DNA from: Chloropicon primus
Taxonomy: Eukaryota; Chlorophyta; Chloropicophyceae; Chloropicales; Chloropicaceae
DNA length: 64,000 nt
Reading direction: 5' to 3'
NCBI GenBank assembly: GCA_023205875.1
Contig: CP060767.1
Location: forward strand, 372,001 to 436,000
Every line of letters starts with the position of its first letter. Positions within the stretch are counted from its first letter, which is position 1. The notes under the pieces are model-generated. The model ran no database searches. It saw only the letters and a program-made list of their open reading frames with translations, and had not been told where the DNA came from. The position numbers and the translations under genes were made by a program. Positions 1 through 64,000 of this stretch are shown here, piece by piece.

Positions 1-3000
1 AAAACTCTTGCTATGACACCAGTGAAAGTGTTCCTGAACTTTTGGAGATACTCCAGTCCTCAAAGGACTGTGCGCGGGAAATGAAGTCGTTGCTTGCTCC
101 AAAGTTCAGCAAATCTCAGACAATGAGCGAGATGATCCAGGTGCACAAGAAGAGCAAGAAGAAAAAGATTTCCTGGAAAGATCTTTGGCCAATATTCCCA
201 GCAAAGGGCAGCATTCCGCGTGCAAAGGACGTCCTTTGCAGGCTGTGGGGCTTGCACGCGCAGCTTCTTTTGTGTGAAAAGAAGTTGGGCAACAAGGGCT
301 TCTCTGCATTGGAAGGCATTGCAAAATCCCTTGAGCAAGAACTCTCTCTCGTCCAAGAATTCGAGGAGCCCGCCCGCGGGAGACAGATGGAGGACGCCGA
401 ATATGCAGCTTTCATGTCTTCTGCTGGCAAAAGCATTGAAAGGACGACAGAGGACCTTCTGATTTGGATGGAGCAGCTCTCCTTGCACAAAGATGATCAG
501 GCCCAGGAATGGCTGCGATCGGACGAGGCCGATTGGGATTCTCTGCAAGCAAACTTGGCGACGAGCAAGCTTGCAATTTTGGGCAGCCAGGTGAACATCA
601 AGCACGCTTGCCAAGCCGAGGAAAACCTGGTGCAGCTGTTCCAAATTTTGAGCTCAAAGGATTTGAGGTCCGAGGACGACTTGGTTCTCGTGCTGCAAGA
701 AGTGTCGAGCCTGAAGGACCTCTGTGAGGTCGCCATTGCTACGTATCAGGATCTGTCCATACAAACGTTGGCGCTCTCGAAGGCTCTGGCAAAACTTACT
801 CACATCTGCTCCTCCGTCTTTGTGGGCTTGTGCAAAGACGGCTACTGCTCCCCGCCGGACGCCAGCGACAGGAGGGTTGACGAGAATGGCGCATTTGAGG
901 AAGCCGATGGCGTTGGAATGGGAGAGGGGGAAGGGGCGAAGGACGTTAGCGACAAGATTGAGAACGAGGAGCAGGTGGAGGGCCTGAAAGGCGACGATCC
1001 GGGGGAGGACAAGGAGGCTCAACCAGAGGAAAACACCAAGGGCGTTGAAATGGGAGATGACTTTGAGGGCAACATGTTCGACATATCAGAAGACGAAAGC
1101 GATGGCGAGAACAACGAGGAGGAGGGAGAGGAGCAAGAGAACTTGGATCAGCAGATTGGAGACATGGATGAGACTTTTGATGCGGCGGACGAGCGTCTCT
1201 GGAACGACGAGGATGAAGAGAGCCAGAACAAGGAGAAGGAAGAGGACGGGGATGCTATTGGTGGCCTGACAGATGACATGATGGCCGCTGAGGACGGAAA
1301 CGATAAGGACGAGAAGGAGGCCGAGCAGGAGAAGAATGCCGAGCAGGAGAAGGAGAAGGGCGCGGACGAGAAAGAAGCTGATGAGGAGATCAACGACATG
1401 GAGGCGGACAAGGACCATGGCTTGCACGTGGACAAGGAGTTGAAGGAGGAGGAGGATGGCGACGGTGAGGACGAGGAGAGGGAAAAAGAGGAAGGTGGAA
1501 ACGAGGGAGAAGGAGAGGGGGAGGTGGAGAAGCAGCCAGACGAGAAATCTGAGAATGATGGGCAGGAAGCTGCGGAGACGGAGCCAATGAAGGCGGAAGA
1601 GGCTGATACAGGCGATAATGGCGAGGAGGAGGGGGGCGAGGATGCTTTGGCTGACTTGCCTGAGCTGGGTGATCAGGAGGACTCCAAGGATCAAGATGAG
1701 AACGAAGAAATGGAAGACCAGCCTGGAGAGACCAAGGAGCAACCCAACGATATGGAGGAGAACGAGGAGGAGAACGAGGGGGAGGATCCGATGGACACCG
1801 AGTACCAGCAGAATAACGACGATCTTCAGGACAATGACGACGCCGCCGGGAATGAGGGCCCAGAAGGTCAGCCCAGCCGCCAAGACCTCCCGGAAGATCA
1901 TGTGAACTCTGGCGCGGGAGGCAGCCACGGCATGCGCGACCAGGACGAGGACGCCTTGGACAGAGCCGACGAGCAGGAGATGGACAAGGACTGGACTGCA
2001 AACAAGCAGGCCGGATCGCAGAATGTGGACACTCAGAACAGGGTGGAGCACCGCTCCAACGAGATGGATGCGACCCAGCAGAAGAGTGGCGTGAATCCGC
2101 ACAGAAAGTTGGGCGAAGCCATGGAAAAGTGGAAGCTTGACGTGTCCGTTACAATGGACCTGAAGCAGACCGAAGGGGCTCAAGATGACCGAGACCCGGA
2201 AGACGTCCACGACGAGTACGCTTATGACGCGGACCAGAACGCTGGGACGGGGGATGGCCCAGAGGCCCTGGGCCAAGCCCATGAGACCAAGGAAGATGCG
2301 GAGCAATTGGAAGGCATGGAGGAGGACAGGGTGCCAGAATCACGCGAGGATGGGGACGACCTCGGGGAGGAGGAGAGGAAGATCGTGGAGGAATCAAAGA
2401 CAAATCCGCCGCGCACAGGGGACGACGACCCGGTCTCCAAGCTGGTTCCAAAGAGCGACGTGAAAGTCGAGCTGTCGGATGCCGAGGCCTCCGAGGAGGA
2501 GGAGGAGGAGGGCCCGGCTGGCTTGGACATGGGCGACGACGACTTGTGGGCGAGGGGGGAAAGGGATACTTTGATGCACGTTTCCAGGAAGAATTTTGCG
2601 TCTGAAGTTGGCGGAGAACTGCAGCTCCCGGGGGACGGGAATCTGGTGACTCTCGACGACGTCCTCGACACGGAGGAGGGAAGAGCGAAGTGGCAGAGCA
2701 GCAGCTCATCGGTGGAGTCCCTCGTGGGCGAGCTGACGGAGCAGCTCAGACTGACTCTCATTCCCACGCAAATCAGCAAGATGGCCGGCGATTTCAGGAC
2801 TGGCAAGAGGCTGAACATCCGAAAGCTCATTCCTTACATCGCTTCCAACTTCAAGAAGGACAAGATCTGGCTGAGGAGAACCCAGCCCGACAAGAGGAAG
2901 TACCAGGTCCTTCTGGCGGTCGACGACAGCAGGAGCATGATCGAGAACAAGTGCGAGAAGTTTGCGCTGGACTCGGTCGCGCTGTTGTGCAACGCCATGT

Positions 3001-3548
3001 CCCGCCTCGAGGTGGGAGACTTGGGCATCCTGAGCTTTGGCGGCGCCCAGGGCGTTACGGAGCTCCACCCCCTGGGAAAGCCGTTCGACAATGCCTCCGG
3101 GGTTTCCATCTCTTCCGCGCTGAGTTTCAACCAGGAGAGCACAGTTCAGCAGCAGCCCGTGCTTTCCCTCCTGCAGGACGGCCTCGGCATCTTTCGGAGA
3201 TCGAAGCAGGGTCTCAACCTCTTCGACGAGCCGGAGGGCCTGCACCAGCTGTTCCTGATCGTCGCGGACGGCCGAATCAATGAGGGGGACGCCATCAAGA
3301 GCATCGTTCACGACGCCCTCGCCGAGGGCGGGCTCATGATCGTCTTCATCGTCCTCGACACCAGCAGGAACTCCTTGCTTGACATCCAGACGGTGGAGTT
3401 CGTGGACGGAAAGCCGGTCCTGAAAAAGTACATGGACACCTTCGCGTTTCCCCACTACCTCCTGCTCAGAGAAATCAAGAGCTTGCCCCACTCCATCGCG
3501 GGGATCATCAAGCAGTGGATCGAGATGACCCTCGGAGCGGCGGCTTGA
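1..3548 (+). CDS. MDN1: Midasin (Rea1/MDN1), C-terminal part, 5' truncated by window edge
   Basis: The frame is open from the first bases to a TGA at 3546-3548, so the gene enters from the left edge; about 1180 C-terminal residues are visible. They show a helical linker (to about nt 870), a very long Asp/Glu-rich segment (about nt 870-2560), and a C-terminal von Willebrand A domain with a MIDAS motif DDSRSM near nt 2920. Acidic domain followed by a MIDAS domain at the extreme C-terminus is diagnostic of midasin, the giant dynein-like AAA ATPase that strips assembly factors from pre-60S ribosomes in nucleolus and nucleoplasm. In the family the MIDAS domain binds the UBL domains of Ytm1 and Rsa4. 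The AAA ring would lie upstream of the window. No intron is needed in this part. Long open frames on the opposite strand over the acidic region are shadows of the GAG/GAC-rich codons. Confidence 0.95.
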   Translation, partial: NSCYDTSESVPELLEILQSSKDCAREMKSLLAPKFSKSQTMSEMIQVHKKSKKKKISWKDLWPIFPAKGSIPRAKDVLCRLWGLHAQLLLCEKKLGNKGFSALEGIAKSLEQELSLVQEFEEPARGRQMEDAEYAAFMSSAGKSIERTTEDLLIWMEQLSLHKDDQAQEWLRSDEADWDSLQANLATSKLAILGSQVNIKHACQAEENLVQLFQILSSKDLRSEDDLVLVLQEVSSLKDLCEVAIATYQDLSIQTLALSKALAKLTHICSSVFVGLCKDGYCSPPDASDRRVDENGAFEEADGVGMGEGEGAKDVSDKIENEEQVEGLKGDDPGEDKEAQPEENTKGVEMGDDFEGNMFDISEDESDGENNEEEGEEQENLDQQIGDMDETFDAADERLWNDEDEESQNKEKEEDGDAIGGLTDDMMAAEDGNDKDEKEAEQEKNAEQEKEKGADEKEADEEINDMEADKDHGLHVDKELKEEEDGDGEDEEREKEEGGNEGEGEGEVEKQPDEKSENDGQEAAETEPMKAEEADTGDNGEEEGGEDALADLPELGDQEDSKDQDENEEMEDQPGETKEQPNDMEENEEENEGEDPMDTEYQQNNDDLQDNDDAAGNEGPEGQPSRQDLPEDHVNSGAGGSHGMRDQDEDALDRADEQEMDKDWTANKQAGSQNVDTQNRVEHRSNEMDATQQKSGVNPHRKLGEAMEKWKLDVSVTMDLKQTEGAQDDRDPEDVHDEYAYDADQNAGTGDGPEALGQAHETKEDAEQLEGMEEDRVPESREDGDDLGEEERKIVEESKTNPPRTGDDDPVSKLVPKSDVKVELSDAEASEEEEEEGPAGLDMGDDDLWARGERDTLMHVSRKNFASEVGGELQLPGDGNLVTLDDVLDTEEGRAKWQSSSSSVESLVGELTEQLRLTLIPTQISKMAGDFRTGKRLNIRKLIPYIASNFKKDKIWLRRTQPDKRKYQVLLAVDDSRSMIENKCEKFALDSVALLCNAMSRLEVGDLGILSFGGAQGVTELHPLGKPFDNASGVSISSALSFNQESTVQQQPVLSLLQDGLGIFRRSKQGLNLFDEPEGLHQLFLIVADGRINEGDAIKSIVHDALAEGGLMIVFIVLDTSRNSLLDIQTVEFVDGKPVLKKYMDTFAFPHYLLLREIKSLPHSIAGIIKQWIEMTLGAAA

Positions 3549-4188
3549 GGAGGAGGTGAGGAGGAGTTATTTATTTTCTCATTCTAGATTATTATTTTTT
3601 CTGCATGCGCGTGCGGCTCGGTGCGGCATCGTGCGTGCGTGCATGTGTGTAAGACTACTGTATGTATCTTCATCGTGTGTGTACCTATCTTGTGTGTATC
3701 TCTCTTGGAGAGATGGCAGGATCATCCATCGCCTTTCCTCCCACACCTCATTCTTTTCAAGTGAGGCCTCTTGGGAAGCAGCAAGAGAGAGCAAGAGAGA
3801 GCAAGAGAGAGCAAGAGAGAAGGGATCATCCATGACGAGGCACCAATCCCCTCCCTCCCTCCATGACAACCATCACCAGGATCCCCTTCCTCTCTTCTGG
3901 GACAGAAAGCAAAAAAAATCTGCAGCGCCCACAGCCACGTGATGGTTCTGAGTAGAAAACCCATGTTATGGGGGCAAAAAAAACTAATGCGTCGGACGGA
4001 CAGACAGAACCCTCGCGCTGCGAGTTTGTTTGAGACTCTTCCTCTCTCTGTCTCTTTTTTCGACGACGAGGCCGAGCGACGCGGACGCAGGGAGAAGAAC
4101 GGAACGAATCCTCTTCTCGAGCTCTTTCGATTCATCCCTCGGTCGAGGATTTTGACGCACGGGAGACGACGTGAGATCGTCTTGGAAG
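3549..4188. other. Intergenic, no gene recognised
   Basis: This holds the 3' flank of midasin and the upstream region of the CBM20-SAP gene. A GAGAGCAA-type tandem repeat lies at about 3780-3820, preceded at about 3757-3790 by one copy of a dispersed motif described elsewhere (TCAAGTGAG, then CTCTTGGGAAG). Short open frames here have no domain content or plausible starts. Confidence 0.6.
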
Positions 4189-5134
4189 ATGATGAAAAGG
4201 ATGAGCACCACAAGTGCCAAGAGGTTGTTGGCGACGGGGGGAGCGAGGGGGTGCGCGGTGCGTTACTCTCGCGTGGTTGTAACGCCCAGAAGGCTTGCGA
4301 GGAATCGCACGACGACGCTCGCTGCTGCGGAGAGGACGGACGAGTTCTCCGAGGTGTTCGGCGATGAGCCCGAGGAAACATCCTTCTTCTCTGCACAGTC
4401 GGTGGAGAAGACTACGCCCGTGACCTTTGAGCTCCCCCTCAGCGTTGCCTTTGGCGACGAGGTTTGCGTCGTTGGCGATGCGCAGGTTCGTTTCAAAACA
4501 AGCACTCCCTTTTCCGTTTCGTCTGCTTTTTTCCCGTGACGTAACGCTCGAGTTTTCGTCATCTCAACATCATCATGATCATCATGATCATCGCGCTGAC
4601 ACACTCCACAACTTTTTGCTTCTCTCCTCCAAGGGGCTCGGCTCGTGGAGCTTGTCGAAAGCGAAGAAGCTGGAATGGCACGATGGCGACGTTTGGAGCG
4701 CACAGGTTGACCTTCCCAGTGGCGCGGACATCCAGGTGAGTCCCATCCGTCGACGCCGGTCGTGCTCTCTCTCTCTCTCTCTCTCTCTCTTCGCCTCCGA
4801 TGGAGGTGCTGACGTCTTCGTCCTTTGCCTTCTCCCCTCTGTGCAGTACAAGTACGCGATCACGAGTCACAATCAGGAGGACGCCAAGTGGATGCCAGGT
4901 CCGAACTTCTCCGTCAGTGTTCCGGACTCGGCACTGGACGTGAAGGACGCGTGGGGTCAGGCCAAGAAGGAGCAGGGCATGCCCGGAAACGGCAACGGCG
5001 CCGCGGACTTGTCGCAAGCGGACGCCCTCTCCAAGATGACCGTCAAGGAGATCAAAACGCTGCTGAAAGATAAAGGCCTTCCCGTCAGCGGGAAAAAGGC
5101 CGACCTCATCGGGAGGCTGATCCCTCACTTGTGA
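4189..5134 (+). CDS. Plastid-targeted CBM20 (starch-binding) plus SAP domain protein, 3 exons
   Basis: Exons are 4189-4485, 4634-4735 and 4847-5134, all phase 0, giving 228 aa. The start is the first ATG of a cluster (4189, 4192, 4201). Residues 1 to about 60 are rich in Ser/Thr/Arg/Ala, like a chloroplast transit peptide. From about residue 77 a CBM20 domain reads TFELPLSVAFGDEVCVVGDA, then GLGSWS and LEWHDGDVW across intron 1, matching the family's G-W and W-x-x-G-D-x-W hallmarks; YKYAI follows intron 2. The last 35 residues form a SAP motif (MTVKEIKTLLKDKGLPVSGKK, then DLIGRL). CBM20 binds alpha-glucans and SAP usually binds nucleic acid; the combination is unusual and its function is not known to me. 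No catalytic domain is present. Intron 1 has a GTTCGT donor, the least canonical in the window. Confidence 0.85.
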
Positions 5135-5537
5135 GGCAGACCAGACCAGCTCCCTGCTAGGTGATAGATGGATGAGTAGAAGAAAAGCGATAAAATTTTT
5201 TTTTTTCCTGTACTTTCGTTTCAACCCAACCCGTCAGCCCTCGACGCTCCCGAGCCCGAGCACGAAAGTACACAAGCCCTCGTGAGCGAGTGTCATGCCC
5301 AAGTGTGCAAGCGTCGTGGCACACACCGTTGGAAAGGTCTCGGCATGCAGGTTCCCGATCTATTCCTCTCCCCTCTCCCTGGAAAGGTCCTCCCTCCATT
5401 ACTCGCGTCCAAAGTCTCAGAGTCCCCCAAACTTCCGACCTTGCTGACCTGGATCCCACCATGAGCGAGTCGTGACCTTTGACGCTCGAGACAACAGCGA
5501 GCGTCGAGGCGAAGGGGTCGAGGGTCCCGCACACACC
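5135..5537. other. Intergenic, no gene recognised
   Basis: 3' flank of the CBM20-SAP gene and 5' flank of the START-like gene. Short open frames exist but none shows a domain or signal. Confidence 0.55.
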
Positions 5538-6785
5538 ATGTGGTGCTGCGGCCTTGGACGTGGACCCCATCCTTCCTCATCGGAAGCTTGCTGCATTGAA
5601 TCATCTCAAGAAGGGCTCCATCCCATCGCAACAAGTTTGAAGGAGGAGCAAGGGAACCATCTTGAGCATCCCACGAGGGAAGTCGTTGTTGTTGTGGATG
5701 ATGATGCTGATGAAGATGATGTTCTTGTTGTTGAGGAGAGATGGCCGATGGAGGAGGAGGAGGAGGAGGAGGATGCGACTTGGTACGACAGTCTCGAGAA
5801 TGCGTTCGACATGGATGGCACGGCTTCGCTTTCCACAATAGTCGAGGAGGAGGAGAACGTGCCTGGCTCCATGTACATGGTGGCTTCGGGTCACGAGATA
5901 CAGAAAGTGTTTGCCCTGTACTCGAATGGGTTGCTGCTGAAAGCTTACGATGCTCTGTGCAAGGTGAAGGAGGAGGGCTGTTCGATCTTGAAAGCCAAGT
6001 TGGATGAAGTGAAGCGTGCGTACGGACGCTACCAGCAGAGTTCAGAGGAGACTGAGGACCCTCATGGGTATACTGTGGCCCACCAAGCGAGGCCCAAGGT
6101 GTCTTACAGGCACCTCAGGGGATCCAAGGTTCACTCAGTGAAGCTGGAGATGGATCTGGACTTTCCCCTGGAGCGTGTCTGGGCCATGGGATGGGAGTTT
6201 GATCTGCTTGACACTTGGAACCCATACGCGATCGAGCCCAAGGTGTTGACGACGGAGAACGACCAGGAGCTGACGCTGAACACTGCCGTGTGGCTGCCTT
6301 GGCCGTTCCACCCGAGGGAGCTTTACGTGCACGTCAAGTGGTATGACCTTCTGGAGGAGCAAGGGTGCTTTTTCGTGACCCTGCACGACATCGAGTACGA
6401 GAACAAGCTGAAGGAGAGCTACATCCTGGATCGGGAGGATAACGGCCGAGGTGAGCCGAAGAAGAAGAGGAAGAGGGAGAGGGCTGCGCTCCTCAAGGGC
6501 TCGTGCGCTTGGGTCTGGCCCGAGAGGGATCCCGAGAATTCCTGCTCGAGGAAGACGAGAGTTTTGTTCAGCATGCACGCGGACCCTTTGGTGTTCTCCC
6601 CTCCCAACTGGCTGGTGAACTTTGTTCTCAAGCTCATGGCGCCGACGATCTACAAGACTCTCGTGAAGGCTCTTCACGAGATCTACGGCAAGGGCTCCAG
6701 CAGCGAGTACCCGAGGAGGGTGGGAGCGAAGAAGCTGTACACGGTCTTGAGGGAACGGGTCGAGAAGGCTGAGCTCCTCGGATGA
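5538..6785 (+). CDS. START/SRPBCC-like lipid-binding domain protein
   Basis: Single exon, 415 aa, from the first ATG (MWCCGLG) of an open frame that extends upstream without another ATG. The first 110 residues are low complexity, with Cys near the N-terminus and Val/Asp/Glu runs. A helical stretch follows (FALYSNGLLLKAYDALCKVK), then a START-like region at about residues 195-395 (VKLEMDLDFPLERVWAMGW, LDTWNPYAIEP, WLPWPFHPRELYVHVKWYDL, RVLFSMHADP). This resembles the divergent START-like domains of algal and protist proteins rather than a named plant family. START domains bind a lipid in a hydrophobic cavity. The WCC near the start could be an acylation site, which is inference. No TM segment is seen. 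The ligand is unknown. Confidence 0.75.
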   Translation: MWCCGLGRGPHPSSSEACCIESSQEGLHPIATSLKEEQGNHLEHPTREVVVVVDDDADEDDVLVVEERWPMEEEEEEEDATWYDSLENAFDMDGTASLSTIVEEEENVPGSMYMVASGHEIQKVFALYSNGLLLKAYDALCKVKEEGCSILKAKLDEVKRAYGRYQQSSEETEDPHGYTVAHQARPKVSYRHLRGSKVHSVKLEMDLDFPLERVWAMGWEFDLLDTWNPYAIEPKVLTTENDQELTLNTAVWLPWPFHPRELYVHVKWYDLLEEQGCFFVTLHDIEYENKLKESYILDREDNGRGEPKKKRKRERAALLKGSCAWVWPERDPENSCSRKTRVLFSMHADPLVFSPPNWLVNFVLKLMAPTIYKTLVKALHEIYGKGSSSEYPRRVGAKKLYTVLRERVEKAELLG

Positions 6786-6866
6786 TTTTTTTGGAGTATT
6801 TATTATTGATAAAATTGCTGTACATATGAATATGAATAGTTTACACACGAGCAAACAAGGAGTCAG

Positions 6867-8156
6867 TCACTCGAACACGAAGGGCAAGGTGACCTCGGTG
6901 TCGCCGCTCGACTTGGGGAAGGACAAGTTCGCGATGCCTTCGACGATGACTTCGAGTATGAGCTGCCTGGCGTCCTCCGGCGGTTCGACGGACGCCCCAT
7001 CCAGCGCGAGAACGGGCGCTCCTGGTATGGGAACCAGAGTATCGGAGAGCCAGTCGATGCTCTCAACGGAGCCGTCCTTCAGGACGTGCAGCCGAATGGC
7101 GAGCATTCCCGTGGCCGGCGGCATCTGCTGCAGCTCCGCGCTGATGGACTCCATGCACTCGGCGAGAGGCTCCTGAACCGCGTCCGCGTCCAAGGCGCCG
7201 TCGAAGAACGGCCTCGGATCCGCGAACCAGCCGTGGAGGACGAGCCTCCCCTCCCGGGGGTCCTGGGACCCGCGCACGGCGGACACGCCGTGAGGCAAGC
7301 GAGGGTCGAAGACAATCAACTTGTTGAAGTCGGGCGAGACCTTGTCGAAGATGTCCCCCGACTCGCACCCCTTGGCGGGATCGTAGGTCCTCCAATACTC
7401 CAGAATCCTGGGCTTCATGATCGTCGTCTCCCCGCCCTCGAACGCGTGCCCCTCCTCGGTGAGGCTCAGAACGAAAGCCCACGGCCCGTGGGGATTGTCC
7501 GCGTGGAACCCCTGGTAGCACCCGTCCACGTAGCAGGACAGCCAAAGCGGGGTCATCCTGGAGCACCCGAGCTCCCGCTGGCCGTACCCGAGCAGAGCGT
7601 CCTCGAGTCCCCGGTAGTCCTGGTCGGAGAAGTACCTCTTCGCTGGAGTCCGCAACAGATTGTACTGGTCTGGGACGTTCCAGTAATCCCAAACGAACCT
7701 CTCCGCCCCGCCCTGCCTCGGATCACGGAACCGGGAGTCAAAAGTCTCGCGCAACCTCCTCGCCAACTCCGGTGGCAGCAAGTCTGGAGTGACCCTCAAG
7801 TGCTCCCTCTTGCTCCAAAGGTCCTCCTCCTCCTCCTCGGCGTCGCCGTCGTCGTTGTTGGAAGCAGTAGCATCGTCCGTGAGGTGAACTGGACCGTCCG
7901 ACGACCGCATCGCCACCACACGAAGCCCTCGAGAGGACGCATGCTGACGACGGATGGACCTCACCTTCATCTTCAACAACAACAACGAGTTGGAATGCCT
8001 CCTGCTGCTGCTGCTGGAATCTCCGCGACGAGGGCGACGACGACGGGAGCGAAGGGTTGCGCAATCAGCGGCTACCGCTCCGAACCGAAGCCCGCAAGCA
8101 GAAGGACGAGGAGATGGATAAGGAATCGTCGTCGTCTTCATCCCATTCATCAGCAT
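6867..8156 (-). CDS. 2OG-Fe(II) oxygenase-like protein
   Basis: The stop (TGA in sense) is at 6867-6869. I choose the ATG at 8154-8156 (MLMNGMK); ATGs at 8150 and 8141 are equally possible, giving 424-429 aa. An in-frame ATG at 8354 would add a Glu-repeat and a hydrophobic stretch that look like translated 5' UTR. The core shows a double-stranded beta-helix oxygenase signature: FHADNPHG with H-x-D near residue 216, a Gly-Gly-Glu-Thr loop, the distal His in FDPRLPHGV near residue 288, and Arg in GRLVLHGWF about 14 residues later as the likely 2-oxoglutarate ligand. The substrate cannot be deduced. The N-terminus is Arg/Ser-rich, so organelle targeting is possible. It diverges from the first tandem glycoprotein gene, with a 594-bp shared upstream region. 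Confidence 0.75.
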   Translation of the reverse strand: MLMNGMKTTTIPYPSPRPSACGLRFGAVAADCATLRSRRRRPRRGDSSSSSRRHSNSLLLLKMKVRSIRRQHASSRGLRVVAMRSSDGPVHLTDDATASNNDDGDAEEEEEDLWSKREHLRVTPDLLPPELARRLRETFDSRFRDPRQGGAERFVWDYWNVPDQYNLLRTPAKRYFSDQDYRGLEDALLGYGQRELGCSRMTPLWLSCYVDGCYQGFHADNPHGPWAFVLSLTEEGHAFEGGETTIMKPRILEYWRTYDPAKGCESGDIFDKVSPDFNKLIVFDPRLPHGVSAVRGSQDPREGRLVLHGWFADPRPFFDGALDADAVQEPLAECMESISAELQQMPPATGMLAIRLHVLKDGSVESIDWLSDTLVPIPGAPVLALDGASVEPPEDARQLILEVIVEGIANLSFPKSSGDTEVTLPFVFE

Positions 8157-8165
8157 CGAAAGGCC

Positions 8166-8196
<31 letters not shown>

Positions 8197-8750
8197 CGAA
8201 ACGAAACCAAACGTAAACAAGGGTAAGGAGAAGAGAGACCGGTGGTCACTCGAGTGATGAGACGGAAACGATCGTCCCGTTCCTCCTCTTCCTCCTCCTC
8301 TTCCTCCTCCTCTTCTTCCTCTTCCGTCGTCCGCTCTCGACGAGTATGCGGCAAACTTCAACTTTTTCTCTCGAGCTCAAAAGGGCTCGAGAGAGTCGTA
8401 ACCGTAACCGACGTAACCGATCGGTCAGGACAAAGGAAGATGGCGCTCGAGTGTGTTCTCAAGCGGCGGGGCGGGAGAATTGTGTTCTGTTTTGAAGACC
8501 GTCGGCGGGTTGGTTCATGGTCTCCACAAACGCCTCGGCTCTGGGCTGTCGATTCATGTCCTTGGGATCGAAGCACCTGCGGCAAACCGAGAAAAATTCT
8601 CCACAGGAGGCAGAGGAGAAGGACTCGGGGCCGCGCAATTGAGAGGAACAGCGGCGCGCGAACTCCCTCCTCCTCGGACTCCCCCTCTCAGTAACATCTC
8701 ACCCCTCATTGCGGACGAAAAAACCTGCGAAACAATATTCGACGGAGGTC
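8157..8750. promoter_or_regulatory. Divergent upstream region between oxygenase and glycoprotein genes
   Basis: This contains a TCC/GAG repeat (about 8280-8325) and a cluster of three GTAACC/GTAACG-type hexamers at 8396-8420. From 8513 onward it is an almost exact copy of the region upstream of the second tandem glycoprotein gene (offset 1985 bp), so the promoters of the pair are duplicated along with the coding starts. Its role as a bidirectional promoter is inferred from gene orientation only. Confidence 0.5.
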
Positions 8751-9142
8751 ATGGCGCGCGGAACGAGAATGAGAGCGTCGTCGTCGTCGTCGTCGTTGTC
8801 GTCGTTGTTGCTGTTGTTGCTGCTGCTGGTCGTCCTTGCCTTGGCCACCACCACCGTGCATTGCGCAAGCCCAACAAAGGATGCAGATCCGACAGTCCAC
8901 GACAACAACCAGCAGATGCAACGCTTGAGGGGCTTGCTGGCCTTGAACCTCACTGGGACTCTGGGGTTCACGACGAGCGGCACGGGCAAGGGGTACGACA
9001 TGGATCCCACCATGGAGAGCGTGAACACTACCCAGACGGCTTGCACGGGGTACTACTGCACGAACAAGGGTCTGGAGGAGCCCATCCTGAACCAGAAGGC
9101 CTCCACCGGGATCGTGATCACGGGGGGCAAGGACGCCTCGGC
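8513..9142 (+). repeat. Near-identical 630-bp block, copy 1
   Basis: This pairs with 10498-11127. By eye it differs at three positions and has no indels, although it spans 238 bp of upstream DNA and the first about 130 codons. On either side similarity falls sharply. That profile suggests recent gene conversion or a recent partial duplication rather than an old even-aged duplication. Confidence 0.85.
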
Positions 9143-10334
9143 GAATGGTTTGGTGTTCTCCGCAGACCTCGTGAACGGGGTAACGGACGGCGTGGGATCC
9201 GGCATTACTGTGGCGTACAACGGTGCCACGGGCGAGGGGGATGGCTCCGTCACCAAGTCCATGGTCACGCACGACGTCAATCTCGGCAAGGTGGAGGGCA
9301 AGGACAAGGTTTTCGATCAGAATGCGAGGCCCCAGAAGGAGTCGCAGGCGGACACGAACCTGATGGGCAAGGGCTCGGCATTCAACATCGGTTTGACGAC
9401 GGACACGATGGACATCAACAACGCCACGCTGGTGCTGAACCTCGTGAAGGCGACGGACGAGGGCACGACGGTTGTGGGCAAGTCCACCGCGAACATTTTG
9501 CCCAGCATGAAGACCGGCGAGGCCAACTCGAACCTCAGGGTGAGGGGCGGCAGCGGCATGGGGCTGGCGGCCTCGGGCCAGATGAGCAACGAGACCTCCC
9601 TCGCCCTTGCCGGGATCATCAAGAGCGGGACGGACGGGTACAACGTGGACTCGACCGGAACGATCAAGACGGGGAGGTCGAACGCGGACGTGCAGAGGAC
9701 GTCCAAATCGGTGACCAACGTCAACCTCAACGGAGCCATGTCGGGGTTCGGCCTGGGCGTGGGCGCCGCCCTGACCGTCAAGGAGATCACGGCGCCAACG
9801 GAGAACATGACTCTTGCCGCCACGCTCGGAGCGAACCTCATACCCGTCAAGGGCATCGGATCTTCCAGGGCAACGTCCGAGGCGACCAAGAGGGGAAGGA
9901 GGGAGAAGAGTGAGACGACCACCAGCTCGATTACGGGGGGACTCACGCTCCCCCTCGCCGTGGGCGGTGCGACCACCGGATTCGAGAACACTTACGCCGC
10001 CTCGGGAGCCGCCTCGACGCTCGCCGGAGTCTCCAGGTCCTCGGCGGTCGGACAGATGAGCACCGATCGGGCGATGACCAACTCCAATTTCGTCGGCCTC
10101 GGTATCGCCGGCGGCATCGCCAAGGGAGGTAGCATGGAGGCCATGTCCGCAGCCGGGGGGGCTGGACTCGGGTCTGCAGGAAACCTGGGACCCGCAGTCT
10201 TCGCACTCGCGCCCCCGATCCCGACGAATTTTGCGTACGCGAGCGCAGGCGGCAGTCCCTGCTTTGCCCCCCAGGGAATCCTACCCTTCTGCTTCTCGGG
10301 CGGAAGGAGGAGTCTCCTTCTCCTTGTCGCTTGA
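8751..10334 (+). CDS. Secreted Gly/Thr/Ser-rich glycoprotein, tandem copy 1 (unknown family)
   Basis: Single exon, 527 aa. A classic signal peptide covers residues 1-36: basic start, poly-Ser, then nine or more Leu and a VHCA|S-type cleavage site. No second TM is clear. The mature chain is rich in Gly, Thr, Ser and Asn with several N-glycosylation sequons (NLT, NTT, NAT, NMT, NET). It has three Cys in the N-terminal 100 residues (counting the one in the signal peptide) and two near the C-terminus. I do not recognise the family; alternating small-polar and aliphatic residues suggest a beta-rich extracellular or cell-surface protein. Residues 1 to about 131 are identical to the second copy at protein and nearly at DNA level. 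After GGKDASAN the two drift to scattered identity, with shared landmarks MSNETSLALAGIIK, ATTGFENTYA and a Gly-rich tail. The ATG was chosen because a signal peptide follows it directly. Confidence 0.8.
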   Translation: MARGTRMRASSSSSSLSSLLLLLLLLVVLALATTTVHCASPTKDADPTVHDNNQQMQRLRGLLALNLTGTLGFTTSGTGKGYDMDPTMESVNTTQTACTGYYCTNKGLEEPILNQKASTGIVITGGKDASANGLVFSADLVNGVTDGVGSGITVAYNGATGEGDGSVTKSMVTHDVNLGKVEGKDKVFDQNARPQKESQADTNLMGKGSAFNIGLTTDTMDINNATLVLNLVKATDEGTTVVGKSTANILPSMKTGEANSNLRVRGGSGMGLAASGQMSNETSLALAGIIKSGTDGYNVDSTGTIKTGRSNADVQRTSKSVTNVNLNGAMSGFGLGVGAALTVKEITAPTENMTLAATLGANLIPVKGIGSSRATSEATKRGRREKSETTTSSITGGLTLPLAVGGATTGFENTYAASGAASTLAGVSRSSAVGQMSTDRAMTNSNFVGLGIAGGIAKGGSMEAMSAAGGAGLGSAGNLGPAVFALAPPIPTNFAYASAGGSPCFAPQGILPFCFSGGRRSLLLLVA

Positions 10335-10735
10335 GAAAGCTTGCGTCCTTGTAATTTTTTGTCCGTAATTTACTTCTTCATAATACATCAAAGACAATCT
10401 TTTTCTGTAACGCACGGAGTCAAGGAGTCAGTCACGACAAGAAGGCGGCAAAGGGCGCTCGATTGTCTTCTCAAGCGGCGGACATTACTGCCGGTTAGTT
10501 CATGGTCTCCACAAACGCCTCGGCTCTGGGCTGTCGATTCATGTCCTTGGGATCGAAGCACCTGCGGCAAACCGAGAAAAATTCTCCACAGGAGGCAGAG
10601 GAGAAGGACTCGGGGCCGCAAAATTGAGAGGAACAGCGGCGCGCGAACTCCCTCCTCCTCGGACTCCCCCTCTCAGTAACATCTTACCCCTCATTGCGGA
10701 CGAAAAAACCTGCGAAACAATATTCGACGGAGGTC
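10335..10735. promoter_or_regulatory. Spacer and upstream region of tandem copy 2
   Basis: The first 160 bp are the 3' flank of copy 1, with TGTAA 16 bases past the stop, a possible poly(A) element of the green-algal type. From 10498 it repeats the upstream DNA of copy 1. No extra gene is seen. Confidence 0.5.
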
Positions 10736-11127
10736 ATGGCGCGCGGAACGAGAATGAGAGCGTCGTCGTCGTCGTCGTCGTTGTCGTCGTTGTTGCTGTT
10801 GTTGCTGCTGCTGGTCGTCCTTGCCTTGGCCACCACCACCGTGCATTGCGCAAGCCCAACAAAGGATGCAGATCCGACAGTCCACGACAACAACCAGCAG
10901 ATGCAACGCTTGAGGGGCTTGCTGGCCTTGAACCTCACTGGGACTCTGGGGTTCACGACGAGCGGCACGGGCAAGGGGTACGACATGGATCCCACCATGG
11001 AGAGCGTGAACACTACCCAGACGGCTTGCACGGGGTACTACTGCACGAACAAGGGTCTGGAGGAGCCCATCCTGAACCAGAAGGCCTCCACCGGGATCGT
11101 GATCACGGGGGGCAAGGACGCCTCGGC
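10498..11127 (+). repeat. Near-identical 630-bp block, copy 2
   Basis: Partner of 8513-9142 at a constant offset of 1985 bp. The boundary inside the coding region lies right after the codons for GGKDAS. Confidence 0.85.
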
Positions 11128-12385
11128 CAACGCCCTCGTTTCGACCGCAGACCTCGTGAACGGGGTAACGGACGGCGTGGGATCCGGCATCACTGCGGCG
11201 TACGGGGGCGCCACGGGCCAGGGGGATGGCTCCGTCACCAAGTCCATGGTCACGCACGACGTGACCCTCGGCACGATGACGTTCAACCAGAATGCGAGGC
11301 CCCAGAAGGAGTCGTTGGCAAACGCAAAGATCAACGGCAAGGGTTCGCTCTTCAACGTCGGCGTGACCTCGAACACGATGGACTTCAGCAATGTCACCCT
11401 CGTTCTCACCACCGCAAAGGGTCTGAACTCCAAGACAGAGCTAGAGATCACGTCCGTGGGAAATATCATTCCCAACGACGGGAGGGGTAAGGCGGCCACC
11501 CATGCCATGGTCAACAATGAGAGGGGCCGTGCGCTTGGTTTCGGCGCCCAAAAGAGCAATGAGACCTCCCTGTCTTTGGCGGGGATCATCAAAACGGGGC
11601 CCGGGGACTACTCATTCAACGGCGAGGGTACGTTGAAGACGACGAAGGACGGAACGGAAAGAACGTCTAAGGGGGAGGCGAAGGTCACGGAAAATGAGGT
11701 GGGGCCCGCCGCGGGAATCGGTGGGGCCGCAGCAGCGACCTTCAAGGATTTGAGCTCACCCACAACGGACATGACTCTCGTCGGCATCATTGGCGGGAAC
11801 CTGGGCCTTACCGGAGTCGCACAGGCAAACGGCAAAACCGAAGCGAAAATCAAGGGCAAGAAGCAAACGAGTTTGACGGAGGTGGGAGCCTCCACAGCTT
11901 CGTTAGCACTGCCATACATAGCGGCGGGTGCCACGACTGGGTTTGACAATACTTACGCGGGGTCTGGCGCAGCTACGCTTATCATTGGTGGCGCCAGGTC
12001 CAAGGGATTCGGCCAAAAGAACAAGGGATTGATACTGAACAAGGACAGGGCCAATTCCCGCGCCGGGTTCGGGGGCGTTGGCGTTGCCGGAAACGTTGTG
12101 AAGGGTGGAGAGAGAGATTCTGTCTCTTTTGCAGGCGGAGCTGGATCTGCAACGGGCAGGACCGGACTTGGATCGGAGGGTGGTTTCGGCAGCGGCCTCA
12201 TCGACAGAACCGTTGTCACGGCCGCACTCATCGAGCCCATTCCCAATTTCTCATTCGCAAAAACAGGAAGAGCGGAGTGCACCTCCCCCATACCCTCGCC
12301 CATTTGCGTGAACTACAGAATTGGGAGACGGCTCCTGCTTGACCATGCATCCTCAACGTACGCTTCAAGCTTCGTGGGTATATGA
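10736..12385 (+). CDS. Secreted Gly/Thr/Ser-rich glycoprotein, tandem copy 2 (unknown family)
   Basis: Single exon, 549 aa. Signal peptide and first about 131 residues are identical to copy 1. The rest is a clearly related but diverged chain with sequons NLT, NTT, NVT and NET, the landmarks KSNETSLSLAGIIKTG and ATTGFDNTYAGSGAA, and a different C-terminus with two Cys (ECTSP and ICVNYR) and a short RRLLLDH-type tail. It is unrecognised by family. It is head-to-tail with copy 1 and directly borders the AT-rich island. The pattern of constant N-terminus and variable mature chain resembles multigene surface-protein families, but only two members are visible here and nothing shows switching. Confidence 0.8.
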   Translation: MARGTRMRASSSSSSLSSLLLLLLLLVVLALATTTVHCASPTKDADPTVHDNNQQMQRLRGLLALNLTGTLGFTTSGTGKGYDMDPTMESVNTTQTACTGYYCTNKGLEEPILNQKASTGIVITGGKDASANALVSTADLVNGVTDGVGSGITAAYGGATGQGDGSVTKSMVTHDVTLGTMTFNQNARPQKESLANAKINGKGSLFNVGVTSNTMDFSNVTLVLTTAKGLNSKTELEITSVGNIIPNDGRGKAATHAMVNNERGRALGFGAQKSNETSLSLAGIIKTGPGDYSFNGEGTLKTTKDGTERTSKGEAKVTENEVGPAAGIGGAAAATFKDLSSPTTDMTLVGIIGGNLGLTGVAQANGKTEAKIKGKKQTSLTEVGASTASLALPYIAAGATTGFDNTYAGSGAATLIIGGARSKGFGQKNKGLILNKDRANSRAGFGGVGVAGNVVKGGERDSVSFAGGAGSATGRTGLGSEGGFGSGLIDRTVVTAALIEPIPNFSFAKTGRAECTSPIPSPICVNYRIGRRLLLDHASSTYASSFVGI

Positions 12386-14723
12386 ACACAAACAACCATA
12401 AAAAAAAGTAGTTAGTGCATGTTTTACTGAAGAGATGAAGAATAATCACTTGACAAGTCAATCGAAGAAGGAGAAGTTCGTTCCCTGAATGCCATTAAAG
12501 ATTCATCGACTTCTGTGGAAAGTTGCTTACTCTCTCCGCTGCTCACTCTCTCAACTTGATTATCAATGTAAACAAGTCTTTTCATGCCGTCTCAGAGGAA
12601 AGGGACTTAGGCTATGTGCTCTAATAACTGTTAGCTAAATGATTCGTTCGCGTTCAACACAAATCAAACCATTCAATAGTTCTTTATATATTGCTTAACA
12701 TACACAGGAAACATGCTTAGTCTTAGAGTACTTCCTGTAACATATTGTTTCGCAAGGGTCGTACCCATATTCTTGTGGGAAATGCCATAATTTTGGCTAT
12801 TCTTTCTTTGCTTTCCTTAAATCGTCTATATCGATGCTCGGATTCAACCTGGTTCCCTTCATTCAAGAGGAAAGCGTGGCAAGAATCACAACTTTGGTGA
12901 TTACAGAAAATAGAACACTTGCGTTCCTTGCATCACTGCCATCCTGCTCTCTTGCTCTTCTTGTCCATTATTTTTCACGTGAAATAAACAACAAAAAAAA
13001 AATGAAGCATATATTTATGCTTGCGCACGGTAAACCCGGTTGCATATAATTGTTCATCTTCTACGACGAGGAATTACATCCATATTGTACCATGCAATAT
13101 CTTAATGCCTTTACTATATTTTGCTTCCACTCCTAAAAACCTTACTTCATTTTCAACGCAACATGGAAGTTTTTGGTATAATCGAACAACCTGAAAATGT
13201 ATCCGAAATATATATATATCCGCGCTTCATATTTTGCGCTTGATATAAAACATAAAAACCAATGATATATTTTACCTCAATGTTCGTGAACGGCATTGCG
13301 ATAATGCTCACAGCCATAGGTAGTAGAGAATTAATATTATTCTCGACCTCGAGATAGCATGATATGCATGCTCAAAAATACAAAGGATCAAAACGCCGCA
13401 AGCAACTGTTACAAAATGCTTGAACAAAAAATGTTTGCGATCTTAATAGACTGACTTACGTTCTCTGGAGAGTTATACGCTTGCCTCTGACGACGTCGTC
13501 CAGAAAGACCATGAAATTTCATTGTCAAATTAAACACACGGACAAAGTATTTTGTTGACATTGTTTTTGCAAAAGAAACCGTCTTTCCTTGTAAAAATAT
13601 GTAATGTTTTTGACTAACGAATGATATATAATAACATCCTTTCTCTTTGAGCGTTATAGGTGAAGAATAGCGTTTTGAAAAATATAATATTTGTCGTAGG
13701 ATAAGCATGGGCAATGCGTCGAGAAAATATTCAAAATGAAATATTAAATTGCAAGCCAATTCCGAGGAGCACATTCCCTGCGATTGTCATGGTTGAGTAT
13801 CCAGTAATCTGCTGGCGAACTACTACGATATGGATCTGCTGCAGCATATTCAATACAGAAAAAGGTCTTTAAACAAATATTCCGTGGGGGAAGCACTGAA
13901 GTAGAGGTCCAAGGTTATTAATTTTACAATAAACAATGTAGGCTCCGCTCGTGTTTACTTAGATTGATTGTCAGTGCATCGCGTGGATGCCCAAAGCTTG
14001 TGTTTGATCGACGGATGTTGTGTTTACATCTGTGTAAGTTGGCGTTCCGGAAGTAAATGCGTAACCAGACTCCGATTGTTTTTTTTTGGGGGGGGGAGAT
14101 GGGGGAGTAGACATCTTCCATCGTTTCCTGAGCAGGAATGAGCTTGCTCCTCAAAAGATTTTGCCTTTGAAGAGGCGGACTTCCTTCATTTAGTCATGCA
14201 ACAAGTTTTGGCGATTGGCACCACGGGACGGGAGAGCCGTCATTCATTCATTCCTACAGTCTTCTGCAGTTCAACTCATCCACTATTAACTATATAGTTC
14301 GGGAAAGCGAGCCAAGTTTCAATAAAGTTGTAATCTTGTTGCAAGATCCACGCCTCAATTTGTTCTTGTCTTCTTATTTTATCTCTGGAATGCGATTAGA
14401 AGGGGCGTCTCGTTGGTTGCTTCGAGCAGGAGGATTGCGCGACAAGCTCTTCAATTGTCGTCCTCCCACCTCGTGCTCGTCTCGTCGTTCTCTTTTTTTC
14501 CTCTTTGACTTTAATTCCATTGACAGGCCAATAGAATCACTTTATCCCCTCTTATCCTTTTAGAGACAGAACAGTGCGCCGAGGACGCCCAGCTTGGTAA
14601 GAAGTGACGCCCGCTCCCTTGCCGAGAGAGAGAGTCGACTGCGGATCGATTTGAGCCCCGGAGCATCCAAGGCATCTGAGCTCGCCAACAACAATTGCAA
14701 CCCACTTCGCGCTCGTGAGCAAC
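12386..14723. other. AT-rich gene-free island (about 12.4-14.3 kb) plus upstream of thylakoid gene
   Basis: This is the longest stretch without a gene. Sample 60-base lines near 13141 and 13621 count about 33% and 30% GC, against about 60% or more in neighbouring coding sequence. No open frame has a convincing start, codon bias or domain. I see no terminal inverted repeats, target-site duplication, transposase or reverse-transcriptase motifs, and no tandem satellite. A poly-T/poly-G junction lies near 14080-14098. Composition returns to normal by about 14400. It could be a decayed insertion, a matrix or centromere-like region, or simply unconstrained DNA. Confidence 0.6.
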
Positions 14724-15552
14724 ATGTCATCAAAGTCTCTGAAGATGTTGAGAGGAACCACAGAGGCCCTCGGGAGGAGAGCCGTTTGCGTCGGAGGGCG
14801 CGGGGGCGTCATCGGAAGGGGGATTTCGGGCGGACTGAGGCCACGCGCTCCAATGAGCAGAGCGTTTGCGACAGACAAATCGTGCGGACAGTCGGAAGCG
14901 TCCCCTTTGAACTTGGAGGTACGTCGTCGCGTTCATCCATCCATCATTGTGTTCCGGTTCCTGGTGGAGGGTTGCCTCAGAAGTCTCTGACTCCTTATTC
15001 TTCATCTCTCTCTCTCTCGCTCTCTTTCTGTGTGTGCGATTTGTTTCCTCAGAAGTTTTTGCTGGCGTCGAGTGTCATCGCACTCGCTCAACCTGCCCTC
15101 GCGGAGGAGGTAAGTTCCACAAACAGCCAAAGCTCCTCAGGACGAAGCTGTTGGTCGTGTTGATCCCTCTGCCTCTGCGTACCTCGTTCTCTCTTCTGAC
15201 GATGTAATGGTTTGGTTGGTGATGGATCCCGAAGGCCCAAGTTGTGCAGGACGTCACGGAGGCGGCGAAGGAAGTTGCAGACGTTGTGCCCTCTGCAGAC
15301 GTTGTGCCCTCTCCTGAAGTGGTCACGGAAGCGGCAAAGGAAGTAGTGAGCACGATTCCGGCAGAGGAAGCGGCGGACTCTCCGCTGAAGATAGTCTTCC
15401 TCTTCTTGCCACTGATACTCTATGGCGCATTCTATGCGTACAGAAGCATAGACAGGAATGCCAAGATATCTGACTTTGTGTTTTACAGCGTCGCCGCGGT
15501 CGTCGTGGGAAACCTCGTATCCATCATCTTCTTCAAGCAAAGGCTGTTCTAG
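14724..15552 (+). CDS. Thylakoid membrane protein with bipartite targeting, 3 exons (unknown family)
   Basis: Exons are 14724-14918, 15053-15109 and 15250-15552 (acceptor at 15235 is an in-frame alternative adding five residues), about 184 aa. An Arg/Gly-rich transit peptide ends near SRAFA. It is followed by a hydrophobic stretch with an A-x-A site (LLASSVIALAQPALA|EE, exon 2), the signature of a thylakoid transfer signal. The mature part begins with an acidic/Ala/Val amphipathic region containing near-repeats of EAAKEV and PSADVV, then two TM helices (KIVFLFLPLILYGAFYAY and FVFYSVAAVVVGNLVSIIF). The topology suggests a small two-helix thylakoid protein with its N-terminal region in the lumen. 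I cannot match it to a named photosystem subunit. Splice sites were chosen to keep frame and because both hydrophobic signals then fall in order. Confidence 0.75.
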
Positions 15553-16042
15553 TTTCATTTGGTTATCAGCCCCCTTGGGCTGCTGCTGGCTAACCTTCAA
15601 GAGTAACGTAAGCAGCATGACAACTTTAAAGCACGACCGCCGTGAAGACTGTTTGCACCTGCCACCTCGTCGCTGCTTTGGCCTTGTCCCACGTCAATCA
15701 CTCGACCCAGCAGGGAGAGTGAGAGCCAGAAAACGAAGGAGGACAAGCGTAGCGGTGGACAAGTTGCACCTAAAGCCTTTGCCAACTCCGCCATCCTCCT
15801 CCTTGTGATTCTCTCATCCAAAACCTGGACCTGGACCTCTCCTCTCTCTAGAGAGAGACGAAGAGGCGAAGAGAAGAGACGGAGACAAAGAAAGAGAGGG
15901 GAACAAAGCGCCGTCGGTAGCATGCAGCATATCCCTCTCCACCCTCCGTCATCCTTCATCCCTTCTCTCTCCTGCAAAACCTGCATCATCACATCATCCT
16001 CATCCTCACAGAGAGAGAGAGAGAGAGAGAAGATTCAAGTCG
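15553..16042. other. Intergenic, no gene recognised
   Basis: 3' flank of the thylakoid gene and 5' flank of the lipase. A (GA)n run at about 16010-16030 ends just before the lipase ATG, a placement also seen at the genes starting at 28675 and 33424. Confidence 0.55.
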
Positions 16043-18274
16043 ATGAGGAAGTTGGGGATCCGGATGGTGACGGAGGAGGCAGAGGAAGCGGGAGCTTCTT
16101 CTCCCGTCGGCGGAGGAGGCGAGGAGAAGGGCGTCCGCTTCATCCTTCGGGAGAACACATCTACCTCTCATCACGGTTCTCCTTCTCCTTCTCCTTCTTC
16201 TCAATCCGTGTCGAAGCAGAAACGAAGGAGGAGGAGGAGGAAGAAGGAGAAGGGAGGGACGGCGGATACTTTGGCTGGAGTCGTCATGAGGATGGTTTCT
16301 TTGGTGAATGCCGTGCACAGGTTCTGCATCTACCTCATCGTCGACGTTTACATCGGGATTGTGGAAGAGGTGACGAAAAACGTTTGCAGAGAAACGGTGA
16401 GACAGTTCTTACGGTTCACCAACTCCATCCCAGCCTTCTTCGTATCCCTTGTGGATGACAAGTTCTTCTGGAGGAAGATGAGGAGAACGTACAACAGGGG
16501 GCACGGGGTGGAAGGTGCATGGAGACAATTCTGGTCCACGACGAACATGAAGCGCTCTTCCAGCTTCAATGCAATCTTCGAGCTCGAGCACGAGGAGCCC
16601 AAGGGTGAGGAGCCCAAGGGTGAGGGCGGCAAAGGGGCTGCACGGAAGCCGCTGAAGTGTTGTGAGGGATCGGAGGATCGCAGGGGCTTGTGGCCCATAC
16701 CGGAGAGATCAGGAAAGGGATTGATGATGAAGAAGGGAGGGCAGGCGGCAAAGTCGTCGGGGGGGTACGTTCACCAACTGTCCTCGCGCCTCAAGGGACT
16801 GATGGTTGTTCCGGAGAAGCTCATGAGGCAGAACTCGCTCGATCAGTTGCTTTTCCAAAAGCTGGACGTGGACGTGAGCGGCATTGCGGAAGACGTGAGC
16901 GTGAACTCTCAGGTCGCGATCGATACGTACTTCAACTTCATCAAAAGCGTGTGGAGGGTTGTGCTGTTGGACTTTTCCTTCGTCGCCGAGAAGCTTGGAA
17001 TGCATTGGAGCGAGAAGGAAGCCGGCCCAAGTCGGCAGCCCTCCTCCCCGAAGCAAGTGAGCGTCAGGAGGTCCCCCTCTCTGATCATGCTCAAAGCAAG
17101 CATGAAGAAGAAGAAGAGCAAGTTCTCGATCATGGACACGATCACGGACGCGGGGTACCCGATCCACAAGTACGAGGTGGAGACCAAGGATGGGTACCTC
17201 CTAGATCTGTACAGGATTCCTCGGCCGGAGTCCCAGGACGTCGTGATGTTTCAGCACGGCATGATGGACTCCGCGTACGGGTGGGTCCTCAAGGGAGATG
17301 AGAGTGCCATTGCTTTTGCCGCGTACGACAGGGGCTTTGACGTGTTCTTGGCAAACTTCAGAGGTACCCCGCCTCGGAAATGCCGGCCAAGGGTGAAGAA
17401 GTTCTGGATGTACACCTTCAACGAGTTGGGGATGTACGATATGAGGGCAGCGATCGAGAAGATTCATGAGTTGAAGGAGGCCGAGCGAGCCGAGATGGAG
17501 AACAGGAAGGAGGAAGATGCGTTGTCGAGTTCGTACAAGCTCCGTGTTGTGGGACACAGCTTGGGTGGGGCAGCCCTTTTGATCTACCTGGCCGCAGCTC
17601 TGAAGCAGAAAAGGGATCACCACATTCACCGCATGGTTCTCCTGTCGCCTGCCGGAAGGCACGAGCACTCCCTGCCCTTGATGGCTCGGATCCTTTGCCT
17701 CATGGACAGGGTCCTGGGCCCGTCGCTGAAGACGTTGAATTTCGGGATGACAGTGTATGGCTCTGTGATCAGGGTCGGCGCGCAGAAGATGGCAGTGGAT
17801 GTGTCGAGCCTTCCTGGGCTGAAGGGGTTGTTCGATATCCTGTGCAGGATCCTTTTCGGAGGCGACCGAAGCTTCGGCGATGTCCTCGCCCCTTACTGGA
17901 GTCCTTACATTCAGTCCATGCCAGGCTTGTGCTGGGGCATCGTGAGGCACGGCCACCAGATTGTGAACGGAAAGTGCTTTTCGCTGTATAATTATGGCAG
18001 CAGAGCCGAGAACTTGAAGCACTACGGCAGCGCACTTCCGCCAAAGGTGATGGACGCGTATGAGAATGTCAGGAGCGTTCCCATCGACATCTTCGCCGGG
18101 GAGAAGGACGGCGTTTGTCCTCCCAAGAGCGTGTACCTGCAGTACCTCGAATTGGAACGCAGAGGCGTTCCTGTGACTTTCAAGGAGCTCCCGGGTTTCG
18201 GCCATTTGAACTTCATTCACCAACCGAGCGAGGAGTTCACCGATTACCTCTTGTCGAGACTCTCTCTCTCTTAA
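16043..18274 (+). CDS. Acid-lipase-like alpha/beta hydrolase
   Basis: Single exon, 743 aa. The first 370 residues are non-catalytic: a Ser/Lys/Arg-rich start, an aliphatic helix region (FCIYLIVDVYIGIVEEV) and low-complexity linkers. The C-terminal 370 residues are a lipase of the lysosomal acid lipase/gastric lipase type: an AB-hydrolase-lipase start (IHKYEVETKDGYLLDLYRIP), FQHGMMDSAYGWV as oxyanion region, the nucleophile elbow GHSLGG near residue 505, Asp in GEKDGV near 688 and His in GFGHLNF near 719. The catalytic triad is therefore complete. The family hydrolyses triacylglycerols or sterol esters; substrate here is inferred only by family. Later ATGs before the VSLVNAVHRF segment are possible starts. 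It is convergent with the unknown gene downstream. Confidence 0.85.
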   Translation: MRKLGIRMVTEEAEEAGASSPVGGGGEEKGVRFILRENTSTSHHGSPSPSPSSQSVSKQKRRRRRRKKEKGGTADTLAGVVMRMVSLVNAVHRFCIYLIVDVYIGIVEEVTKNVCRETVRQFLRFTNSIPAFFVSLVDDKFFWRKMRRTYNRGHGVEGAWRQFWSTTNMKRSSSFNAIFELEHEEPKGEEPKGEGGKGAARKPLKCCEGSEDRRGLWPIPERSGKGLMMKKGGQAAKSSGGYVHQLSSRLKGLMVVPEKLMRQNSLDQLLFQKLDVDVSGIAEDVSVNSQVAIDTYFNFIKSVWRVVLLDFSFVAEKLGMHWSEKEAGPSRQPSSPKQVSVRRSPSLIMLKASMKKKKSKFSIMDTITDAGYPIHKYEVETKDGYLLDLYRIPRPESQDVVMFQHGMMDSAYGWVLKGDESAIAFAAYDRGFDVFLANFRGTPPRKCRPRVKKFWMYTFNELGMYDMRAAIEKIHELKEAERAEMENRKEEDALSSSYKLRVVGHSLGGAALLIYLAAALKQKRDHHIHRMVLLSPAGRHEHSLPLMARILCLMDRVLGPSLKTLNFGMTVYGSVIRVGAQKMAVDVSSLPGLKGLFDILCRILFGGDRSFGDVLAPYWSPYIQSMPGLCWGIVRHGHQIVNGKCFSLYNYGSRAENLKHYGSALPPKVMDAYENVRSVPIDIFAGEKDGVCPPKSVYLQYLELERRGVPVTFKELPGFGHLNFIHQPSEEFTDYLLSRLSLS

Positions 18275-18362
18275 ACTGTGGAGGTTTGGGGGTTCGTATA
18301 AATTAATGTGTTTCATATGTATACAAGACGTTTTTGTACAAGTATTGGCCCGCGTGGATGGA

Positions 18363-19592
18363 TCAGTCGACTGCCCTTCTGCTAGGACCCCTCGGCCCCG
18401 AAACTCGCCGCACCAGATCCCTGCAAGTTGCCCCGAGCCTCTCCCACGGCCAGGTGGAACATATCCTCCCAAGCAAAGTGGAAATGTTCGACAGCATGGC
18501 GTTCACGCTGTACGCCGGGTGCAAGATCGAGGTCAGGATCTTGAACAATGCCCTCATTCTCTTCCCGTGAGGATATATTTTCGAAAAAGAGTTCCGAGCC
18601 TGAACTCTCACCGCCTTTGGCGCGTAGTACGGACCACCAGGCTGCGACAAGGTGAACAGGACTTCCTGCACCCGGGCAGTCGTCGCCAACGACAGCGTCG
18701 AGAAGGGTATGAGCTCGTGAAGTCTGACGAGAGAAGACAGGTAGGTGATGATGACCCCCTCCACTTTGATCTTCCGCAGGACTCCGGCTATTTCCTTGAG
18801 GAAAAAATCCAAACTCAAGCTCCTCACCGACGCGCTCGCTGGGAAGCTGTACACGGTCTGCGCCACCTTCCTGGGTCCAAAGTAATAGAGAGAGAACCTT
18901 GCCACGAGCTGGGCGCACTCCAGCTGGGCAGAGGAGCTAAGCTTGTCCAGGCCACCGTCTGAGAGAACTACGTCATCACTGAGAAAACCAAAAAGGCTCC
19001 GAAACCTCTTTGCCTCTGTGTGAAGGTCAGACCAAAACAGGTGCCTCATACCCGTCAACAGCACTCTCGTGTACTTGTCCCTCTTCTTCCCTCGATGCCC
19101 CTGGAGCCAAATGCAGCATCACCCAGTCCGTTAGGAGCCAAAGAAAAACGTAATGCCTGCGAAGGAGAACACACTCACCTTTCCGAGGAGGTACTTGTAC
19201 GTTACGAGTGAAAAGCAAAGTGTGGCCTTGGGTGACGACCAGACCCTCTCGAACGTCTGCAAGACGTCGAGCCTCAAATCCTCGTGACATGACACGGAGA
19301 CCTCCTCGGCAATCGCCTCGTAGTAAACCACCTCCCTCCCGATGCGTCCTCCGTCGTCGTCGCGTCCTTCCTTCCATGCAGAACAAGATGGCGAAAGGTT
19401 TTGTGGGTCTCCCGGTTGTTGTCGTTGCTGATGCTGGGAACGGATTTTGGATAAAGCTTTCGTGCTGACTTGTCCGCAGAGGTCTACCAAAAGATGCGTG
19501 AACAAGTTGTCCTTGTCGAGGGAGTCGTCCACCTCCGTCGCCATCCTGAGGTGCCGCAGCACCTCCCTCGTCAGTCGCGACGACTCCTCCAT
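18363..19592 (-). CDS. Conserved-looking protein of unknown function, 3 exons
   Basis: In sense order exons are 19592-19470, 19370-19179 and 19100-18363, giving 350 aa. The intron 19371-19469 is a multiple of three with an open frame, so it may be retained (383 aa); intron 19101-19178 has a canonical GTGAGT donor and is well supported. The ATG at 19590-19592 (MEESSRL) is the first in frame. The chain is helical and soluble, with striking conserved-looking patches: VVYYEAIAEEV, LLTGMRHLFWSDLHTEAKRF and PGGPYYAPKAVRVQ. No TM, signal or catalytic motif is evident. I do not recognise the family. Its start region is partly duplicated 200 bp upstream. Confidence 0.7.
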
Positions 19593-20019
19593 CCTCTTTC
19601 TGTTTTTGGGAAGGGAAGGGGAATCCAATCCAGAAAAAACTCATCCAGGAAGAGAGAGAGAGAGGATGTGGATGGATTGATATGGATGATGGATGGATGG
19701 AGAAGGAGAAGGAGGGAGGGATTATCCTCCGCTTTGTCACTCTCTCTCTCCTCTTTTTCCTCTTTCTCGTCTTTCTCCTCTTTTTCCTCCATCCTCTTTC
19801 TGCTTTGGGAGGGAAGGGAAGGGAAGAGGAATCCAATTCAAAGAAAAATCATCCAGGAAGAGAGAGAGAGAACGCCAAGCCAAGGAGATCTGTGGAGGTC
19901 TGCGTGGCAATTAATTATTGATCAGCTGCTGCTGCTGCTACTGGTGGCCGCCTGACGGAATAATCAGGAGGTCTGCTTTTAATTCTAGAATCGCACGGCA
20001 GATAAACTCCTTCGCTTTG
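19593..20019. other. Intergenic with an about 80-bp direct duplication
   Basis: Segment 19785-19871 repeats 19585-19664, including the start codon region of the unknown gene, with indels inside a purine-rich part. The rest is CT/GA-rich low complexity plus the 3' flank of TRMO. No additional gene is seen. Confidence 0.6.
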
Positions 20020-21102
20020 TTACACTTTCTGTTTCCTCTTACCTGTAAGCCTAAGGTGCGCGTCAAGAATTTCAATAGTCTTGCTCTTCGTGTCCTCCAC
20101 GACGTACTCGACGTCGATGCACCCGAGGAGGTGCAGGTGGTAGACCACGGGATCCCTCTTGGCCTCGTCTGACGTCCTCTGGTACACTGATCGTATGTCC
20201 CTGCCGAGAACTTGGTTCAAGAGCCTGACCAGGTCGCCGAAATCATTGTACAGCTCCTTCAGAGTGCCTGCCTGGTCTCCACTCTTTCCGAGATTGTCCC
20301 AGCAAAACCGCAGCTTTCTCATGGCCTTGTCCGTGATGACCACGCTCGAGATGTGCAGGGGCTCGTGCTCCACCGCCCTGCCAACCCAAGCAGGTGTCGC
20401 GGCGGATTCGATCACGTCACAGAAAGGCACGTACGGCTTGATGTCGAGCACAGGAGAGCCGTCCACGAGGTCCAAGCCAGACACGATGAGGCACTTGTCC
20501 TGGACCGAATCGATCTTCGCCGAGCTCAAACCAATCGCATTCGGCCGGTGAGGACTCCGCGTCGCCAGCACCCCGACTCGCCCCCCGTCGAGCCTCGGCA
20601 CCTGAACCTTGCCCTTCATTCGCTCCCACTCCGTCCCAAGGTTCGTGTTCTCGTGGAAGATATAAAGTATCCAGCAGTGGCTGTACCCCTGCAGCCCGCT
20701 CATGATGTCCTTTGGAAGCTTTGTCTTGAGCTTGAGCAGCCCCTTCGCCGCTGGAACAAGATGGGGCTGGCGAGGCGTCCCACTCCTCCGACTGAAGCAG
20801 GTCCTCATGTAACCAATTGGCCTCATGGGGTAGGACTCATCCGCTTCACTCGATCCCAACGCAGATGCTGCTGCCTCCCCTTTGGCCACCTCAACACTCC
20901 CTCCGGTGCCCTGAAACTTTTTCCTCAACTGCCTCAGCTTCTTCTCCGCTTCTGTCCTTCCCCTCCGTTCAGCAGCTCTCAACTCCTCGCAGTGCTCGAG
21001 CTCCGTTCTCAGCTCCCGGCATCGATACATCAGGTACGCCACCGACACTCCGCACCCCACGAATGCCGCCATCGCTCCAGCTGCGCCCAACCCTCCAGCC
21101 AT
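20020..21102 (-). CDS. TRMO: tRNA N6-methyladenosine methyltransferase TrmO (TsaA/UPF0066 family), membrane-anchored form
   Basis: Single exon, 360 aa, from ATG 21100-21102. Residues about 90-235 form the TsaA-like beta-barrel: PIGYMRTCFSRRSGTPRQP, GYSHCWILYIFHEN, VQVPRLDGGRVGVLATRSP and HRPNAIGLSS, then VDGSPVLDIKPYVPFCD. These are the family hallmarks. TrmO uses S-adenosylmethionine to methylate N6 of threonylcarbamoyl-adenosine at position 37 of tRNA-Thr. A C-terminal extension (about 235-360) ends in VVYHLHLLGCIDVEYVVED, like the eukaryotic extension. Unusual is the N-terminus: a TM-like segment (AGAMAAFVGCGVSVAYLMY) followed by a charged coiled coil, absent from the bacterial and human proteins as I know them, which suggests anchoring to a membrane or organelle. 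Confidence 0.9.
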   Translation of the reverse strand: MAGGLGAAGAMAAFVGCGVSVAYLMYRCRELRTELEHCEELRAAERRGRTEAEKKLRQLRKKFQGTGGSVEVAKGEAAASALGSSEADESYPMRPIGYMRTCFSRRSGTPRQPHLVPAAKGLLKLKTKLPKDIMSGLQGYSHCWILYIFHENTNLGTEWERMKGKVQVPRLDGGRVGVLATRSPHRPNAIGLSSAKIDSVQDKCLIVSGLDLVDGSPVLDIKPYVPFCDVIESAATPAWVGRAVEHEPLHISSVVITDKAMRKLRFCWDNLGKSGDQAGTLKELYNDFGDLVRLLNQVLGRDIRSVYQRTSDEAKRDPVVYHLHLLGCIDVEYVVEDTKSKTIEILDAHLRLTGKRKQKV

Positions 21103-21442
21103 CTTCAACCACCTTTAGCCTTGGTCACCTGGACTCAATGAGCCAGATGCCTCGATCAATGGATGACAACGACGGTCAAAAGAGTCGATGGATGGCTCTT
21201 TCGAAAGCCAGAGAGGCAAGGCTTCGTCCTGTGAATTTGTTTTCGATTCGCTTTCCTTTTGTTCTCCTTCAACCTGCAAGCTCTTCCTTCCCCCAGAACC
21301 AGAACCTCCTGGCCCAAGGAGCCCAGAGGAGTAAATAATTATTGAGCAAGATTGAGCAGAGGAAGAAGAGGAGGAGGAGGCTGATGATGATGAGTTTGTT
21401 TGTAACGGTAACGGTTTGCTTCTTCGTGGTTTTAAGTTCTTC
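21103..21442. other. Intergenic between TRMO start and UFD1 end
   Basis: This contains one copy of the dispersed GGCTCTTTCGAAAG motif (21194-21220) and a double GTAACG hexamer near 21400. No gene is seen. Confidence 0.5.
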
Positions 21443-22588
21443 TCAAGTCATCTTGTACGACTTCCCCGTGAACGCTTGGAACTTTGGTGACTCTGGCTTC
21501 TTTTCCTCCTCCTTTTGCTTCTTTTGGCTTGCCTGTTGCTGCCTTAACGAGAGCGGGGGAGGCTTGGGAAGGTCCGGGTTCGCCGATTTGCCGCTACTGT
21601 CCCGTCCTGTAAATAGAAAAGGGGGGGAGGAAGGAAAGGAGATGTCGCGAGAGAGTCAGGTTACTGCTTGATGATGGGGAAAGCGAACGGATCCTGGCGC
21701 GGGAACGAGTGTGTACGTACCAAAAACAAGCTTTCCCGCTGCCCTCTTGCCCAGAGACCCCGGCTTACCCAACGAGGAGCCGCCGCCGCCCTTGGTTCCG
21801 GAAGATCCGGCCGTGGATGAAGACGCCCCTTGCTTCTGCTGCGGAATCGGGATCGACACGCTGGTCTGTGGCTTGCCGTCCAGCCTTCTGGCCGTGCCAG
21901 CAAAGGCGACGAAACTCGGGACCTCCTCCTCCTCTTTCGCCTCCTCGTCCTTCTTCTGCCCGCTCGCCTGGCCCAATTCAGGACCCGCAGGTCCTCCCGT
22001 CTTGGCCGGAACCCTCTTGGGCTCCACATAATCAAGAGGAGGCGCGAAATCCACCTCGCAGTCGGTCTCGATGATCGTCACGGCGTCCCCCGGCTGCGTC
22101 TCCACAATATCAATGAAGTACCTCTTGTTGTTGTAGTTCACGAGGATCGCATCGCCCTTGGTCAAGCACGAGTAGTTCCTCAGCGTCATCTCAAGAACCG
22201 CTTTGGGGTTTGAAATGTCCAGAAAGTCGCTGGTGTGCGGACGGAGCTTCACATAAGTTCCCTTCGAGAGCGAGATGCTCTTGAACTTTATGAGGTCTCC
22301 CTCGGACAGCAAAAGGTTCTGCATCATCCAGTACGGAATGTAGGCGTGTCCCTCATCCGCAACGAACTCCAGGACCCCACAATGCGACATCTTTTGCTCT
22401 TTTGGGTTGGAGACCTGAAACAGCATAGGGTAGTCTATCCTCAGAGAAGCTAACCTGTCCAGAGCAGAAGGCGGTAGGATCACTTTATCGCCATTTTCCA
22501 GCTGAGTCTTGTCGATGAACGACACGGGATACACTCGGTAGCTCGCCTCGAATCTCGATCCTCCGCCTCCACCTCCCACGCGCCACAT
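21443..22588 (-). CDS. UFD1: UFD1, ubiquitin recognition subunit of the Cdc48/p97-Npl4 complex, 2 exons
   Basis: In sense order exons are 22588-21721 and 21606-21443 (intron 21607-21720, GTACGT donor, TTTACAG acceptor), giving 343 aa, typical for UFD1. The N-terminal domain reads SYRVYPVSFIDK, KVILPPSALDRLASL, YPMLFQVSN, CGVLEFVADEG, YIPYWMMQNLLL and YVKLRPHTSDFLDISNPKAVLE, all strongly conserved in UFD1. The intron is needed because unspliced reading ends in a nonsense tail, whereas the downstream exon encodes the charged C-terminus ending KFQAFTGKSYKMT, which matches the family's conserved terminus. UFD1 with NPL4 guides ubiquitylated substrates to the p97 unfoldase in ERAD and other degradation routes. 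It diverges from the DUF751 gene. Confidence 0.95.
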
Positions 22589-23255
22589 CCCTTCAATCAA
22601 TCAAACACAAACACACTTCGATCGATCGAACACACTCGATCACACTCGATCCCCAAAACTTTTTTTCTTTGCTGTTGCTCGGCGCTCTCCACTCCAGTGA
22701 CCCCCAAAGTGAACGAAAGGGACCGAGGGAGGTCACCCGTTTCGAGCGTTACGCTTTCCTCCCTCCTCGCTCCTCTCTCGATGCAAGCAAGAGATCGCAC
22801 ACAGAGAGACAGAGAGACAGAGAGAGATCCACTGATCACTGACTCCGTTGTTGTTGTTGTTGTTGTTGTTGTTGATGATGGCGATGATGATTCTGTTGTG
22901 GTTCGCGATTCGGTTCGTGTGGACAAGGGGAATCGAACCCGACACCTCTCGCCTGGTTGTCCCTCCCCTCGAAACGCAAAGACGACCGACGACCGACGAC
23001 GACCTTCTCGCTCCGTTCTGTTTCTGTGAGCCACAGAAAAACTAGAATCCATCTCGAGGAGGAGAAGGTGAGTGAGTGAAAGGAGTGGGCGACATGTCGA
23101 CAGGGAGGGGACGGAGTTGAAGAGGAAGAGTGAAAAAATGGGAAGCGTCTTTTGTTCCTCTTTCGAATGAGCCCTCGCTCGAAAAAAACAATGGTGTGTG
23201 GACCATGCCACGAACTGATGAGGTCATCTTTCTCTTGGTCTCTCGTAGGTCATCC
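22589..23255. promoter_or_regulatory. Divergent upstream region of UFD1 and DUF751 genes
   Basis: 667 bp with a GTT repeat (about 22850-22875), an AGAGAC repeat near 22800 and a GCGTTACGC element near 22750. The plus-strand DUF751 gene may begin slightly earlier, at an in-frame ATG near 23205. Role inferred from divergent orientation. Confidence 0.45.
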
Positions 23256-23753
23256 ATGTTTCATTGCGGCCAAGTCGTAACGGTTGGGCGGGCGTTTAGC
23301 GTCCCGGGAGGGGTGAGAAGGAGACATGGATCGTGCATCTCTTGGGTGACACCCGCAAGGTCGAGGAATTCGAGCGGAAGGCCTTCTCCTTCGGCATCAA
23401 GCCCGGAGAGTGTCGAACTCGGTGCAGGGCCGAGACGGAGCAGAGGGTTCAGAATGGGAGCAATGGGGCCTCCTGGGGACGATGGGAAGCCTACGGAGCC
23501 AGAGGGTGACCTTGGAATCCTCCCTAACACCGGGCGTTACTTTCTGTACTTCATAAGCGTGCTCACTGGGACTGCATACGTTATGTTCAGACCGGTGTTC
23601 AGGTTCATGAAGAACTCGCCCCTCAAGGTTCTCCTCGTCGTGGGACTCGCCGTCCTGTCCTACGAGTTCGTGAGCTTTGTGGTCCAAGCCATGCTGGGTC
23701 TGAACGACGACCCGTTCGGCGGGCCGGTGAGGGGAGGGAACGGAGGTTTCTGA
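23256..23753 (+). CDS. DUF751 (Ycf33-like) plastid membrane protein
   Basis: Single exon, 165 aa from ATG 23256; an ATG 51 nt upstream in frame is an alternative. The first about 75 residues are Ser/Arg/Pro-rich, a likely transit peptide. The rest has two hydrophobic helices in a DUF751-like arrangement: GRYFLYFISVLTGTAYVMF, the linker RPVFRFMKNSPLK, then VLLVVGLAVLSYEFVSFVV followed by QAMLGLN. The second-helix ending, with its aromatic residue and AMLGL, matches the cyanobacterial and plastid family of small membrane proteins of unknown function. It probably resides in thylakoid or inner envelope membranes. It ends in a Gly-rich tail. Confidence 0.75.
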   Translation: MFHCGQVVTVGRAFSVPGGVRRRHGSCISWVTPARSRNSSGRPSPSASSPESVELGAGPRRSRGFRMGAMGPPGDDGKPTEPEGDLGILPNTGRYFLYFISVLTGTAYVMFRPVFRFMKNSPLKVLLVVGLAVLSYEFVSFVVQAMLGLNDDPFGGPVRGGNGGF

Positions 23754-23895
23754 AGGAGCAAACAAGGTCCGAAGTCAAGAAGAAGATAATTACAAACACA
23801 AATTATATCTGGTCTGGGAGAGACAATACTTGTGGTGGGTTATGTTACAAAGAATATATTTCGCGTCCTCGGCCACTGGGACGATCTCCTCGACC

Positions 23896-26800
23896 CTAAA
23901 GCCTGTTGTCTTTCGCCCAAGTGCAAACTTCTTGCTCGTTCCTTTCCATCCAGGCCTTGTTCGTTCGGATGCTTTCCTCCATCTTTTGGAACACCTTTGC
24001 CGGGATCCACTTGTCGTACTTCCTGTAAAAGCTCTCGAGCTCCTGCAGGCTCTTGTCGTCCGCAAAGCCGCTGCAGACCCTGCTGACGAGCTTGGCAAGC
24101 CTCGAGCTGCTCACGTCGAGGGAACCATTCACTTTCTCGTACAGGGCGTCAAAGTTTTCCTGCAGGTACTTCCAGGCCAACTGCCTTCCCAGCAGGCTCG
24201 AGCCAGCGATTCTGGCCACGAAAGACCTCACGTCCATGCTCGCCACGTCGTCGGTCATGACCAAGTCCAGGCTCTTGGCAATGAGCTCCTCCGTAGTCAC
24301 CGTTCCGAGGGCCAACAGGAGCTTTTCCTTTTCGTCGGCGTCCAGGGCCACCCTGTACCTGTCCAGGACTTGGTTGTAGCCCGCCAAGCCACTTCTGGCG
24401 GCCGCCTTGTACACGCTGTACCTCAAGTTGGGGTTTACATTCGTCGAGCTCGAGAAACCTTGGAGGGCCAGGGACTGCACTTGGCTGTTGCCGAACTCCA
24501 CGCCAAGGGAGAAGAGCAACCCGACGAGGAGCCTGTTCTGGAAGGAGCCCTCGATCTCCATGGAATTGGTCCGGGTCAGCGAAGGCACAAAGTTGTACCT
24601 CGTGATGGCCCCCGTGACCGCCTTGGATACCAGATCCTTGAAGTCAGAGTGGCAGGAGCTCCCTTCAAGCTTCCCTTCCACCCCTTTGAAAGCGTAGCTG
24701 ATGTCGTACCACGCTTGGTAGTCGGAAACCGTGCCTGCCGACGGAGCTCTCTTGCTCGCGGCGTAGGCCAAGTCCAGCAAAGTGGAGACACCGAGCTCCT
24801 TGGCCTCCACCAGGGCATAGGCATCATCGAGGAGGGCGGAAACGTCCACGCTAGAGAGGTTCCCTTGCTCGGCACTCTTCGCAAGCCTTCCCCACATCTC
24901 GGCGGGGTAGTTGACCCTGTAGAAGCCAGACTGATTTGGATTGAACATGACAAACTCATCCGAGGACTCGAGAGCCAACTCCTTGAGCTCACCCCCATCG
25001 CAGTCGCCCAGAACCCCATACTCGGGACCGTCGTCTGAGCTCGAGGTGATGTAGGAGAAGGGAAGCCACCAGTTGGACTCCATGTCCCTGCAAGTGCCAA
25101 GCCCAGTCTTGTGAAAGGGAGCCTGCGACATCTGCAGGACGCCATTGCTCGCGCCCGAGGGCGGAACCTTCCAAGACAGCTGGAGAACCGGGTAGTTCGG
25201 CCTCGAAATCCAGCTCTGCATGTCGCTCACAATATTCTGAAACTTGGAGGTTTTGGGGTTGTCGCCCATGGCTTTCCAGAACTGCGCGGACTTTGCGTTC
25301 TCGTACCTGTACTCCTTGAGGTAGGACCTCACTCCCTCGATGAAGGGGTCGGCTTCAAGGAGGTTCTCACTGAAGATGCTCTTGCCGCCAGACATGTGAG
25401 CCCTCAGCATCCTGATCACGGACGCTCCCTTGTCATAGGTAATCCCATCAAACAGGCCATCAATCTCGATGCTGCTCAAAGTCTCCTCGTAAGGCACGTG
25501 CAGAGGGTGGGAGCTCGGGTACGAGTCGGCGTAAAGAGCCGACTGCAGCGTGAGAATGGGGAAAAGAGTGTCCGCCGCGTACTCTGGCTTGGCCACCGTC
25601 ACCCCGATGTACTGAACATACTCCGCGAAGCCCTCGTTGAGAAAGAGGTCGTTCCACCAGTTCATGGTCACGAGATTGCCGAACCACATGTGAGCGAGCT
25701 CGTGAGCCACCGTCGTGGTCGCCCAAAGCACGTCAAAATCGCTTGCGTCCTTCGGATTCACCAGGAGGCTCGATTCCCTGTACGTGATGAGTCCCCAGTT
25801 TTCCATCGCGCCAGCCTCGAAGCTCGGGATCGCCACCAGGTCAAGCTTCTTGAGCGGGAAGGGGATGTCGAAGAGCTTCTCGTACACTGGAAGAATCTTC
25901 ACGCAACTGTCCAGGGCGTCGCCCAAGTCGTCCCCGTGCTCCGGGGTCCCCCACACGTTCACCGTGACCCTTCCCCCTTCAACCAGCTTGGTCTGCTTCA
26001 CCAAGTCTCCGATGACGAAGGCGACGAGGTAGGTGCTCATCTTGGGCGTCGTCTCAAACTTGTACGTGTCGATCACGTCGTCGCCCGAGTACGCCCTGGA
26101 GTAACCCCCAGTCCTCTGGGGGGTGTTGAAGAGCACCTGGAAGTTGTCGGGGCGCCTCGAGCCCTCGACGTCAGACCTCGGCCTCTTGACGTTAAACGTA
26201 AAGTCGAAAGTGGCCTTCATGTTTGGCTCGTCGAAGCATGGGAACGCCCTCCTTGCATCGGCTGCTTCCATCTGCGTGCTCGCCAGCGTATGCGTCTGGT
26301 TGCTCGAGTCCTTGTAGCTGCTCCTGTAAAACCCCCTCATGCTCTCCGCCAGTGGATACGAGAAGTCCATCGCCAAGTGATGCACCCTCTTCGGGTCCAC
26401 GGGCTCGTCCAGCAGAAGCTTCATCTGCTCCAACTCCTCGTTGTACCTGCTCTGGGGTCGCACCACCGTCCCGTCCACCATAACCAGCGACGCTTGAGAC
26501 ACCTTCACGTTCGCCCCCGCATGAATCGAAAGACACCTCGTCTCCTTCCTCGGACTCGCATTCTCCTCATCGGAGGAGGCAAAGTACGCAGAAACGCTTC
26601 CAGCAACTTGCATGTCATCCGGCTTGTCATCATTCCAGTCCACGTCCAGCCTCACGTCGTAGTGCATCGGAGTGAAGTCCCTCGGCAGAACGTAGGTGTC
26701 CGTGCCGCAGCCGCCCAAGCCGCCCCCTCCGCCATTCGACGACCCGGATCCATCACCGCTCTTGTTCCCAGAGAACATGAAGCTGGCGATGACAGCGAGG

Positions 26801-27147
26801 AGGAGGAAAAATGCGAGTGCAGGCAAGATGGCACTGAGTTGCCTCCTCCTGTTTTTGGGAAGCTTGTACCACCACATGGGCGCGAGGGATGCGAAGTCTG
26901 GACAATCCACTCCGCAGCACTGCCTCTTCCTGATTCTGGCATACTGGTCCCAATCCAGCAGACCCAAGTCCTCGTCCTGGTCTTCGAGAATGTACTGGTC
27001 GTCGTCGTCCGCGAGGGCTTCGTTCTCGAACACGGAGACGAACTCTCCCCCCTCGGAATACGTCCTCGCCCTCCCCTGTCCGTTACCGGTAACAGCATCT
27101 TTCGCCATGGAGTTCATCTCCACGTCTCCTCCTTCCGGAGCTGACAT
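23896..27147 (-). CDS. M1-family membrane aminopeptidase
   Basis: Single exon, 1083 aa, ATG 27145-27147. It is a type II membrane protein: acidic cytosolic tail, TM at about residues 103-124 (AILPALAFFLLLAVIASFMF), Gly/Ser linker, then the M1 peptidase. It has the exopeptidase motif GAMENWG (near residue 446) and the zinc site HELAH (near 482) with the third ligand in NEGFAEY about 22 residues later. The C-terminal half is the ERAP1_C-like helical domain. Length and layout match the APN/ERAP/TRHDE group. It removes N-terminal residues from peptides at the cell surface or in the secretory lumen; specificity cannot be read from sequence. A long antisense open frame over it is a codon-bias shadow. 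A duplicated 85-bp element lies 185-480 bp upstream. Confidence 0.95.
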   Translation of the reverse strand: MSAPEGGDVEMNSMAKDAVTGNGQGRARTYSEGGEFVSVFENEALADDDDQYILEDQDEDLGLLDWDQYARIRKRQCCGVDCPDFASLAPMWWYKLPKNRRRQLSAILPALAFFLLLAVIASFMFSGNKSGDGSGSSNGGGGGLGGCGTDTYVLPRDFTPMHYDVRLDVDWNDDKPDDMQVAGSVSAYFASSDEENASPRKETRCLSIHAGANVKVSQASLVMVDGTVVRPQSRYNEELEQMKLLLDEPVDPKRVHHLAMDFSYPLAESMRGFYRSSYKDSSNQTHTLASTQMEAADARRAFPCFDEPNMKATFDFTFNVKRPRSDVEGSRRPDNFQVLFNTPQRTGGYSRAYSGDDVIDTYKFETTPKMSTYLVAFVIGDLVKQTKLVEGGRVTVNVWGTPEHGDDLGDALDSCVKILPVYEKLFDIPFPLKKLDLVAIPSFEAGAMENWGLITYRESSLLVNPKDASDFDVLWATTTVAHELAHMWFGNLVTMNWWNDLFLNEGFAEYVQYIGVTVAKPEYAADTLFPILTLQSALYADSYPSSHPLHVPYEETLSSIEIDGLFDGITYDKGASVIRMLRAHMSGGKSIFSENLLEADPFIEGVRSYLKEYRYENAKSAQFWKAMGDNPKTSKFQNIVSDMQSWISRPNYPVLQLSWKVPPSGASNGVLQMSQAPFHKTGLGTCRDMESNWWLPFSYITSSSDDGPEYGVLGDCDGGELKELALESSDEFVMFNPNQSGFYRVNYPAEMWGRLAKSAEQGNLSSVDVSALLDDAYALVEAKELGVSTLLDLAYAASKRAPSAGTVSDYQAWYDISYAFKGVEGKLEGSSCHSDFKDLVSKAVTGAITRYNFVPSLTRTNSMEIEGSFQNRLLVGLLFSLGVEFGNSQVQSLALQGFSSSTNVNPNLRYSVYKAAARSGLAGYNQVLDRYRVALDADEKEKLLLALGTVTTEELIAKSLDLVMTDDVASMDVRSFVARIAGSSLLGRQLAWKYLQENFDALYEKVNGSLDVSSSRLAKLVSRVCSGFADDKSLQELESFYRKYDKWIPAKVFQKMEESIRTNKAWMERNEQEVCTWAKDNRL

Positions 27148-27331
27148 CTCTCTCCCTCTGTCTCTGCTCTCTCACTCACTCACTCTCTCCCTCTCCCTCT
27201 TCCTCTTCTCCTCCTCGTCGTCAGCTCCCCTCGTAGTCTCCGTGAACCCTCTCGCTCTCTTCACCACATGAAGTTAGGAACAGAAGGAGAGGGGAGAGGA
27301 GGAGGAGAGAGGGAAGGGAAGGATGAGGATG

Positions 27332-27416
27332 AACATCACAATGTGATGTGACCCGGGGCTTGGCTTGGGCCTGATGATCGATGACGTCTCTCCTCCTTTT
27401 GTCCTTCCTTTGTCTC
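27332..27416. repeat. 85-bp direct repeat, copy 1
   Basis: This matches 27541-27625 with three mismatches and no gap by eye. It begins with an imperfect palindrome (AACATCACAATGTGATG), followed by CCGGGGCTTGGCTTGGGCC and GATGATCGATGAC. Confidence 0.85.
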
Positions 27417-27540
27417 ATTCTCTTCTGTTTTTTGATGAACTGAAAGGAAAGGAGAGACTCTCAGACAGAGCTGATGATGATGATGCCTTTGACGAGACCG
27501 AGACGAGAACAGGGAGGAGAGGAGAGAGGGAAGGGATCAC

Positions 27541-27625
27541 AACATCACAATGTGATGTGATCCGGGGCTTGGCTTGGGCCTGATGATCGATGACTTCTCT
27601 CCTCTTTTTGTCCTTCCTTTGTCTC
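27541..27625. repeat. 85-bp direct repeat, copy 2
   Basis: Partner of 27332-27416, offset 209 bp. Flanking GGGAGGAGAGGAGAGAGGGA-like purine runs are also similar, so the duplicated unit may be somewhat longer. Confidence 0.85.
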
Positions 27626-27798
27626 CTCCTCCTCGCGCTCGCCCGTTATGATGGTTCAGCGGAAGGGAGAAATCCACCAGAAGAGAAAAGAACAGAGAGA
27701 AAGGAGGAGGAATCAGAAGAGGAAGCGAAGGCCGATGACAGGTTGGTAACACATCATTGTCTTGGTTAAGAATTGGCCTTGATCCAATCGATGACGTG

Positions 27799-28203
27799 CT
27801 AGTCGTTATAAGACTTCGCCACTCTCACGCAATCCTCTGGGTCCCAAGGGCAAGGCGGGTCCTGGCTTCGAGCCCACTTCAGAATTTCGAGGTGACCTCC
27901 CCGAGCTGCACAATAACAAGTCCTCTCGTCCCAATCACAAGGCGGATTCTGGCTCCGGGCCCACTGCAGAACATCAAGGTGACCTCCTTCAGCTGCACAA
28001 GAACAAGTCTCTTCATTAAACTTGCACCCCTCGCTCTTCAGCCATTCCAATATCTCAATATGACCTCCGGCAGCAGCGCCTACAACTGCTACCACTTCAT
28101 TATTATCGCTTCCAGAATACTTGCCCTTGATCTTCAAAGGTATCCCTTGGCTCACCAACCACTCCATCGCCTTCTTGCTGCCCTGGAAAGCAGCGAGGTA
28201 CAT
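27799..28203 (-). CDS. Ankyrin-type repeat protein, possibly 5' incomplete
   Basis: 134 aa from the first in-frame ATG (28201-28203); the frame stays open for another 18 codons upstream, so a first exon may be missing. Repeats of about 28-35 residues share an A-A-x-G-G-H-L/I-E-I/V-L-x-W core (AAAGGHIEILEWLKSEGC, AAEGGHLDVLQWARSQNP, AARGGHLEILKWARSQDP). This is the ankyrin-like repeat common in large algal and protist families, normally a protein-interaction scaffold. Cys and Trp recur at fixed positions. The partner is unknown. Confidence 0.7.
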   Translation of the reverse strand: MYLAAFQGSKKAMEWLVSQGIPLKIKGKYSGSDNNEVVAVVGAAAGGHIEILEWLKSEGCKFNEETCSCAAEGGHLDVLQWARSQNPPCDWDERTCYCAARGGHLEILKWARSQDPPCPWDPEDCVRVAKSYND

Positions 28204-28674
28204 CAGGTCAGAGTCGTACAAGTGACCGCTGTACTCTGCACTTCTCCAGTACTCAGATCCTCACCACAGCGCCGTTCCTTTCGAGCGACGGCTCTTTCGA
28301 AAGAGCAAGAGAACACCCTTCCGCTTGTTCTGTCCACTCTCTCTCCCTTTCCTCTCCTCGCGCGCTCCCCTCCTCGTTGTTCACCTTCACCTTCGTTCCC
28401 CTCCTCGTGTGCCTAATCATGAATGTAACGCCTCTTTGGGGTTGGGGTTTCAGTTTCATGAGACTGAGACGAGGAAGAAGGAGAAGGAGAAGGAGGTCGA
28501 CGCCGGAGTGTTCCTACACCGCGATGGTTTTCGCTTGACGCTACGCTTGAGGGGCTTGACGCTACGCTTGAGGGGCTTGACGTTTCGTGGCCGCTGCATA
28601 TTCACTGCTCGACTGACGACGACGACGTAACGGAAAAGCAGAAAACGAACGGAGAGAGAGAGACAGAGAGAGAG
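28204..28674. promoter_or_regulatory. Divergent upstream region with short repeats
   Basis: Upstream of both the ankyrin-type gene and the coiled-coil gene. Contains a dispersed GGCTCTTTCGAAAGAGCAAG motif (28290-28312), a GTAACGCC element near 28425, two tandem copies of GACGCTACGCTTGAGGGGCTT (about 28537-28578) with a third partial copy, GTAACGG near 28627, and a GA-rich tract up to the ATG at 28675. Confidence 0.5.
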
Positions 28675-29459
28675 ATGAGAGACATCGACGCGTTGACGGT
28701 GGCGGCCGCGAAGGCACTGAATGAGCAACAGCAGGTAAGGGTTCTCGTCTTTCGTTTTCTCCTTTCTTTTCTAACGGCATGACCTCTCTCTCTTCTCTCC
28801 CTCTCTCTCTTGTGCGTGCCATTCAGGCCGCGGCAGCGCAGGGCACGACGGGAAGCTCTCCGCCGACAGTGGCGAGGGCGAGACCGGCGCACGTGGCACC
28901 CGCCAAGCCAGCCGCCGACGTCCAGATGCCAGTGCGGCACAGCTGGGAGCTGGACTGGCTGAGCACGGAGCTCGTCAAGGCGAGGCAAGAAGTACGCAGG
29001 CTCAAGGTGGAGAACGAGCAGCTGAAGGCGAGCCTCGGCCAGTCCTCTCACCACTTTTCCCCCGTGACTCAGCCCCTGAACCCAGCGCATCAAGCCCTGG
29101 AGACCATCCTCAAGTCGCAGGCGCAGCACACGACTCTTCTGCAACTGCTGCAGCTCCAGCAGGCGCTCGGGAACCCGGGCATGCAGCAGGCGCAAACCTT
29201 TCCCCAACCCCAGGCCATTGCCAGCCTGATTCCAACGAGCATCGCTGAGCTCGGCATTCTTCAGCAAGGGAAGAAGGCTGCGTCAGACAACCTGCCGACC
29301 TTTTCCGCGCCCCCGCAGGTTCCGGACGCCAACCCAAACTTGGAGGCGTTGAAGAAATTCTGCGACCAAGCGTCGGCGAGTCCCGGCAGGATGGATAAGT
29401 CACAGGTGGACAGCCTGCTTCAGATGGCTTTGAATCAGGCGGGGAAGAAGAGCCCGTGA
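28675..29459 (+). CDS. Gln-rich coiled-coil protein, unknown function, 2 exons
   Basis: Exons 28675-28734 and 28827-29459, phase 0, 230 aa. The start MRDIDALTVAAAKALNEQQQ ends at a GTAAGG donor; the second exon continues AAAAQG. A short coiled coil (LDWLSTELVKARQEVRRLKV) is followed by a Gln-rich and Pro-rich region (LLQLLQLQQALGNPGMQQ) and a helical C-terminus (QVDSLLQMALNQAGKK). No known domain is recognised. It could be a transcription or RNA-associated adaptor, but that is only suggested by composition. Confidence 0.7.
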
Positions 29460-29651
29460 TGAGCGCGCACGGACTGCTGCCCACGAGAGGAAGAAAAAAT
29501 ATCGGGTTTCAACAGGGTCACATTATATCATCTCCCCACCAAGTTCGTTGCTTCATACTTTGTAATCTAGAAAGTCAAGAAAGCGTGTGGAGCCAGCTTT
29601 TGCCTGCGTTGAGCGAGTTTCCTGCTCCCCTCTCCTCTTTCTGCCTCCTGC
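29460..29651. other. Convergent spacer
   Basis: Between the coiled-coil gene and the YjbQ gene stop at 29652. A TGTAA element lies at 29561, a possible poly(A) signal. Confidence 0.4.
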
Positions 29652-30362
29652 CTACGAGCCCATCACGGTGACCACCACGCTCCTCGACGAGGCGTGGTCC
29701 CTGTGCTCGCAGAGCCATATCCCTTGCCAAGTCCCGAGGTTCAGCTTGCCATTGGTCACGGGCACGTTGAGGGACACGCCGAACATCGAGGACTTGACGT
29801 GTCCCTATTCAGGCGAGCCCGGTGTCCAACAACGCCACGCAACGACCGACGGCGAAGGCGAAGGCAAAGGCGAGCAAGCGACGGTTTGACAGAGAGAGAG
29901 AGAGAGAGTCTTGCTGATCAGTAATGAAAAATCCAAGAGATCCATGGACAGAAGGGGACGACGATGATTGGTGCTCCCTCCTTTGGAAACGAACGTACCG
30001 GCATGTCGTCAGGACCTTCGTCTGTGTGTGTCCACGGCACGTTCGTACGCCCTTCAGGCACAGTCCTGTTCAGAAAAGTCTCCATGTCCACCCTCACGTC
30101 TGAGAGAAGCAGAGAGATGAAGAGCACGGAAAGTCAGGAAGACTTGCTTGGGTGGGGATTGCGATGGAGACCACCAAGACGTACCTGGGCAGCAATTCTC
30201 GTTTATGGTCAATGAGGCAGAGGTGTGCTGCAAGAAGATGTTGCACATGCCAACCTGGACGCCATTCAAGAGCGACCCTGCTCCTTCCATGATCTCCGAT
30301 GAGACCAAGTGGCATCCACGACGCTTGGCACTCAACCTAATGCTCTTCTGCCCGCACTTCAT
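29652..30362 (-). CDS. YjbQ/UPF0047 family protein, 3 exons
   Basis: In sense order exons are 30362-30185, 30099-29999 and 29804-29652, giving 143 aa, the usual family length. Exon 1 reads [12 protein letters not shown] and [16 protein letters not shown]; exon 2 [17 protein letters not shown], then [12 protein letters not shown]; exon 3 [28 protein letters not shown] and [11 protein letters not shown]. These follow the UPF0047 alignment from end to end across both splice junctions. Both donors are GTACGT. The family forms trimers with a conserved His/Asp/Glu pocket; bacterial YjbQ has secondary thiamine-phosphate synthase activity, but the physiological role is uncertain. No targeting signal is obvious. 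It diverges from the EDR2-like gene with a 312-bp upstream region. Confidence 0.9.
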
Positions 30363-30450
30363 CACGAAACTCTCGCTCCTCTGATGATGAAGATGATGAA
30401 GTTGATTGAAGTTGATTGAAGTTGTTGATGACGGCGGTGAGAGAAAGAAG

Positions 30451-30481
<31 letters not shown>

Positions 30482-30674
30482 GTTTGTTTTCAGTGGATGC
30501 CCAAGTCCTCCAAAAGCATCTTGCCTCGAGGAGAGCCAAGGTTGGCTTTGGCAACCACAACTCCGTCCGCTCACCTCACCCTCTGAGTGTAACTTTTGGT
30601 ACACCTGTTTTGGGGGGGGGGAAAAGAAGCCCAGCCGTTACCTTGAGTGTAACGGCTTTCTGTTGGCCTCTGCC
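30363..30674. promoter_or_regulatory. Divergent upstream region of YjbQ and EDR2-like genes
   Basis: Contains an AAG microsatellite (about 30445-30480), a G9 run near 30612 and two AGTGTAAC elements (about 30596 and 30646). Confidence 0.45.
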
Positions 30675-32833
30675 ATGGCGACGACGATGGAGTCCGTGGT
30701 GTACAGGTGGCCCCCGTCGACGGCGAGGAGCGTGCTTTCGACGGTGGGCCTTGCAAGGAAGATCTCCAGTGTTCCCGTGGAGAGGTTTGCGGTGTTGCGT
30801 GGGTCTGTTTTGGCGTACTATCATCACGAAGAGTCTTACAGAGAGGAGAAGCCACCGGCGAGAGTAAGTGTTCCATGCATGGTCATATGTCTCATGAGGA
30901 CGCCCCCGTCCCCCCCCCCCGTGTGTCGCTTCCTCCGCTTGCTGACTCTCCTCCTCCTCCTCGTCTGTCTGTCTGTTTGACTTGTTAGACTTGGGAGCTC
31001 GTGCCGCACACGAAAGTCAGCGAGGTGTTCCCTTACAATTATGGGAAGGGCGGGTGGAACCCACTGGGGGAGCGGACGCACAGCATGTGCTGGTGCTTCA
31101 CCTTGTCGTGGCCGAAAAAGCAGTCGGACAACCACCACTCCCTGCAGATTGGGTTCGACTCCGAGGAGGATGCGGAGAGGTGGCACGACAAGATCGAGAG
31201 CGTCGTGTCCCGCCTGATCGATGAGGCTGGCCTGAACACCTCGATGCTCAAGAAGGTGAACCGGGAGTACACTCCGCAAGGGACGCCGACGCGGGAGAGT
31301 GCCGCGGAGGAGGACGGCGACGAGGAGGTCGGGACATGGTACGCCGTGAAGCACATTAACGGCGTGCGCGTGTTCATGGAAAGCGAGGAGGACGCGCTGA
31401 GGGCCAAGGAGGAGAGCGCGAGGATGATCTCTTGCGTAATGCGGGGGGATCCCCAGACCGTGTTCGAGAGCGTCTGGAATTTCGAGAGCTACTCCCACAT
31501 GAAATCCAACGCTTCCTTTCTCAAGGTCGTGAAGCAGGTCGATGAGCACAGGCGCGTCATCCACGTCCAGTTCCCTTACAGGGGGTCCGGTCTCTTGAGG
31601 CGCATGATGCCAACGCGTGTCGTGCTTGTGGAGGCGACCTGGAGGCAGGACTGCGATGGCACGTTCGTCATCCTCTTTTCGAACCACCACCAAGTCAACC
31701 AGTATGCCAAGACCACGGGCGGCCTCGTCCCCGCGAGGATGAACGCGGCCGTTACCATCGCGCCCCTCAAACCCAATTTCAGGCTGAAGAACAACTACTC
31801 CCACGAGTGTCTGATGACGGTGGTGATGAGGTTCGAGCCCGGCGGCTGGTTCGAGACGGGAAGCATCCCAAGAATCATCATCAACGCCGACTCGTTCTTC
31901 TTGCAGAGCATGGTGGATTGGTTCATCTCCATCAGGGAGAGGACGGAGCAGGAGAGGTTCGTGTCCAAGCCCCTCAACATAGCGGTCACCTCTGTCGCCG
32001 CCGACAGCGCTGGTTACAAGGTCGAGCAGATCGTGAAGAGGGTGACGAGCACCGCGATCAACACTCTGCTCACCAGCCAGAGGCAGAAGAAGGAGGAGCC
32101 GAGCAAGGTCACGTACGAGCCGAGCGCCTCGGGGGGCCTCAACAGCCGCCTCGATCACAAGTTCTGGTCCTCCGCCGGGGCTGATGGCCTCAAGGTCAGG
32201 GGAAAGAACTACCTCCAGGACAGGGTGAAGATCCCTGCCGCAGATCCTCTGTTTGACCTTCACAGGGTCGACCTCTTTGAGTTTCCATCGCCGACAGAGC
32301 ACGTCGCGCCTTGCATGGATTACATCAAGGACAATCCAGACCAGTTCTTTTACGTCGTGCAGCTGATGGTGCCCGGTCCCCCGCACTACTCGGTCGTCGC
32401 TGCATTCACGCCCAAGGACAAGCAAGAGTGCTTGCATTCAGATACTCCCTTCAGCAGACTTTTTCGCAAGTTCATCGACGGCACGGATGAGGACAGGAAC
32501 GACGTTTACAAACTGATTCCTCACATCGTGGAGGGTTCTTGGATCGTCCAGAAGGCCGTCGGAAACACACCAGCCATTCTCGGAAAGAAAATCCGGATCG
32601 CTTACCACAGAGGCGAGAATTACGTAGAGCTCGATCACGACATCGCTTCCTCGGCCATGGCCGCGAACATCGTCAGGCTCGTGGCCGGCGCAACAAAAAC
32701 AGTTTGCGTCGACATGTGCTTCCTCAACGAGGGGCACTCCGAGGAGGAGCTTCCAGAGCAATTGATTGGCATCCTCAGGCTGAACAGGCTCAACCTTGCC
32801 GCCGCCCAGCGCGTTCACATGAAGTTGGAGTAG
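30675..32833 (+). CDS. EDR2-like PH-START-DUF1336 lipid-binding protein, 2 exons
   Basis: Exons 30675-30863 and 30989-32833, 677 aa. The N-terminal about 110 residues are a PH domain split by the intron (VERFAVLRGSVLAYYH, then CFTLSWPKKQSDNHHSLQI and EEDAERWHDKI). Residues about 150-400 form a START domain (MISCVMRGDPQTVFESVWNF, VIHVQFPYRGSGLLRRMMP). The C-terminal 230 residues are DUF1336/EDR2_C (FFYVVQLMVPGPPHYSVVA, FIDGTDEDRNDVYKLIPHI, YVELDHDIASSAMAANIVRL). This three-domain order is that of plant ENHANCED DISEASE RESISTANCE 2, a membrane-associated phosphoinositide/lipid-binding protein of the secretory and endosomal system. No TM is present. The exact lipid and role in an alga are unknown. 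Confidence 0.9.
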
Positions 32834-33423
32834 CAGCCCTTATGATAAAAAAAAAACTTTTATAAATTTTCTTTTTTTCCTTTTTCTCATCATCGCCACG
32901 ATCACCGTTCTTTTCAGCCGAGGGGTCCTTTCGGAAGAGGAAAAAGAGGGCACGATGCAGGAAGAAGCCATCCTACCCCTCTGCCGCTGCCATCACCCAC
33001 CACCACCTTTCCTCCTCCCTCAATCTCATCAAGTGAGTTCTCTTTGGAAAGAGAGCAAGAGAGCACGAAAGTAGAAAGGAAAAGGAAGACGCCACGGATG
33101 CGATGCAACCAACCTCTCCTCCCTCCTCCCTCCTCCCACCATCACCATCACTGTGGCATCACACCATCATCATTCCACTTCATCCCCAATCTCTTCCTCT
33201 CTCTCTAGGGAGCAAGACTGAGCAAGTGAGGGCTTTTTGGAAAGATCAAGAGACAATGCACCCACTCATACAATCCCCCTCCTGCTCTGCCTCCCCTCCA
33301 TCACCACCCACCATCACCCATCACCGCCCACCATCACCATCACCATCATCATCTCTCAGGTTGATTTGTGAGGCCATAAAAGGTTTTCGGCTCCGGCGCT
33401 CGAGAGAGAGAGAGAGAGGAGTG
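32834..33423. other. Intergenic with dispersed-motif copies
   Basis: Holds two related copies of an AAGTGAG...TTTGGAAAGAG.CAAGAGA motif (33029-33066 and 33222-33253) and a third, weaker one near 32930, in CCT/CAT-rich low-complexity DNA. A GA run precedes the ATG at 33424. No gene seen. Confidence 0.5.
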
Positions 33424-33705
33424 ATGGCATGGCGAGGGCTCGGCGTACGAGCGAATGCTCTCGATGCTACGAAAGTGTCGAAGAGCGAGAGAGGCGTTCT
33501 CAAGGAGCGAAGGATGGAAGAAGTCATGCGCTCTGTTCCAGACTTCAACACTTTCATCGACAGGAAGACGTTCACGAGGAAGTTGCCGGAGATCATGCAG
33601 CTCAACATTGGCCTCTACTGCAACCAGGTGAGTGCCCGCTTCACCGAAACGAAACGGCCGACCGAATGTAACGCACGGACCAAAAGAAAGACACACGCAC
33701 GCACG

Positions 33706-33749
<44 letters not shown>

Positions 33750-33790
33750 GAGGGAGGGAGGGAGGGATGAAGGGATAGAAGGACAACGGT

Positions 33791-33827
<37 letters not shown>

Positions 33828-35018
33828 TTAGTTTCGGACTCGTTGCCCAGAGACCAAGAAGTTTCTTGCGGTCACAACTCGACGGAGATCCGAGGCTTCG
33901 TCGTCGTGGCACCTTGCCTTGATGTCCCTCCTCTTGCTGCTGGCGACATCCTTTCGGGGCGACGAGAGTTTGTTTGTTGTGGAGATTTTCTGACCTCCTT
34001 TTCCTTCTTCCTTCTTCCTTCTTGCTTTTGGTGCTTTGGTGCTCTGTGTCTTCTATCGGTTACCCATCGTATAGGCGTGCACTCATTGGTGAGTTGGCTT
34101 CCTTGACCTCTTTCTCTTGGTTTTCCTGTGCATGCATTGACACAGCCTTTGCTTTTGTGGTCCAGTCACGTGAACAGTTCGCCGGCGAGGACGGAGATGA
34201 TGGATAGGGAGACTGCGGAGAGGGTTCTGGCTCTCATTCCTTCTTCTCCATCCATCAAGACGCTGGACCTCACTGGCGGTGCACCTGAGCTCTGCGATTC
34301 GTTTCGGTTCCTCGTTGAAGGTGCCTCTGCTATGGGCTTGACGATACTGGATCGATGCAACTTGACTGTTCTGTCCGAGCCGGGGCAGGAGGACCTCGCA
34401 GACTTTCTCGCCGAACACAAAGTCCAGATCGTCGCTTCTCTGCCCTGCTACTCGGCGGACAATGTTGACGTAGTCCGAGGCAAAGGCGTGTTCGAAAGGA
34501 GCATTGATGGCTTGAAGAAGCTGAATAGCCTCGGTTACGGAGTGGAGGGAACTGGGCTGGAGCTCCACCTCGTGTACAACCCAAATGGCGCCTTCCTCGC
34601 GCCAGAGCAGGGCAAGCTTGAAGTTGCCTACAAAAGCGAGCTCAGCCAATGTTATGGGATCACGTTCAACAGTCTCCTCGCCTTGAACAACATGCCCGTG
34701 AACCGGTACTCGGAGTACCTGAATCGCACGAATGAGCTGGAGAAATACATGAACCTTTTGGTGGACAACTTCAACGAGCAGGCCGTGGACGGTCTGATGT
34801 GTCGGAACCTCTTCAGCGTCGGCTGGGACGGAAGGATATTCGATTGCGACTTTAACCAGCAGCTTGACATGCCGATCAAGGGACAGAAGAAGAGTCAGCT
34901 GACGGTCTTTGATATTGACAGCCTCGAGTCGCTTGCGAAGACGCCGATCAGCGTCGGGCAGCACTGTTTCGGCTGCACTGCTGGCTGCGGCTCGAGCTGT
35001 TCAGGCTCGACGAGCTGA
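33424..35018 (+). CDS. arsS: ArsS-family radical SAM protein, 3 exons including a 14-nt micro-exon
   Basis: Exons 33424-33627, 34075-34088 and 34166-35018, 356 aa. Exon 1 ends ...MQLNIGLYCNQ; the micro-exon encodes ACTH plus two bases of Cys; exon 3 restores Cys and continues HVNSSPARTEMM. Joined, this gives Cys66-x3-Cys70-x2-Cys73, the radical SAM [4Fe-4S] motif in the typical ArsS context. Without the micro-exon two cluster cysteines are missing. Further support: DLTGGAPEL (the GGE-like SAM-binding strand), and the C-terminal DUF3641 region with FSVGWDGRIFDCDFN and a Cys-rich end (CFGCTAGCGSSC). Bacterial ArsS acts in arsenosugar biosynthesis, transferring the deoxyadenosyl moiety of SAM to methylated arsenic. 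The basic N-terminus may target an organelle. Flanking introns are 447 and 77 nt with GTGAGT donors. Confidence 0.92.
33700..33830. repeat. Microsatellites in radical SAM intron 1
   Basis: (CA)n at about 33710-33748, GGGA repeats just after, and (CTG)n at about 33794-33826, all inside the 447-nt intron, the longest in the window. Confidence 0.8.
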
Positions 35019-35121
35019 TTTTTTTGGGGGGGGAGGGGGGGAGACGAGACCAACCGGGGGTTACGCGGGAATAACAGGTAGCGGATAAACACGTAAATTA
35101 ACAAAAACGAAAAAGAGTTCA

Positions 35122-36927
35122 CTACTGCTCAAAAATCGGGGAAGGCAGGGGGCTGGATCCGCCATCCACGCTCCTGGACTGACTCCTCTTGAACCTCTTT
35201 TGATTCTCAAAGTACATGTTCCACTTGGTGATGAACTCGTCCACAATTTCCGGCAGAACCTTCACTGCCTCGCTCGCTTCGGAAGAGTAAGAGATGCTTT
35301 CCAAGGACTCCGCGAGGGTTCTCACGATCTCAGAGTTTGTCTCGATCGACAAGGCCGTCAATGACTTGGTCTCCGAGATCTCGTTCACTACCTGGCCCGG
35401 GTGCAATTTCGCGGTCTGCTGCCTCTGACTTTGGACGGAGTGCCCCGCGCTGATCGAGCGGGCCAATCCCTCGAGCTCTTCCCCCCTCACCTCCTCGCCG
35501 ACGCTCCTCTCGTCCTTGGCCCAGTTCAAAAGGATCTTCGTTGACTTGGGCTTGATCTTGTTCGCGCACGAGTACAAGGACCTCGAAAGCTCGATGTTCT
35601 GGTCCTCCACAGCTTCCATGTGGGCCCACGAAGAGAACAGCTTCGCGGCTTGAGAAGTGGTCGGGCCCGACCAAATGCCCTCCTGAAAGAGCTCCCTCGC
35701 CCTGTCCACATCCTTGTCGAGCAGCCACTCCCCCATGGCCCACCCGTAGTAAGCGTACTGGTTCTTGTCGTCGATGTCGACCGCCTTCTCGAAGAGGTCC
35801 CTCGCCATCTCCATGTCCGCCTCGCACTTCTCCGACGACTTTGTGAACGAGTTGGCGTACCCCTGAGCGATCGCGGCGTCCGAAGGGAACAAGTCGCAGG
35901 CTTCCCTCAAAACCTCTCTCGCTTCCTCGATGTTCCCCCACCTCAGCTCCCACGTGCCGAGGCTCAACCAAGCGAACCTGGATTTCGCCCCTTTGAGGGA
36001 TTTTTGGAAGAGCTCCCTGCTCACCTTCTCGTTGCCCTGCTTCGCCTCCATGATTGCCCAAGCCGTGAGCGCCGGGCCGCAGTCCCTGAAGTTCCCGCTC
36101 GCCACCCCAAGCTTGTACCACTGCCTGGCGGCCTCGACGTCACTCTCGGACTCGGCCAGCCTCGCAAGGGCAACGTAGACGTGGGAGGCGGGCCGCTTGC
36201 CGTGGTCCGCTGCCGCGAGTCCCTTCACCAGCAGCTGCCTCGCCTTGGCCTTGTTCCCCTCCCTCTTCTCCAACATTGCCCAAGAGTGGTACGCCGATAT
36301 CAACGTCTTGTCAGCAGCTATCGCTGCATCAAAGAGCTGCCTCGCTCTCTGCACCCCCTTCCCCCCTCCGCTTCCTCCGTGCTTCCACTCCAGACTCCCC
36401 CAGACCTGCCACACGTGTGCGTTCTCCCCTTTGGTCGCCGCGCACCCGTCCTCGCAGACCTTCTTCGCCATGACAATCTTGTTTTGCCTTTCCAGTACTT
36501 TGGCTAATCCAACATAAGCTTTCCCATTCCTAGGTGACTTGGCAATCACTTGACGGAACAACTCCTCACTCTGCTTGTACAACACCTCCTTCCTGTCCTT
36601 CCTCCTCTCTCTGTCTCCATCTCTCGACTTCTTCCTCGCTCGATACAAACGAAGATCCGTGTCCACCTCAAGCGATGCCGAGGAGGACGAAGCTGATGGC
36701 GAAGAGGATGGCGAAGAGGATGGCGAAGACGAGGACAAGGCCTGCACCACGTACGTGAGGTGTTCGTGTTGTTGTGTCCTCTGTCCTCCTCTATTCCTCG
36801 TCGTCGTCCTCGTCCTCGTCATTGTCGTGAATGAAGGATGAAGGAATGGAGTGGAGATGTTTCGGCTTCTCCTCCACATCCTTCCTCCTCCCTTCACGAA
36901 GACTCTCCTCGCCATGCCGACCGTCAT
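35122..36927 (-). CDS. HAT/TPR-repeat RNA-binding protein, HCF107/Mbb1-like, plastid-targeted
   Basis: Single exon, 601 aa from ATG 36925-36927 (MTVGMARRVF); an in-frame ATG at 37095 would add translated GT- and TTTTCG-repeat UTR and is unlikely. The N-terminal about 90 residues are basic with many Thr, Ser and Arg, like a transit peptide. From about residue 130 a chain of 34-residue half-a-TPR units follows, with W, A and E at fixed places: VWQVWGSLEWKHG, AYHSWAMLEKREGN, ALTAWAIMEAKQGN, AWLSLGTWELRWGN, AYYGWAMGEWLLDK and LFSSWAHMEA. This matches HCF107 of plants and Mbb1 of Chlamydomonas, which stabilise psbB/psbH transcripts in the chloroplast. The RNA target here is inference. It ends in a Ser/Pro-rich tail. 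Confidence 0.75.
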   Translation of the reverse strand: MTVGMARRVFVKGGGRMWRRSRNISTPFLHPSFTTMTRTRTTTRNRGGQRTQQHEHLTYVVQALSSSSPSSSPSSSPSASSSSASLEVDTDLRLYRARKKSRDGDRERRKDRKEVLYKQSEELFRQVIAKSPRNGKAYVGLAKVLERQNKIVMAKKVCEDGCAATKGENAHVWQVWGSLEWKHGGSGGGKGVQRARQLFDAAIAADKTLISAYHSWAMLEKREGNKAKARQLLVKGLAAADHGKRPASHVYVALARLAESESDVEAARQWYKLGVASGNFRDCGPALTAWAIMEAKQGNEKVSRELFQKSLKGAKSRFAWLSLGTWELRWGNIEEAREVLREACDLFPSDAAIAQGYANSFTKSSEKCEADMEMARDLFEKAVDIDDKNQYAYYGWAMGEWLLDKDVDRARELFQEGIWSGPTTSQAAKLFSSWAHMEAVEDQNIELSRSLYSCANKIKPKSTKILLNWAKDERSVGEEVRGEELEGLARSISAGHSVQSQRQQTAKLHPGQVVNEISETKSLTALSIETNSEIVRTLAESLESISYSSEASEAVKVLPEIVDEFITKWNMYFENQKRFKRSQSRSVDGGSSPLPSPIFEQ

Positions 36928-36956
36928 GGTTTCGTGAACAGAACTCGAACAAGGAG

Positions 36957-36992
<36 letters not shown>

Positions 36993-37493
36993 TTTTTTCT
37001 CGGCAACGGAGGAGGAGAAAAAGATTCTCTCTGCGTGTGTGTGTGTGTGTGTGTGTGTGTTCTCTCTTGGGGGTCCTCGCTGGCGCTCTTGCCACAAGAG
37101 GCGCCTCGCCTCGTCGTCGCTCTCTGCTCTCGCTCTCTCCTGGCCCTGAGATTGGCTTCTGATTGGAGATCTCAACATTTCCATTCTACTTCAAATATGA
37201 AATTCGTGTGAAACGAGTTTTATACTATCACTAATTATTATCTAAGTTTGGAAAAGTTCATGGAAAGAGGATGAAGAGCTTTTTCCCCTCGTCCAGCCTC
37301 GAGTTAGGGGTGAGGTCAATGTCAATGCACTGGAGTCCGTGCAACTTCGTCCTGCATCCCCTTTCCATCTTGAGCCTCCCCCTCTCCTCGCCATCACGCT
37401 CTCTCTCTCTCTCTCTCTCACTCTGCAAAAATTCTGTGTGTGTTGTGCAGCATCCGAACAACAAAGGTCAAGCTCTGCCAATCGCATCATCCA
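36928..37493. other. Intergenic with simple repeats
   Basis: Upstream of the HAT-repeat gene. Contains (TTTTCG)n at about 36957-36990, (GT)n at about 37034-37059 and (CT)n near 37400. No gene is seen. Confidence 0.6.
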
Positions 37494-38780
37494 TCATGTG
37501 GCCATCTGCTCAAGCAGCCACGAGGTGACCGCCGGAATCAAGTCCTTCGAGATCGCGGACGAATCCCTCGTCTGCTCGTAGACATCAAAGTCCAGGAGGG
37601 GCACACCCAGGAGCCTCGCGACGGGGAGCAGGGGCGCCAAAACCTGAACCATCGCCTCGTTGGTCCGAGAGCTCAGGAAACTGATGTGGCAGGGCGAGGC
37701 GGGTCCCGCGTACTTGAGGAACGCCGTCCTCGGGGCCTCGGAGTCGCCCGCCATGCTCGCTGACAGGCTCCTCGGAGAATCAAACTGGGGGACCGCGAAG
37801 CCAACCGAAGCCACCGAAGCGTTGATCCCCTCGATGCCGATGACGTTGTCCCCCTCGCTGGCTATCACGAGCAGGGGATCCAAAACTGCGTCCTCTTGCT
37901 GCTTGCGGAAGCCCGCAATCGCAACCCTGGCGCCAAACCTCCCCCTCGTCAACACGGCAGTCCCCGCACCCGCCGAGTGCCCAACCAAGGAGATGGAAGA
38001 TTTTTCCTTGATCCCAAACCTGTCGCTCAAGACCTGCGCCTGGACCTCCCGCAGGATGTCATCCCTCGCAGCGCCGATCCCGATGCCGTCCTGGCTGGCC
38101 TTGGGCAGAGTCTCGGAGCACGACAAGCTCTCCGCAAACTCAGGGGCAGCCACCACGAAGCCAGACTTTGCCAAACCTTCCGCTAAATCGACCAAGTCAA
38201 ACCTGCTGCCGAGATACCCGTGGCAGAGAATGACTGCTTTCAAGGAGGATCGGGACTCAAGACCAGCCACAGATCCAGAATCACCTGCGCAGATTCCTTT
38301 TCCAGGTTCTAATCCGAGCTCCTTGTCCAGGAAAGTTGGGAGCTTCCGACCCAGCCTGAACAGCACGGACGTTATCTTGGCGAGGCTTATCTTGTGCGAG
38401 TAAGGCCCTGCCGTAACGCACGCTCCCTCGCTTCCGTTTGCCGGCCACCACACAGATACTGGAACATCCTGCTCGTCTATGGTGATCCGCAAATCTTCGA
38501 AGAATGCTTTCGGTGAAGCCTCCGTGGATGTGGATGTGGATGCTGCCCTCGCACGGCTCGAAGTTGCTCCCATCACAAGGCTGGACAAGAAACCTCTCCT
38601 GCAGAGTCCATGACCATGGCTCTTTCTCCGTTCCACGACATCCTCAGCCGAGGGAATCCGCTTCCACCTTGCTGCTCCTGAGGAAGAGGAAGACCTTTTG
38701 CCTCCTGATGATGATGATGTTGGTAACGATGTGGACGCTCGCAACGTCCGTCGATTGAAGGAAGCCAAGAGTGGACTCAT
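37494..38780 (-). CDS. Chlorophyllase/PAF-acetylhydrolase-like alpha/beta hydrolase with Tat-like plastid targeting
   Basis: Single exon, 428 aa, ATG 38778-38780. A Ser/Arg-rich transit-like start is followed by a CRRGFLSSLVMGATSSRARA segment: twin arginine, hydrophobic core and A-x-A, as in thylakoid Tat substrates. The catalytic region has VILCHGYLGSRFDLVDLAEG, where HGYLG is the oxyanion loop, and the nucleophile elbow GHSAGAG near residue 268, with a candidate Asp in SEGDNV and a His in SPCHISFL. This arrangement resembles chlorophyllases and plasma PAF-acetylhydrolases. Chlorophyllase would remove phytol from chlorophyll; given a CAO-family gene 8 kb away this is attractive, but the substrate is not proven by sequence. 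Confidence 0.7.
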   Translation of the reverse strand: MSPLLASFNRRTLRASTSLPTSSSSGGKRSSSSSGAARWKRIPSAEDVVERRKSHGHGLCRRGFLSSLVMGATSSRARAASTSTSTEASPKAFFEDLRITIDEQDVPVSVWWPANGSEGACVTAGPYSHKISLAKITSVLFRLGRKLPTFLDKELGLEPGKGICAGDSGSVAGLESRSSLKAVILCHGYLGSRFDLVDLAEGLAKSGFVVAAPEFAESLSCSETLPKASQDGIGIGAARDDILREVQAQVLSDRFGIKEKSSISLVGHSAGAGTAVLTRGRFGARVAIAGFRKQQEDAVLDPLLVIASEGDNVIGIEGINASVASVGFAVPQFDSPRSLSASMAGDSEAPRTAFLKYAGPASPCHISFLSSRTNEAMVQVLAPLLPVARLLGVPLLDFDVYEQTRDSSAISKDLIPAVTSWLLEQMAT

Positions 38781-39448
38781 CCCGTGAAGCTTCTTGCTCG
38801 TACGCCTCGGCGCCGCTCGACAATTCCTTCACTGGCAGCGTCGCGTCGGCGTCAAAGCGGAGGAGGGAAGCCAGCGATTCATAGAGGAGGAGGAGAGATG
38901 CAGTGGGTTGGGGAGAGGAAAGGAGGTCAGAGGAGAGGAGAGGAGAGGTGAGTGATCTTGGGTTGTGTTATTGTTTAATTGTTGGAATCAATCCTCTCTG
39001 TGTTGGATTCTCGGTGGCTTTCGTGTCCTGTCATGAGGAGGCTTGGAGAACCTCATTAGGGCGTTAGGTTGGAGGGCCTGTGGAGGGGCTAAGTGAGGTC
39101 CAGCGGGGAGGCAGATGATTGGTTTTGATGTGTGTGTTATGGGGGCCTGTGTGGGTCCTTGGAATGCGTTGGTCTCAATCGCTTTGATCGATGACACTGA
39201 ACGGGAGGAGGGGCAAGCCAGATGATGTTGGCTCGCTTCACGGCGGTGGTAACGGCGGTGAAGGGGAAGCAAGGGAGTGGGAGGAAGAGTGATGGATGGA
39301 TGGATTCATGTTCAGGATGAGCAGGTGGGGGAGTGTTGTGTTATGATATAATACTTGTTTGTGTTGTTTTAGATGATGATGTTACATGGATGGATGGATC
39401 GGTCGGTCGGGAGAAACGAGGACGGGCGCGAGGACAGCCACCTTCATC
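38781..39448. other. Intergenic, no gene recognised
   Basis: Upstream of the hydrolase and downstream of the glycosyltransferase stop. Purine-rich near 38880-38960 and GGAT repeats near 39295 and 39390. A 94-codon minus-strand frame at 38988-39272 lacks any domain. Confidence 0.5.
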
Positions 39449-40859
39449 TCAAGACTTCTCTCCGCAGGGGAAGCGATCGAGAGCATTGCTTGTGCCATCC
39501 ATGTAAAAGGCTCTGATGCCTTTGAGCCGCTCGAACTTGTCCGGGTGGTAGTTCACGTGGACGAGGACTGGCTTGACAGGTCTGCTCTTCTTTTTGAAGT
39601 TTGGAAAATCTCTCATGAAGCAAAAGAAAGTCTTGCTGTTGGCGAACTTGTGGATGTCCATGACTCGCCTTGACACGTTGGGTGACACGCCCCGGTGGAC
39701 TGAGCTTGGGAACTGGATGACCTCGTTGAAGACGGCCTGATCCCACCCCCCTTTTGTTTCCAGCCACTCGGCCGTGCCCACCATCGCCCGCAACCCCCCC
39801 GGAGTCGCTTTCACGTAAAACAGCCCAGAGTTGAACACGAAGATTCTCATGGTGTGCGCGTACCTCGACCAACCCATCTTGGGGTCATCGTACACGTCGT
39901 TGTACCCGTAAGCCGTCTGAAGGTCGTACCCATCGCTCATGGACTCGACGTCCGAGTCCCTCACGAGGTGCTTGAACGGGTCGTCGAGAACCAGAATATC
40001 GACATCGCTCATGAGTACGCTGTAACCCAAGTTCAAGCACCGCTCCAAGATTCTAAACTTCAGTGCAGAGACAGCGTGATTGTTCGTCCCGTGATCCTTT
40101 GGGACGACATCCTTCATGTTAAACGCCGGAGCCCCGAGTGACTTGACAAACGCCTCCGTCTCGTCGTCCAGACACATCACCAGGAAGTTTCGCACGCCAC
40201 TGGGTTTACGTTTACCCAAAGAAAAGATGTCCAGAGGATGGAAGAAAGCTGTCAGTGCACTGCTGGTTCACTCTTGTACCGTTTTTGTTCTCGACTTACC
40301 TGGCCTGCACGCTCCTGATCCACATATCTAACATGTATCCCGGAGCTGCAAGGTTCTTGTTGCTCACGGCGACGAGGACCTCGTTGTTGATCGCTACGTC
40401 TTCCAGTGTCTGTGACAGTGCGCTGGTGTCATGAACAACCGGAAGGACGCTTTGACCCTCTCCACAAACTGCTGTGGAAGGTATCTCTGCAGAGTTGCCA
40501 CCAAAGTTCCCAAAGTCTGTTCCCTCTGTGTTACCTGTATGCCCTTCCTCCACCCTTCTCTCGAGGTCCTCCAGCACCAACAAGGCCTGTTCCTTGTCAG
40601 GATGCGTCTCCAAGAATGCATCTTTGAGCAACCGGAGCCTTGCATTAACCCTTTCGAGTGCTCTCTTCGCTGCCCTTGCCTCATGGATGAAAGCATCAGC
40701 ACTACCTACACCTTGATACCCTGGCTCTGTCCCACTCTTGTGGCTCAGGAGTCCTAGGAAACCACCAAGGACTATGCCACTGAGGAGACACAGAGCGATA
40801 GTCTTGTACCCCAAGATGAAGGTACTGGATCCAAACCGAATGGAACCCAATCCCCTCAT
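39449..40859 (-). CDS. Nucleotide-diphospho-sugar transferase, RRA/GT77-like, type II membrane, 2 exons
   Basis: In sense order exons are 40859-40300 and 40199-39449 (phase 2, intron 100 nt, GTAAGT donor), giving 436 aa. The first ATG MRGLGSIRF is followed by a signal-anchor (TIALCLLSGIVLGGFLGLL), then a helical stem. The catalytic domain (NFLVMCLDDETEAFVKSLG) contains the D-x-D motif in LMSDVDILVLDDPF near residue 251, FNSGLFYVKATPGG and the acceptor-side DQAVFNEVI, as in the PF03407 family (RRA, XEG113, RGXT). Plant members act in the Golgi on extensins or pectin. Here a Golgi glycosyltransferase adding a pentose or similar sugar to cell-surface glycoprotein is a reasonable inference. Confidence 0.85.
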
Positions 40860-41191
40860 TCCTTCCAGCACCAAATCCCCTTCAAACAAACCAATCCAAA
40901 CCCAATCCTTTGTGCTCCAAGCTCCCAGCTCCACCCTTGCTTGTGTCAAGTCCCACCAAAAACTAAACTGTGTTGAAACGTTGGACGAGACAAGTCCCAG
41001 CAAGGAGGAGGAGTGAAGCTAATGGTAATGCCCGATGCCCGGTGCCTCCTCCAGTGATCCCAATCCACCAATGAACAAGTCTCTCTCGATGGGTTCTCTT
41101 CTCCACACACAGACCAGACAGAGACAGACAGTGACAGACAGACACAGACAGTGACAGACAAGGTGAGGTGTGTGAGGTGATGGAGGTGTGA
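40860..41191. promoter_or_regulatory. Divergent upstream region of glycosyltransferase and chaperonin-like genes
   Basis: 332 bp, with CAGACAGTGACAGA-type short repeats at about 41106-41160. No further feature is seen. Confidence 0.4.
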
Positions 41192-42934
41192 ATGGAGGTG
41201 TGTCGTGGAGGGACGGAGAGGTATGAGAGGGAGACCTGGAGTGGTAGTACCCGATGGATGCTTTCCTCTAGCATGGGTCCATGTGGTCACAAGAAGCTTT
41301 GCGTTGGACCTGGAGGGGCTTGTGTGATAACGAGTGAAGGTGTTGAGATATTAGAAGCCGCTTTAAGGACACAACACCATGGGAAAGGGGAGGTGTCAGC
41401 AAATGAACTGAAACTGGTTCTGGAAACATGCAAGGAACATGTAAGAACCTTTGGGGATGGATCCATTCGGGTCGGGATGCTTGCTCTGGCGGGGACTGCC
41501 ACTGTACGAAGGATCATCGAGTCAGGTACACCTCGAGACAAGCGTAGGCTCCTGCAGTTGGTTCAGGATTATGGAAGTTTGATCCAAAGTTTTGAGGGCA
41601 TGTATCATGCAAGCGTGTCAGAATGTGGCAAGATGATCCCATTGGAGGCAGGGAACGAAGATATCGTCGCAGACGCGGTGATGAAGCTGGTTTTCACAAA
41701 GCTGTCCAGCAAGTGCTCTCCCTCGAACAGCAGGAGGTTCAGCCATCTTTTGAAGAAACTCCTACAGGTAGATGGACAAAAGGGTGATCAAGGGAAAGCA
41801 TTCGAAAACGACAAGCCGTTGCGGGAACGTTTCCTCGATCTCTTGAGTTTTTTCACGCGCTTTGACCCAATTGTAGTCATACCGGGCGCTCTTGTCTCTC
41901 ACTCTCAGGTCGTGGGAGGGATCTGCGCCCACTTGAGTTCAGCTGGGTCTCGCGTGGCAAAGAGCAGAGATCCCGAGAAAACCAAGCGATTCATTGTCGC
42001 AGCAAGCTCGCTGGAAGACTTTAGCATTGCCTCGTGTGACAAAGCTAGTGTCGTGGTCGAATCAAGTGTGGACTACTTGAGAGTGACCAACGATTTCGAT
42101 GCCTTGGTCAGACAGAGGCTGCGGAACTTGAAGGAAGTGTGGAAGGTCGATGCCATCGTGAGCACGAAAAGTTTCGGGGGCAGGGCCATTCTCTTTGCGG
42201 AGCAGTTGGGCTTGGAGCTCTTTTTCTGCCCAGATCAAACACAAGTGGACAGGCTATGCTGTGCATTTGAGATAATTCCCTTGGACTGTTATGAACTGAG
42301 CCAGAGGAATTTCACCGGTGCCGAGTGCCAGCTCGTGGTGATGTCAAAAAACTCGACTCTGCTCTTGAACGCAAGGCGGCCGCCCCCGGATCGAGTGAAC
42401 CGCTGCTGTGAACCAAGCATGAAAACTATTCTTTTGTGCTCACCAAACGCGTCCTCATGCGCCCAGAACAGCCGATTCCTGAGAGAGTCCGTGAACCTCG
42501 TAGCTGGGGCGGTGGAAGGAAATAGGCAGAAGGAAGCGTTCATGAAGATCGTTCCAGGGGGCTGTGCGATCGAGAAGCTTCTCCTTCATCAGATTGAAGG
42601 GTGCTTGAGCGGGTGCGCAGGCTCGAAGCTCTTTGGGCTCGAACTTCTCAGAGAAATGGTCAAGGATCAACTTACTTGGTGCTACAATAATGCTTCTGGA
42701 TCGGGATCCAGGAAGGCGAAAAAAGAGCTTCTGACGAATCTTCTGGATACAAGTAGCACGAGCGCCTGCGTTCTGGACTTGCGGAATTGTGGCGGCCGAG
42801 TCCTGAACAGAAAGCACAACCCTCTTCTCCTCGGCATAGTGCACTCGGCAAAGGCCTACAGGGAGGCTTACCAATCGGCACTGCAATTGGTCTACCAGGT
42901 GCTGAGGCTTTCGCCCCTTGCAGCGACACGATGA
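41192..42934 (+). CDS. Divergent group II chaperonin-like protein (MKKS/BBS6-like)
   Basis: Single exon, 580 aa, first ATG 41192. The N-terminal part has the chaperonin equatorial layout: GPCGHKKLCVGPGGACVITSEGVEIL (compare GP-x-G...TNDG in CCT), then DGSIRVGMLALAGTATV in place of the GDGTT ATPase motif. The apical-like middle has VDAIVSTKSFGGRAILFAEQ and LELFFCPDQTQVDRL, and the C-terminal equatorial part VPGGCAIEKLLLHQIEG matches the conserved GGG-x-x-E region. The catalytic Asp of the D-G-T-T loop and other ATPase residues are degenerate, so it is probably not an ordinary CCT subunit. MKKS/BBS6-type chaperonin-like proteins, which assist BBSome assembly, are the best match I can suggest; BBS10/BBS12 types or an orphan paralogue remain possible. 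Confidence 0.55.
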   Translation: MEVCRGGTERYERETWSGSTRWMLSSSMGPCGHKKLCVGPGGACVITSEGVEILEAALRTQHHGKGEVSANELKLVLETCKEHVRTFGDGSIRVGMLALAGTATVRRIIESGTPRDKRRLLQLVQDYGSLIQSFEGMYHASVSECGKMIPLEAGNEDIVADAVMKLVFTKLSSKCSPSNSRRFSHLLKKLLQVDGQKGDQGKAFENDKPLRERFLDLLSFFTRFDPIVVIPGALVSHSQVVGGICAHLSSAGSRVAKSRDPEKTKRFIVAASSLEDFSIASCDKASVVVESSVDYLRVTNDFDALVRQRLRNLKEVWKVDAIVSTKSFGGRAILFAEQLGLELFFCPDQTQVDRLCCAFEIIPLDCYELSQRNFTGAECQLVVMSKNSTLLLNARRPPPDRVNRCCEPSMKTILLCSPNASSCAQNSRFLRESVNLVAGAVEGNRQKEAFMKIVPGGCAIEKLLLHQIEGCLSGCAGSKLFGLELLREMVKDQLTWCYNNASGSGSRKAKKELLTNLLDTSSTSACVLDLRNCGGRVLNRKHNPLLLGIVHSAKAYREAYQSALQLVYQVLRLSPLAATR

Positions 42935-43267
42935 CAAGGAAAGCTTGTAATTCTCTAGTTCTGACTATAACGGTGTAACTTCTGTATTTTAATCCGTTCA
43001 TCCTGTCTTCGTGCAGTTTGGTGCCTGGGTTCTCGATCAGCTCCCCGATCCACCACAGATGTAAATTCGACTTTGCAGTCTGTTGTTGCGTCCATCCATG
43101 AAATGAGACACGCACCATCGTTATAATATAATATGACAAAAACCCAAAGTCTCTCTCTTTGTCCCCAGCATCCTGCGCCACGCCCGTCGCTCGTTGGGGA
43201 TTCCCTCTGACCGCATCGACCAGCCAATCATGTCGGCCCAGACGACCATCTCCTCAACAACTTTGAC
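42935..43267. other. Convergent spacer
   Basis: Between the chaperonin-like stop and the membrane-protein stop. TGTAA pentamers at 42946 and 42974 could serve as poly(A) elements. Nothing else is seen. Confidence 0.45.
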
Positions 43268-45043
43268 TCAACAGGATGCCTTCGCGACTGGCCTTACGGC
43301 ATGCTTGCTGAATAGAGCGGCTGCATGTATGAGCTCCGTTAGCCCGGGATGATCATCATGGTGGTGTGCCGACTCATCACCGTAAGTGTCAAGCAGTAAG
43401 GCGAGGATGCAGTCAGCGCTGAACGCCTGCGTCAGAACAAGGTCCGATAATAACGAAACCACCATGTATATCACTGACACTGGTGTGACGAGCTTGCTCA
43501 AGTCAACATGATCCGCCAAGTTTGGGGCCTTATCCAGAGCCCACCACACAAACATTATGCCTCCGAACGCCCACATGACTATTTTCCCCTTTATGCGGTA
43601 AGCGACACCTTTACGCAGCAACTGCGGTGGGTCGTTGAATAGCATTCCGGAGCGGAACGTCAACGAGAGGTGTCCCGCGACGAGCGCCAGCAGAGAGGGC
43701 AAGAGGAGTGAGTCGCCAACGCTTTGGAACACCATCGCCAGCAGCGCCAACAGCAGCGGCAATACGATTAATATGCTTCCCACGACGACGTGTGCAATGA
43801 GCTTGCTCGTAGGTAAAAACAGCTTGAGCTGTATTGACGCGGCGCCCAGGCCGGACACGATCCCAAGGGAGAGCGGCACCAGAGTCTTCCCCGCGTACAT
43901 GGCAAGTGCGATGCCCACGATGTACTCGCTGTACTCCAGTGCGGTGCTGAAACCCTCGAGGGACAATAGCGTGGACTCTGACATCATGAAGAGCTCAAAT
44001 GCCTGGTCGGTGTTGCTGCACAGACCTTTGCACTGCTGTGCGTTGGCCTGTCCGAGCCCTTGGCAGGCATTCTGCACGCGCGTTCCTGCCCAGCCCGGCA
44101 GTGAACCTCCGTCCTTACACAGGCCCCTGTCTGCACACGTTGCAGGTGGGCAAGCAACCTGCATGTGCTCTGCTGACAGCTCCTCCACCCAGTTCGATGC
44201 GTACGCTGCACAAAATTCCAAAGGGGTGCCCGCTGCGACTCCCGACGACGTCAGTGTCTCAACAGCTGAGTAGAAAAGAGGGTCTCCTAGCCCTAAATCC
44301 TTCTCAACCTTTAGGGTGTTCGTGTACAGATCTTCAACGCCAAAGGTAACGATGCTGGTGAGCAGCGATCTCGCTCCTTGGGAACACATGTCTTGCTGCG
44401 CACTGCTCCAGTCAAACGTATCTCGGAATGGGACCACAAGCAGCATGACAAAGGGTGCTGCATTGGTAATGATGAAGGACAGGCGCAGCAGCCGTTTTGA
44501 GGAGACGTATCTACCTTTCAGTGACGCCATCGTGCACGCAACAAGCGCGACGAAGCCGACCACAGCCGCCGCGAAAACCGCTACATCGCCGCTGAACATT
44601 GCATTTGCGAAGGGCTCCCCGTACTCGGGTCCAGCGCCGGGAATGGACCCCAGCAAATCCAAGTAGTTCTTCTTCGACTCCAACAGCTCGTGAACACCCA
44701 GCACTAGCTTTACCGCCACAGTCACACACGCCACGCTGAGCAAGCAGTTCCTCCAGTAGAGCAGCTTCACTCCCACGCCCCCGAGAGGCGGAGAACACGT
44801 CCTCTTGAGGTTCTCCTCGACCTTGCGAGGCACACGGGCGTCCGCACCGTAAGACCATAGAGCGGACAACACCCCCCGACCGCCCAACTCGAAGCACGTC
44901 GTCTTGGCACCCGTAGTCTCGGTTGGACCGCAAGTTTCCAAGGCCTTCAACTCATGGGTCTCACCTCTCTCCTCTGTCTTGACCAACGGGTTCACCGCCG
45001 AGCGCTCGTTGGGTACCGCCATTGCCATAGACATAGACACCAT
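43268..45043 (-). CDS. Polytopic membrane protein with Cys-rich loop, unknown family
   Basis: Single exon, 591 aa from ATG 45041-45043 (MVSMSMAMAVPN). An in-frame ATG at 45313 would prepend a translated GA repeat; because GA tracts sit in presumed 5' UTRs elsewhere in this window I prefer the shorter form. About nine hydrophobic segments are visible (for example NCLLSVACVTVAVKLVLGV, VAVFAAAVVGFVALVACTM, LIAHVVVGSILIVLPLLLAL, VSVIYMVVSLLSDLVLTQA). Between TM 3 and 4 lies a roughly 130-residue soluble loop with about eight Cys in EGF-like spacing (ACPPATCADRGLCKDGG). The C-terminus contains a His/Asp cluster (ESAHHHDDHPG). Function unknown; it could be a receptor-like or transport protein. Confidence 0.65.
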   Translation of the reverse strand: MVSMSMAMAVPNERSAVNPLVKTEERGETHELKALETCGPTETTGAKTTCFELGGRGVLSALWSYGADARVPRKVEENLKRTCSPPLGGVGVKLLYWRNCLLSVACVTVAVKLVLGVHELLESKKNYLDLLGSIPGAGPEYGEPFANAMFSGDVAVFAAAVVGFVALVACTMASLKGRYVSSKRLLRLSFIITNAAPFVMLLVVPFRDTFDWSSAQQDMCSQGARSLLTSIVTFGVEDLYTNTLKVEKDLGLGDPLFYSAVETLTSSGVAAGTPLEFCAAYASNWVEELSAEHMQVACPPATCADRGLCKDGGSLPGWAGTRVQNACQGLGQANAQQCKGLCSNTDQAFELFMMSESTLLSLEGFSTALEYSEYIVGIALAMYAGKTLVPLSLGIVSGLGAASIQLKLFLPTSKLIAHVVVGSILIVLPLLLALLAMVFQSVGDSLLLPSLLALVAGHLSLTFRSGMLFNDPPQLLRKGVAYRIKGKIVMWAFGGIMFVWWALDKAPNLADHVDLSKLVTPVSVIYMVVSLLSDLVLTQAFSADCILALLLDTYGDESAHHHDDHPGLTELIHAAALFSKHAVRPVAKASC

Positions 45044-45252
45044 CACCGCCGCGTGACTTGACAGACCTTGTGCCTTTCCTGTAACTTGACAGACCTTTGG
45101 AACTTTTGGACATCGTAGTTCATCTCTTGGCCCAAAAGGGGGAGGAGAGAGACGAGGCCACAGAAGGTGCGCGGAGGTGAGCAAGGAAGTGACCACCACA
45201 ATCAAAACACACACACGATGACAAAAGAATATAAGGATAAAGATACCCTCCA

Positions 45253-45283
<31 letters not shown>

Positions 45284-45626
45284 AACGAAGCGAAGAGGAT
45301 GGAACTTCGCCATTGTTCTTCTTCTCGATCGATCGCTCTTGTCCTTTCTCCTGGATAATTAACGTCGTATTGGGAACGTTTTCTGATTGGCCAAAATCTC
45401 TCCCAGCGAACAAGATCTTTCCATTTTCCTCTATCCATTTCTTTCCAGAGCAGCGAAGAACAGCACGGCGATTGAGACGAGCGGAAGGGACGCTACGCTT
45501 ACCTTCATCCTTCGCCCTCGTCAAGGTTTTGCCGTGACCTCTCTCTCTCTCTCTCTTTGAGGTTCGCTTCGCGCTTCCTCTTTTTTTTTTTTCTTTCTAG
45601 CGGCTTGGTTGGTGCTTCATAGAGGT
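45044..45626. promoter_or_regulatory. Divergent upstream region of membrane-protein and CAO genes
   Basis: (CT)n runs at about 45256-45281 and 45538-45558, a T-rich tract near 45582 and GACGCTACGCTTACC near 45490. Bidirectional promoter function is inferred from orientation. Confidence 0.4.
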
Positions 45627-47411
45627 ATGAGAGGTGCTGGGTTGGTGGTGACGAGGCCGCTTGTCGGGTCCTCCTCCTCCTCCACCTCCTCCTCCTCCTC
45701 CGTTCAAGCAAGGCCACGCCACTGCCATCGGCATTACGGATCACCGACGTCGACGTCATTTTGTCCGACGGCGAAGAGACTCGTTTGTTGCAGAAGCCAA
45801 CGCTTTGAGGAACAAGGCCATGGGGATGAGGATCCACACGACGACGAAGAACAACATCACGTTGGTCGTCATCATCACGACGAAGTGGAGGAGGACGGTT
45901 TCGTGGGAGGTTTGAAAAAGTTTTTGAATCGTGCTCCTCGTGTGAGGTTCAGGACGAAGCAAGATCGTCGTTTGAATCAGTTGGCGGAACTTGTGGTGAT
46001 GAACGAAAAGTTGAGGCAGTGGGACTTGGTGAACTCTGGAGACTTTAACGAGGAGGAGGACGTCGATGTCATCGAGTGCAGGACAAAGGTGGAGTTCTTG
46101 AAGACGAGGAAGGAGAATTGGGAAGCGATCTACGAGAGCGTGAGCTCTCATGAGACGGAGGCTACGCTGGCGGATGTGGAGAGGATAGACACTAAGGTGG
46201 AGAGCGTACTCGGGGAGAGCCAGGAGAACTTGAGTGTGTCGGATGCCGCGAGTCAGCTCGTGGCCTTGCAGGCGGAGTTGAAGCAGGCTCACGAGAGGAT
46301 TCACCTCAGCCAAGCTAGGCTCGGGTTTCTCAGCGAGCGATTGAGCGAGCTTAAATCCGAGGCGGACCTCTACGAGGACGCTGAAGCGTGTGCGGTCGGG
46401 GACGAGGAGCTGGAGGGAGGTGCCGACGACAAGAGCTGGGGAGAGGGGGCTTCCGGCGAGGGAAACTTGGACCTCTCGAAGCTTCCCTTGGCCTCGGCGA
46501 CTGGGACGACAAAAACTTCGTTGTCTGCGGCGGAATTTCTCACCCAGAGCTTCCACTCGTCCAACTTGGAGACAAACACGTGGTACCCTGTGTGCCTGTC
46601 GGAGAGCATCAAGTCCCAGGAGGCCCTTGTCCCCTTCAACCTCAAGGGCCAGCCTTGGGTCCTGTTCATGAACAACGAAGGCAAGGTCGGTTGCATCAAG
46701 GATACGTGCTCTCACAGAGCCTGCCCCTTGTCCCTGGGCAAGGTGAATAAGGACACAGGTTGCATCCAGTGTCCCTATCACGGCTGGGAGTACGACAAGG
46801 ACGGGAAGTGCACCAACATGCCCAGCACGAACATCAATTCCAAGGGGAGGGCGAAGATGAACGTGGACTCCCTCCGCGTCTCGACGTCGAACGACGGCAT
46901 TCTTTGGGTCACCGACCGGGAGTCTGAGAGCGATGTGGGTCCTCCGATTCTCACGGATTTAGACAAGAACGACTGCCTCGTGCAAGCCTTCGTGGACGAC
47001 ATTCCCATGAGGTCGGAGAGTGTGATCGACATCTTCACGATTAACATGCCCGATCTCGCACAGGAGGTGTTTCAGGGGGTTATGGACTGGACGTGGAAGA
47101 GCGCCCCGGCCCTGCCGCTGTTGGCCGTGGGCTTCCGAGGCCTGGATCCGGGGATGACCTTTGAGCTCAAGTTTGTTTCGCACTACGCCTTCAAGATCGA
47201 GGTCAAGGACGGGACTGGAGCGCAAACGCAAATGCTTTTCGTGCTCTCCCCCGTCAGCACCAAGAAGACCAACATGATCTTCCAGGTGTGGACGACGAAA
47301 GAATCGACTTCGAGGTGGGGAACCTTCCTCAACAGGGGCTGGGAGGAGCACATTCAGCAAACCCTTCGGGACATGCTTGCCTCGAAATCGCCACGCCAAC
47401 TTTCTATGTAA
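45627..47411 (+). CDS. CAO: Chlorophyllide a oxygenase family, Rieske-only subunit
   Basis: Single exon, 594 aa, first ATG 45627. Ser/Arg-rich transit peptide with a His/Asp/Glu-rich part, then a helical A-domain-like region (LNQLAELVVMNEKLRQWDL, VSDAASQLVALQAELKQAHE). The Rieske domain follows: WYPVCLSESIKSQEALVPF, WVLFMNNEGKVGCIKDTCSH, RACPLSLGKVNKDTGCIQCP and YHGWEYDKDGKCTNMPST, with ligands Cys361, His363, Cys382 and His385. It matches green CAO closely. The C-terminal about 170 residues lack the D/E-x-x-H-x4-H mononuclear-iron motif: where it should be the sequence reads NMPDLAQEVFQGVMDWTW. A lone Rieske protein cannot oxygenate, so a partner carrying the iron site is expected elsewhere, as in Micromonas CAO1/CAO2. 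The complete enzyme makes chlorophyllide b in the plastid. Confidence 0.85.
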   Translation: MRGAGLVVTRPLVGSSSSSTSSSSSVQARPRHCHRHYGSPTSTSFCPTAKRLVCCRSQRFEEQGHGDEDPHDDEEQHHVGRHHHDEVEEDGFVGGLKKFLNRAPRVRFRTKQDRRLNQLAELVVMNEKLRQWDLVNSGDFNEEEDVDVIECRTKVEFLKTRKENWEAIYESVSSHETEATLADVERIDTKVESVLGESQENLSVSDAASQLVALQAELKQAHERIHLSQARLGFLSERLSELKSEADLYEDAEACAVGDEELEGGADDKSWGEGASGEGNLDLSKLPLASATGTTKTSLSAAEFLTQSFHSSNLETNTWYPVCLSESIKSQEALVPFNLKGQPWVLFMNNEGKVGCIKDTCSHRACPLSLGKVNKDTGCIQCPYHGWEYDKDGKCTNMPSTNINSKGRAKMNVDSLRVSTSNDGILWVTDRESESDVGPPILTDLDKNDCLVQAFVDDIPMRSESVIDIFTINMPDLAQEVFQGVMDWTWKSAPALPLLAVGFRGLDPGMTFELKFVSHYAFKIEVKDGTGAQTQMLFVLSPVSTKKTNMIFQVWTTKESTSRWGTFLNRGWEEHIQQTLRDMLASKSPRQLSM

Positions 47412-47442
47412 AACAAGAGTACTTTCTATGTAAAACAAGAGT
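47399..47442 (+). repeat. Exact 22-bp tandem duplication over the CAO stop codon
   Basis: ACTTTCTATGTAAAACAAGAGT occurs at 47399-47420 (47400 carries the C; the TAA stop is at 47409-47411) and again at 47421-47442. The second copy lies in the 3' UTR. Confidence 0.9.
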
Positions 47443-47594
47443 TTTTGTTGTTTGTTGAATATCACCGACCTTTTTTTTTAAGTGTTTTTGTTTATGCCAA
47501 GGTGGTGTGCTTGCTTTGTGCTCACCCACCTCGCCCGCGACGCCACGTTAAGCGTGCAATGCTTGCTTGACAACGACACGACCCTTTCCTTGAA

Positions 47595-48127
47595 TCAATA
47601 CAGCTCGTCCTCAACGTGAGAAGTGATGGTGGTGTCCTTGGTCGGGTACGCGACGCAGGTCAAAACGTAGCCCGCGTCAATCTGCTGGTCTCCCAAGAAG
47701 GTCTGGTCGGACTGGTCAAAGGAATCGGCTTCACCGGTCTTGGCCGTGCAGCTCGAGCACGCTCCTGCTCTGCAGGACCAAGGGAGCTCCACTCCAGCCT
47801 CCTCCGCCGCGTCGAGAAGGTACGTGTTCTCGTCACACTCGATAACCTCCTCACCGTTTGGCGTGTTTATTGTGATCTTGAACGCGTACACACCAACCGC
47901 TCCTCCTCTCTGCGCGCGTGGTGACACACCACGAACCGAGATCGCCTTCCCTCTCATGGAGGAGGACAATCCCCCTGAAAAAAAAAGATGGAAAAAAAAC
48001 GTCAGTCAATCACACGACGACGACAATGGCATTGTGAGAGATTGAGAAGAGAGAGGGATGCGTTGACGGAACACGACTCACCTGCCTTCAAGGCTTTCCC
48101 GGTGAACCTCGTCGCAAGTCTGGTCAT
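47595..48127 (-). CDS. PETF: Plant-type [2Fe-2S] ferredoxin (plastid), 2 exons
   Basis: In sense order exons are 48127-48082 and 47974-47595 (phase 1, intron 107 nt with a poly-pyrimidine CAG acceptor), giving 141 aa. Residues 1 to about 45 ([20 protein letters not shown] and on) are a chloroplast transit peptide. The mature protein begins near [18 protein letters not shown] and contains the cluster loop [10 protein letters not shown] with the fourth Cys in VLTCVAYP, plus the acidic FNR/PSI docking C-terminus EDELY. It carries electrons from photosystem I to FNR and other plastid reductases, and Rieske oxygenases such as CAO depend on reduced ferredoxin. It is convergent with the CAO-family gene, a suggestive but not proven functional pairing. 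Confidence 0.95.
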
Positions 48128-48845
48128 CGTTTTGTCCCTTCTGCTTCTGCAAAAAAGAAAGAAAAGAATGGACAGAGAGAGAGAGAGGGTTCAGTTTTTC
48201 CTGCGTCCATGCGTCCATGCCGTCGACCGAGGGGTCTACAGAAAGACCAAGGGACGGTGTTCCTGCACAGGCATGCGGGGTGCACCTCATCGAAAAGCCT
48301 GTCCTTACCCCTCCTCAAAAAAAAAGTTGCTGGGGCGCGACGATCGATCGATCCCGTCAATTGGGCGTTCACTCTTGCGCCGAAACGGATAAGGTTTTGT
48401 TCTTTCAGAGACGAAGAAGTCGACTTTTTGATTCGGAACGGACAGCTGGCGTCAATGACGATGACGCCTTCATTGGGTGGCAATCCTCGGCCCGTGGTCG
48501 TTCATTACATCCACATCCGGGCCTGCCCTTGAAGTTGAAGCTCCTGCAAAGCAAATCCTCTCTCTCTCTCTCTCTCTCTCCAAAACACGCACACACGCGC
48601 GCGCCAAGGCCCAGCCGGTCCAGGATCACCTTCTTGCTGCTCTTCTCCTGGAGCTCTCCGCTCAGCACGATAACGGACCTCTTGACTCCTGACGTTTTGG
48701 TGGGGAAGCAGGATCAAGCTATATATATATATATATATGTATTTATACAAAACTTCTATAATGAATAACTGTACAGGTTCAATAACGACGAATACATGAA
48801 CACGAGCGAATGCTTTTCATCCTCCTCTCACTGGTACTACCACTA
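48128..48845. other. Intergenic, simple repeats
   Basis: Upstream of ferredoxin and downstream of the transporter. (CT)n at about 48558-48580 and (TA)n at 48720-48738. No gene seen. Confidence 0.55.
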
Positions 48846-50714
48846 CTACGCCTCCTCAGCACTGCCGTGGTGCTCTCCTTCACCTTCTGCGCCGTCACCT
48901 GCCCCGACCTTGGGGGAATCACCGACCACCGCTTCGTCTTCCTCCGACAACGACGCTGGTGAGCCTGTGACATTGTCTTCTCCCGTGACATTGTCTTCTC
49001 CCTCCTCCGTTTGGGTGTCCGCGTCGTTCACGTCGTTCGACTCCGGCCCCACATTCCCGGCTCCGTTCTCGCCTCCTTCCTCCTCCACGTGGGGACGGGG
49101 GCTTCCCTCCCCTTCCCGGAATACGGTGTCCACCCCTTGCACTTCCGTCTCTTCCCCCTCGTGCGACGGCAGCGGCTCGATCCGCCGCTTTCCACCCACT
49201 GCAATCGCTTCGTGGCTGGTCACCGGTGGCACATCGTATTTGGCGAGCCCACCGCCACTGCTTTGGCCAATGCCTTGCCCTCTTGCCGTGCCGCTTTCCC
49301 CGTTAGACTGGAGCACCGGAACCGGAACGTCGTGGTGGTGGCGCTGCTGTTGCCTGATCTGCGAGTCCGCCTTGTCGACGTCCCGAACGGCCGACCACGT
49401 GCAGATGACTCCGCTCAAAATCCCAAAGGCGGTTAACGCCAGCAGCACCTTCTTGGGAACCTTTGGGCTGTTCCTGCTCGGCCTCACTTGAGAGTAAAGC
49501 CGCAGGTAGGTGAGGCTGGGCAGGATGCATCCGAGGGTCACGCAGGTAGATCCGCCGGTGAGCCGAAAGACGTACTCGATGTGCGGTATCAAGGTCGCGC
49601 ACACAAGTGCTATGAAGAGGACAACAACTGCGATCGTGCAGTGGAGCTTCCCCCTCTTGTTCATCATCAAGGGAGTGTTTCTGTTCCAGCTCTTCACCAA
49701 AGGCATGCTGAAGACGCAGGACTTGATCGGTAGCAGCAGGATTGGTACCGTCGCCAGTGAGGTTGACCCGTAGAAGAACTTGATCAGATCGTCCACGGAC
49801 GCCGACGCGTCCTTGTTGCCCAAATTCGTCAGCACGTCTCCCTGCACGAGGTGCCTGAACATCAGGTACCCGGAAGACCCCACGACGACGTATACGGTGG
49901 TGACTATCGAGAGAGCCGACGCCGTCACAGACTTGATGTTTCCAAGAGACGGCGACTTCAGGTTGTGGTATATGGGGAATATGACGTTGTGCGCCGTGAA
50001 CGAGTACATCATGATGGGAAACGCCACGATCAGCCCTTTCATCCTCCATAGGACAAGCCCAGAGTCGTCGACCTCCGCGGCGCTGGGCCTCGAGCTCGTA
50101 TCCGTCAAGGATTGCAGCCCCCTGACTGTCATGAACACGCAAAAGAAGCTGTACACTGTCACGGCGTAGAAAGCCAAAGATGCCATGTGCTTCCCACTGG
50201 TGATCGTCAGACCCACGGGAAGCATCCCTAACACGACGGTGAGCGTTAGCAAAGTGTTTTTGGCCTGCTCAAAGTCCTCGAAGAGCCACCCTCGCCCAAA
50301 CCACAACACGGTGTCCACGAAGATGTTCATGTAAGCGATGACGTTCCCGATGTTGAGCAGCACGATGCAGACGTTGACCGCGTGCGTACCCGCTCGCCCA
50401 AAGGCGAGTTGAGCGAGGTCCTCGTAGGTCCTCACGCCTGTGGCGTGCCCCAACTGTGCTAGCATATACAGCGACAGCCTCGAGGTGTAAAAGCAGAGGA
50501 AGAGGAGAAGCATGCCAAGGATGAGTCCGCACGATTTGTATGCAAAAGGCATCCCGAGAAGTCCAGCTCCCAATATGCCGTTCACCATGTTCACTGTCGA
50601 CTCCAGTTGGTTGGCCTTTCCCTCCTGGTCCTCCTGGTCCTCCTTCTTCTTCACATCGCTGGACACCACGGGCAGCGAAGTGCTTGGCCGGCGATGGTTC
50701 TTCTGGTTCACCAT
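48846..50714 (-). CDS. Amino acid/auxin permease family (SLC38-like) transporter
   Basis: Single exon, 622 aa, ATG 50712-50714. After about 40 polar residues come about eleven TM helices, beginning with the family-defining TM1 STVNMVNGILGAGLLGMPFA. Further signatures are SCGLILGMLLLFLCFYTS, GVRTYEDLAQLAFG, IAFPIMMYSFTAHNVIFPIY-type TM6 (here LIVAFPIMMYSFTAHNV) and GGSTCVTLGCILPSLTYLRL. These fit the AAAP family, sodium- or proton-coupled neutral amino acid transporters of plasma or vacuolar membranes. The C-terminal about 170 residues are an acidic, repetitive cytosolic tail with an exact double GEDNVT, possibly regulatory. Substrate is not deducible. Confidence 0.9.
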   Translation of the reverse strand: MVNQKNHRRPSTSLPVVSSDVKKKEDQEDQEGKANQLESTVNMVNGILGAGLLGMPFAYKSCGLILGMLLLFLCFYTSRLSLYMLAQLGHATGVRTYEDLAQLAFGRAGTHAVNVCIVLLNIGNVIAYMNIFVDTVLWFGRGWLFEDFEQAKNTLLTLTVVLGMLPVGLTITSGKHMASLAFYAVTVYSFFCVFMTVRGLQSLTDTSSRPSAAEVDDSGLVLWRMKGLIVAFPIMMYSFTAHNVIFPIYHNLKSPSLGNIKSVTASALSIVTTVYVVVGSSGYLMFRHLVQGDVLTNLGNKDASASVDDLIKFFYGSTSLATVPILLLPIKSCVFSMPLVKSWNRNTPLMMNKRGKLHCTIAVVVLFIALVCATLIPHIEYVFRLTGGSTCVTLGCILPSLTYLRLYSQVRPSRNSPKVPKKVLLALTAFGILSGVICTWSAVRDVDKADSQIRQQQRHHHDVPVPVLQSNGESGTARGQGIGQSSGGGLAKYDVPPVTSHEAIAVGGKRRIEPLPSHEGEETEVQGVDTVFREGEGSPRPHVEEEGGENGAGNVGPESNDVNDADTQTEEGEDNVTGEDNVTGSPASLSEEDEAVVGDSPKVGAGDGAEGEGEHHGSAEEA

Positions 50715-51434
50715 CTCTGTCTCCCCGCCCCCCTCCTCGTACCAACAAAACAAAACCAACCTCTGTCCCGCGTCCCTGCCGCGTCTCTGGTGGTGGAGAC
50801 CCTAGCCTCTAGTATGCAAGTTATCAATATCCTATTACGCACAAGTCGAAGCTCAGGTTTGGGGTTTCTGGTTCAGGCAGGTGAGGTTTTGGAGCCCTGG
50901 CCTTGAGCACCGATGCAATGAGGGGTCAAACCAAAGTCAAAGATGCCATCTTTCCCGACAGAACCAAGACGACAACCTCGTCCACGTCCACGCTATGGTT
51001 CCTCTCTTCGTGTCAAGTCGAGTGGAGTTCTCTGGAACGACATTAATTCCACAAGGGAAGTGCGTCAAAGCCCACGGCAAGGTCTCCATCATCTCGTTTT
51101 GTGTTGGTTAGGATTGTTGATGCAATGTTGTCAATAGGCCCACCGCTTCTGGTGATCGCCTCGCCAAGGAGTCGACCAAGCAACCCCCGACATTTTCTCT
51201 TCTTCCTTTCCAGTGGCCTTTGCAGACACATGGAGCCCTCACACTCCTTGGAGGCGAGGAGACCAATGATGGTGATGAGGCTCCTTCACGATCAATCCGC
51301 TCGAGGCTGTCCTGCAATGCAAGACAGAGAGAGAGAGAGAGAGCGGAGCAGAGAGAGGGACACCAGCGAGCGAACGGCTGAACGCTCTAAAATACATGGG
51401 ATTATCATATGTGGTACAAAGCAAAAAATTATCA
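50715..51434. other. Intergenic, no gene recognised
   Basis: Between the transporter start and the GT29 stop. A small plus-strand frame (50943-51137, 64 codons) and its alternatives have no recognisable domain. (GA)n lies near 51328-51342. Confidence 0.5.
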
Positions 51435-53324
51435 TCAGTTCCCGTAGACGCAGAGCTTGCCGTGGATTCCAGTCGCCATCCAAAGTCTGTAGATATAATT
51501 CTCGCCGTTAATGGGGTGAGCATTGCTGACCAGCTTCTTCGGCATGAAGTACTTGCCACCACCGCTAGAGAAACCGTAGAGGTCCACTCGCTCGCACAAC
51601 CCGTTGCGAAGGAGCTCCACGATCGCTCTTACTCTGGAGAAACCACCGGAAGCGTGCTGTATCTTTGACATCCCATTGATGACGAGCTTCTTTTCGGTGT
51701 GCTTGGCCTGCTGAAAGAGGTGGAGCATTCGAGTGGAATCTTTGCGCCAGTCCAGGAGTACTGGCATGCCGTAGATCATCGCCTTCTTTTTGTTCGGCAG
51801 TGACTCCGCGTCAAGCTCCTGCGGCACGTACTTGGGAAAGATGTTGAACCGTGACGGCACGACATCCGGTGCGTACTTGGTGCCGATGTAATTGAGCTTA
51901 TCGAAGAGACCGTCGGTCTTCTTGCCCACGGCATCCCAGTAAGGCTTGGTAATCACGTTGTAACGGATCACAAAGTCGTGCTCGTCGATCTCCCCGCCGT
52001 ACTTTCCCTTCAGCACGTTGTCCCCGTTGCCCACGATCGCACAAGTCCCGAGCCTAAGCTTTTTAAAGTCCTCCAGCTGGTTCTTCCTCCATTCCCAACC
52101 AAGCTTCGATGTCTTGAAGTAGGCATTCTCGTACCAACTCCTCAGCTGGTACTTGTCTTCCATCGATTGGTTGAAGCAGTCGCGGTGCATGATCATGCAA
52201 GGATACTTCTCGGCAGCGATCTGCAAGATCTCTTTGGCCTGTTCCAGGGTAAGGGAAACGATATCTCCGGCTTTGGCTCGCTCCTTGAATTTCTTGGTTC
52301 TCTTCGATGCCGGCGGCTTTGACTTTGGTTGCTTCTGCTTCTTCCGCAGCAGTGATCGCCCCTCCGCCCTTCCTCGAACAAGTTTGGACGCCTCGGCTTC
52401 AGGCTCCTTCGGCTGCACGTGGTTGCCCTTCGGCGACAAGTAACAGTAACGCGGAGGCTTGAGAGAACCGTTAAAGGTGTCGACGATGTGCTGGATCTCC
52501 GGATCAAGGATGATCTTCCTCGGCTTGATCGCTTCCTCGTACGCCTTTCTCTGCAATTCGTACTTTCGCTTCCTCACCGCCTCCGTCACGCTGCTCGGCT
52601 TCGATCGCAAGCCGCGACTCTTCCTCAGCTTGTCCTCCAGCTTTCCCAAAGCGATCTGATCCAGAGCGTGTTGCCTCACGGTCGCGGCCGTGTCCTCCAA
52701 GGCAACCTTCCTCCTCATCTCCTCTATCTGTTGCTCCAGCTTGGCCTCCTCCTTCAATCGAGCTTTCTTCTCCGAAGCGGTTTCGTTCCAACCCGCCCAG
52801 TCAGCGTAGTACCGCACCTCCTCCTCCTTCGGCTTCTTCGTGGGCTGTTCCTTGCCCTGATCACCGGCGGTTGAGGCTTCCTCCTCACCACCATCAGCAG
52901 CAGCAGCAGCAGCAGCGTCGGATGATCCCTGGTCTTCATCCACTGCCTCTTCTTGAGCCCTCTTTTCAGTCACAACAGACCCTACTTCATCTTGCCCATG
53001 GAGCCTCTCCTCAACGTCACGACGCTCCTCCAGACCAACAAGCTGCCCATTCCCATCCACTCTGTCCTCCAGCAAGGATTCTCGAAGGACCACAGCTTTC
53101 TCGGCTTTGACTTCGATGCGGAAGCTTGCCCAATCGCTCATGAGGGTACCCAGCAGAAGTCCAGAGAGGAACAGTATCACTCCTAGGACACCATACTTTC
53201 TCGACTTGGCCTGCCTTTGGACTTGTTCTTGCTGAGAAAGTTTCAGACTTTGCTCTTGAGAGAGCAACCGTCCTGCCATCCCTGACTCATCGTGACGACC
53301 ACAGCCACTCGATCCTGACGCCAT
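51435..53324 (-). CDS. GT29 sialyltransferase-like protein, type II membrane
   Basis: Single exon, 629 aa, ATG 53322-53324. A short cytosolic tail is followed by a signal anchor (YGVLGVILFLSGLLLGTLM) and a long charged stem with coiled-coil and Lys/Glu-rich segments. The catalytic region at the C-terminus shows sialylmotif L (GTCAIVGNGDNVLKGKYGG, then IDEHDFVIRYN) and a motif S-like part (HASGGFSRVRAIVELL, VDLYGFSSGGGKYFM); Cys residues in L and near the C-terminus (KLCVYG) are present. Animal members transfer sialic acid in the Golgi. Green algae generally are not thought to use sialic acid in the animal way, so the true donor may be KDO- or another ulosonate-CMP sugar; that is inference. 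Confidence 0.85.
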   Translation of the reverse strand: MASGSSGCGRHDESGMAGRLLSQEQSLKLSQQEQVQRQAKSRKYGVLGVILFLSGLLLGTLMSDWASFRIEVKAEKAVVLRESLLEDRVDGNGQLVGLEERRDVEERLHGQDEVGSVVTEKRAQEEAVDEDQGSSDAAAAAAADGGEEEASTAGDQGKEQPTKKPKEEEVRYYADWAGWNETASEKKARLKEEAKLEQQIEEMRRKVALEDTAATVRQHALDQIALGKLEDKLRKSRGLRSKPSSVTEAVRKRKYELQRKAYEEAIKPRKIILDPEIQHIVDTFNGSLKPPRYCYLSPKGNHVQPKEPEAEASKLVRGRAEGRSLLRKKQKQPKSKPPASKRTKKFKERAKAGDIVSLTLEQAKEILQIAAEKYPCMIMHRDCFNQSMEDKYQLRSWYENAYFKTSKLGWEWRKNQLEDFKKLRLGTCAIVGNGDNVLKGKYGGEIDEHDFVIRYNVITKPYWDAVGKKTDGLFDKLNYIGTKYAPDVVPSRFNIFPKYVPQELDAESLPNKKKAMIYGMPVLLDWRKDSTRMLHLFQQAKHTEKKLVINGMSKIQHASGGFSRVRAIVELLRNGLCERVDLYGFSSGGGKYFMPKKLVSNAHPINGENYIYRLWMATGIHGKLCVYGN

Positions 53325-54479
53325 TTGCTTTTGTCCCGAGTCCTGTGGTTTGTTACATAGACATGGGGTGGTGGTGGTGCAGAGTTTGAGGAGACCACCA
53401 CGTGTGGTCACCAGCAAAGACGACCGACCGACCGACTTTGTGAATGGAATTAGGAATGAAGAACAAGCTGAGCAACAGCACCACCGAGGATGCTCTCAGC
53501 TTCACCAGAGCTTGACTAGAGCTTGACCAGAGCTTGATCAGAGCTTGATCGTCACCGAGGTTGCTCCGCTTGTGTGACTTGACTTGTCCCGAGGAGAGAG
53601 AAGGGAGGGAGGGAGGGAGGGAGGGAGGGAGGGAGAGTGAGTCACATTGACACCACGTTCCCACGGGAAGGAAAGGGGGGCATTGCCTTAATGAGGAGCG
53701 AGGCGAACTTCTTCGCACAGGCATGAAAATGAAAAAGCAGCAGCGAGGGAGGGAGGGGAGCAAGGGCGCATCTATTACGATACTACGACCCACGAGGAGA
53801 AAGGAAGAGAGAAGAGAGAGAGAGAGAGAGGAAGAGGAATGAATGAGAGGAAAGAAAGTCTTTCCTTTGTGAAGAAAGTTTTCCTCCACAGTCAAGCCAG
53901 CCTCGTTGCAAGGACTTCAGTCCGCGTCGTGTCGTATCGTGGGGTCCAAATAGGAATTACGACGTAGTCGTGAGAGGAGAGGCCCTGTTCGTTGTTCGTC
54001 GTCTCGTCCTTGGAAAAGTTGCTCAAGTTATTCAAAAGCTCTTTTCTCTTTCTCTTTCTCTTTCTCCCTGCGCAGGAAGGAGGCTCAAGGGACAGGCCGT
54101 GTGTTGGAAGGATTCGTTTTTCTTGGTCTTGGTCTGCCGGTTGTCTACCACCGCCGGCCACTATCCTTGAACTTACATCACCTTTAGCGCTGGGATCAAT
54201 CGTCCTGCGCACCCTTTCTTTCGTGCTTCGGTGTCTTTGTCACACGAGAAGCGGTTCCACAACAAGGTTTACGGAATCCTTTCCTTCCATGACTCGTCAC
54301 AAGGGTTGCCTACGTCACCAGTGAAGGGGTATGAAAGGTTTTCGTCCGCTTGAAGAAAACGAGGGGAAGCGGAGCCTTGGGATTGGAGCCTTGGGATTCC
54401 TTTCTGTCGCTCCTATCGGCCATTCGTTCCTTTGGGGCTTTCCTTTGGGGTTTTGTGGTCCAAGAAAGAAAGAGGTAGG
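53325..54479. promoter_or_regulatory. Large divergent intergenic region
   Basis: 1155 bp between the GT29 start and the unknown Ser-rich gene. It holds a fourfold 11-bp repeat (53507-53550), (GGGA)n at about 53606-53632, (GA)n near 53812-53830, and TTTCTC repeats near 54045-54065. A 107-codon minus-strand frame (53892-54212) lacks an ATG. Confidence 0.5.
53507..53550. repeat. Four tandem copies of an 11-bp unit
   Basis: Unit AGAGCTTGAYY: copies end CT, CC, TC and TC. It lies 180-230 bp upstream of the GT29 start codon. Confidence 0.85.
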
Positions 54480-55795
54480 ATGATATCCACGAGGTGGGAA
54501 AGCAGCAGGAAGAAGGTTGGCATGGTGGTGACTCCAACGAATTCTCGGCCATCGACGCCACAAGGCAGCCACTCGGCGTCCTCATCCATCAGCCATGACC
54601 ACGGGTTCGACAGGAAGCCGGTGGAAAAGCCCAGCACAAGCACAAGCACAAGCAGCCACTACAGGAGTGAAGGGAACGGTCCGAGCACCACTTCGACTTC
54701 AGGTGCGAAAGGAAGCTTGGGGGAGGAGGCATCGTCGTCCTCGTCATCGGACGTGGTGGGGTCGGAGAGATCAAAATACCTCGAAGAGTACTCGAGGAAC
54801 ATACGAACCCCCAGGGCACAGTCTGCGCGAGGGCACTCCAGCACGAGTCACACGGCCGCCTGCGCGAGGGAAAGGTAAGGGCTAGTCTTCACGAAGAACC
54901 CTGAGGTCTGGGGACTGCATCAAAAGATCGCACCTCTCCGATAATCCCTGGGCTCTGACACTCACGCTCTCTCTCTCTCTGGTCTGCTGCTCTGTTTGCG
55001 ACGTGGGCAACCAGCGTCCCGGCGCCGGAAGAGGACAACGAAAGGCACGAGATCAAAGATGATTTCTTTGATTGCTTGCCTCTGACAGGTTGGAGCGACG
55101 ACACGATTATCGGCCTGTCAGGATCTGGGTCATATGTTCTCTACGACAAGTTCCAGAAGCTTTCTACGAGCCGGACCCAGCTTCAGAGGGCAAGCAGCGC
55201 AAAGCCCAGTGGGTCAAAGAAGTCTGTGGTGGCAAGCAGGCTTGTCTCTTCCTCAAAGGGGCCCAGGAAGATGAACTACACCAACTTGCTAAGGGATGGA
55301 GCGATGACGCCGACCCGGACGCAGAGACTTCGAGCGAGGGAAAGGGAATTCAACAACTCGAGCAAAGTGTACAACGACATCTCGAACAAGGACATGGGTG
55401 CAACGGAGGACGGGGAGGAGAACACCAGGAGCCAAAACATCAGGGACTGGCCCAACAGCCTTCGAATTGTTGTGCCATACAAGCTGAAAGCGAAGCAGAG
55501 GAGTTTCCTGAATCCAAACCTCCACCACGGAGGGAGCCGCTCGGGGAGTGGCACGAGGGATTATGGGCACGCAAAGGAAGCGAAGATCTCCTCCGTTCCC
55601 TCGGCGCTCCGGGTGCAACAGCGGCGAAATGAGAAGGAGAGGGAAAGGGAGAAAGAGCGATCAGCGGCCTTGGCCAAGGCCAGACTCTTGTCCAACTACA
55701 GAAACAGGCACAAAAGGATCCAAGAGAACGAGCAGCCCCTGGCTCTTGACACGACGCACATTCAACCAGTCCAGAAGCAGGGTTGGAGAGGGTGA
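54480..55795 (+). CDS. Ser/Arg-rich low-complexity protein, unknown function, 2 exons
   Basis: Exons 54480-54874 and 55015-55795 (phase 2, GTAAGG donor), 391 aa. The first exon is Ser/Thr/His-rich and disordered. The second has a short folded-looking part (DDFFDCLPLTGWSDDTIIGL, SYVLYDKFQKL), disordered Ser/Lys stretches, then a charged helix (RRNEKEREREKERSAALAKA) and ends QPVQKQGWRG. No domain is recognised. The short conserved-looking patches could be interaction motifs, for example in a cytoskeletal or ciliary protein, but nothing firm supports this. It converges with the large coiled-coil gene, only 44 bp apart. Confidence 0.65.
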
Positions 55796-55839
55796 TATTG
55801 ATTTTTTGCGGTATACAGTTTACATCATTTCGATAATAT

Positions 55840-58800
55840 TTACAAAACATACGCGGTGGCGGGCTCGTTCGTGGTATCTGCGATGATTTGCCTCGCTCGC
55901 CAAGCGTGCGCTTCCAAGTCGTTCAGCTGGGACTCGCCCTTGAACATTTGGTCCTGAAACCTGGCCATCTCCATCTTCAGCCTTTCCAGTCTTTCCTTCT
56001 CAAGCAAGCTTCCGCCGTCGTCAGCAAAGATCTTTTTCCCGACAAAGTTCGGAGGCAGCAGGCTCCCAGGAAGCTGCTCCAGCTGCTTGACGTAGTCTAC
56101 AGCAGAATCACTACCTGGCCTCGGCATACTCTCCTTCTTACTAAAACCTGTTTCCTGCCTCCTCTCCAGCTCCAACCCATTCGAAGACGTCAAAGCATGA
56201 ATCACTTCCCTCTGGTCCGGCGATAACGGCAAATCAGCGTCATGCCCGTGGTGCCCGTGGCTTGCCCTCGATCTCAGCCGCTCTTCGAGATTGTGGACGG
56301 ACTGAGACTGGTGGGCCAGCCTTCCCGCAATGGCTCTGCTCCTCAGCTTCCTGCCCGCGCTGTTGGTTTTACCCCGACTCATGTACATCTTGTACTTGTC
56401 CTCAACTTTCCCCAAGCGGTCCTGAAGCGCTGAAAGCTTTTCCATGTCTGACAAGGGCATGCTCCCCGGAACTTGCAGGACGTCGTCATCGCGGCCCCTC
56501 GATGGATACCAGCAGCTTTCGTTGCTGCCACCCAGGGCATTCGAGCTTTTGGTGGACTTGCGCTTCGATCTTCTCTTCCCCGCCTCGCCTCGAGCGTGCG
56601 CGTCGTGCTCTTGCTCTCTTCTCCTTTCACTCTGATCGTGCACCATCTCCAAAGCCGTGACTGCCTTTTCAAACTGCGATGCAACGTCATTCAGGCCCAA
56701 TCCCGAGATCTGCTTCGCAACCACTCTCTCTATCTTCTCCATCAGTTGGTTGGCCAATAAGTTACTGTCCAAGTTGGCGCTCACATCTTTCAGTACATGC
56801 CCATGCCTTTGGCCAGTCGTTCTAGTAGGCCGATTGAGAAGAATGTTCTCGATCCTGGTATATGGAGTACCTTGCGCAGGAGGATTGGAAACCATTGCAT
56901 CAGGGGTTTTCAAGGGTGAGTTCTCATCATAGAGCACGCATGTCTCTTGCTCACAGTAGCTCATGCCATTTGTGTGTCGCCCTTGCTCCTGACCCGCACC
57001 TCTCTTCCTTGGAGCCACGTCCTCCTCGCTCGTCGCCCTTGATGAGCCAAAAGATGAAGCCAGGTTCTTCTTTTGAGACTCTGCAGAGAATGCGGAGAGT
57101 ACTCGCAGTGCCTTCGCCTCTGACACGGTTTCGATCAATTCATTCGAAACAGACAGGCAATCTTGCTTCGCTTCATGCAAGACGCTCTCAAAATTCAGCA
57201 TCATCTCGCCCATGAGCTGGTAGCTCTCTTCTCGAGCGGAGATCAAAGCGTCCTCGAACTCCGCGTATTCCCCCTTGACGATTTCAACAAACTCCCTGTG
57301 TCCACCCAATGAGTTTCTCAGCTGGGCCTTCACCTGAGCAAGGGAGCTTTGGGAATCCTCCAAGGCCTTCTCAAGTTCAGCACTTCTGCAGCTGTCGGCA
57401 ATCTCGGCTTGCTTGGAAAATTGCTCTTCAAGTTCTGCAACCTTCTCAAGCAATGCCGCCTTCTCTCCCTCCAAAGAAACGTATCTTGCCCTTTCATTGG
57501 ATACTTCCTTTTCGAGCTCAGTGTTTCTCTCCACCAGGGCCGACTTCTTTTCTGCTTCCTCGTAAAGCTTGTCTTGCAACTCGGACTTGCTGCTTCTCAG
57601 CATAGCAATCGTCGCTTCGCTTTGCTCCTGCACCTTTTCGTTCCTCTCCCTCAAGACCTTCATCTTCTCTGCCGCTTTCGACTCCTCGGCCTTCAGAGAG
57701 CTCAGCTGCGTCAGTAGCTCCACGTTCTTCTCCGCGGCTTCCGAGTACTTCTTCTCCTTCTGGTACAAGTCCTCCCTCAGCTGGTCATTCTCCTGGGCGA
57801 GGTTGTCAATATCTCTGTTGATGCTCTTGAGATCATGGAGAGAGGGGCTCGAGATGGACCTCTCGGTGTGCTCAATTTTCACCTTGTTGAACGCGTCCTT
57901 GAGCTGGCGGTAGTCGCTCACCAGGGACAAGACCTTTCGCTCTACCTTGACTTCGAGATTCGCGTGACCTTCCGCCGCCCCGGCGCTGCTGTCGTCCTTT
58001 ATCATCTCATCTACCTTCAGCAAGAAGCCGGACCTCTCCCTTAGGACCACCTGCCTGCTCTCCTGCAGACTCTCTATCTCGGACTGCAAGTCCTTGATCT
58101 TGTTTTCCAGCATGTCTTTCATGGCTATGGTGACATCATTCAAAGTCCTTTCCCGAGAGACGCTGACAGATTCTGATTCTGATTCTGATTCTGATTCTGA
58201 TTCTGACCCCCGTCGGCTTGAACTCCTCGCGGGCGTCCGCTTTGCCTCCAGAGCCTCCTTGTAGGACGCAACCTGGTTTCTTAAAACATCAGCTTCGCCT
58301 TGGAGCCTGTTCACTTGATTTTGCATATCCTCAAGTGTCTCGGAGTACAGCTGAACTCTCTTGATGTTCTCCTTGGTGAACGTCGCCTCCTCTATTGCCA
58401 TCTGCTCTGCTTCGTCTAGCTCGGCGTACAAGGAATCTCTTTCCTCCTCCAGCTGTGCAATCTGGGCCTTCAAGCCCTTTGCAACGGAGTCGCTGTCCGT
58501 GTGATTGGACTCCGCAATCAATATCTGCTCCCTCAGATTGTCTGTCTCCAGCTCTAGGAAAGATATCATCTGCTCCGCGCTCAGAAGCTCAGAAGCTTTC
58601 TCTTCTATGGTGTCTCTCTGAGACCTCACGCTCTGCTCGAGGCCAGCGACAGCTTCTCTCAGCTCGTTCCTCGTCTCAATCGCTTGGGCTGCCTCCCGTT
58701 TCATCTTGCTGATTTCTGACTTGGCCTCCTCCAGCGAGGCAGCTTTCTCCACAACATCTGCATTGAGAGCCTCGGCCAGCTCTGAGAGTCCTTGCATCTC

Positions 58801-60275
58801 GACCTGCATGAGCTCCATGCGGGCATCTGACTCCTTCATCTTGTCATGGCACGAGTCTGCCGTCTCCTTCAGCTTCATGATCAGCTCAGTCTGCTCTGCT
58901 TGCAGCTGCTTGCTGCTGGCCAGGCTCTGACGGAGCTTGTCCGACTCACTTTCCAGGGCTCTCAGCTGCAACCTCGTCTCCTGAAGGAGGCTCGTCGCTT
59001 CCGTCAATCGAAACCTCAAGTTGTCCCTTTCCACTGTAACCTCTTTCAGGTAAGCACTCAGGCTCGCTTCGCTCAGCTGCTGAGAGTGGAGGTTTGCCTC
59101 GCAGTCCTCGAGCTGATCTTCCCTCTCGAAGGCCAACCTCTCTATCTCTTCCAGATGACCTACATATCGCTCGTCTGCCAAGAAGGACTGGTGTTTTTAG
59201 AGTTTTTTAGCAAGATTAAATCACGCAATCACGTCGGGGGAGAGGAAGCTGAGAGGCGACTTACCTGGGTCGCGGGAGACGGCTGTCCTGCCGGTTGCTT
59301 GTTCACGATCTGCGTGGCCAGTGCTTCCACCTCCTTTGTCAGCTCTTTTATCTGCGCGTCCTTCATCTCCAGCTCATCTGCAAGGGTTGAGCTGCCCTTG
59401 CTCACGTCCTCGAGCGAGGCCTCCAGCGAGGCAATGTTGTCCTTCATCATGGACATGGCCTGGTGCTTTGCATTTACTTCTTGCCTGAGCTGCCCAATTT
59501 TTAGTCCCTGCTTCTCGGAGAGAATCTCAAGCTCCTCTGTCTTTCTCTCCGATTCCAGCGCACGCTGCTCCGCCGACCTCACCTGAGTCTCTGCTGCCCT
59601 CTCCAACGCACGGTACCTCTCCTGAAGGCTCTGTTCCACCTTGTCCTTGTGCGCCTCGGCCTCCTTGAAGAACTCGTCGCCCTCGAGAGCGGAGACTCGA
59701 AGCTGGTTCTGCACGCTCGCGAGATCCTCCCTCACCGCCTTCGCCTCCGCCTCCAAACCCTTGTAGAGCACCTTTGAGGTTGCCAGCTGCTCGGACAAAG
59801 TCTTGCACGCCTCGTTCGCTTCAGCCAGCTTCTCCTCCACTTCCCCGAGCCTCTTTCTCAGCTCCTCCCTCTCTGCCCGGATTGTGAACACGCAATCGGC
59901 TGGCTCCTGCTCCGAGGCAGATGGAGCACGCAATGACTCCAGAGCCTCGATCTGTTTCACGAGCTCCTCTTTCTCCCTCAGGAGCTTTCCCTTGCCAGTT
60001 GTCTCGAGAGCTTCCTCCAACCCTCTTATGCGGACCCTGTCACGCTCGCTCTGCGCCGCCCTGATCTCGATCTCATCCTGCAAGGCCTCCATGATGTTCA
60101 CCGTCCCTGCTAGCCTCCCACCAATGTCTTGGCACACTTCTTGCATGATGGCCGCCTCTTGGTCCTTCTCTTTCAACTGCCTCTTCTGCTTCTTCTCGGC
60201 TTCTTCCTTTTCCTTTTGTTTCTTCTTCGAGGAAGAAGAACTCGCCGGACTGAAGCGACTCAATGTCTTCCTCAT
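55840..60275 (-). CDS. Large coiled-coil protein (1452 aa), 2 exons
   Basis: In sense order exons are 60275-59265 and 59187-55840 (phase 0, 77-nt intron with GTAAGT donor), giving 1452 aa. After a basic Lys/Glu-rich start almost the whole chain to about residue 1060 is predicted heptad coiled coil (EEKLAEANEACKTLSEQLAT, LRDLQSEIESLQESR-like segments). Near residue 675 it is broken by an SE-dipeptide repeat, and later by a disordered Ser/Arg/Asn-rich part with short helices. The C-terminus contains RDDDVLQVPGSMP, SDMEKLSALQDRLGKVEDKY and a final helix (KMEMARFQDQMFKGESQLND). There is no motor, ATPase or TM segment. Such proteins are typical of basal bodies, centrosomes, nuclear envelope or Golgi tethers; I cannot choose among them. 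Confidence 0.75.
58162..58206 (-). repeat. (GATTCT)n coding repeat, Ser-Glu dipeptides
   Basis: Tandem hexamers on the plus strand give alternating Ser-Glu in the coiled-coil protein, a likely disordered, phosphorylatable hinge. Length may vary between strains. Confidence 0.8.
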
Positions 60276-61953
60276 CCCTTCAACAAATCACAAGACACAA
60301 GACACAACAACAACGAGGAACAAGAAGAACCTTAGAGGAGTGCCCTCGATAGTGCCCTTTTCTTTTAGCAGCAGCAGCAACTCTTTCCATTCCCACGACG
60401 AGGGCGAGAAGGAGAAGAAACTTGAACTGGTGTGAACCTGAGAAAAAAGATGGTGTCTTTGGAAAGCCCAAGAAAAGGTCTTGACTCGATCTATAGAATG
60501 GAACGCAGCTCGGCCTTGTTCCACTCCCGTGGCCACCGTCTCCTCTTTCTCTTTCTCTTTCTCTTTCTCTCTCGCCGTTTTTTCAAGGAAAAATGGCGGG
60601 AAAACGGAAGAAAAGGCGACACTTTTTTAGAATCGAAGAATTGACGTCATGCATAGAAGAAGACCAAGAACAGCCTTGGGAATGCTTGGGCTTGGCAAAA
60701 CGGATCCTTCTCTTTCTCTTCTTCCTCCTGTCCCTCCTGTCCCTCTTCATTCTCCCTCCTTGGCTTCTTTCTCCCTCCTCTGCACTCCCTTCACAATGAG
60801 GACGATCAGGATCGAACAAGGTCGTCTTGGGCCTGTCTCACCCCCTTGGAGACAAGAGACATTGACAATGACTGGAGTGCCTCCCTCACTGTCAATGTCT
60901 CTTGTCCATCGCCCTCATGCCCCTCCCTCTCTCCTCTCCTCAGTCCTTCCTCTCTCTCACACACACACACCATTCTCCTCACCATTTTTCTCAAGTGAGG
61001 GAAGGTCAAGCAGGAAGAGTAAGGAGGGAGAGTTTAGGGCAGAGGAAGCAAGCGTTAGGAGAGAGTATAAGCAACATGTAGATACAAGTATCGCTCTGTG
61101 CCACCATGGCCTTTTGTCCTCAGTCATATCGATCGATGCCGACGACACGAGACCGCGGCGTACGTTCCAAAGCAAGCAAGCGGCTGATCCATTCATTTCT
61201 TGATCCATCGAAAGCAATGGAGAGAGCAATCAAGTCCTTCCCCTCTTCCCCTCTTTCCCTCTTTCCCTCGTCCCCTTCTCCATTCATCCGTCGCATCCCC
61301 TGCAGAGTTGTGCTCTGTCCATATTTTCACCACCCACCTCCCTCTCTGCACGATCAGATCAGATCGATCGATCGATCGCGTTTGCCGGCGGTTTGCTTTG
61401 ATCGGAAACCGAAACAGCGGCGCGCAAGGGAGGTTGAGGACGAGGGAAGCGAGCAACACAACACGACGATAAGCGTTGCCTCCCGACCTCCCGACCTTTC
61501 CCAGCGCTACTCGCTTGCCTCATTCCGTTCTCTCATTCGCATTCGTAAGAGAGAGAGAGAGAGAGAAAAGGAAAACTCTGGTCCACAACCTCGACCACCT
61601 CGCGTTACGTTCGCGAGTCTTGGATCGTATCCTTCTCCTTGCCAAGGTAATCTCTCTCTGTCTGTCTCTCTGTCTCTCTGTCTCTGTCTCTGACTCTGAC
61701 TCTGACTCTCTCTGTGTGTGTGGTTGTTCGCCTTTGTCGACGAAGGCCGTGATGCCAAGGAGGTGACTCTCGCAGCAACGACTGACTGCTGTCCACAAGG
61801 TATTGGAGGCAACTCTCCCCGTGTCCGTGTGCGTCCGCGTGCGCTTGTTTAGAGACAGAGAGCGTTACGTACGTTATTTTTTTGTTGCGTTGCGTTGCTT
61901 TGGGGAATGTATAACGGGCGGCGTGTGAGAAGGGCTTGGTTGGGTGTGGCAGA
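60276..61953. other. Large divergent intergenic region with perfect inverted repeat
   Basis: 1678 bp between the coiled-coil gene and ASCC3. No convincing gene is seen: short frames such as 60593-60799 (68 codons with a Leu/Phe stretch) lack support. It contains a 17-bp perfect inverted repeat (60851-60906), CT-rich tracts, and a possible 5' UTR intron of ASCC3 (donor near 61647, pyrimidine-rich body, acceptor near 61746). Confidence 0.5.
60851..60906. repeat. Perfect 17-bp inverted repeat, 22-nt loop
   Basis: Left arm 60851-60867 (GACAAGAGACATTGACA), right arm 60890-60906, its exact reverse complement. In RNA it would form a strong hairpin. No U-rich terminator follows and no gene boundary coincides. 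Confidence 0.9.
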
Positions 61954-64000
61954 ATGACGACTACTTCGAGGATGGAAAGCGGTGGGAAGGGGGAAGAGGG
62001 TTTGCCTCGGCTAAGTGTGATGCTGAGGCAGGCAGGGACGCCATACGGGGGGATTCATGACGCGGGGGGGCTAACGATGGCGAGGGCTGGGGACCTTCAA
62101 GAGAGAAGGAGGAGCGCGCTGGCTTCCTCGACGAGTTCGACGCACCCCGCCTTCGGGGAGAGGGGGCTGGGTGGGAAAGGGAAAGGGAAAGCCAAGGCAG
62201 TCTCCGGACTATGCGCCGCAAACTTGACTCAGGGTACGTCTTCATCATCAGGGTCATCGTCGCTGGCCGCAAAATTTGCAAATATTGGCGCTCACAAGGA
62301 ATACCAAAGGTTCGTCAGCCGAGTCAGAGACGTGATCGACGCGGACTTCTCGCTCGAGGAGCTCCTAGCGGAAGCAGAACAAGTCTCGCAGGTCCTAGGA
62401 AGTCTAAGCGACAGCGAATTACGAGACAGGGCGAACTTGCAGTCAGGACACCGGCACAGGACCCTGGAGCAAAGGTACGGAGAGTTTAGTCCCGGCAAGT
62501 TTTATGATTTGTGTGAGAGCTTCTCTCATCTTCGTTCCAGGCACAGCGAGGGAAGGAGCAAGGGACATGGAGATTCGATTGCCCAGGGGGAGCAAGGTGG
62601 CCAAGAACGAAAAGAATTCGGAGCAGAAATTTTGGACTTCGTTTTCCCCAGCAAGACGTATGCGTGCGTGAAGGGCGGCAAGGTACTCGCCACCTCCGTT
62701 GCCTCGAAGCATGCGGTCACGAAGCCTGCAGACGAGTTCAGCGACATGACCCAGCAGCTAAAAGGCCTATTCGCAAGCTCGTCGGTGGAAGAAGGAGAAG
62801 ACCGCAGGGCCAAAACAGAGCAGAAGTGGCTGAAACCGGTACAGGTGGAGAAGAAAGAGGAGGGAGGCAAGAAACAAGGGCAGGGGGGGGATAATGATCC
62901 AAGCATGGATGACTGCATCGCTACCCTGCTGTGGTTCACGGACTTGTGCGCAAAGAGAGACTACCATTCGATGCTCGTCAACATCTACAGCATTGTCGTT
63001 GGAGGCAATGATGCGGCCCGTGTCGCTGCAGAGCTCTTTGAGCTGCTTGGGGACACATCCATAGAAATTATTTCGGAGCTTTCGCAACGCTTGGAGGACC
63101 TCAGGAAAAAGCTGAAAGTGGTTCTCCTGCATGCATATAGGAGAGACCAGGAGAGCAAGAAGGAACCCCGCGGGGATCACAGGCCTGGGAGCAAGTTCAG
63201 CATTGTTTCAGAGAGGGAGCAGGAGATAAAGAAATCGGCGTTGAAGGCCTCAAAAAAGAAGTCGAGCAATATTCAGTTGTCCGCCTTACTCTCGTGGCTG
63301 CAAGGGGTTGGGATTGATGGGTTGATCCAGATTGTGACAAGCAGCGAGGAAGCACGCGAGGAAGACGTGAAAGATCCTAATGAGTTCGATCTGGATGATT
63401 ACGTTGGAAAGGGGAAAGTGACCCTGAGATCGGGACTTCCTCCGAATGCTGTTCGGAAAAAATTTAAGAACCACGAAGAGGTCTTCGTTCCCGCTCAAAA
63501 GAACGACCCTGGGGCAAACGAGCCTAGGGTTCAAATCAGCGAGCTCGAAAAGTGGGCCCAGCTGGCCTTCAAAGGGTACAAGGAGCTGAACAGAATCCAG
63601 AGCAAGATTTTCCACACGGCCTACTTTTCCAATGAGAATTTGCTGGTTTGTGCGCCAACGGGTGCGGGAAAGACCAACATCGCGATGATTTCGGTGCTGC
63701 ACGAGGTCAAGAAGCACATGACGGGTGGAATGCTCGATGATTCTGACTTCAAGATCGTCTACATCGCCCCTATGAAGGCTTTGGCGGCAGAGGTGACAGC
63801 AACATTTTCAAAGCGGTTAGAACCTCTTGGAATTAATGTGAAAGAATGCACGGGAGACATTCAGCTGAGCAAGAGAGAGATGTCCAACACTCAGATGATT
63901 GTGACCACTCCAGAAAAGTGGGATGTGATCACTAGAAAGGGCGGCGACGTCAGTGCGGCAGCGGAAGTCAGGCTACTCATACTTGACGAGGTTCACTTGC
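61954..64000 (+). CDS. ASCC3: ASCC3 (activating signal cointegrator complex 3) Ski2-like helicase, 3' truncated by window edge
   Basis: Exons 61954-62474 and 62541 onward (phase 2, intron 66 nt), open to the right edge, 660 residues visible. After a disordered start and a helical N-terminal domain comes LRSGLPPNAVRKKFKNHEEV, WAQLAFKGYKELNRIQSKIF (the Q-like region), Walker A CAPTGAGKTNIAM, motif Ia APMKALAAEV, TTPEKWDVITRK and the DEVHL box at the very end. The Q-region wording (AFKGYKELNRIQSKIF, SNENLLVCAP) fits ASCC3/Slh1 better than the paralogue Brr2/SNRNP200. The full protein should have two helicase cassettes with Sec63 domains and acts in splitting collided ribosomes (RQT complex) and in alkylation repair. 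Confidence 0.9.
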   Translation, partial: MTTTSRMESGGKGEEGLPRLSVMLRQAGTPYGGIHDAGGLTMARAGDLQERRRSALASSTSSTHPAFGERGLGGKGKGKAKAVSGLCAANLTQGTSSSSGSSSLAAKFANIGAHKEYQRFVSRVRDVIDADFSLEELLAEAEQVSQVLGSLSDSELRDRANLQSGHRHRTLEQRYGEFSPGKFYDLCESFSHLRSRHSEGRSKGHGDSIAQGEQGGQERKEFGAEILDFVFPSKTYACVKGGKVLATSVASKHAVTKPADEFSDMTQQLKGLFASSSVEEGEDRRAKTEQKWLKPVQVEKKEEGGKKQGQGGDNDPSMDDCIATLLWFTDLCAKRDYHSMLVNIYSIVVGGNDAARVAAELFELLGDTSIEIISELSQRLEDLRKKLKVVLLHAYRRDQESKKEPRGDHRPGSKFSIVSEREQEIKKSALKASKKKSSNIQLSALLSWLQGVGIDGLIQIVTSSEEAREEDVKDPNEFDLDDYVGKGKVTLRSGLPPNAVRKKFKNHEEVFVPAQKNDPGANEPRVQISELEKWAQLAFKGYKELNRIQSKIFHTAYFSNENLLVCAPTGAGKTNIAMISVLHEVKKHMTGGMLDDSDFKIVYIAPMKALAAEVTATFSKRLEPLGINVKECTGDIQLSKREMSNTQMIVTTPEKWDVITRKGGDVSAAAEVRLLILDEVHL

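What the first reader, a model, noticed from the sequence alone, without database searches (positions are those of the whole stretch)
33424..34200. 14-nt micro-exon encodes two of three Fe-S cysteines of a radical SAM enzyme
The CxxxCxxC motif is assembled from three exons: YCNQ at the end of exon 1, ACTH plus two bases in a 14-nt exon at 34075-34088, and the last base of Cys in exon 3. Both neighbouring introns have canonical ends (GTGAGT donors; ATAG and CCAG acceptors). Skipping the micro-exon would delete two cluster ligands and shift the frame, so inclusion works as an on/off switch for the enzyme, either regulated or simply a burden on the splicing machinery.
Basis: partly seen in the sequence, partly recalled or inferred. 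Interest (0 to 1): 0.78.

Follow-up and report, generated by a model that had tools for sequence, protein, structure and literature searches.

The report
Algal enzyme's hidden 14-base exon
In a tiny marine green alga, a 14-base exon carries two of the three cysteines that a radical SAM enzyme of arsenic metabolism needs; the public protein record misses that exon, so the enzyme looks dead there when it very likely is not.

Summary
Confirmed at the sequence level. The window lies in the Chloropicon primus RCC138 genome. Exons 33424-33627, 34075-34088 (14 nt) and 34166-35018 join into a 356-aa ArsS (423.6 bits on NCBI's ArsS model, cut-off 300), reading YCNQ-ACTHC-HV across two junctions. The 14 nt is the only short exon found that restores CxxxCxxC. 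Its splice signals do not depend on the protein: a GTGAGT donor, and an acceptor that is the first AG after the only CTGAC in intron 1. CTGAC lies near the 3' end of 15 of 17 reference introns from this genome. The public C. primus protein misses the exon: it joins exon 1 to 34146 and puts PLLLWSS where ACTHC belongs. Of the best 120 homologues listed, 118 span the site, and it alone lacks the three cysteines. The 'on/off switch' has no evidence: skipping would destroy the enzyme, but nothing shows regulation. One correction: skipping shifts the frame with the 34166 acceptor, but 34146 stays in frame and gives a protein lacking two ligands. Most likely this is a constitutive, misannotated coding micro-exon, a known kind in plants and green algae. 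No transcript was available.

The parts
33424..33627 (+). ArsS exon 1, 68 codons, ends ...GLYCNQ (first cluster Cys, C66)
   Evidence: open frame, homology of the spliced protein
33628..34074 (+). intron 1, phase 0, 447 nt, GTGAGT...TATAG
33990..33994 (+). CTGAC, predicted branch-point motif of intron 1 (branch A 81 nt from the acceptor), followed by 78 nt without AG up to the AG of TATAG
   Evidence: only CTGAC or TTGAC in intron 1, no AG from 33995 to 34072; CTGAC in the last 100 nt of 15 of 17 reference introns
34075..34088 (+). 14-nt micro-exon GCGTGCACTCATTG, codes A C T H and two bases of the third Cys (C70 and C73)
34089..34165 (+). intron 2, phase 2 inside the Cys73 codon, 77 nt, GTGAGT...CCAG; TTGAC at 34103 and 34137 as possible branch points
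34146..34165 (+). 20 nt of intron 2 that the public protein model treats as coding (acceptor ACACAG ending at 34145; gives PLLLWSS together with the start of exon 3)
   Evidence: P0001 is an exact suffix of this model
34166..35018 (+). ArsS exon 3: rest of the radical SAM domain and the DUF3641 domain with CFGCTAGCGSSCSG

Best explanation
The gene encodes ArsS, a radical SAM enzyme of the arsenosugar pathway. A 14-nt coding micro-exon is spliced in by default, because it carries a full set of ordinary C. primus splice signals: a branch point CTGAC at 33990, an AG-free run to TATAG, and a GTGAGT donor. Inclusion is needed for any active protein, since the micro-exon supplies two of the three [4Fe-4S] ligands. 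The public protein, which lacks them, is an annotation error of the kind known for very short exons. Shown by sequence: the open frame, the motif, the signals and the mismatch of the public model. Inferred: that the exon is included in most transcripts, that the protein is active, and its substrate.
For: Spliced protein: TIGR04167 423.6 bits against cut-off 300, PF04055 42.3 and PF12345 173.8 bits. Public model P0001: TIGR04167 396.7, also over the cut-off, and PF04055 22.1, under the cut-off of 29.5. Of the best 120 homologues listed (of 7999 found), 117 have C...C..CHV; the 3 without are P0001 (the public C. primus protein) and two proteins that begin inside exon 3, P0002 and P0006. Only the 14 nt restores the motif; shuffle control 1 of 20,000, or 0 with GTRAGT. 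Splice signals: 15 of 17 reference introns have CTGAC in the last 100 nt, branch A at -24 to -76, against a density of 0.091 per 100 nt over the 69 loci of this genome and 0.085 in the window, both strands; ArsS intron 1 has a single CTGAC, and the AG of TATAG is the first after it. CTGAC, 15-90 nt without AG, AG, 3-30 nt, GTRAGT occurs once on both strands of the window, at this exon; 20 shuffles gave 0 to 2, mean 0.4. ArsS matches nowhere else in the genome, so no second copy was found that could replace it. Literature: small micro-exons are often missed by annotation, and HISAT2 and STAR without annotation found fewer than OLego (PMC8831610, abstract and section 6 read); the RCC138 annotation mapped reads with HISAT2 (PMC12301720, passages). 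A 4-bp human micro-exon, also not a multiple of 3, is constitutively included (PMC9929638, abstract).
Against: No transcript was seen. The public model was curated with RNA-seq in hand (PMC12301720 and PMC6731263, passages), so reads joining 33627 to 34146 may exist. The branch A of intron 1 lies at -81, just outside the range of the 15 reference introns (-24 to -76), and 447 nt is longer than any of the 17 (100-267). Intron 2 has TTGAC, not CTGAC. In 4 of the 15 reference introns one or two AGs lie between CTGAC and the acceptor, so 'first AG' is not a strict rule. The splice signature was written after seeing this locus, and the shuffles give it 0.4 times per 64 kb. Three close relatives' proteins show no sign of these two intron positions. 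Nothing here tests enzyme activity.
Confidence: 0.9

Rival explanations
1. The public model is right for a real share of transcripts: exon 1 is joined to 34146, giving an in-frame protein without two cluster cysteines, either as noise or as a dead isoform made beside the active one.
For: P0001 matches this join exactly; the frame stays open; a TTGAC at 34103 with ACACAG as the next AG would serve as a branch point if the micro-exon is skipped; annotators had RNA-seq.
Against: It is the only one of the 118 listed homologues spanning the site that lacks the motif; that gene finders prefer in-frame joins and rarely place 14-nt exons is general knowledge, in line with PMC8831610; PLLLWSS has no counterpart in the relatives aligned.
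Confidence: 0.25
2. Micro-exon inclusion is regulated (by arsenic, iron, SAM or light) and switches the enzyme on and off.
For: The skipped and retained forms translated here are truncated or lack two ligands, so a switch would work if the cell used it.
Against: GTGAGT donors on both sides; no unusual RNA structure; coding micro-exons in the species of PMC8831610 mostly have PSI over 0.5 (section 6). No direct test was possible.
Confidence: 0.07
3. The locus is a decaying or inactive gene whose motif is met by chance.
For: The public protein lacks the motif.
Against: Frame open over 356 codons with full-length family match; sole copy found; shuffle control; splice signals in place.
Confidence: 0.01

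Closest known systems
Small coding micro-exons (15 nt or less) of plants and green algae (PMC8831610; abstract and sections 6, 8, 11 read)
   Same: Tiny internal coding exon inside a conserved protein motif, missed in the public annotation; not a multiple of 3, like about half of those in that paper
   Different: Sits in a metal-cluster motif of a radical SAM enzyme and carries two of its three ligands; the protein families that section 8 names as most common are others (AP2, invertase, myosin, kinases); lies in a genome with only about 0.5 introns per gene (PMC12301720, passages)
Constitutive 4-bp micro-exon of human MPC1 (PMC9929638, abstract)
   Same: Not a multiple of 3, reported as constitutively included, with strong flanking splice signals
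   Different: Different gene, kingdom and length; inclusion was measured there and not here
ArsS of arsenosugar biosynthesis (TIGR04167)
   Same: Full-length match over the curated cut-off, CNQACxHCHV and CFGCTAGxGSSC motifs
   Different: Only the exon structure is unusual
Exons with distant branch points and AG exclusion zones (PMC1431707, outline and one-sentence abstract only)
   Same: Predicted branch point far upstream followed by an AG-free run to the acceptor
   Different: Predicted here by motif alone; the distance of 81 nt is only slightly beyond this alga's range in 15 reference introns

Membership tests
ArsS (TIGR04167 equivalog) | score over the curated cut-off of 300 bits | tested here: met
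   423.6 bits, positions 4-302 of 303
ArsS (TIGR04167 equivalog) | radical SAM CxxxCxxC motif | tested here: met
   C66, C70, C73 in the spliced protein; not met in the public model P0001
ArsS (TIGR04167 equivalog) | C-terminal DUF3641 domain with Cys-rich end | tested here: met
   PF12345 173.8 bits; CFGCTAGCGSSCSG
ArsS (TIGR04167 equivalog) | makes the deoxyadenosyl arsenical precursor of arsenosugars (function recalled, from no call) | not testable with these tools
   an ArsM-like gene is present at C18:417077-417716; spliced, it scores 164.9 bits on NF008823, below that model's cut-off of 263, and 75.2 on the arsenosugar ArsM model NF038099, cut-off 400
coding micro-exon of 15 nt or less | internal exon of 1-15 nt flanked by introns with GT...AG ends | tested here: met
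   14 nt, GTGAGT...TATAG and GTGAGT...CCAG; by sequence only
coding micro-exon of 15 nt or less | reads spanning both junctions | not testable with these tools
   no RNA data held
micro-exon shared among relatives | same two intron positions in close relatives | tested here: inconclusive
   P0003, P0004 and P0005 read straight through CNQACSHC; P0003 has a 29-aa insert right after CHV that looks like a retained intron; P0006 starts at the MM of exon 3; their DNA is not held
regulated splicing switch | inclusion that changes with condition | not testable with these tools
   no RNA data held

The most novel reading that the evidence does not exclude
The micro-exon is a true decision point. When it is skipped, the spliceosome takes the 34146 acceptor, which stays in frame, so the alga makes two full-length ArsS proteins: one with the [4Fe-4S] cluster site and one without it. 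The public protein record would then be the second, real isoform.
Probability: 0.06. Interest if true: 0.65.

Novelty: new member of a known kind. Interest (0 to 1): 0.36.

Why it matters
It corrects the public record of a C. primus enzyme that reads as a radical SAM protein without its cluster site. It also shows that an apparent loss of catalytic residues in a genome annotation can be a missed 14-nt exon. And it gives a simple rule for looking for others in this compact, intron-poor genome: a CTGAC branch point, an AG-free run, a short exon and a GTRAGT donor.

Tried and rejected
Search for short protein pieces (about 62-196 aa) that would show a C. primus transcript over the junction: 1 candidate, P0121, 74% identical over 40% of the query, so not from this alga; uninformative. 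Search for a second, uninterrupted ArsS copy in the genome: none found. I did not study those 81 loci further. RNA structure of 33600-34200: z 0.26, 11 of 20 shuffles fold at least as well; a structure-based switch was dropped. Rfam scan of the window: no match. Phage records: no near match for the gene. Alternative short exons: of 216 open two-intron models, none with a different middle exon restores the motif. A tree of 37 rows (the spliced protein and 36 chosen of the 120) places C. primus with P0003-P0006 (support 100/99); it says nothing on splicing. No paper in the held library has both 'Chloropicon' and 'microexon'; the search for ArsS with arsenosugar and radical SAM gave 1 paper, on actinomycete products, seen as a listing only; the searches for arsenosugar with ArsM (5 papers), for TIGR04167, DUF3641 or the family name (3 papers) and for micro-exons with algae or exon skipping were likewise seen as listings.

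Reference introns: 13 exon pairs from proteasome and Ras matches gave 15 introns (10 picked from the candidate joins printed read by eye from sequence printed, because 2 pairs held a further exon and 1 pair had no good printed join); 2 ArsM introns were read by eye. All 17 were counted. The joins were picked by family sequences known to me, and in most cases other in-frame joins were printed too. Exon pairs also visible in the PF00179 search were not used, as their DNA was not cut out. The CTGAC density printed came from all loci then on file, not this genome alone; one search replaces it.

Full report
WHAT GENOME. The window is C14:372001-436000 of a genome of 17,584,162 bases in 20 contigs. 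That is the size and chromosome number printed for Chloropicon primus RCC138 in Table 1 of PMC12301720 (passages read). The same table gives 0.54 introns per gene and a mean intron of 152 bp, so introns are few.

OBSERVATION. Joining 33424-33627, 34075-34088 and 34166-35018 gives an open frame of 356 codons plus stop with YCNQ|ACTH(C)|HVNSS across the junctions. Intron 1 is 447 nt and intron 2 is 77 nt; both donors are GTGAGT; the acceptors are TATAG and CCAG. Retaining intron 2 gives a 73-aa product. Retaining intron 1 gives a product that stops after a run of leucines, inside intron 1. Joining exon 1 to 34166 gives an 81-aa product with a shifted frame.

IS IT CHANCE? With the exon 1 donor fixed, two-intron models with a middle exon of up to 120 nt were listed: 216 stay open to the stop, of which 2 restore CxxxCxxC, both with this same 14 nt. 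Two in-frame one-intron models exist (first exon base 34146 or 34197); neither restores the motif. In 20,000 dinucleotide shuffles of the 538-nt gap, 90 had any 14-nt AG...GT exon reading xCxxC, 1 had the family-like reading [AS]C[STNAVKR]HC, and 0 had that with a GTRAGT donor.

WHAT THE PROTEIN IS. The spliced protein scores 423.6 bits on TIGR04167, ArsS, with a cut-off of 300, and has PF04055 and PF12345. The nearest solved structures by sequence are the radical SAM proteins YydG and SkfB, E 0.00018 and 0.0016; the YydG match aligns CNASCDHC with CNQACTHC. ArsS matches nowhere else in the genome than at this gene. A candidate partner, an ArsM-like methyltransferase, is split by two introns on C18. 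Spliced, it scores 164.9 bits on the arsenite methyltransferase model, below that model's cut-off of 263, and 75.2 on the arsenosugar ArsM model, cut-off 400, so I call it ArsM-like only.

THE PUBLIC MODEL MISSES THE EXON. The public C. primus protein P0001 (328 aa) reads YCNQPLLLWSSHVNSS. It is an exact suffix of exon 1 joined to 34146 and on to the stop, begun at a later Met. Its listed longest contig is 589,408 bases, which is the length of C14 here, so it appears to be the model made on this same chromosome. Among the best 120 homologues listed (of 7999 found), 117 have C...C..CHV; the 3 without are P0001, and P0002 and P0006, which both start at the MM of exon 3. With the micro-exon the PF04055 score rises from 22.1 (below the cut-off of 29.5) to 42.3, and TIGR04167 from 396.7 to 423.6. 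The PF04055 cut-off is not a sharp line for this family: the intact relative P0004 scores 29.2. Such misses are described as common: in 10 species, including 337 micro-exons of 15 nt or less in Chlamydomonas reinhardtii, 17-78% of them were in the annotation, and HISAT2 and STAR without annotation did worse than OLego (PMC8831610, sections 6, 8 and 11 read). The RCC138 annotation used HISAT2 and BRAKER (PMC12301720, passages).

SPLICE SIGNALS, INDEPENDENT OF THE PROTEIN. I resolved 17 introns of this genome from proteasome, Ras-family and ArsM genes. Of these, 15 have CTGAC within the last 100 nt, with the branch A at -24 to -76. The motif's density is 0.091 per 100 nt over the 69 loci of this genome and 0.085 in the window, both strands, so about 8% of random 100-nt stretches would hold it. 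In 11 of the 15, no AG lies between this CTGAC and the acceptor; in 4 there are one or two. ArsS intron 1 has exactly one CTGAC, at 33990, with branch A at -81, and the first AG after it is the micro-exon acceptor. Intron 2 has TTGAC at 34103 and 34137 instead. The branch A of the second lies 25 nt from CCAG and only 5 nt from ACACAG, which favours CCAG; that AGs very close to a branch point are passed over is recalled knowledge. A scan of both strands of the window for CTGAC, AG-free 15-90 nt, AG, 3-30 nt, GTRAGT finds one place, the micro-exon; 20 shuffled windows gave 0 to 2, mean 0.4. The pattern was written after this locus had been seen, so it is support, not proof.

HOW IT MOST LIKELY WORKS. 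The donors are of the joint commonest type and the first acceptor follows the usual branch-point motif, so the simplest reading is default inclusion. Inclusion is needed for an active enzyme; that follows from the motif. A 4-bp human micro-exon is constitutively included (PMC9929638, abstract), and coding micro-exons in the species of PMC8831610 mostly have PSI over 0.5 (section 6). If the exon is skipped, the choice of acceptor matters: 34166 gives a frameshift, 34146 an in-frame protein with PLLLWSS. The second would be a full-length form without the cluster site. Whether it exists is the one open question with novel content.

RELATIVES. A tree of 37 rows groups C. primus with P0003-P0006 (100/99), inside a larger group of mostly green-algal rows (98/95, fork drawn open; midpoint root for drawing only). 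P0003, P0004 and P0005 run through CNQACSHC without a break. P0003 carries 29 residues right after CHV that look like a retained intron; if so, it lies about 8 nt downstream of the C. primus intron 2 position (my estimate from the protein). P0006 starts at the first Met pair of exon 3, as P0002 does. These are protein records without DNA, some perhaps from transcripts, so they do not show whether the micro-exon is old or specific to C. primus.

VERDICT. Observation confirmed; enzyme identified; interpretation partly supported. Ordinary in kind, unusually placed, and with a concrete correction to a public record.

Noticed in passing
window 34146-34165 and public protein P0001: The public C. primus ArsS protein takes 20 nt of intron 2 as coding and so lacks two of the three cluster cysteines.
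   Followed up: yes
P0003, after CNQACSHCHV: A relative's protein record has a 29-residue, Thr/Pro-rich insert right after the cysteine motif that looks like a retained intron about 8 nt downstream of the C. primus intron 2 position.
   Followed up: partly
L011 1033-2410 (C18:416609 onward): ArsM-like methyltransferase gene in three exons; 164.9 bits on NF008823, below its cut-off of 263.
   Followed up: partly
loci L011 and L019-L060, 17 reference introns: C. primus introns carry a near-constant CTGAC branch-point motif (15 of 17), usable for finding introns without homology.
   Followed up: partly
window 12001-14000: G+C falls to 0.407 against 0.51-0.60 in the other 2-kb blocks.
   Followed up: no
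window 51435-53417 (-): ORF with a glycosyltransferase family 29 (sialyltransferase) match, 55.1 bits.
   Followed up: no
window 35122-37095 (-): Tail-to-tail neighbour of ArsS with HAT/TPR repeats, best match the splicing-factor Syf1/CRNKL1 HAT model (41.1 bits); it may be a general HAT/TPR protein.
   Followed up: no
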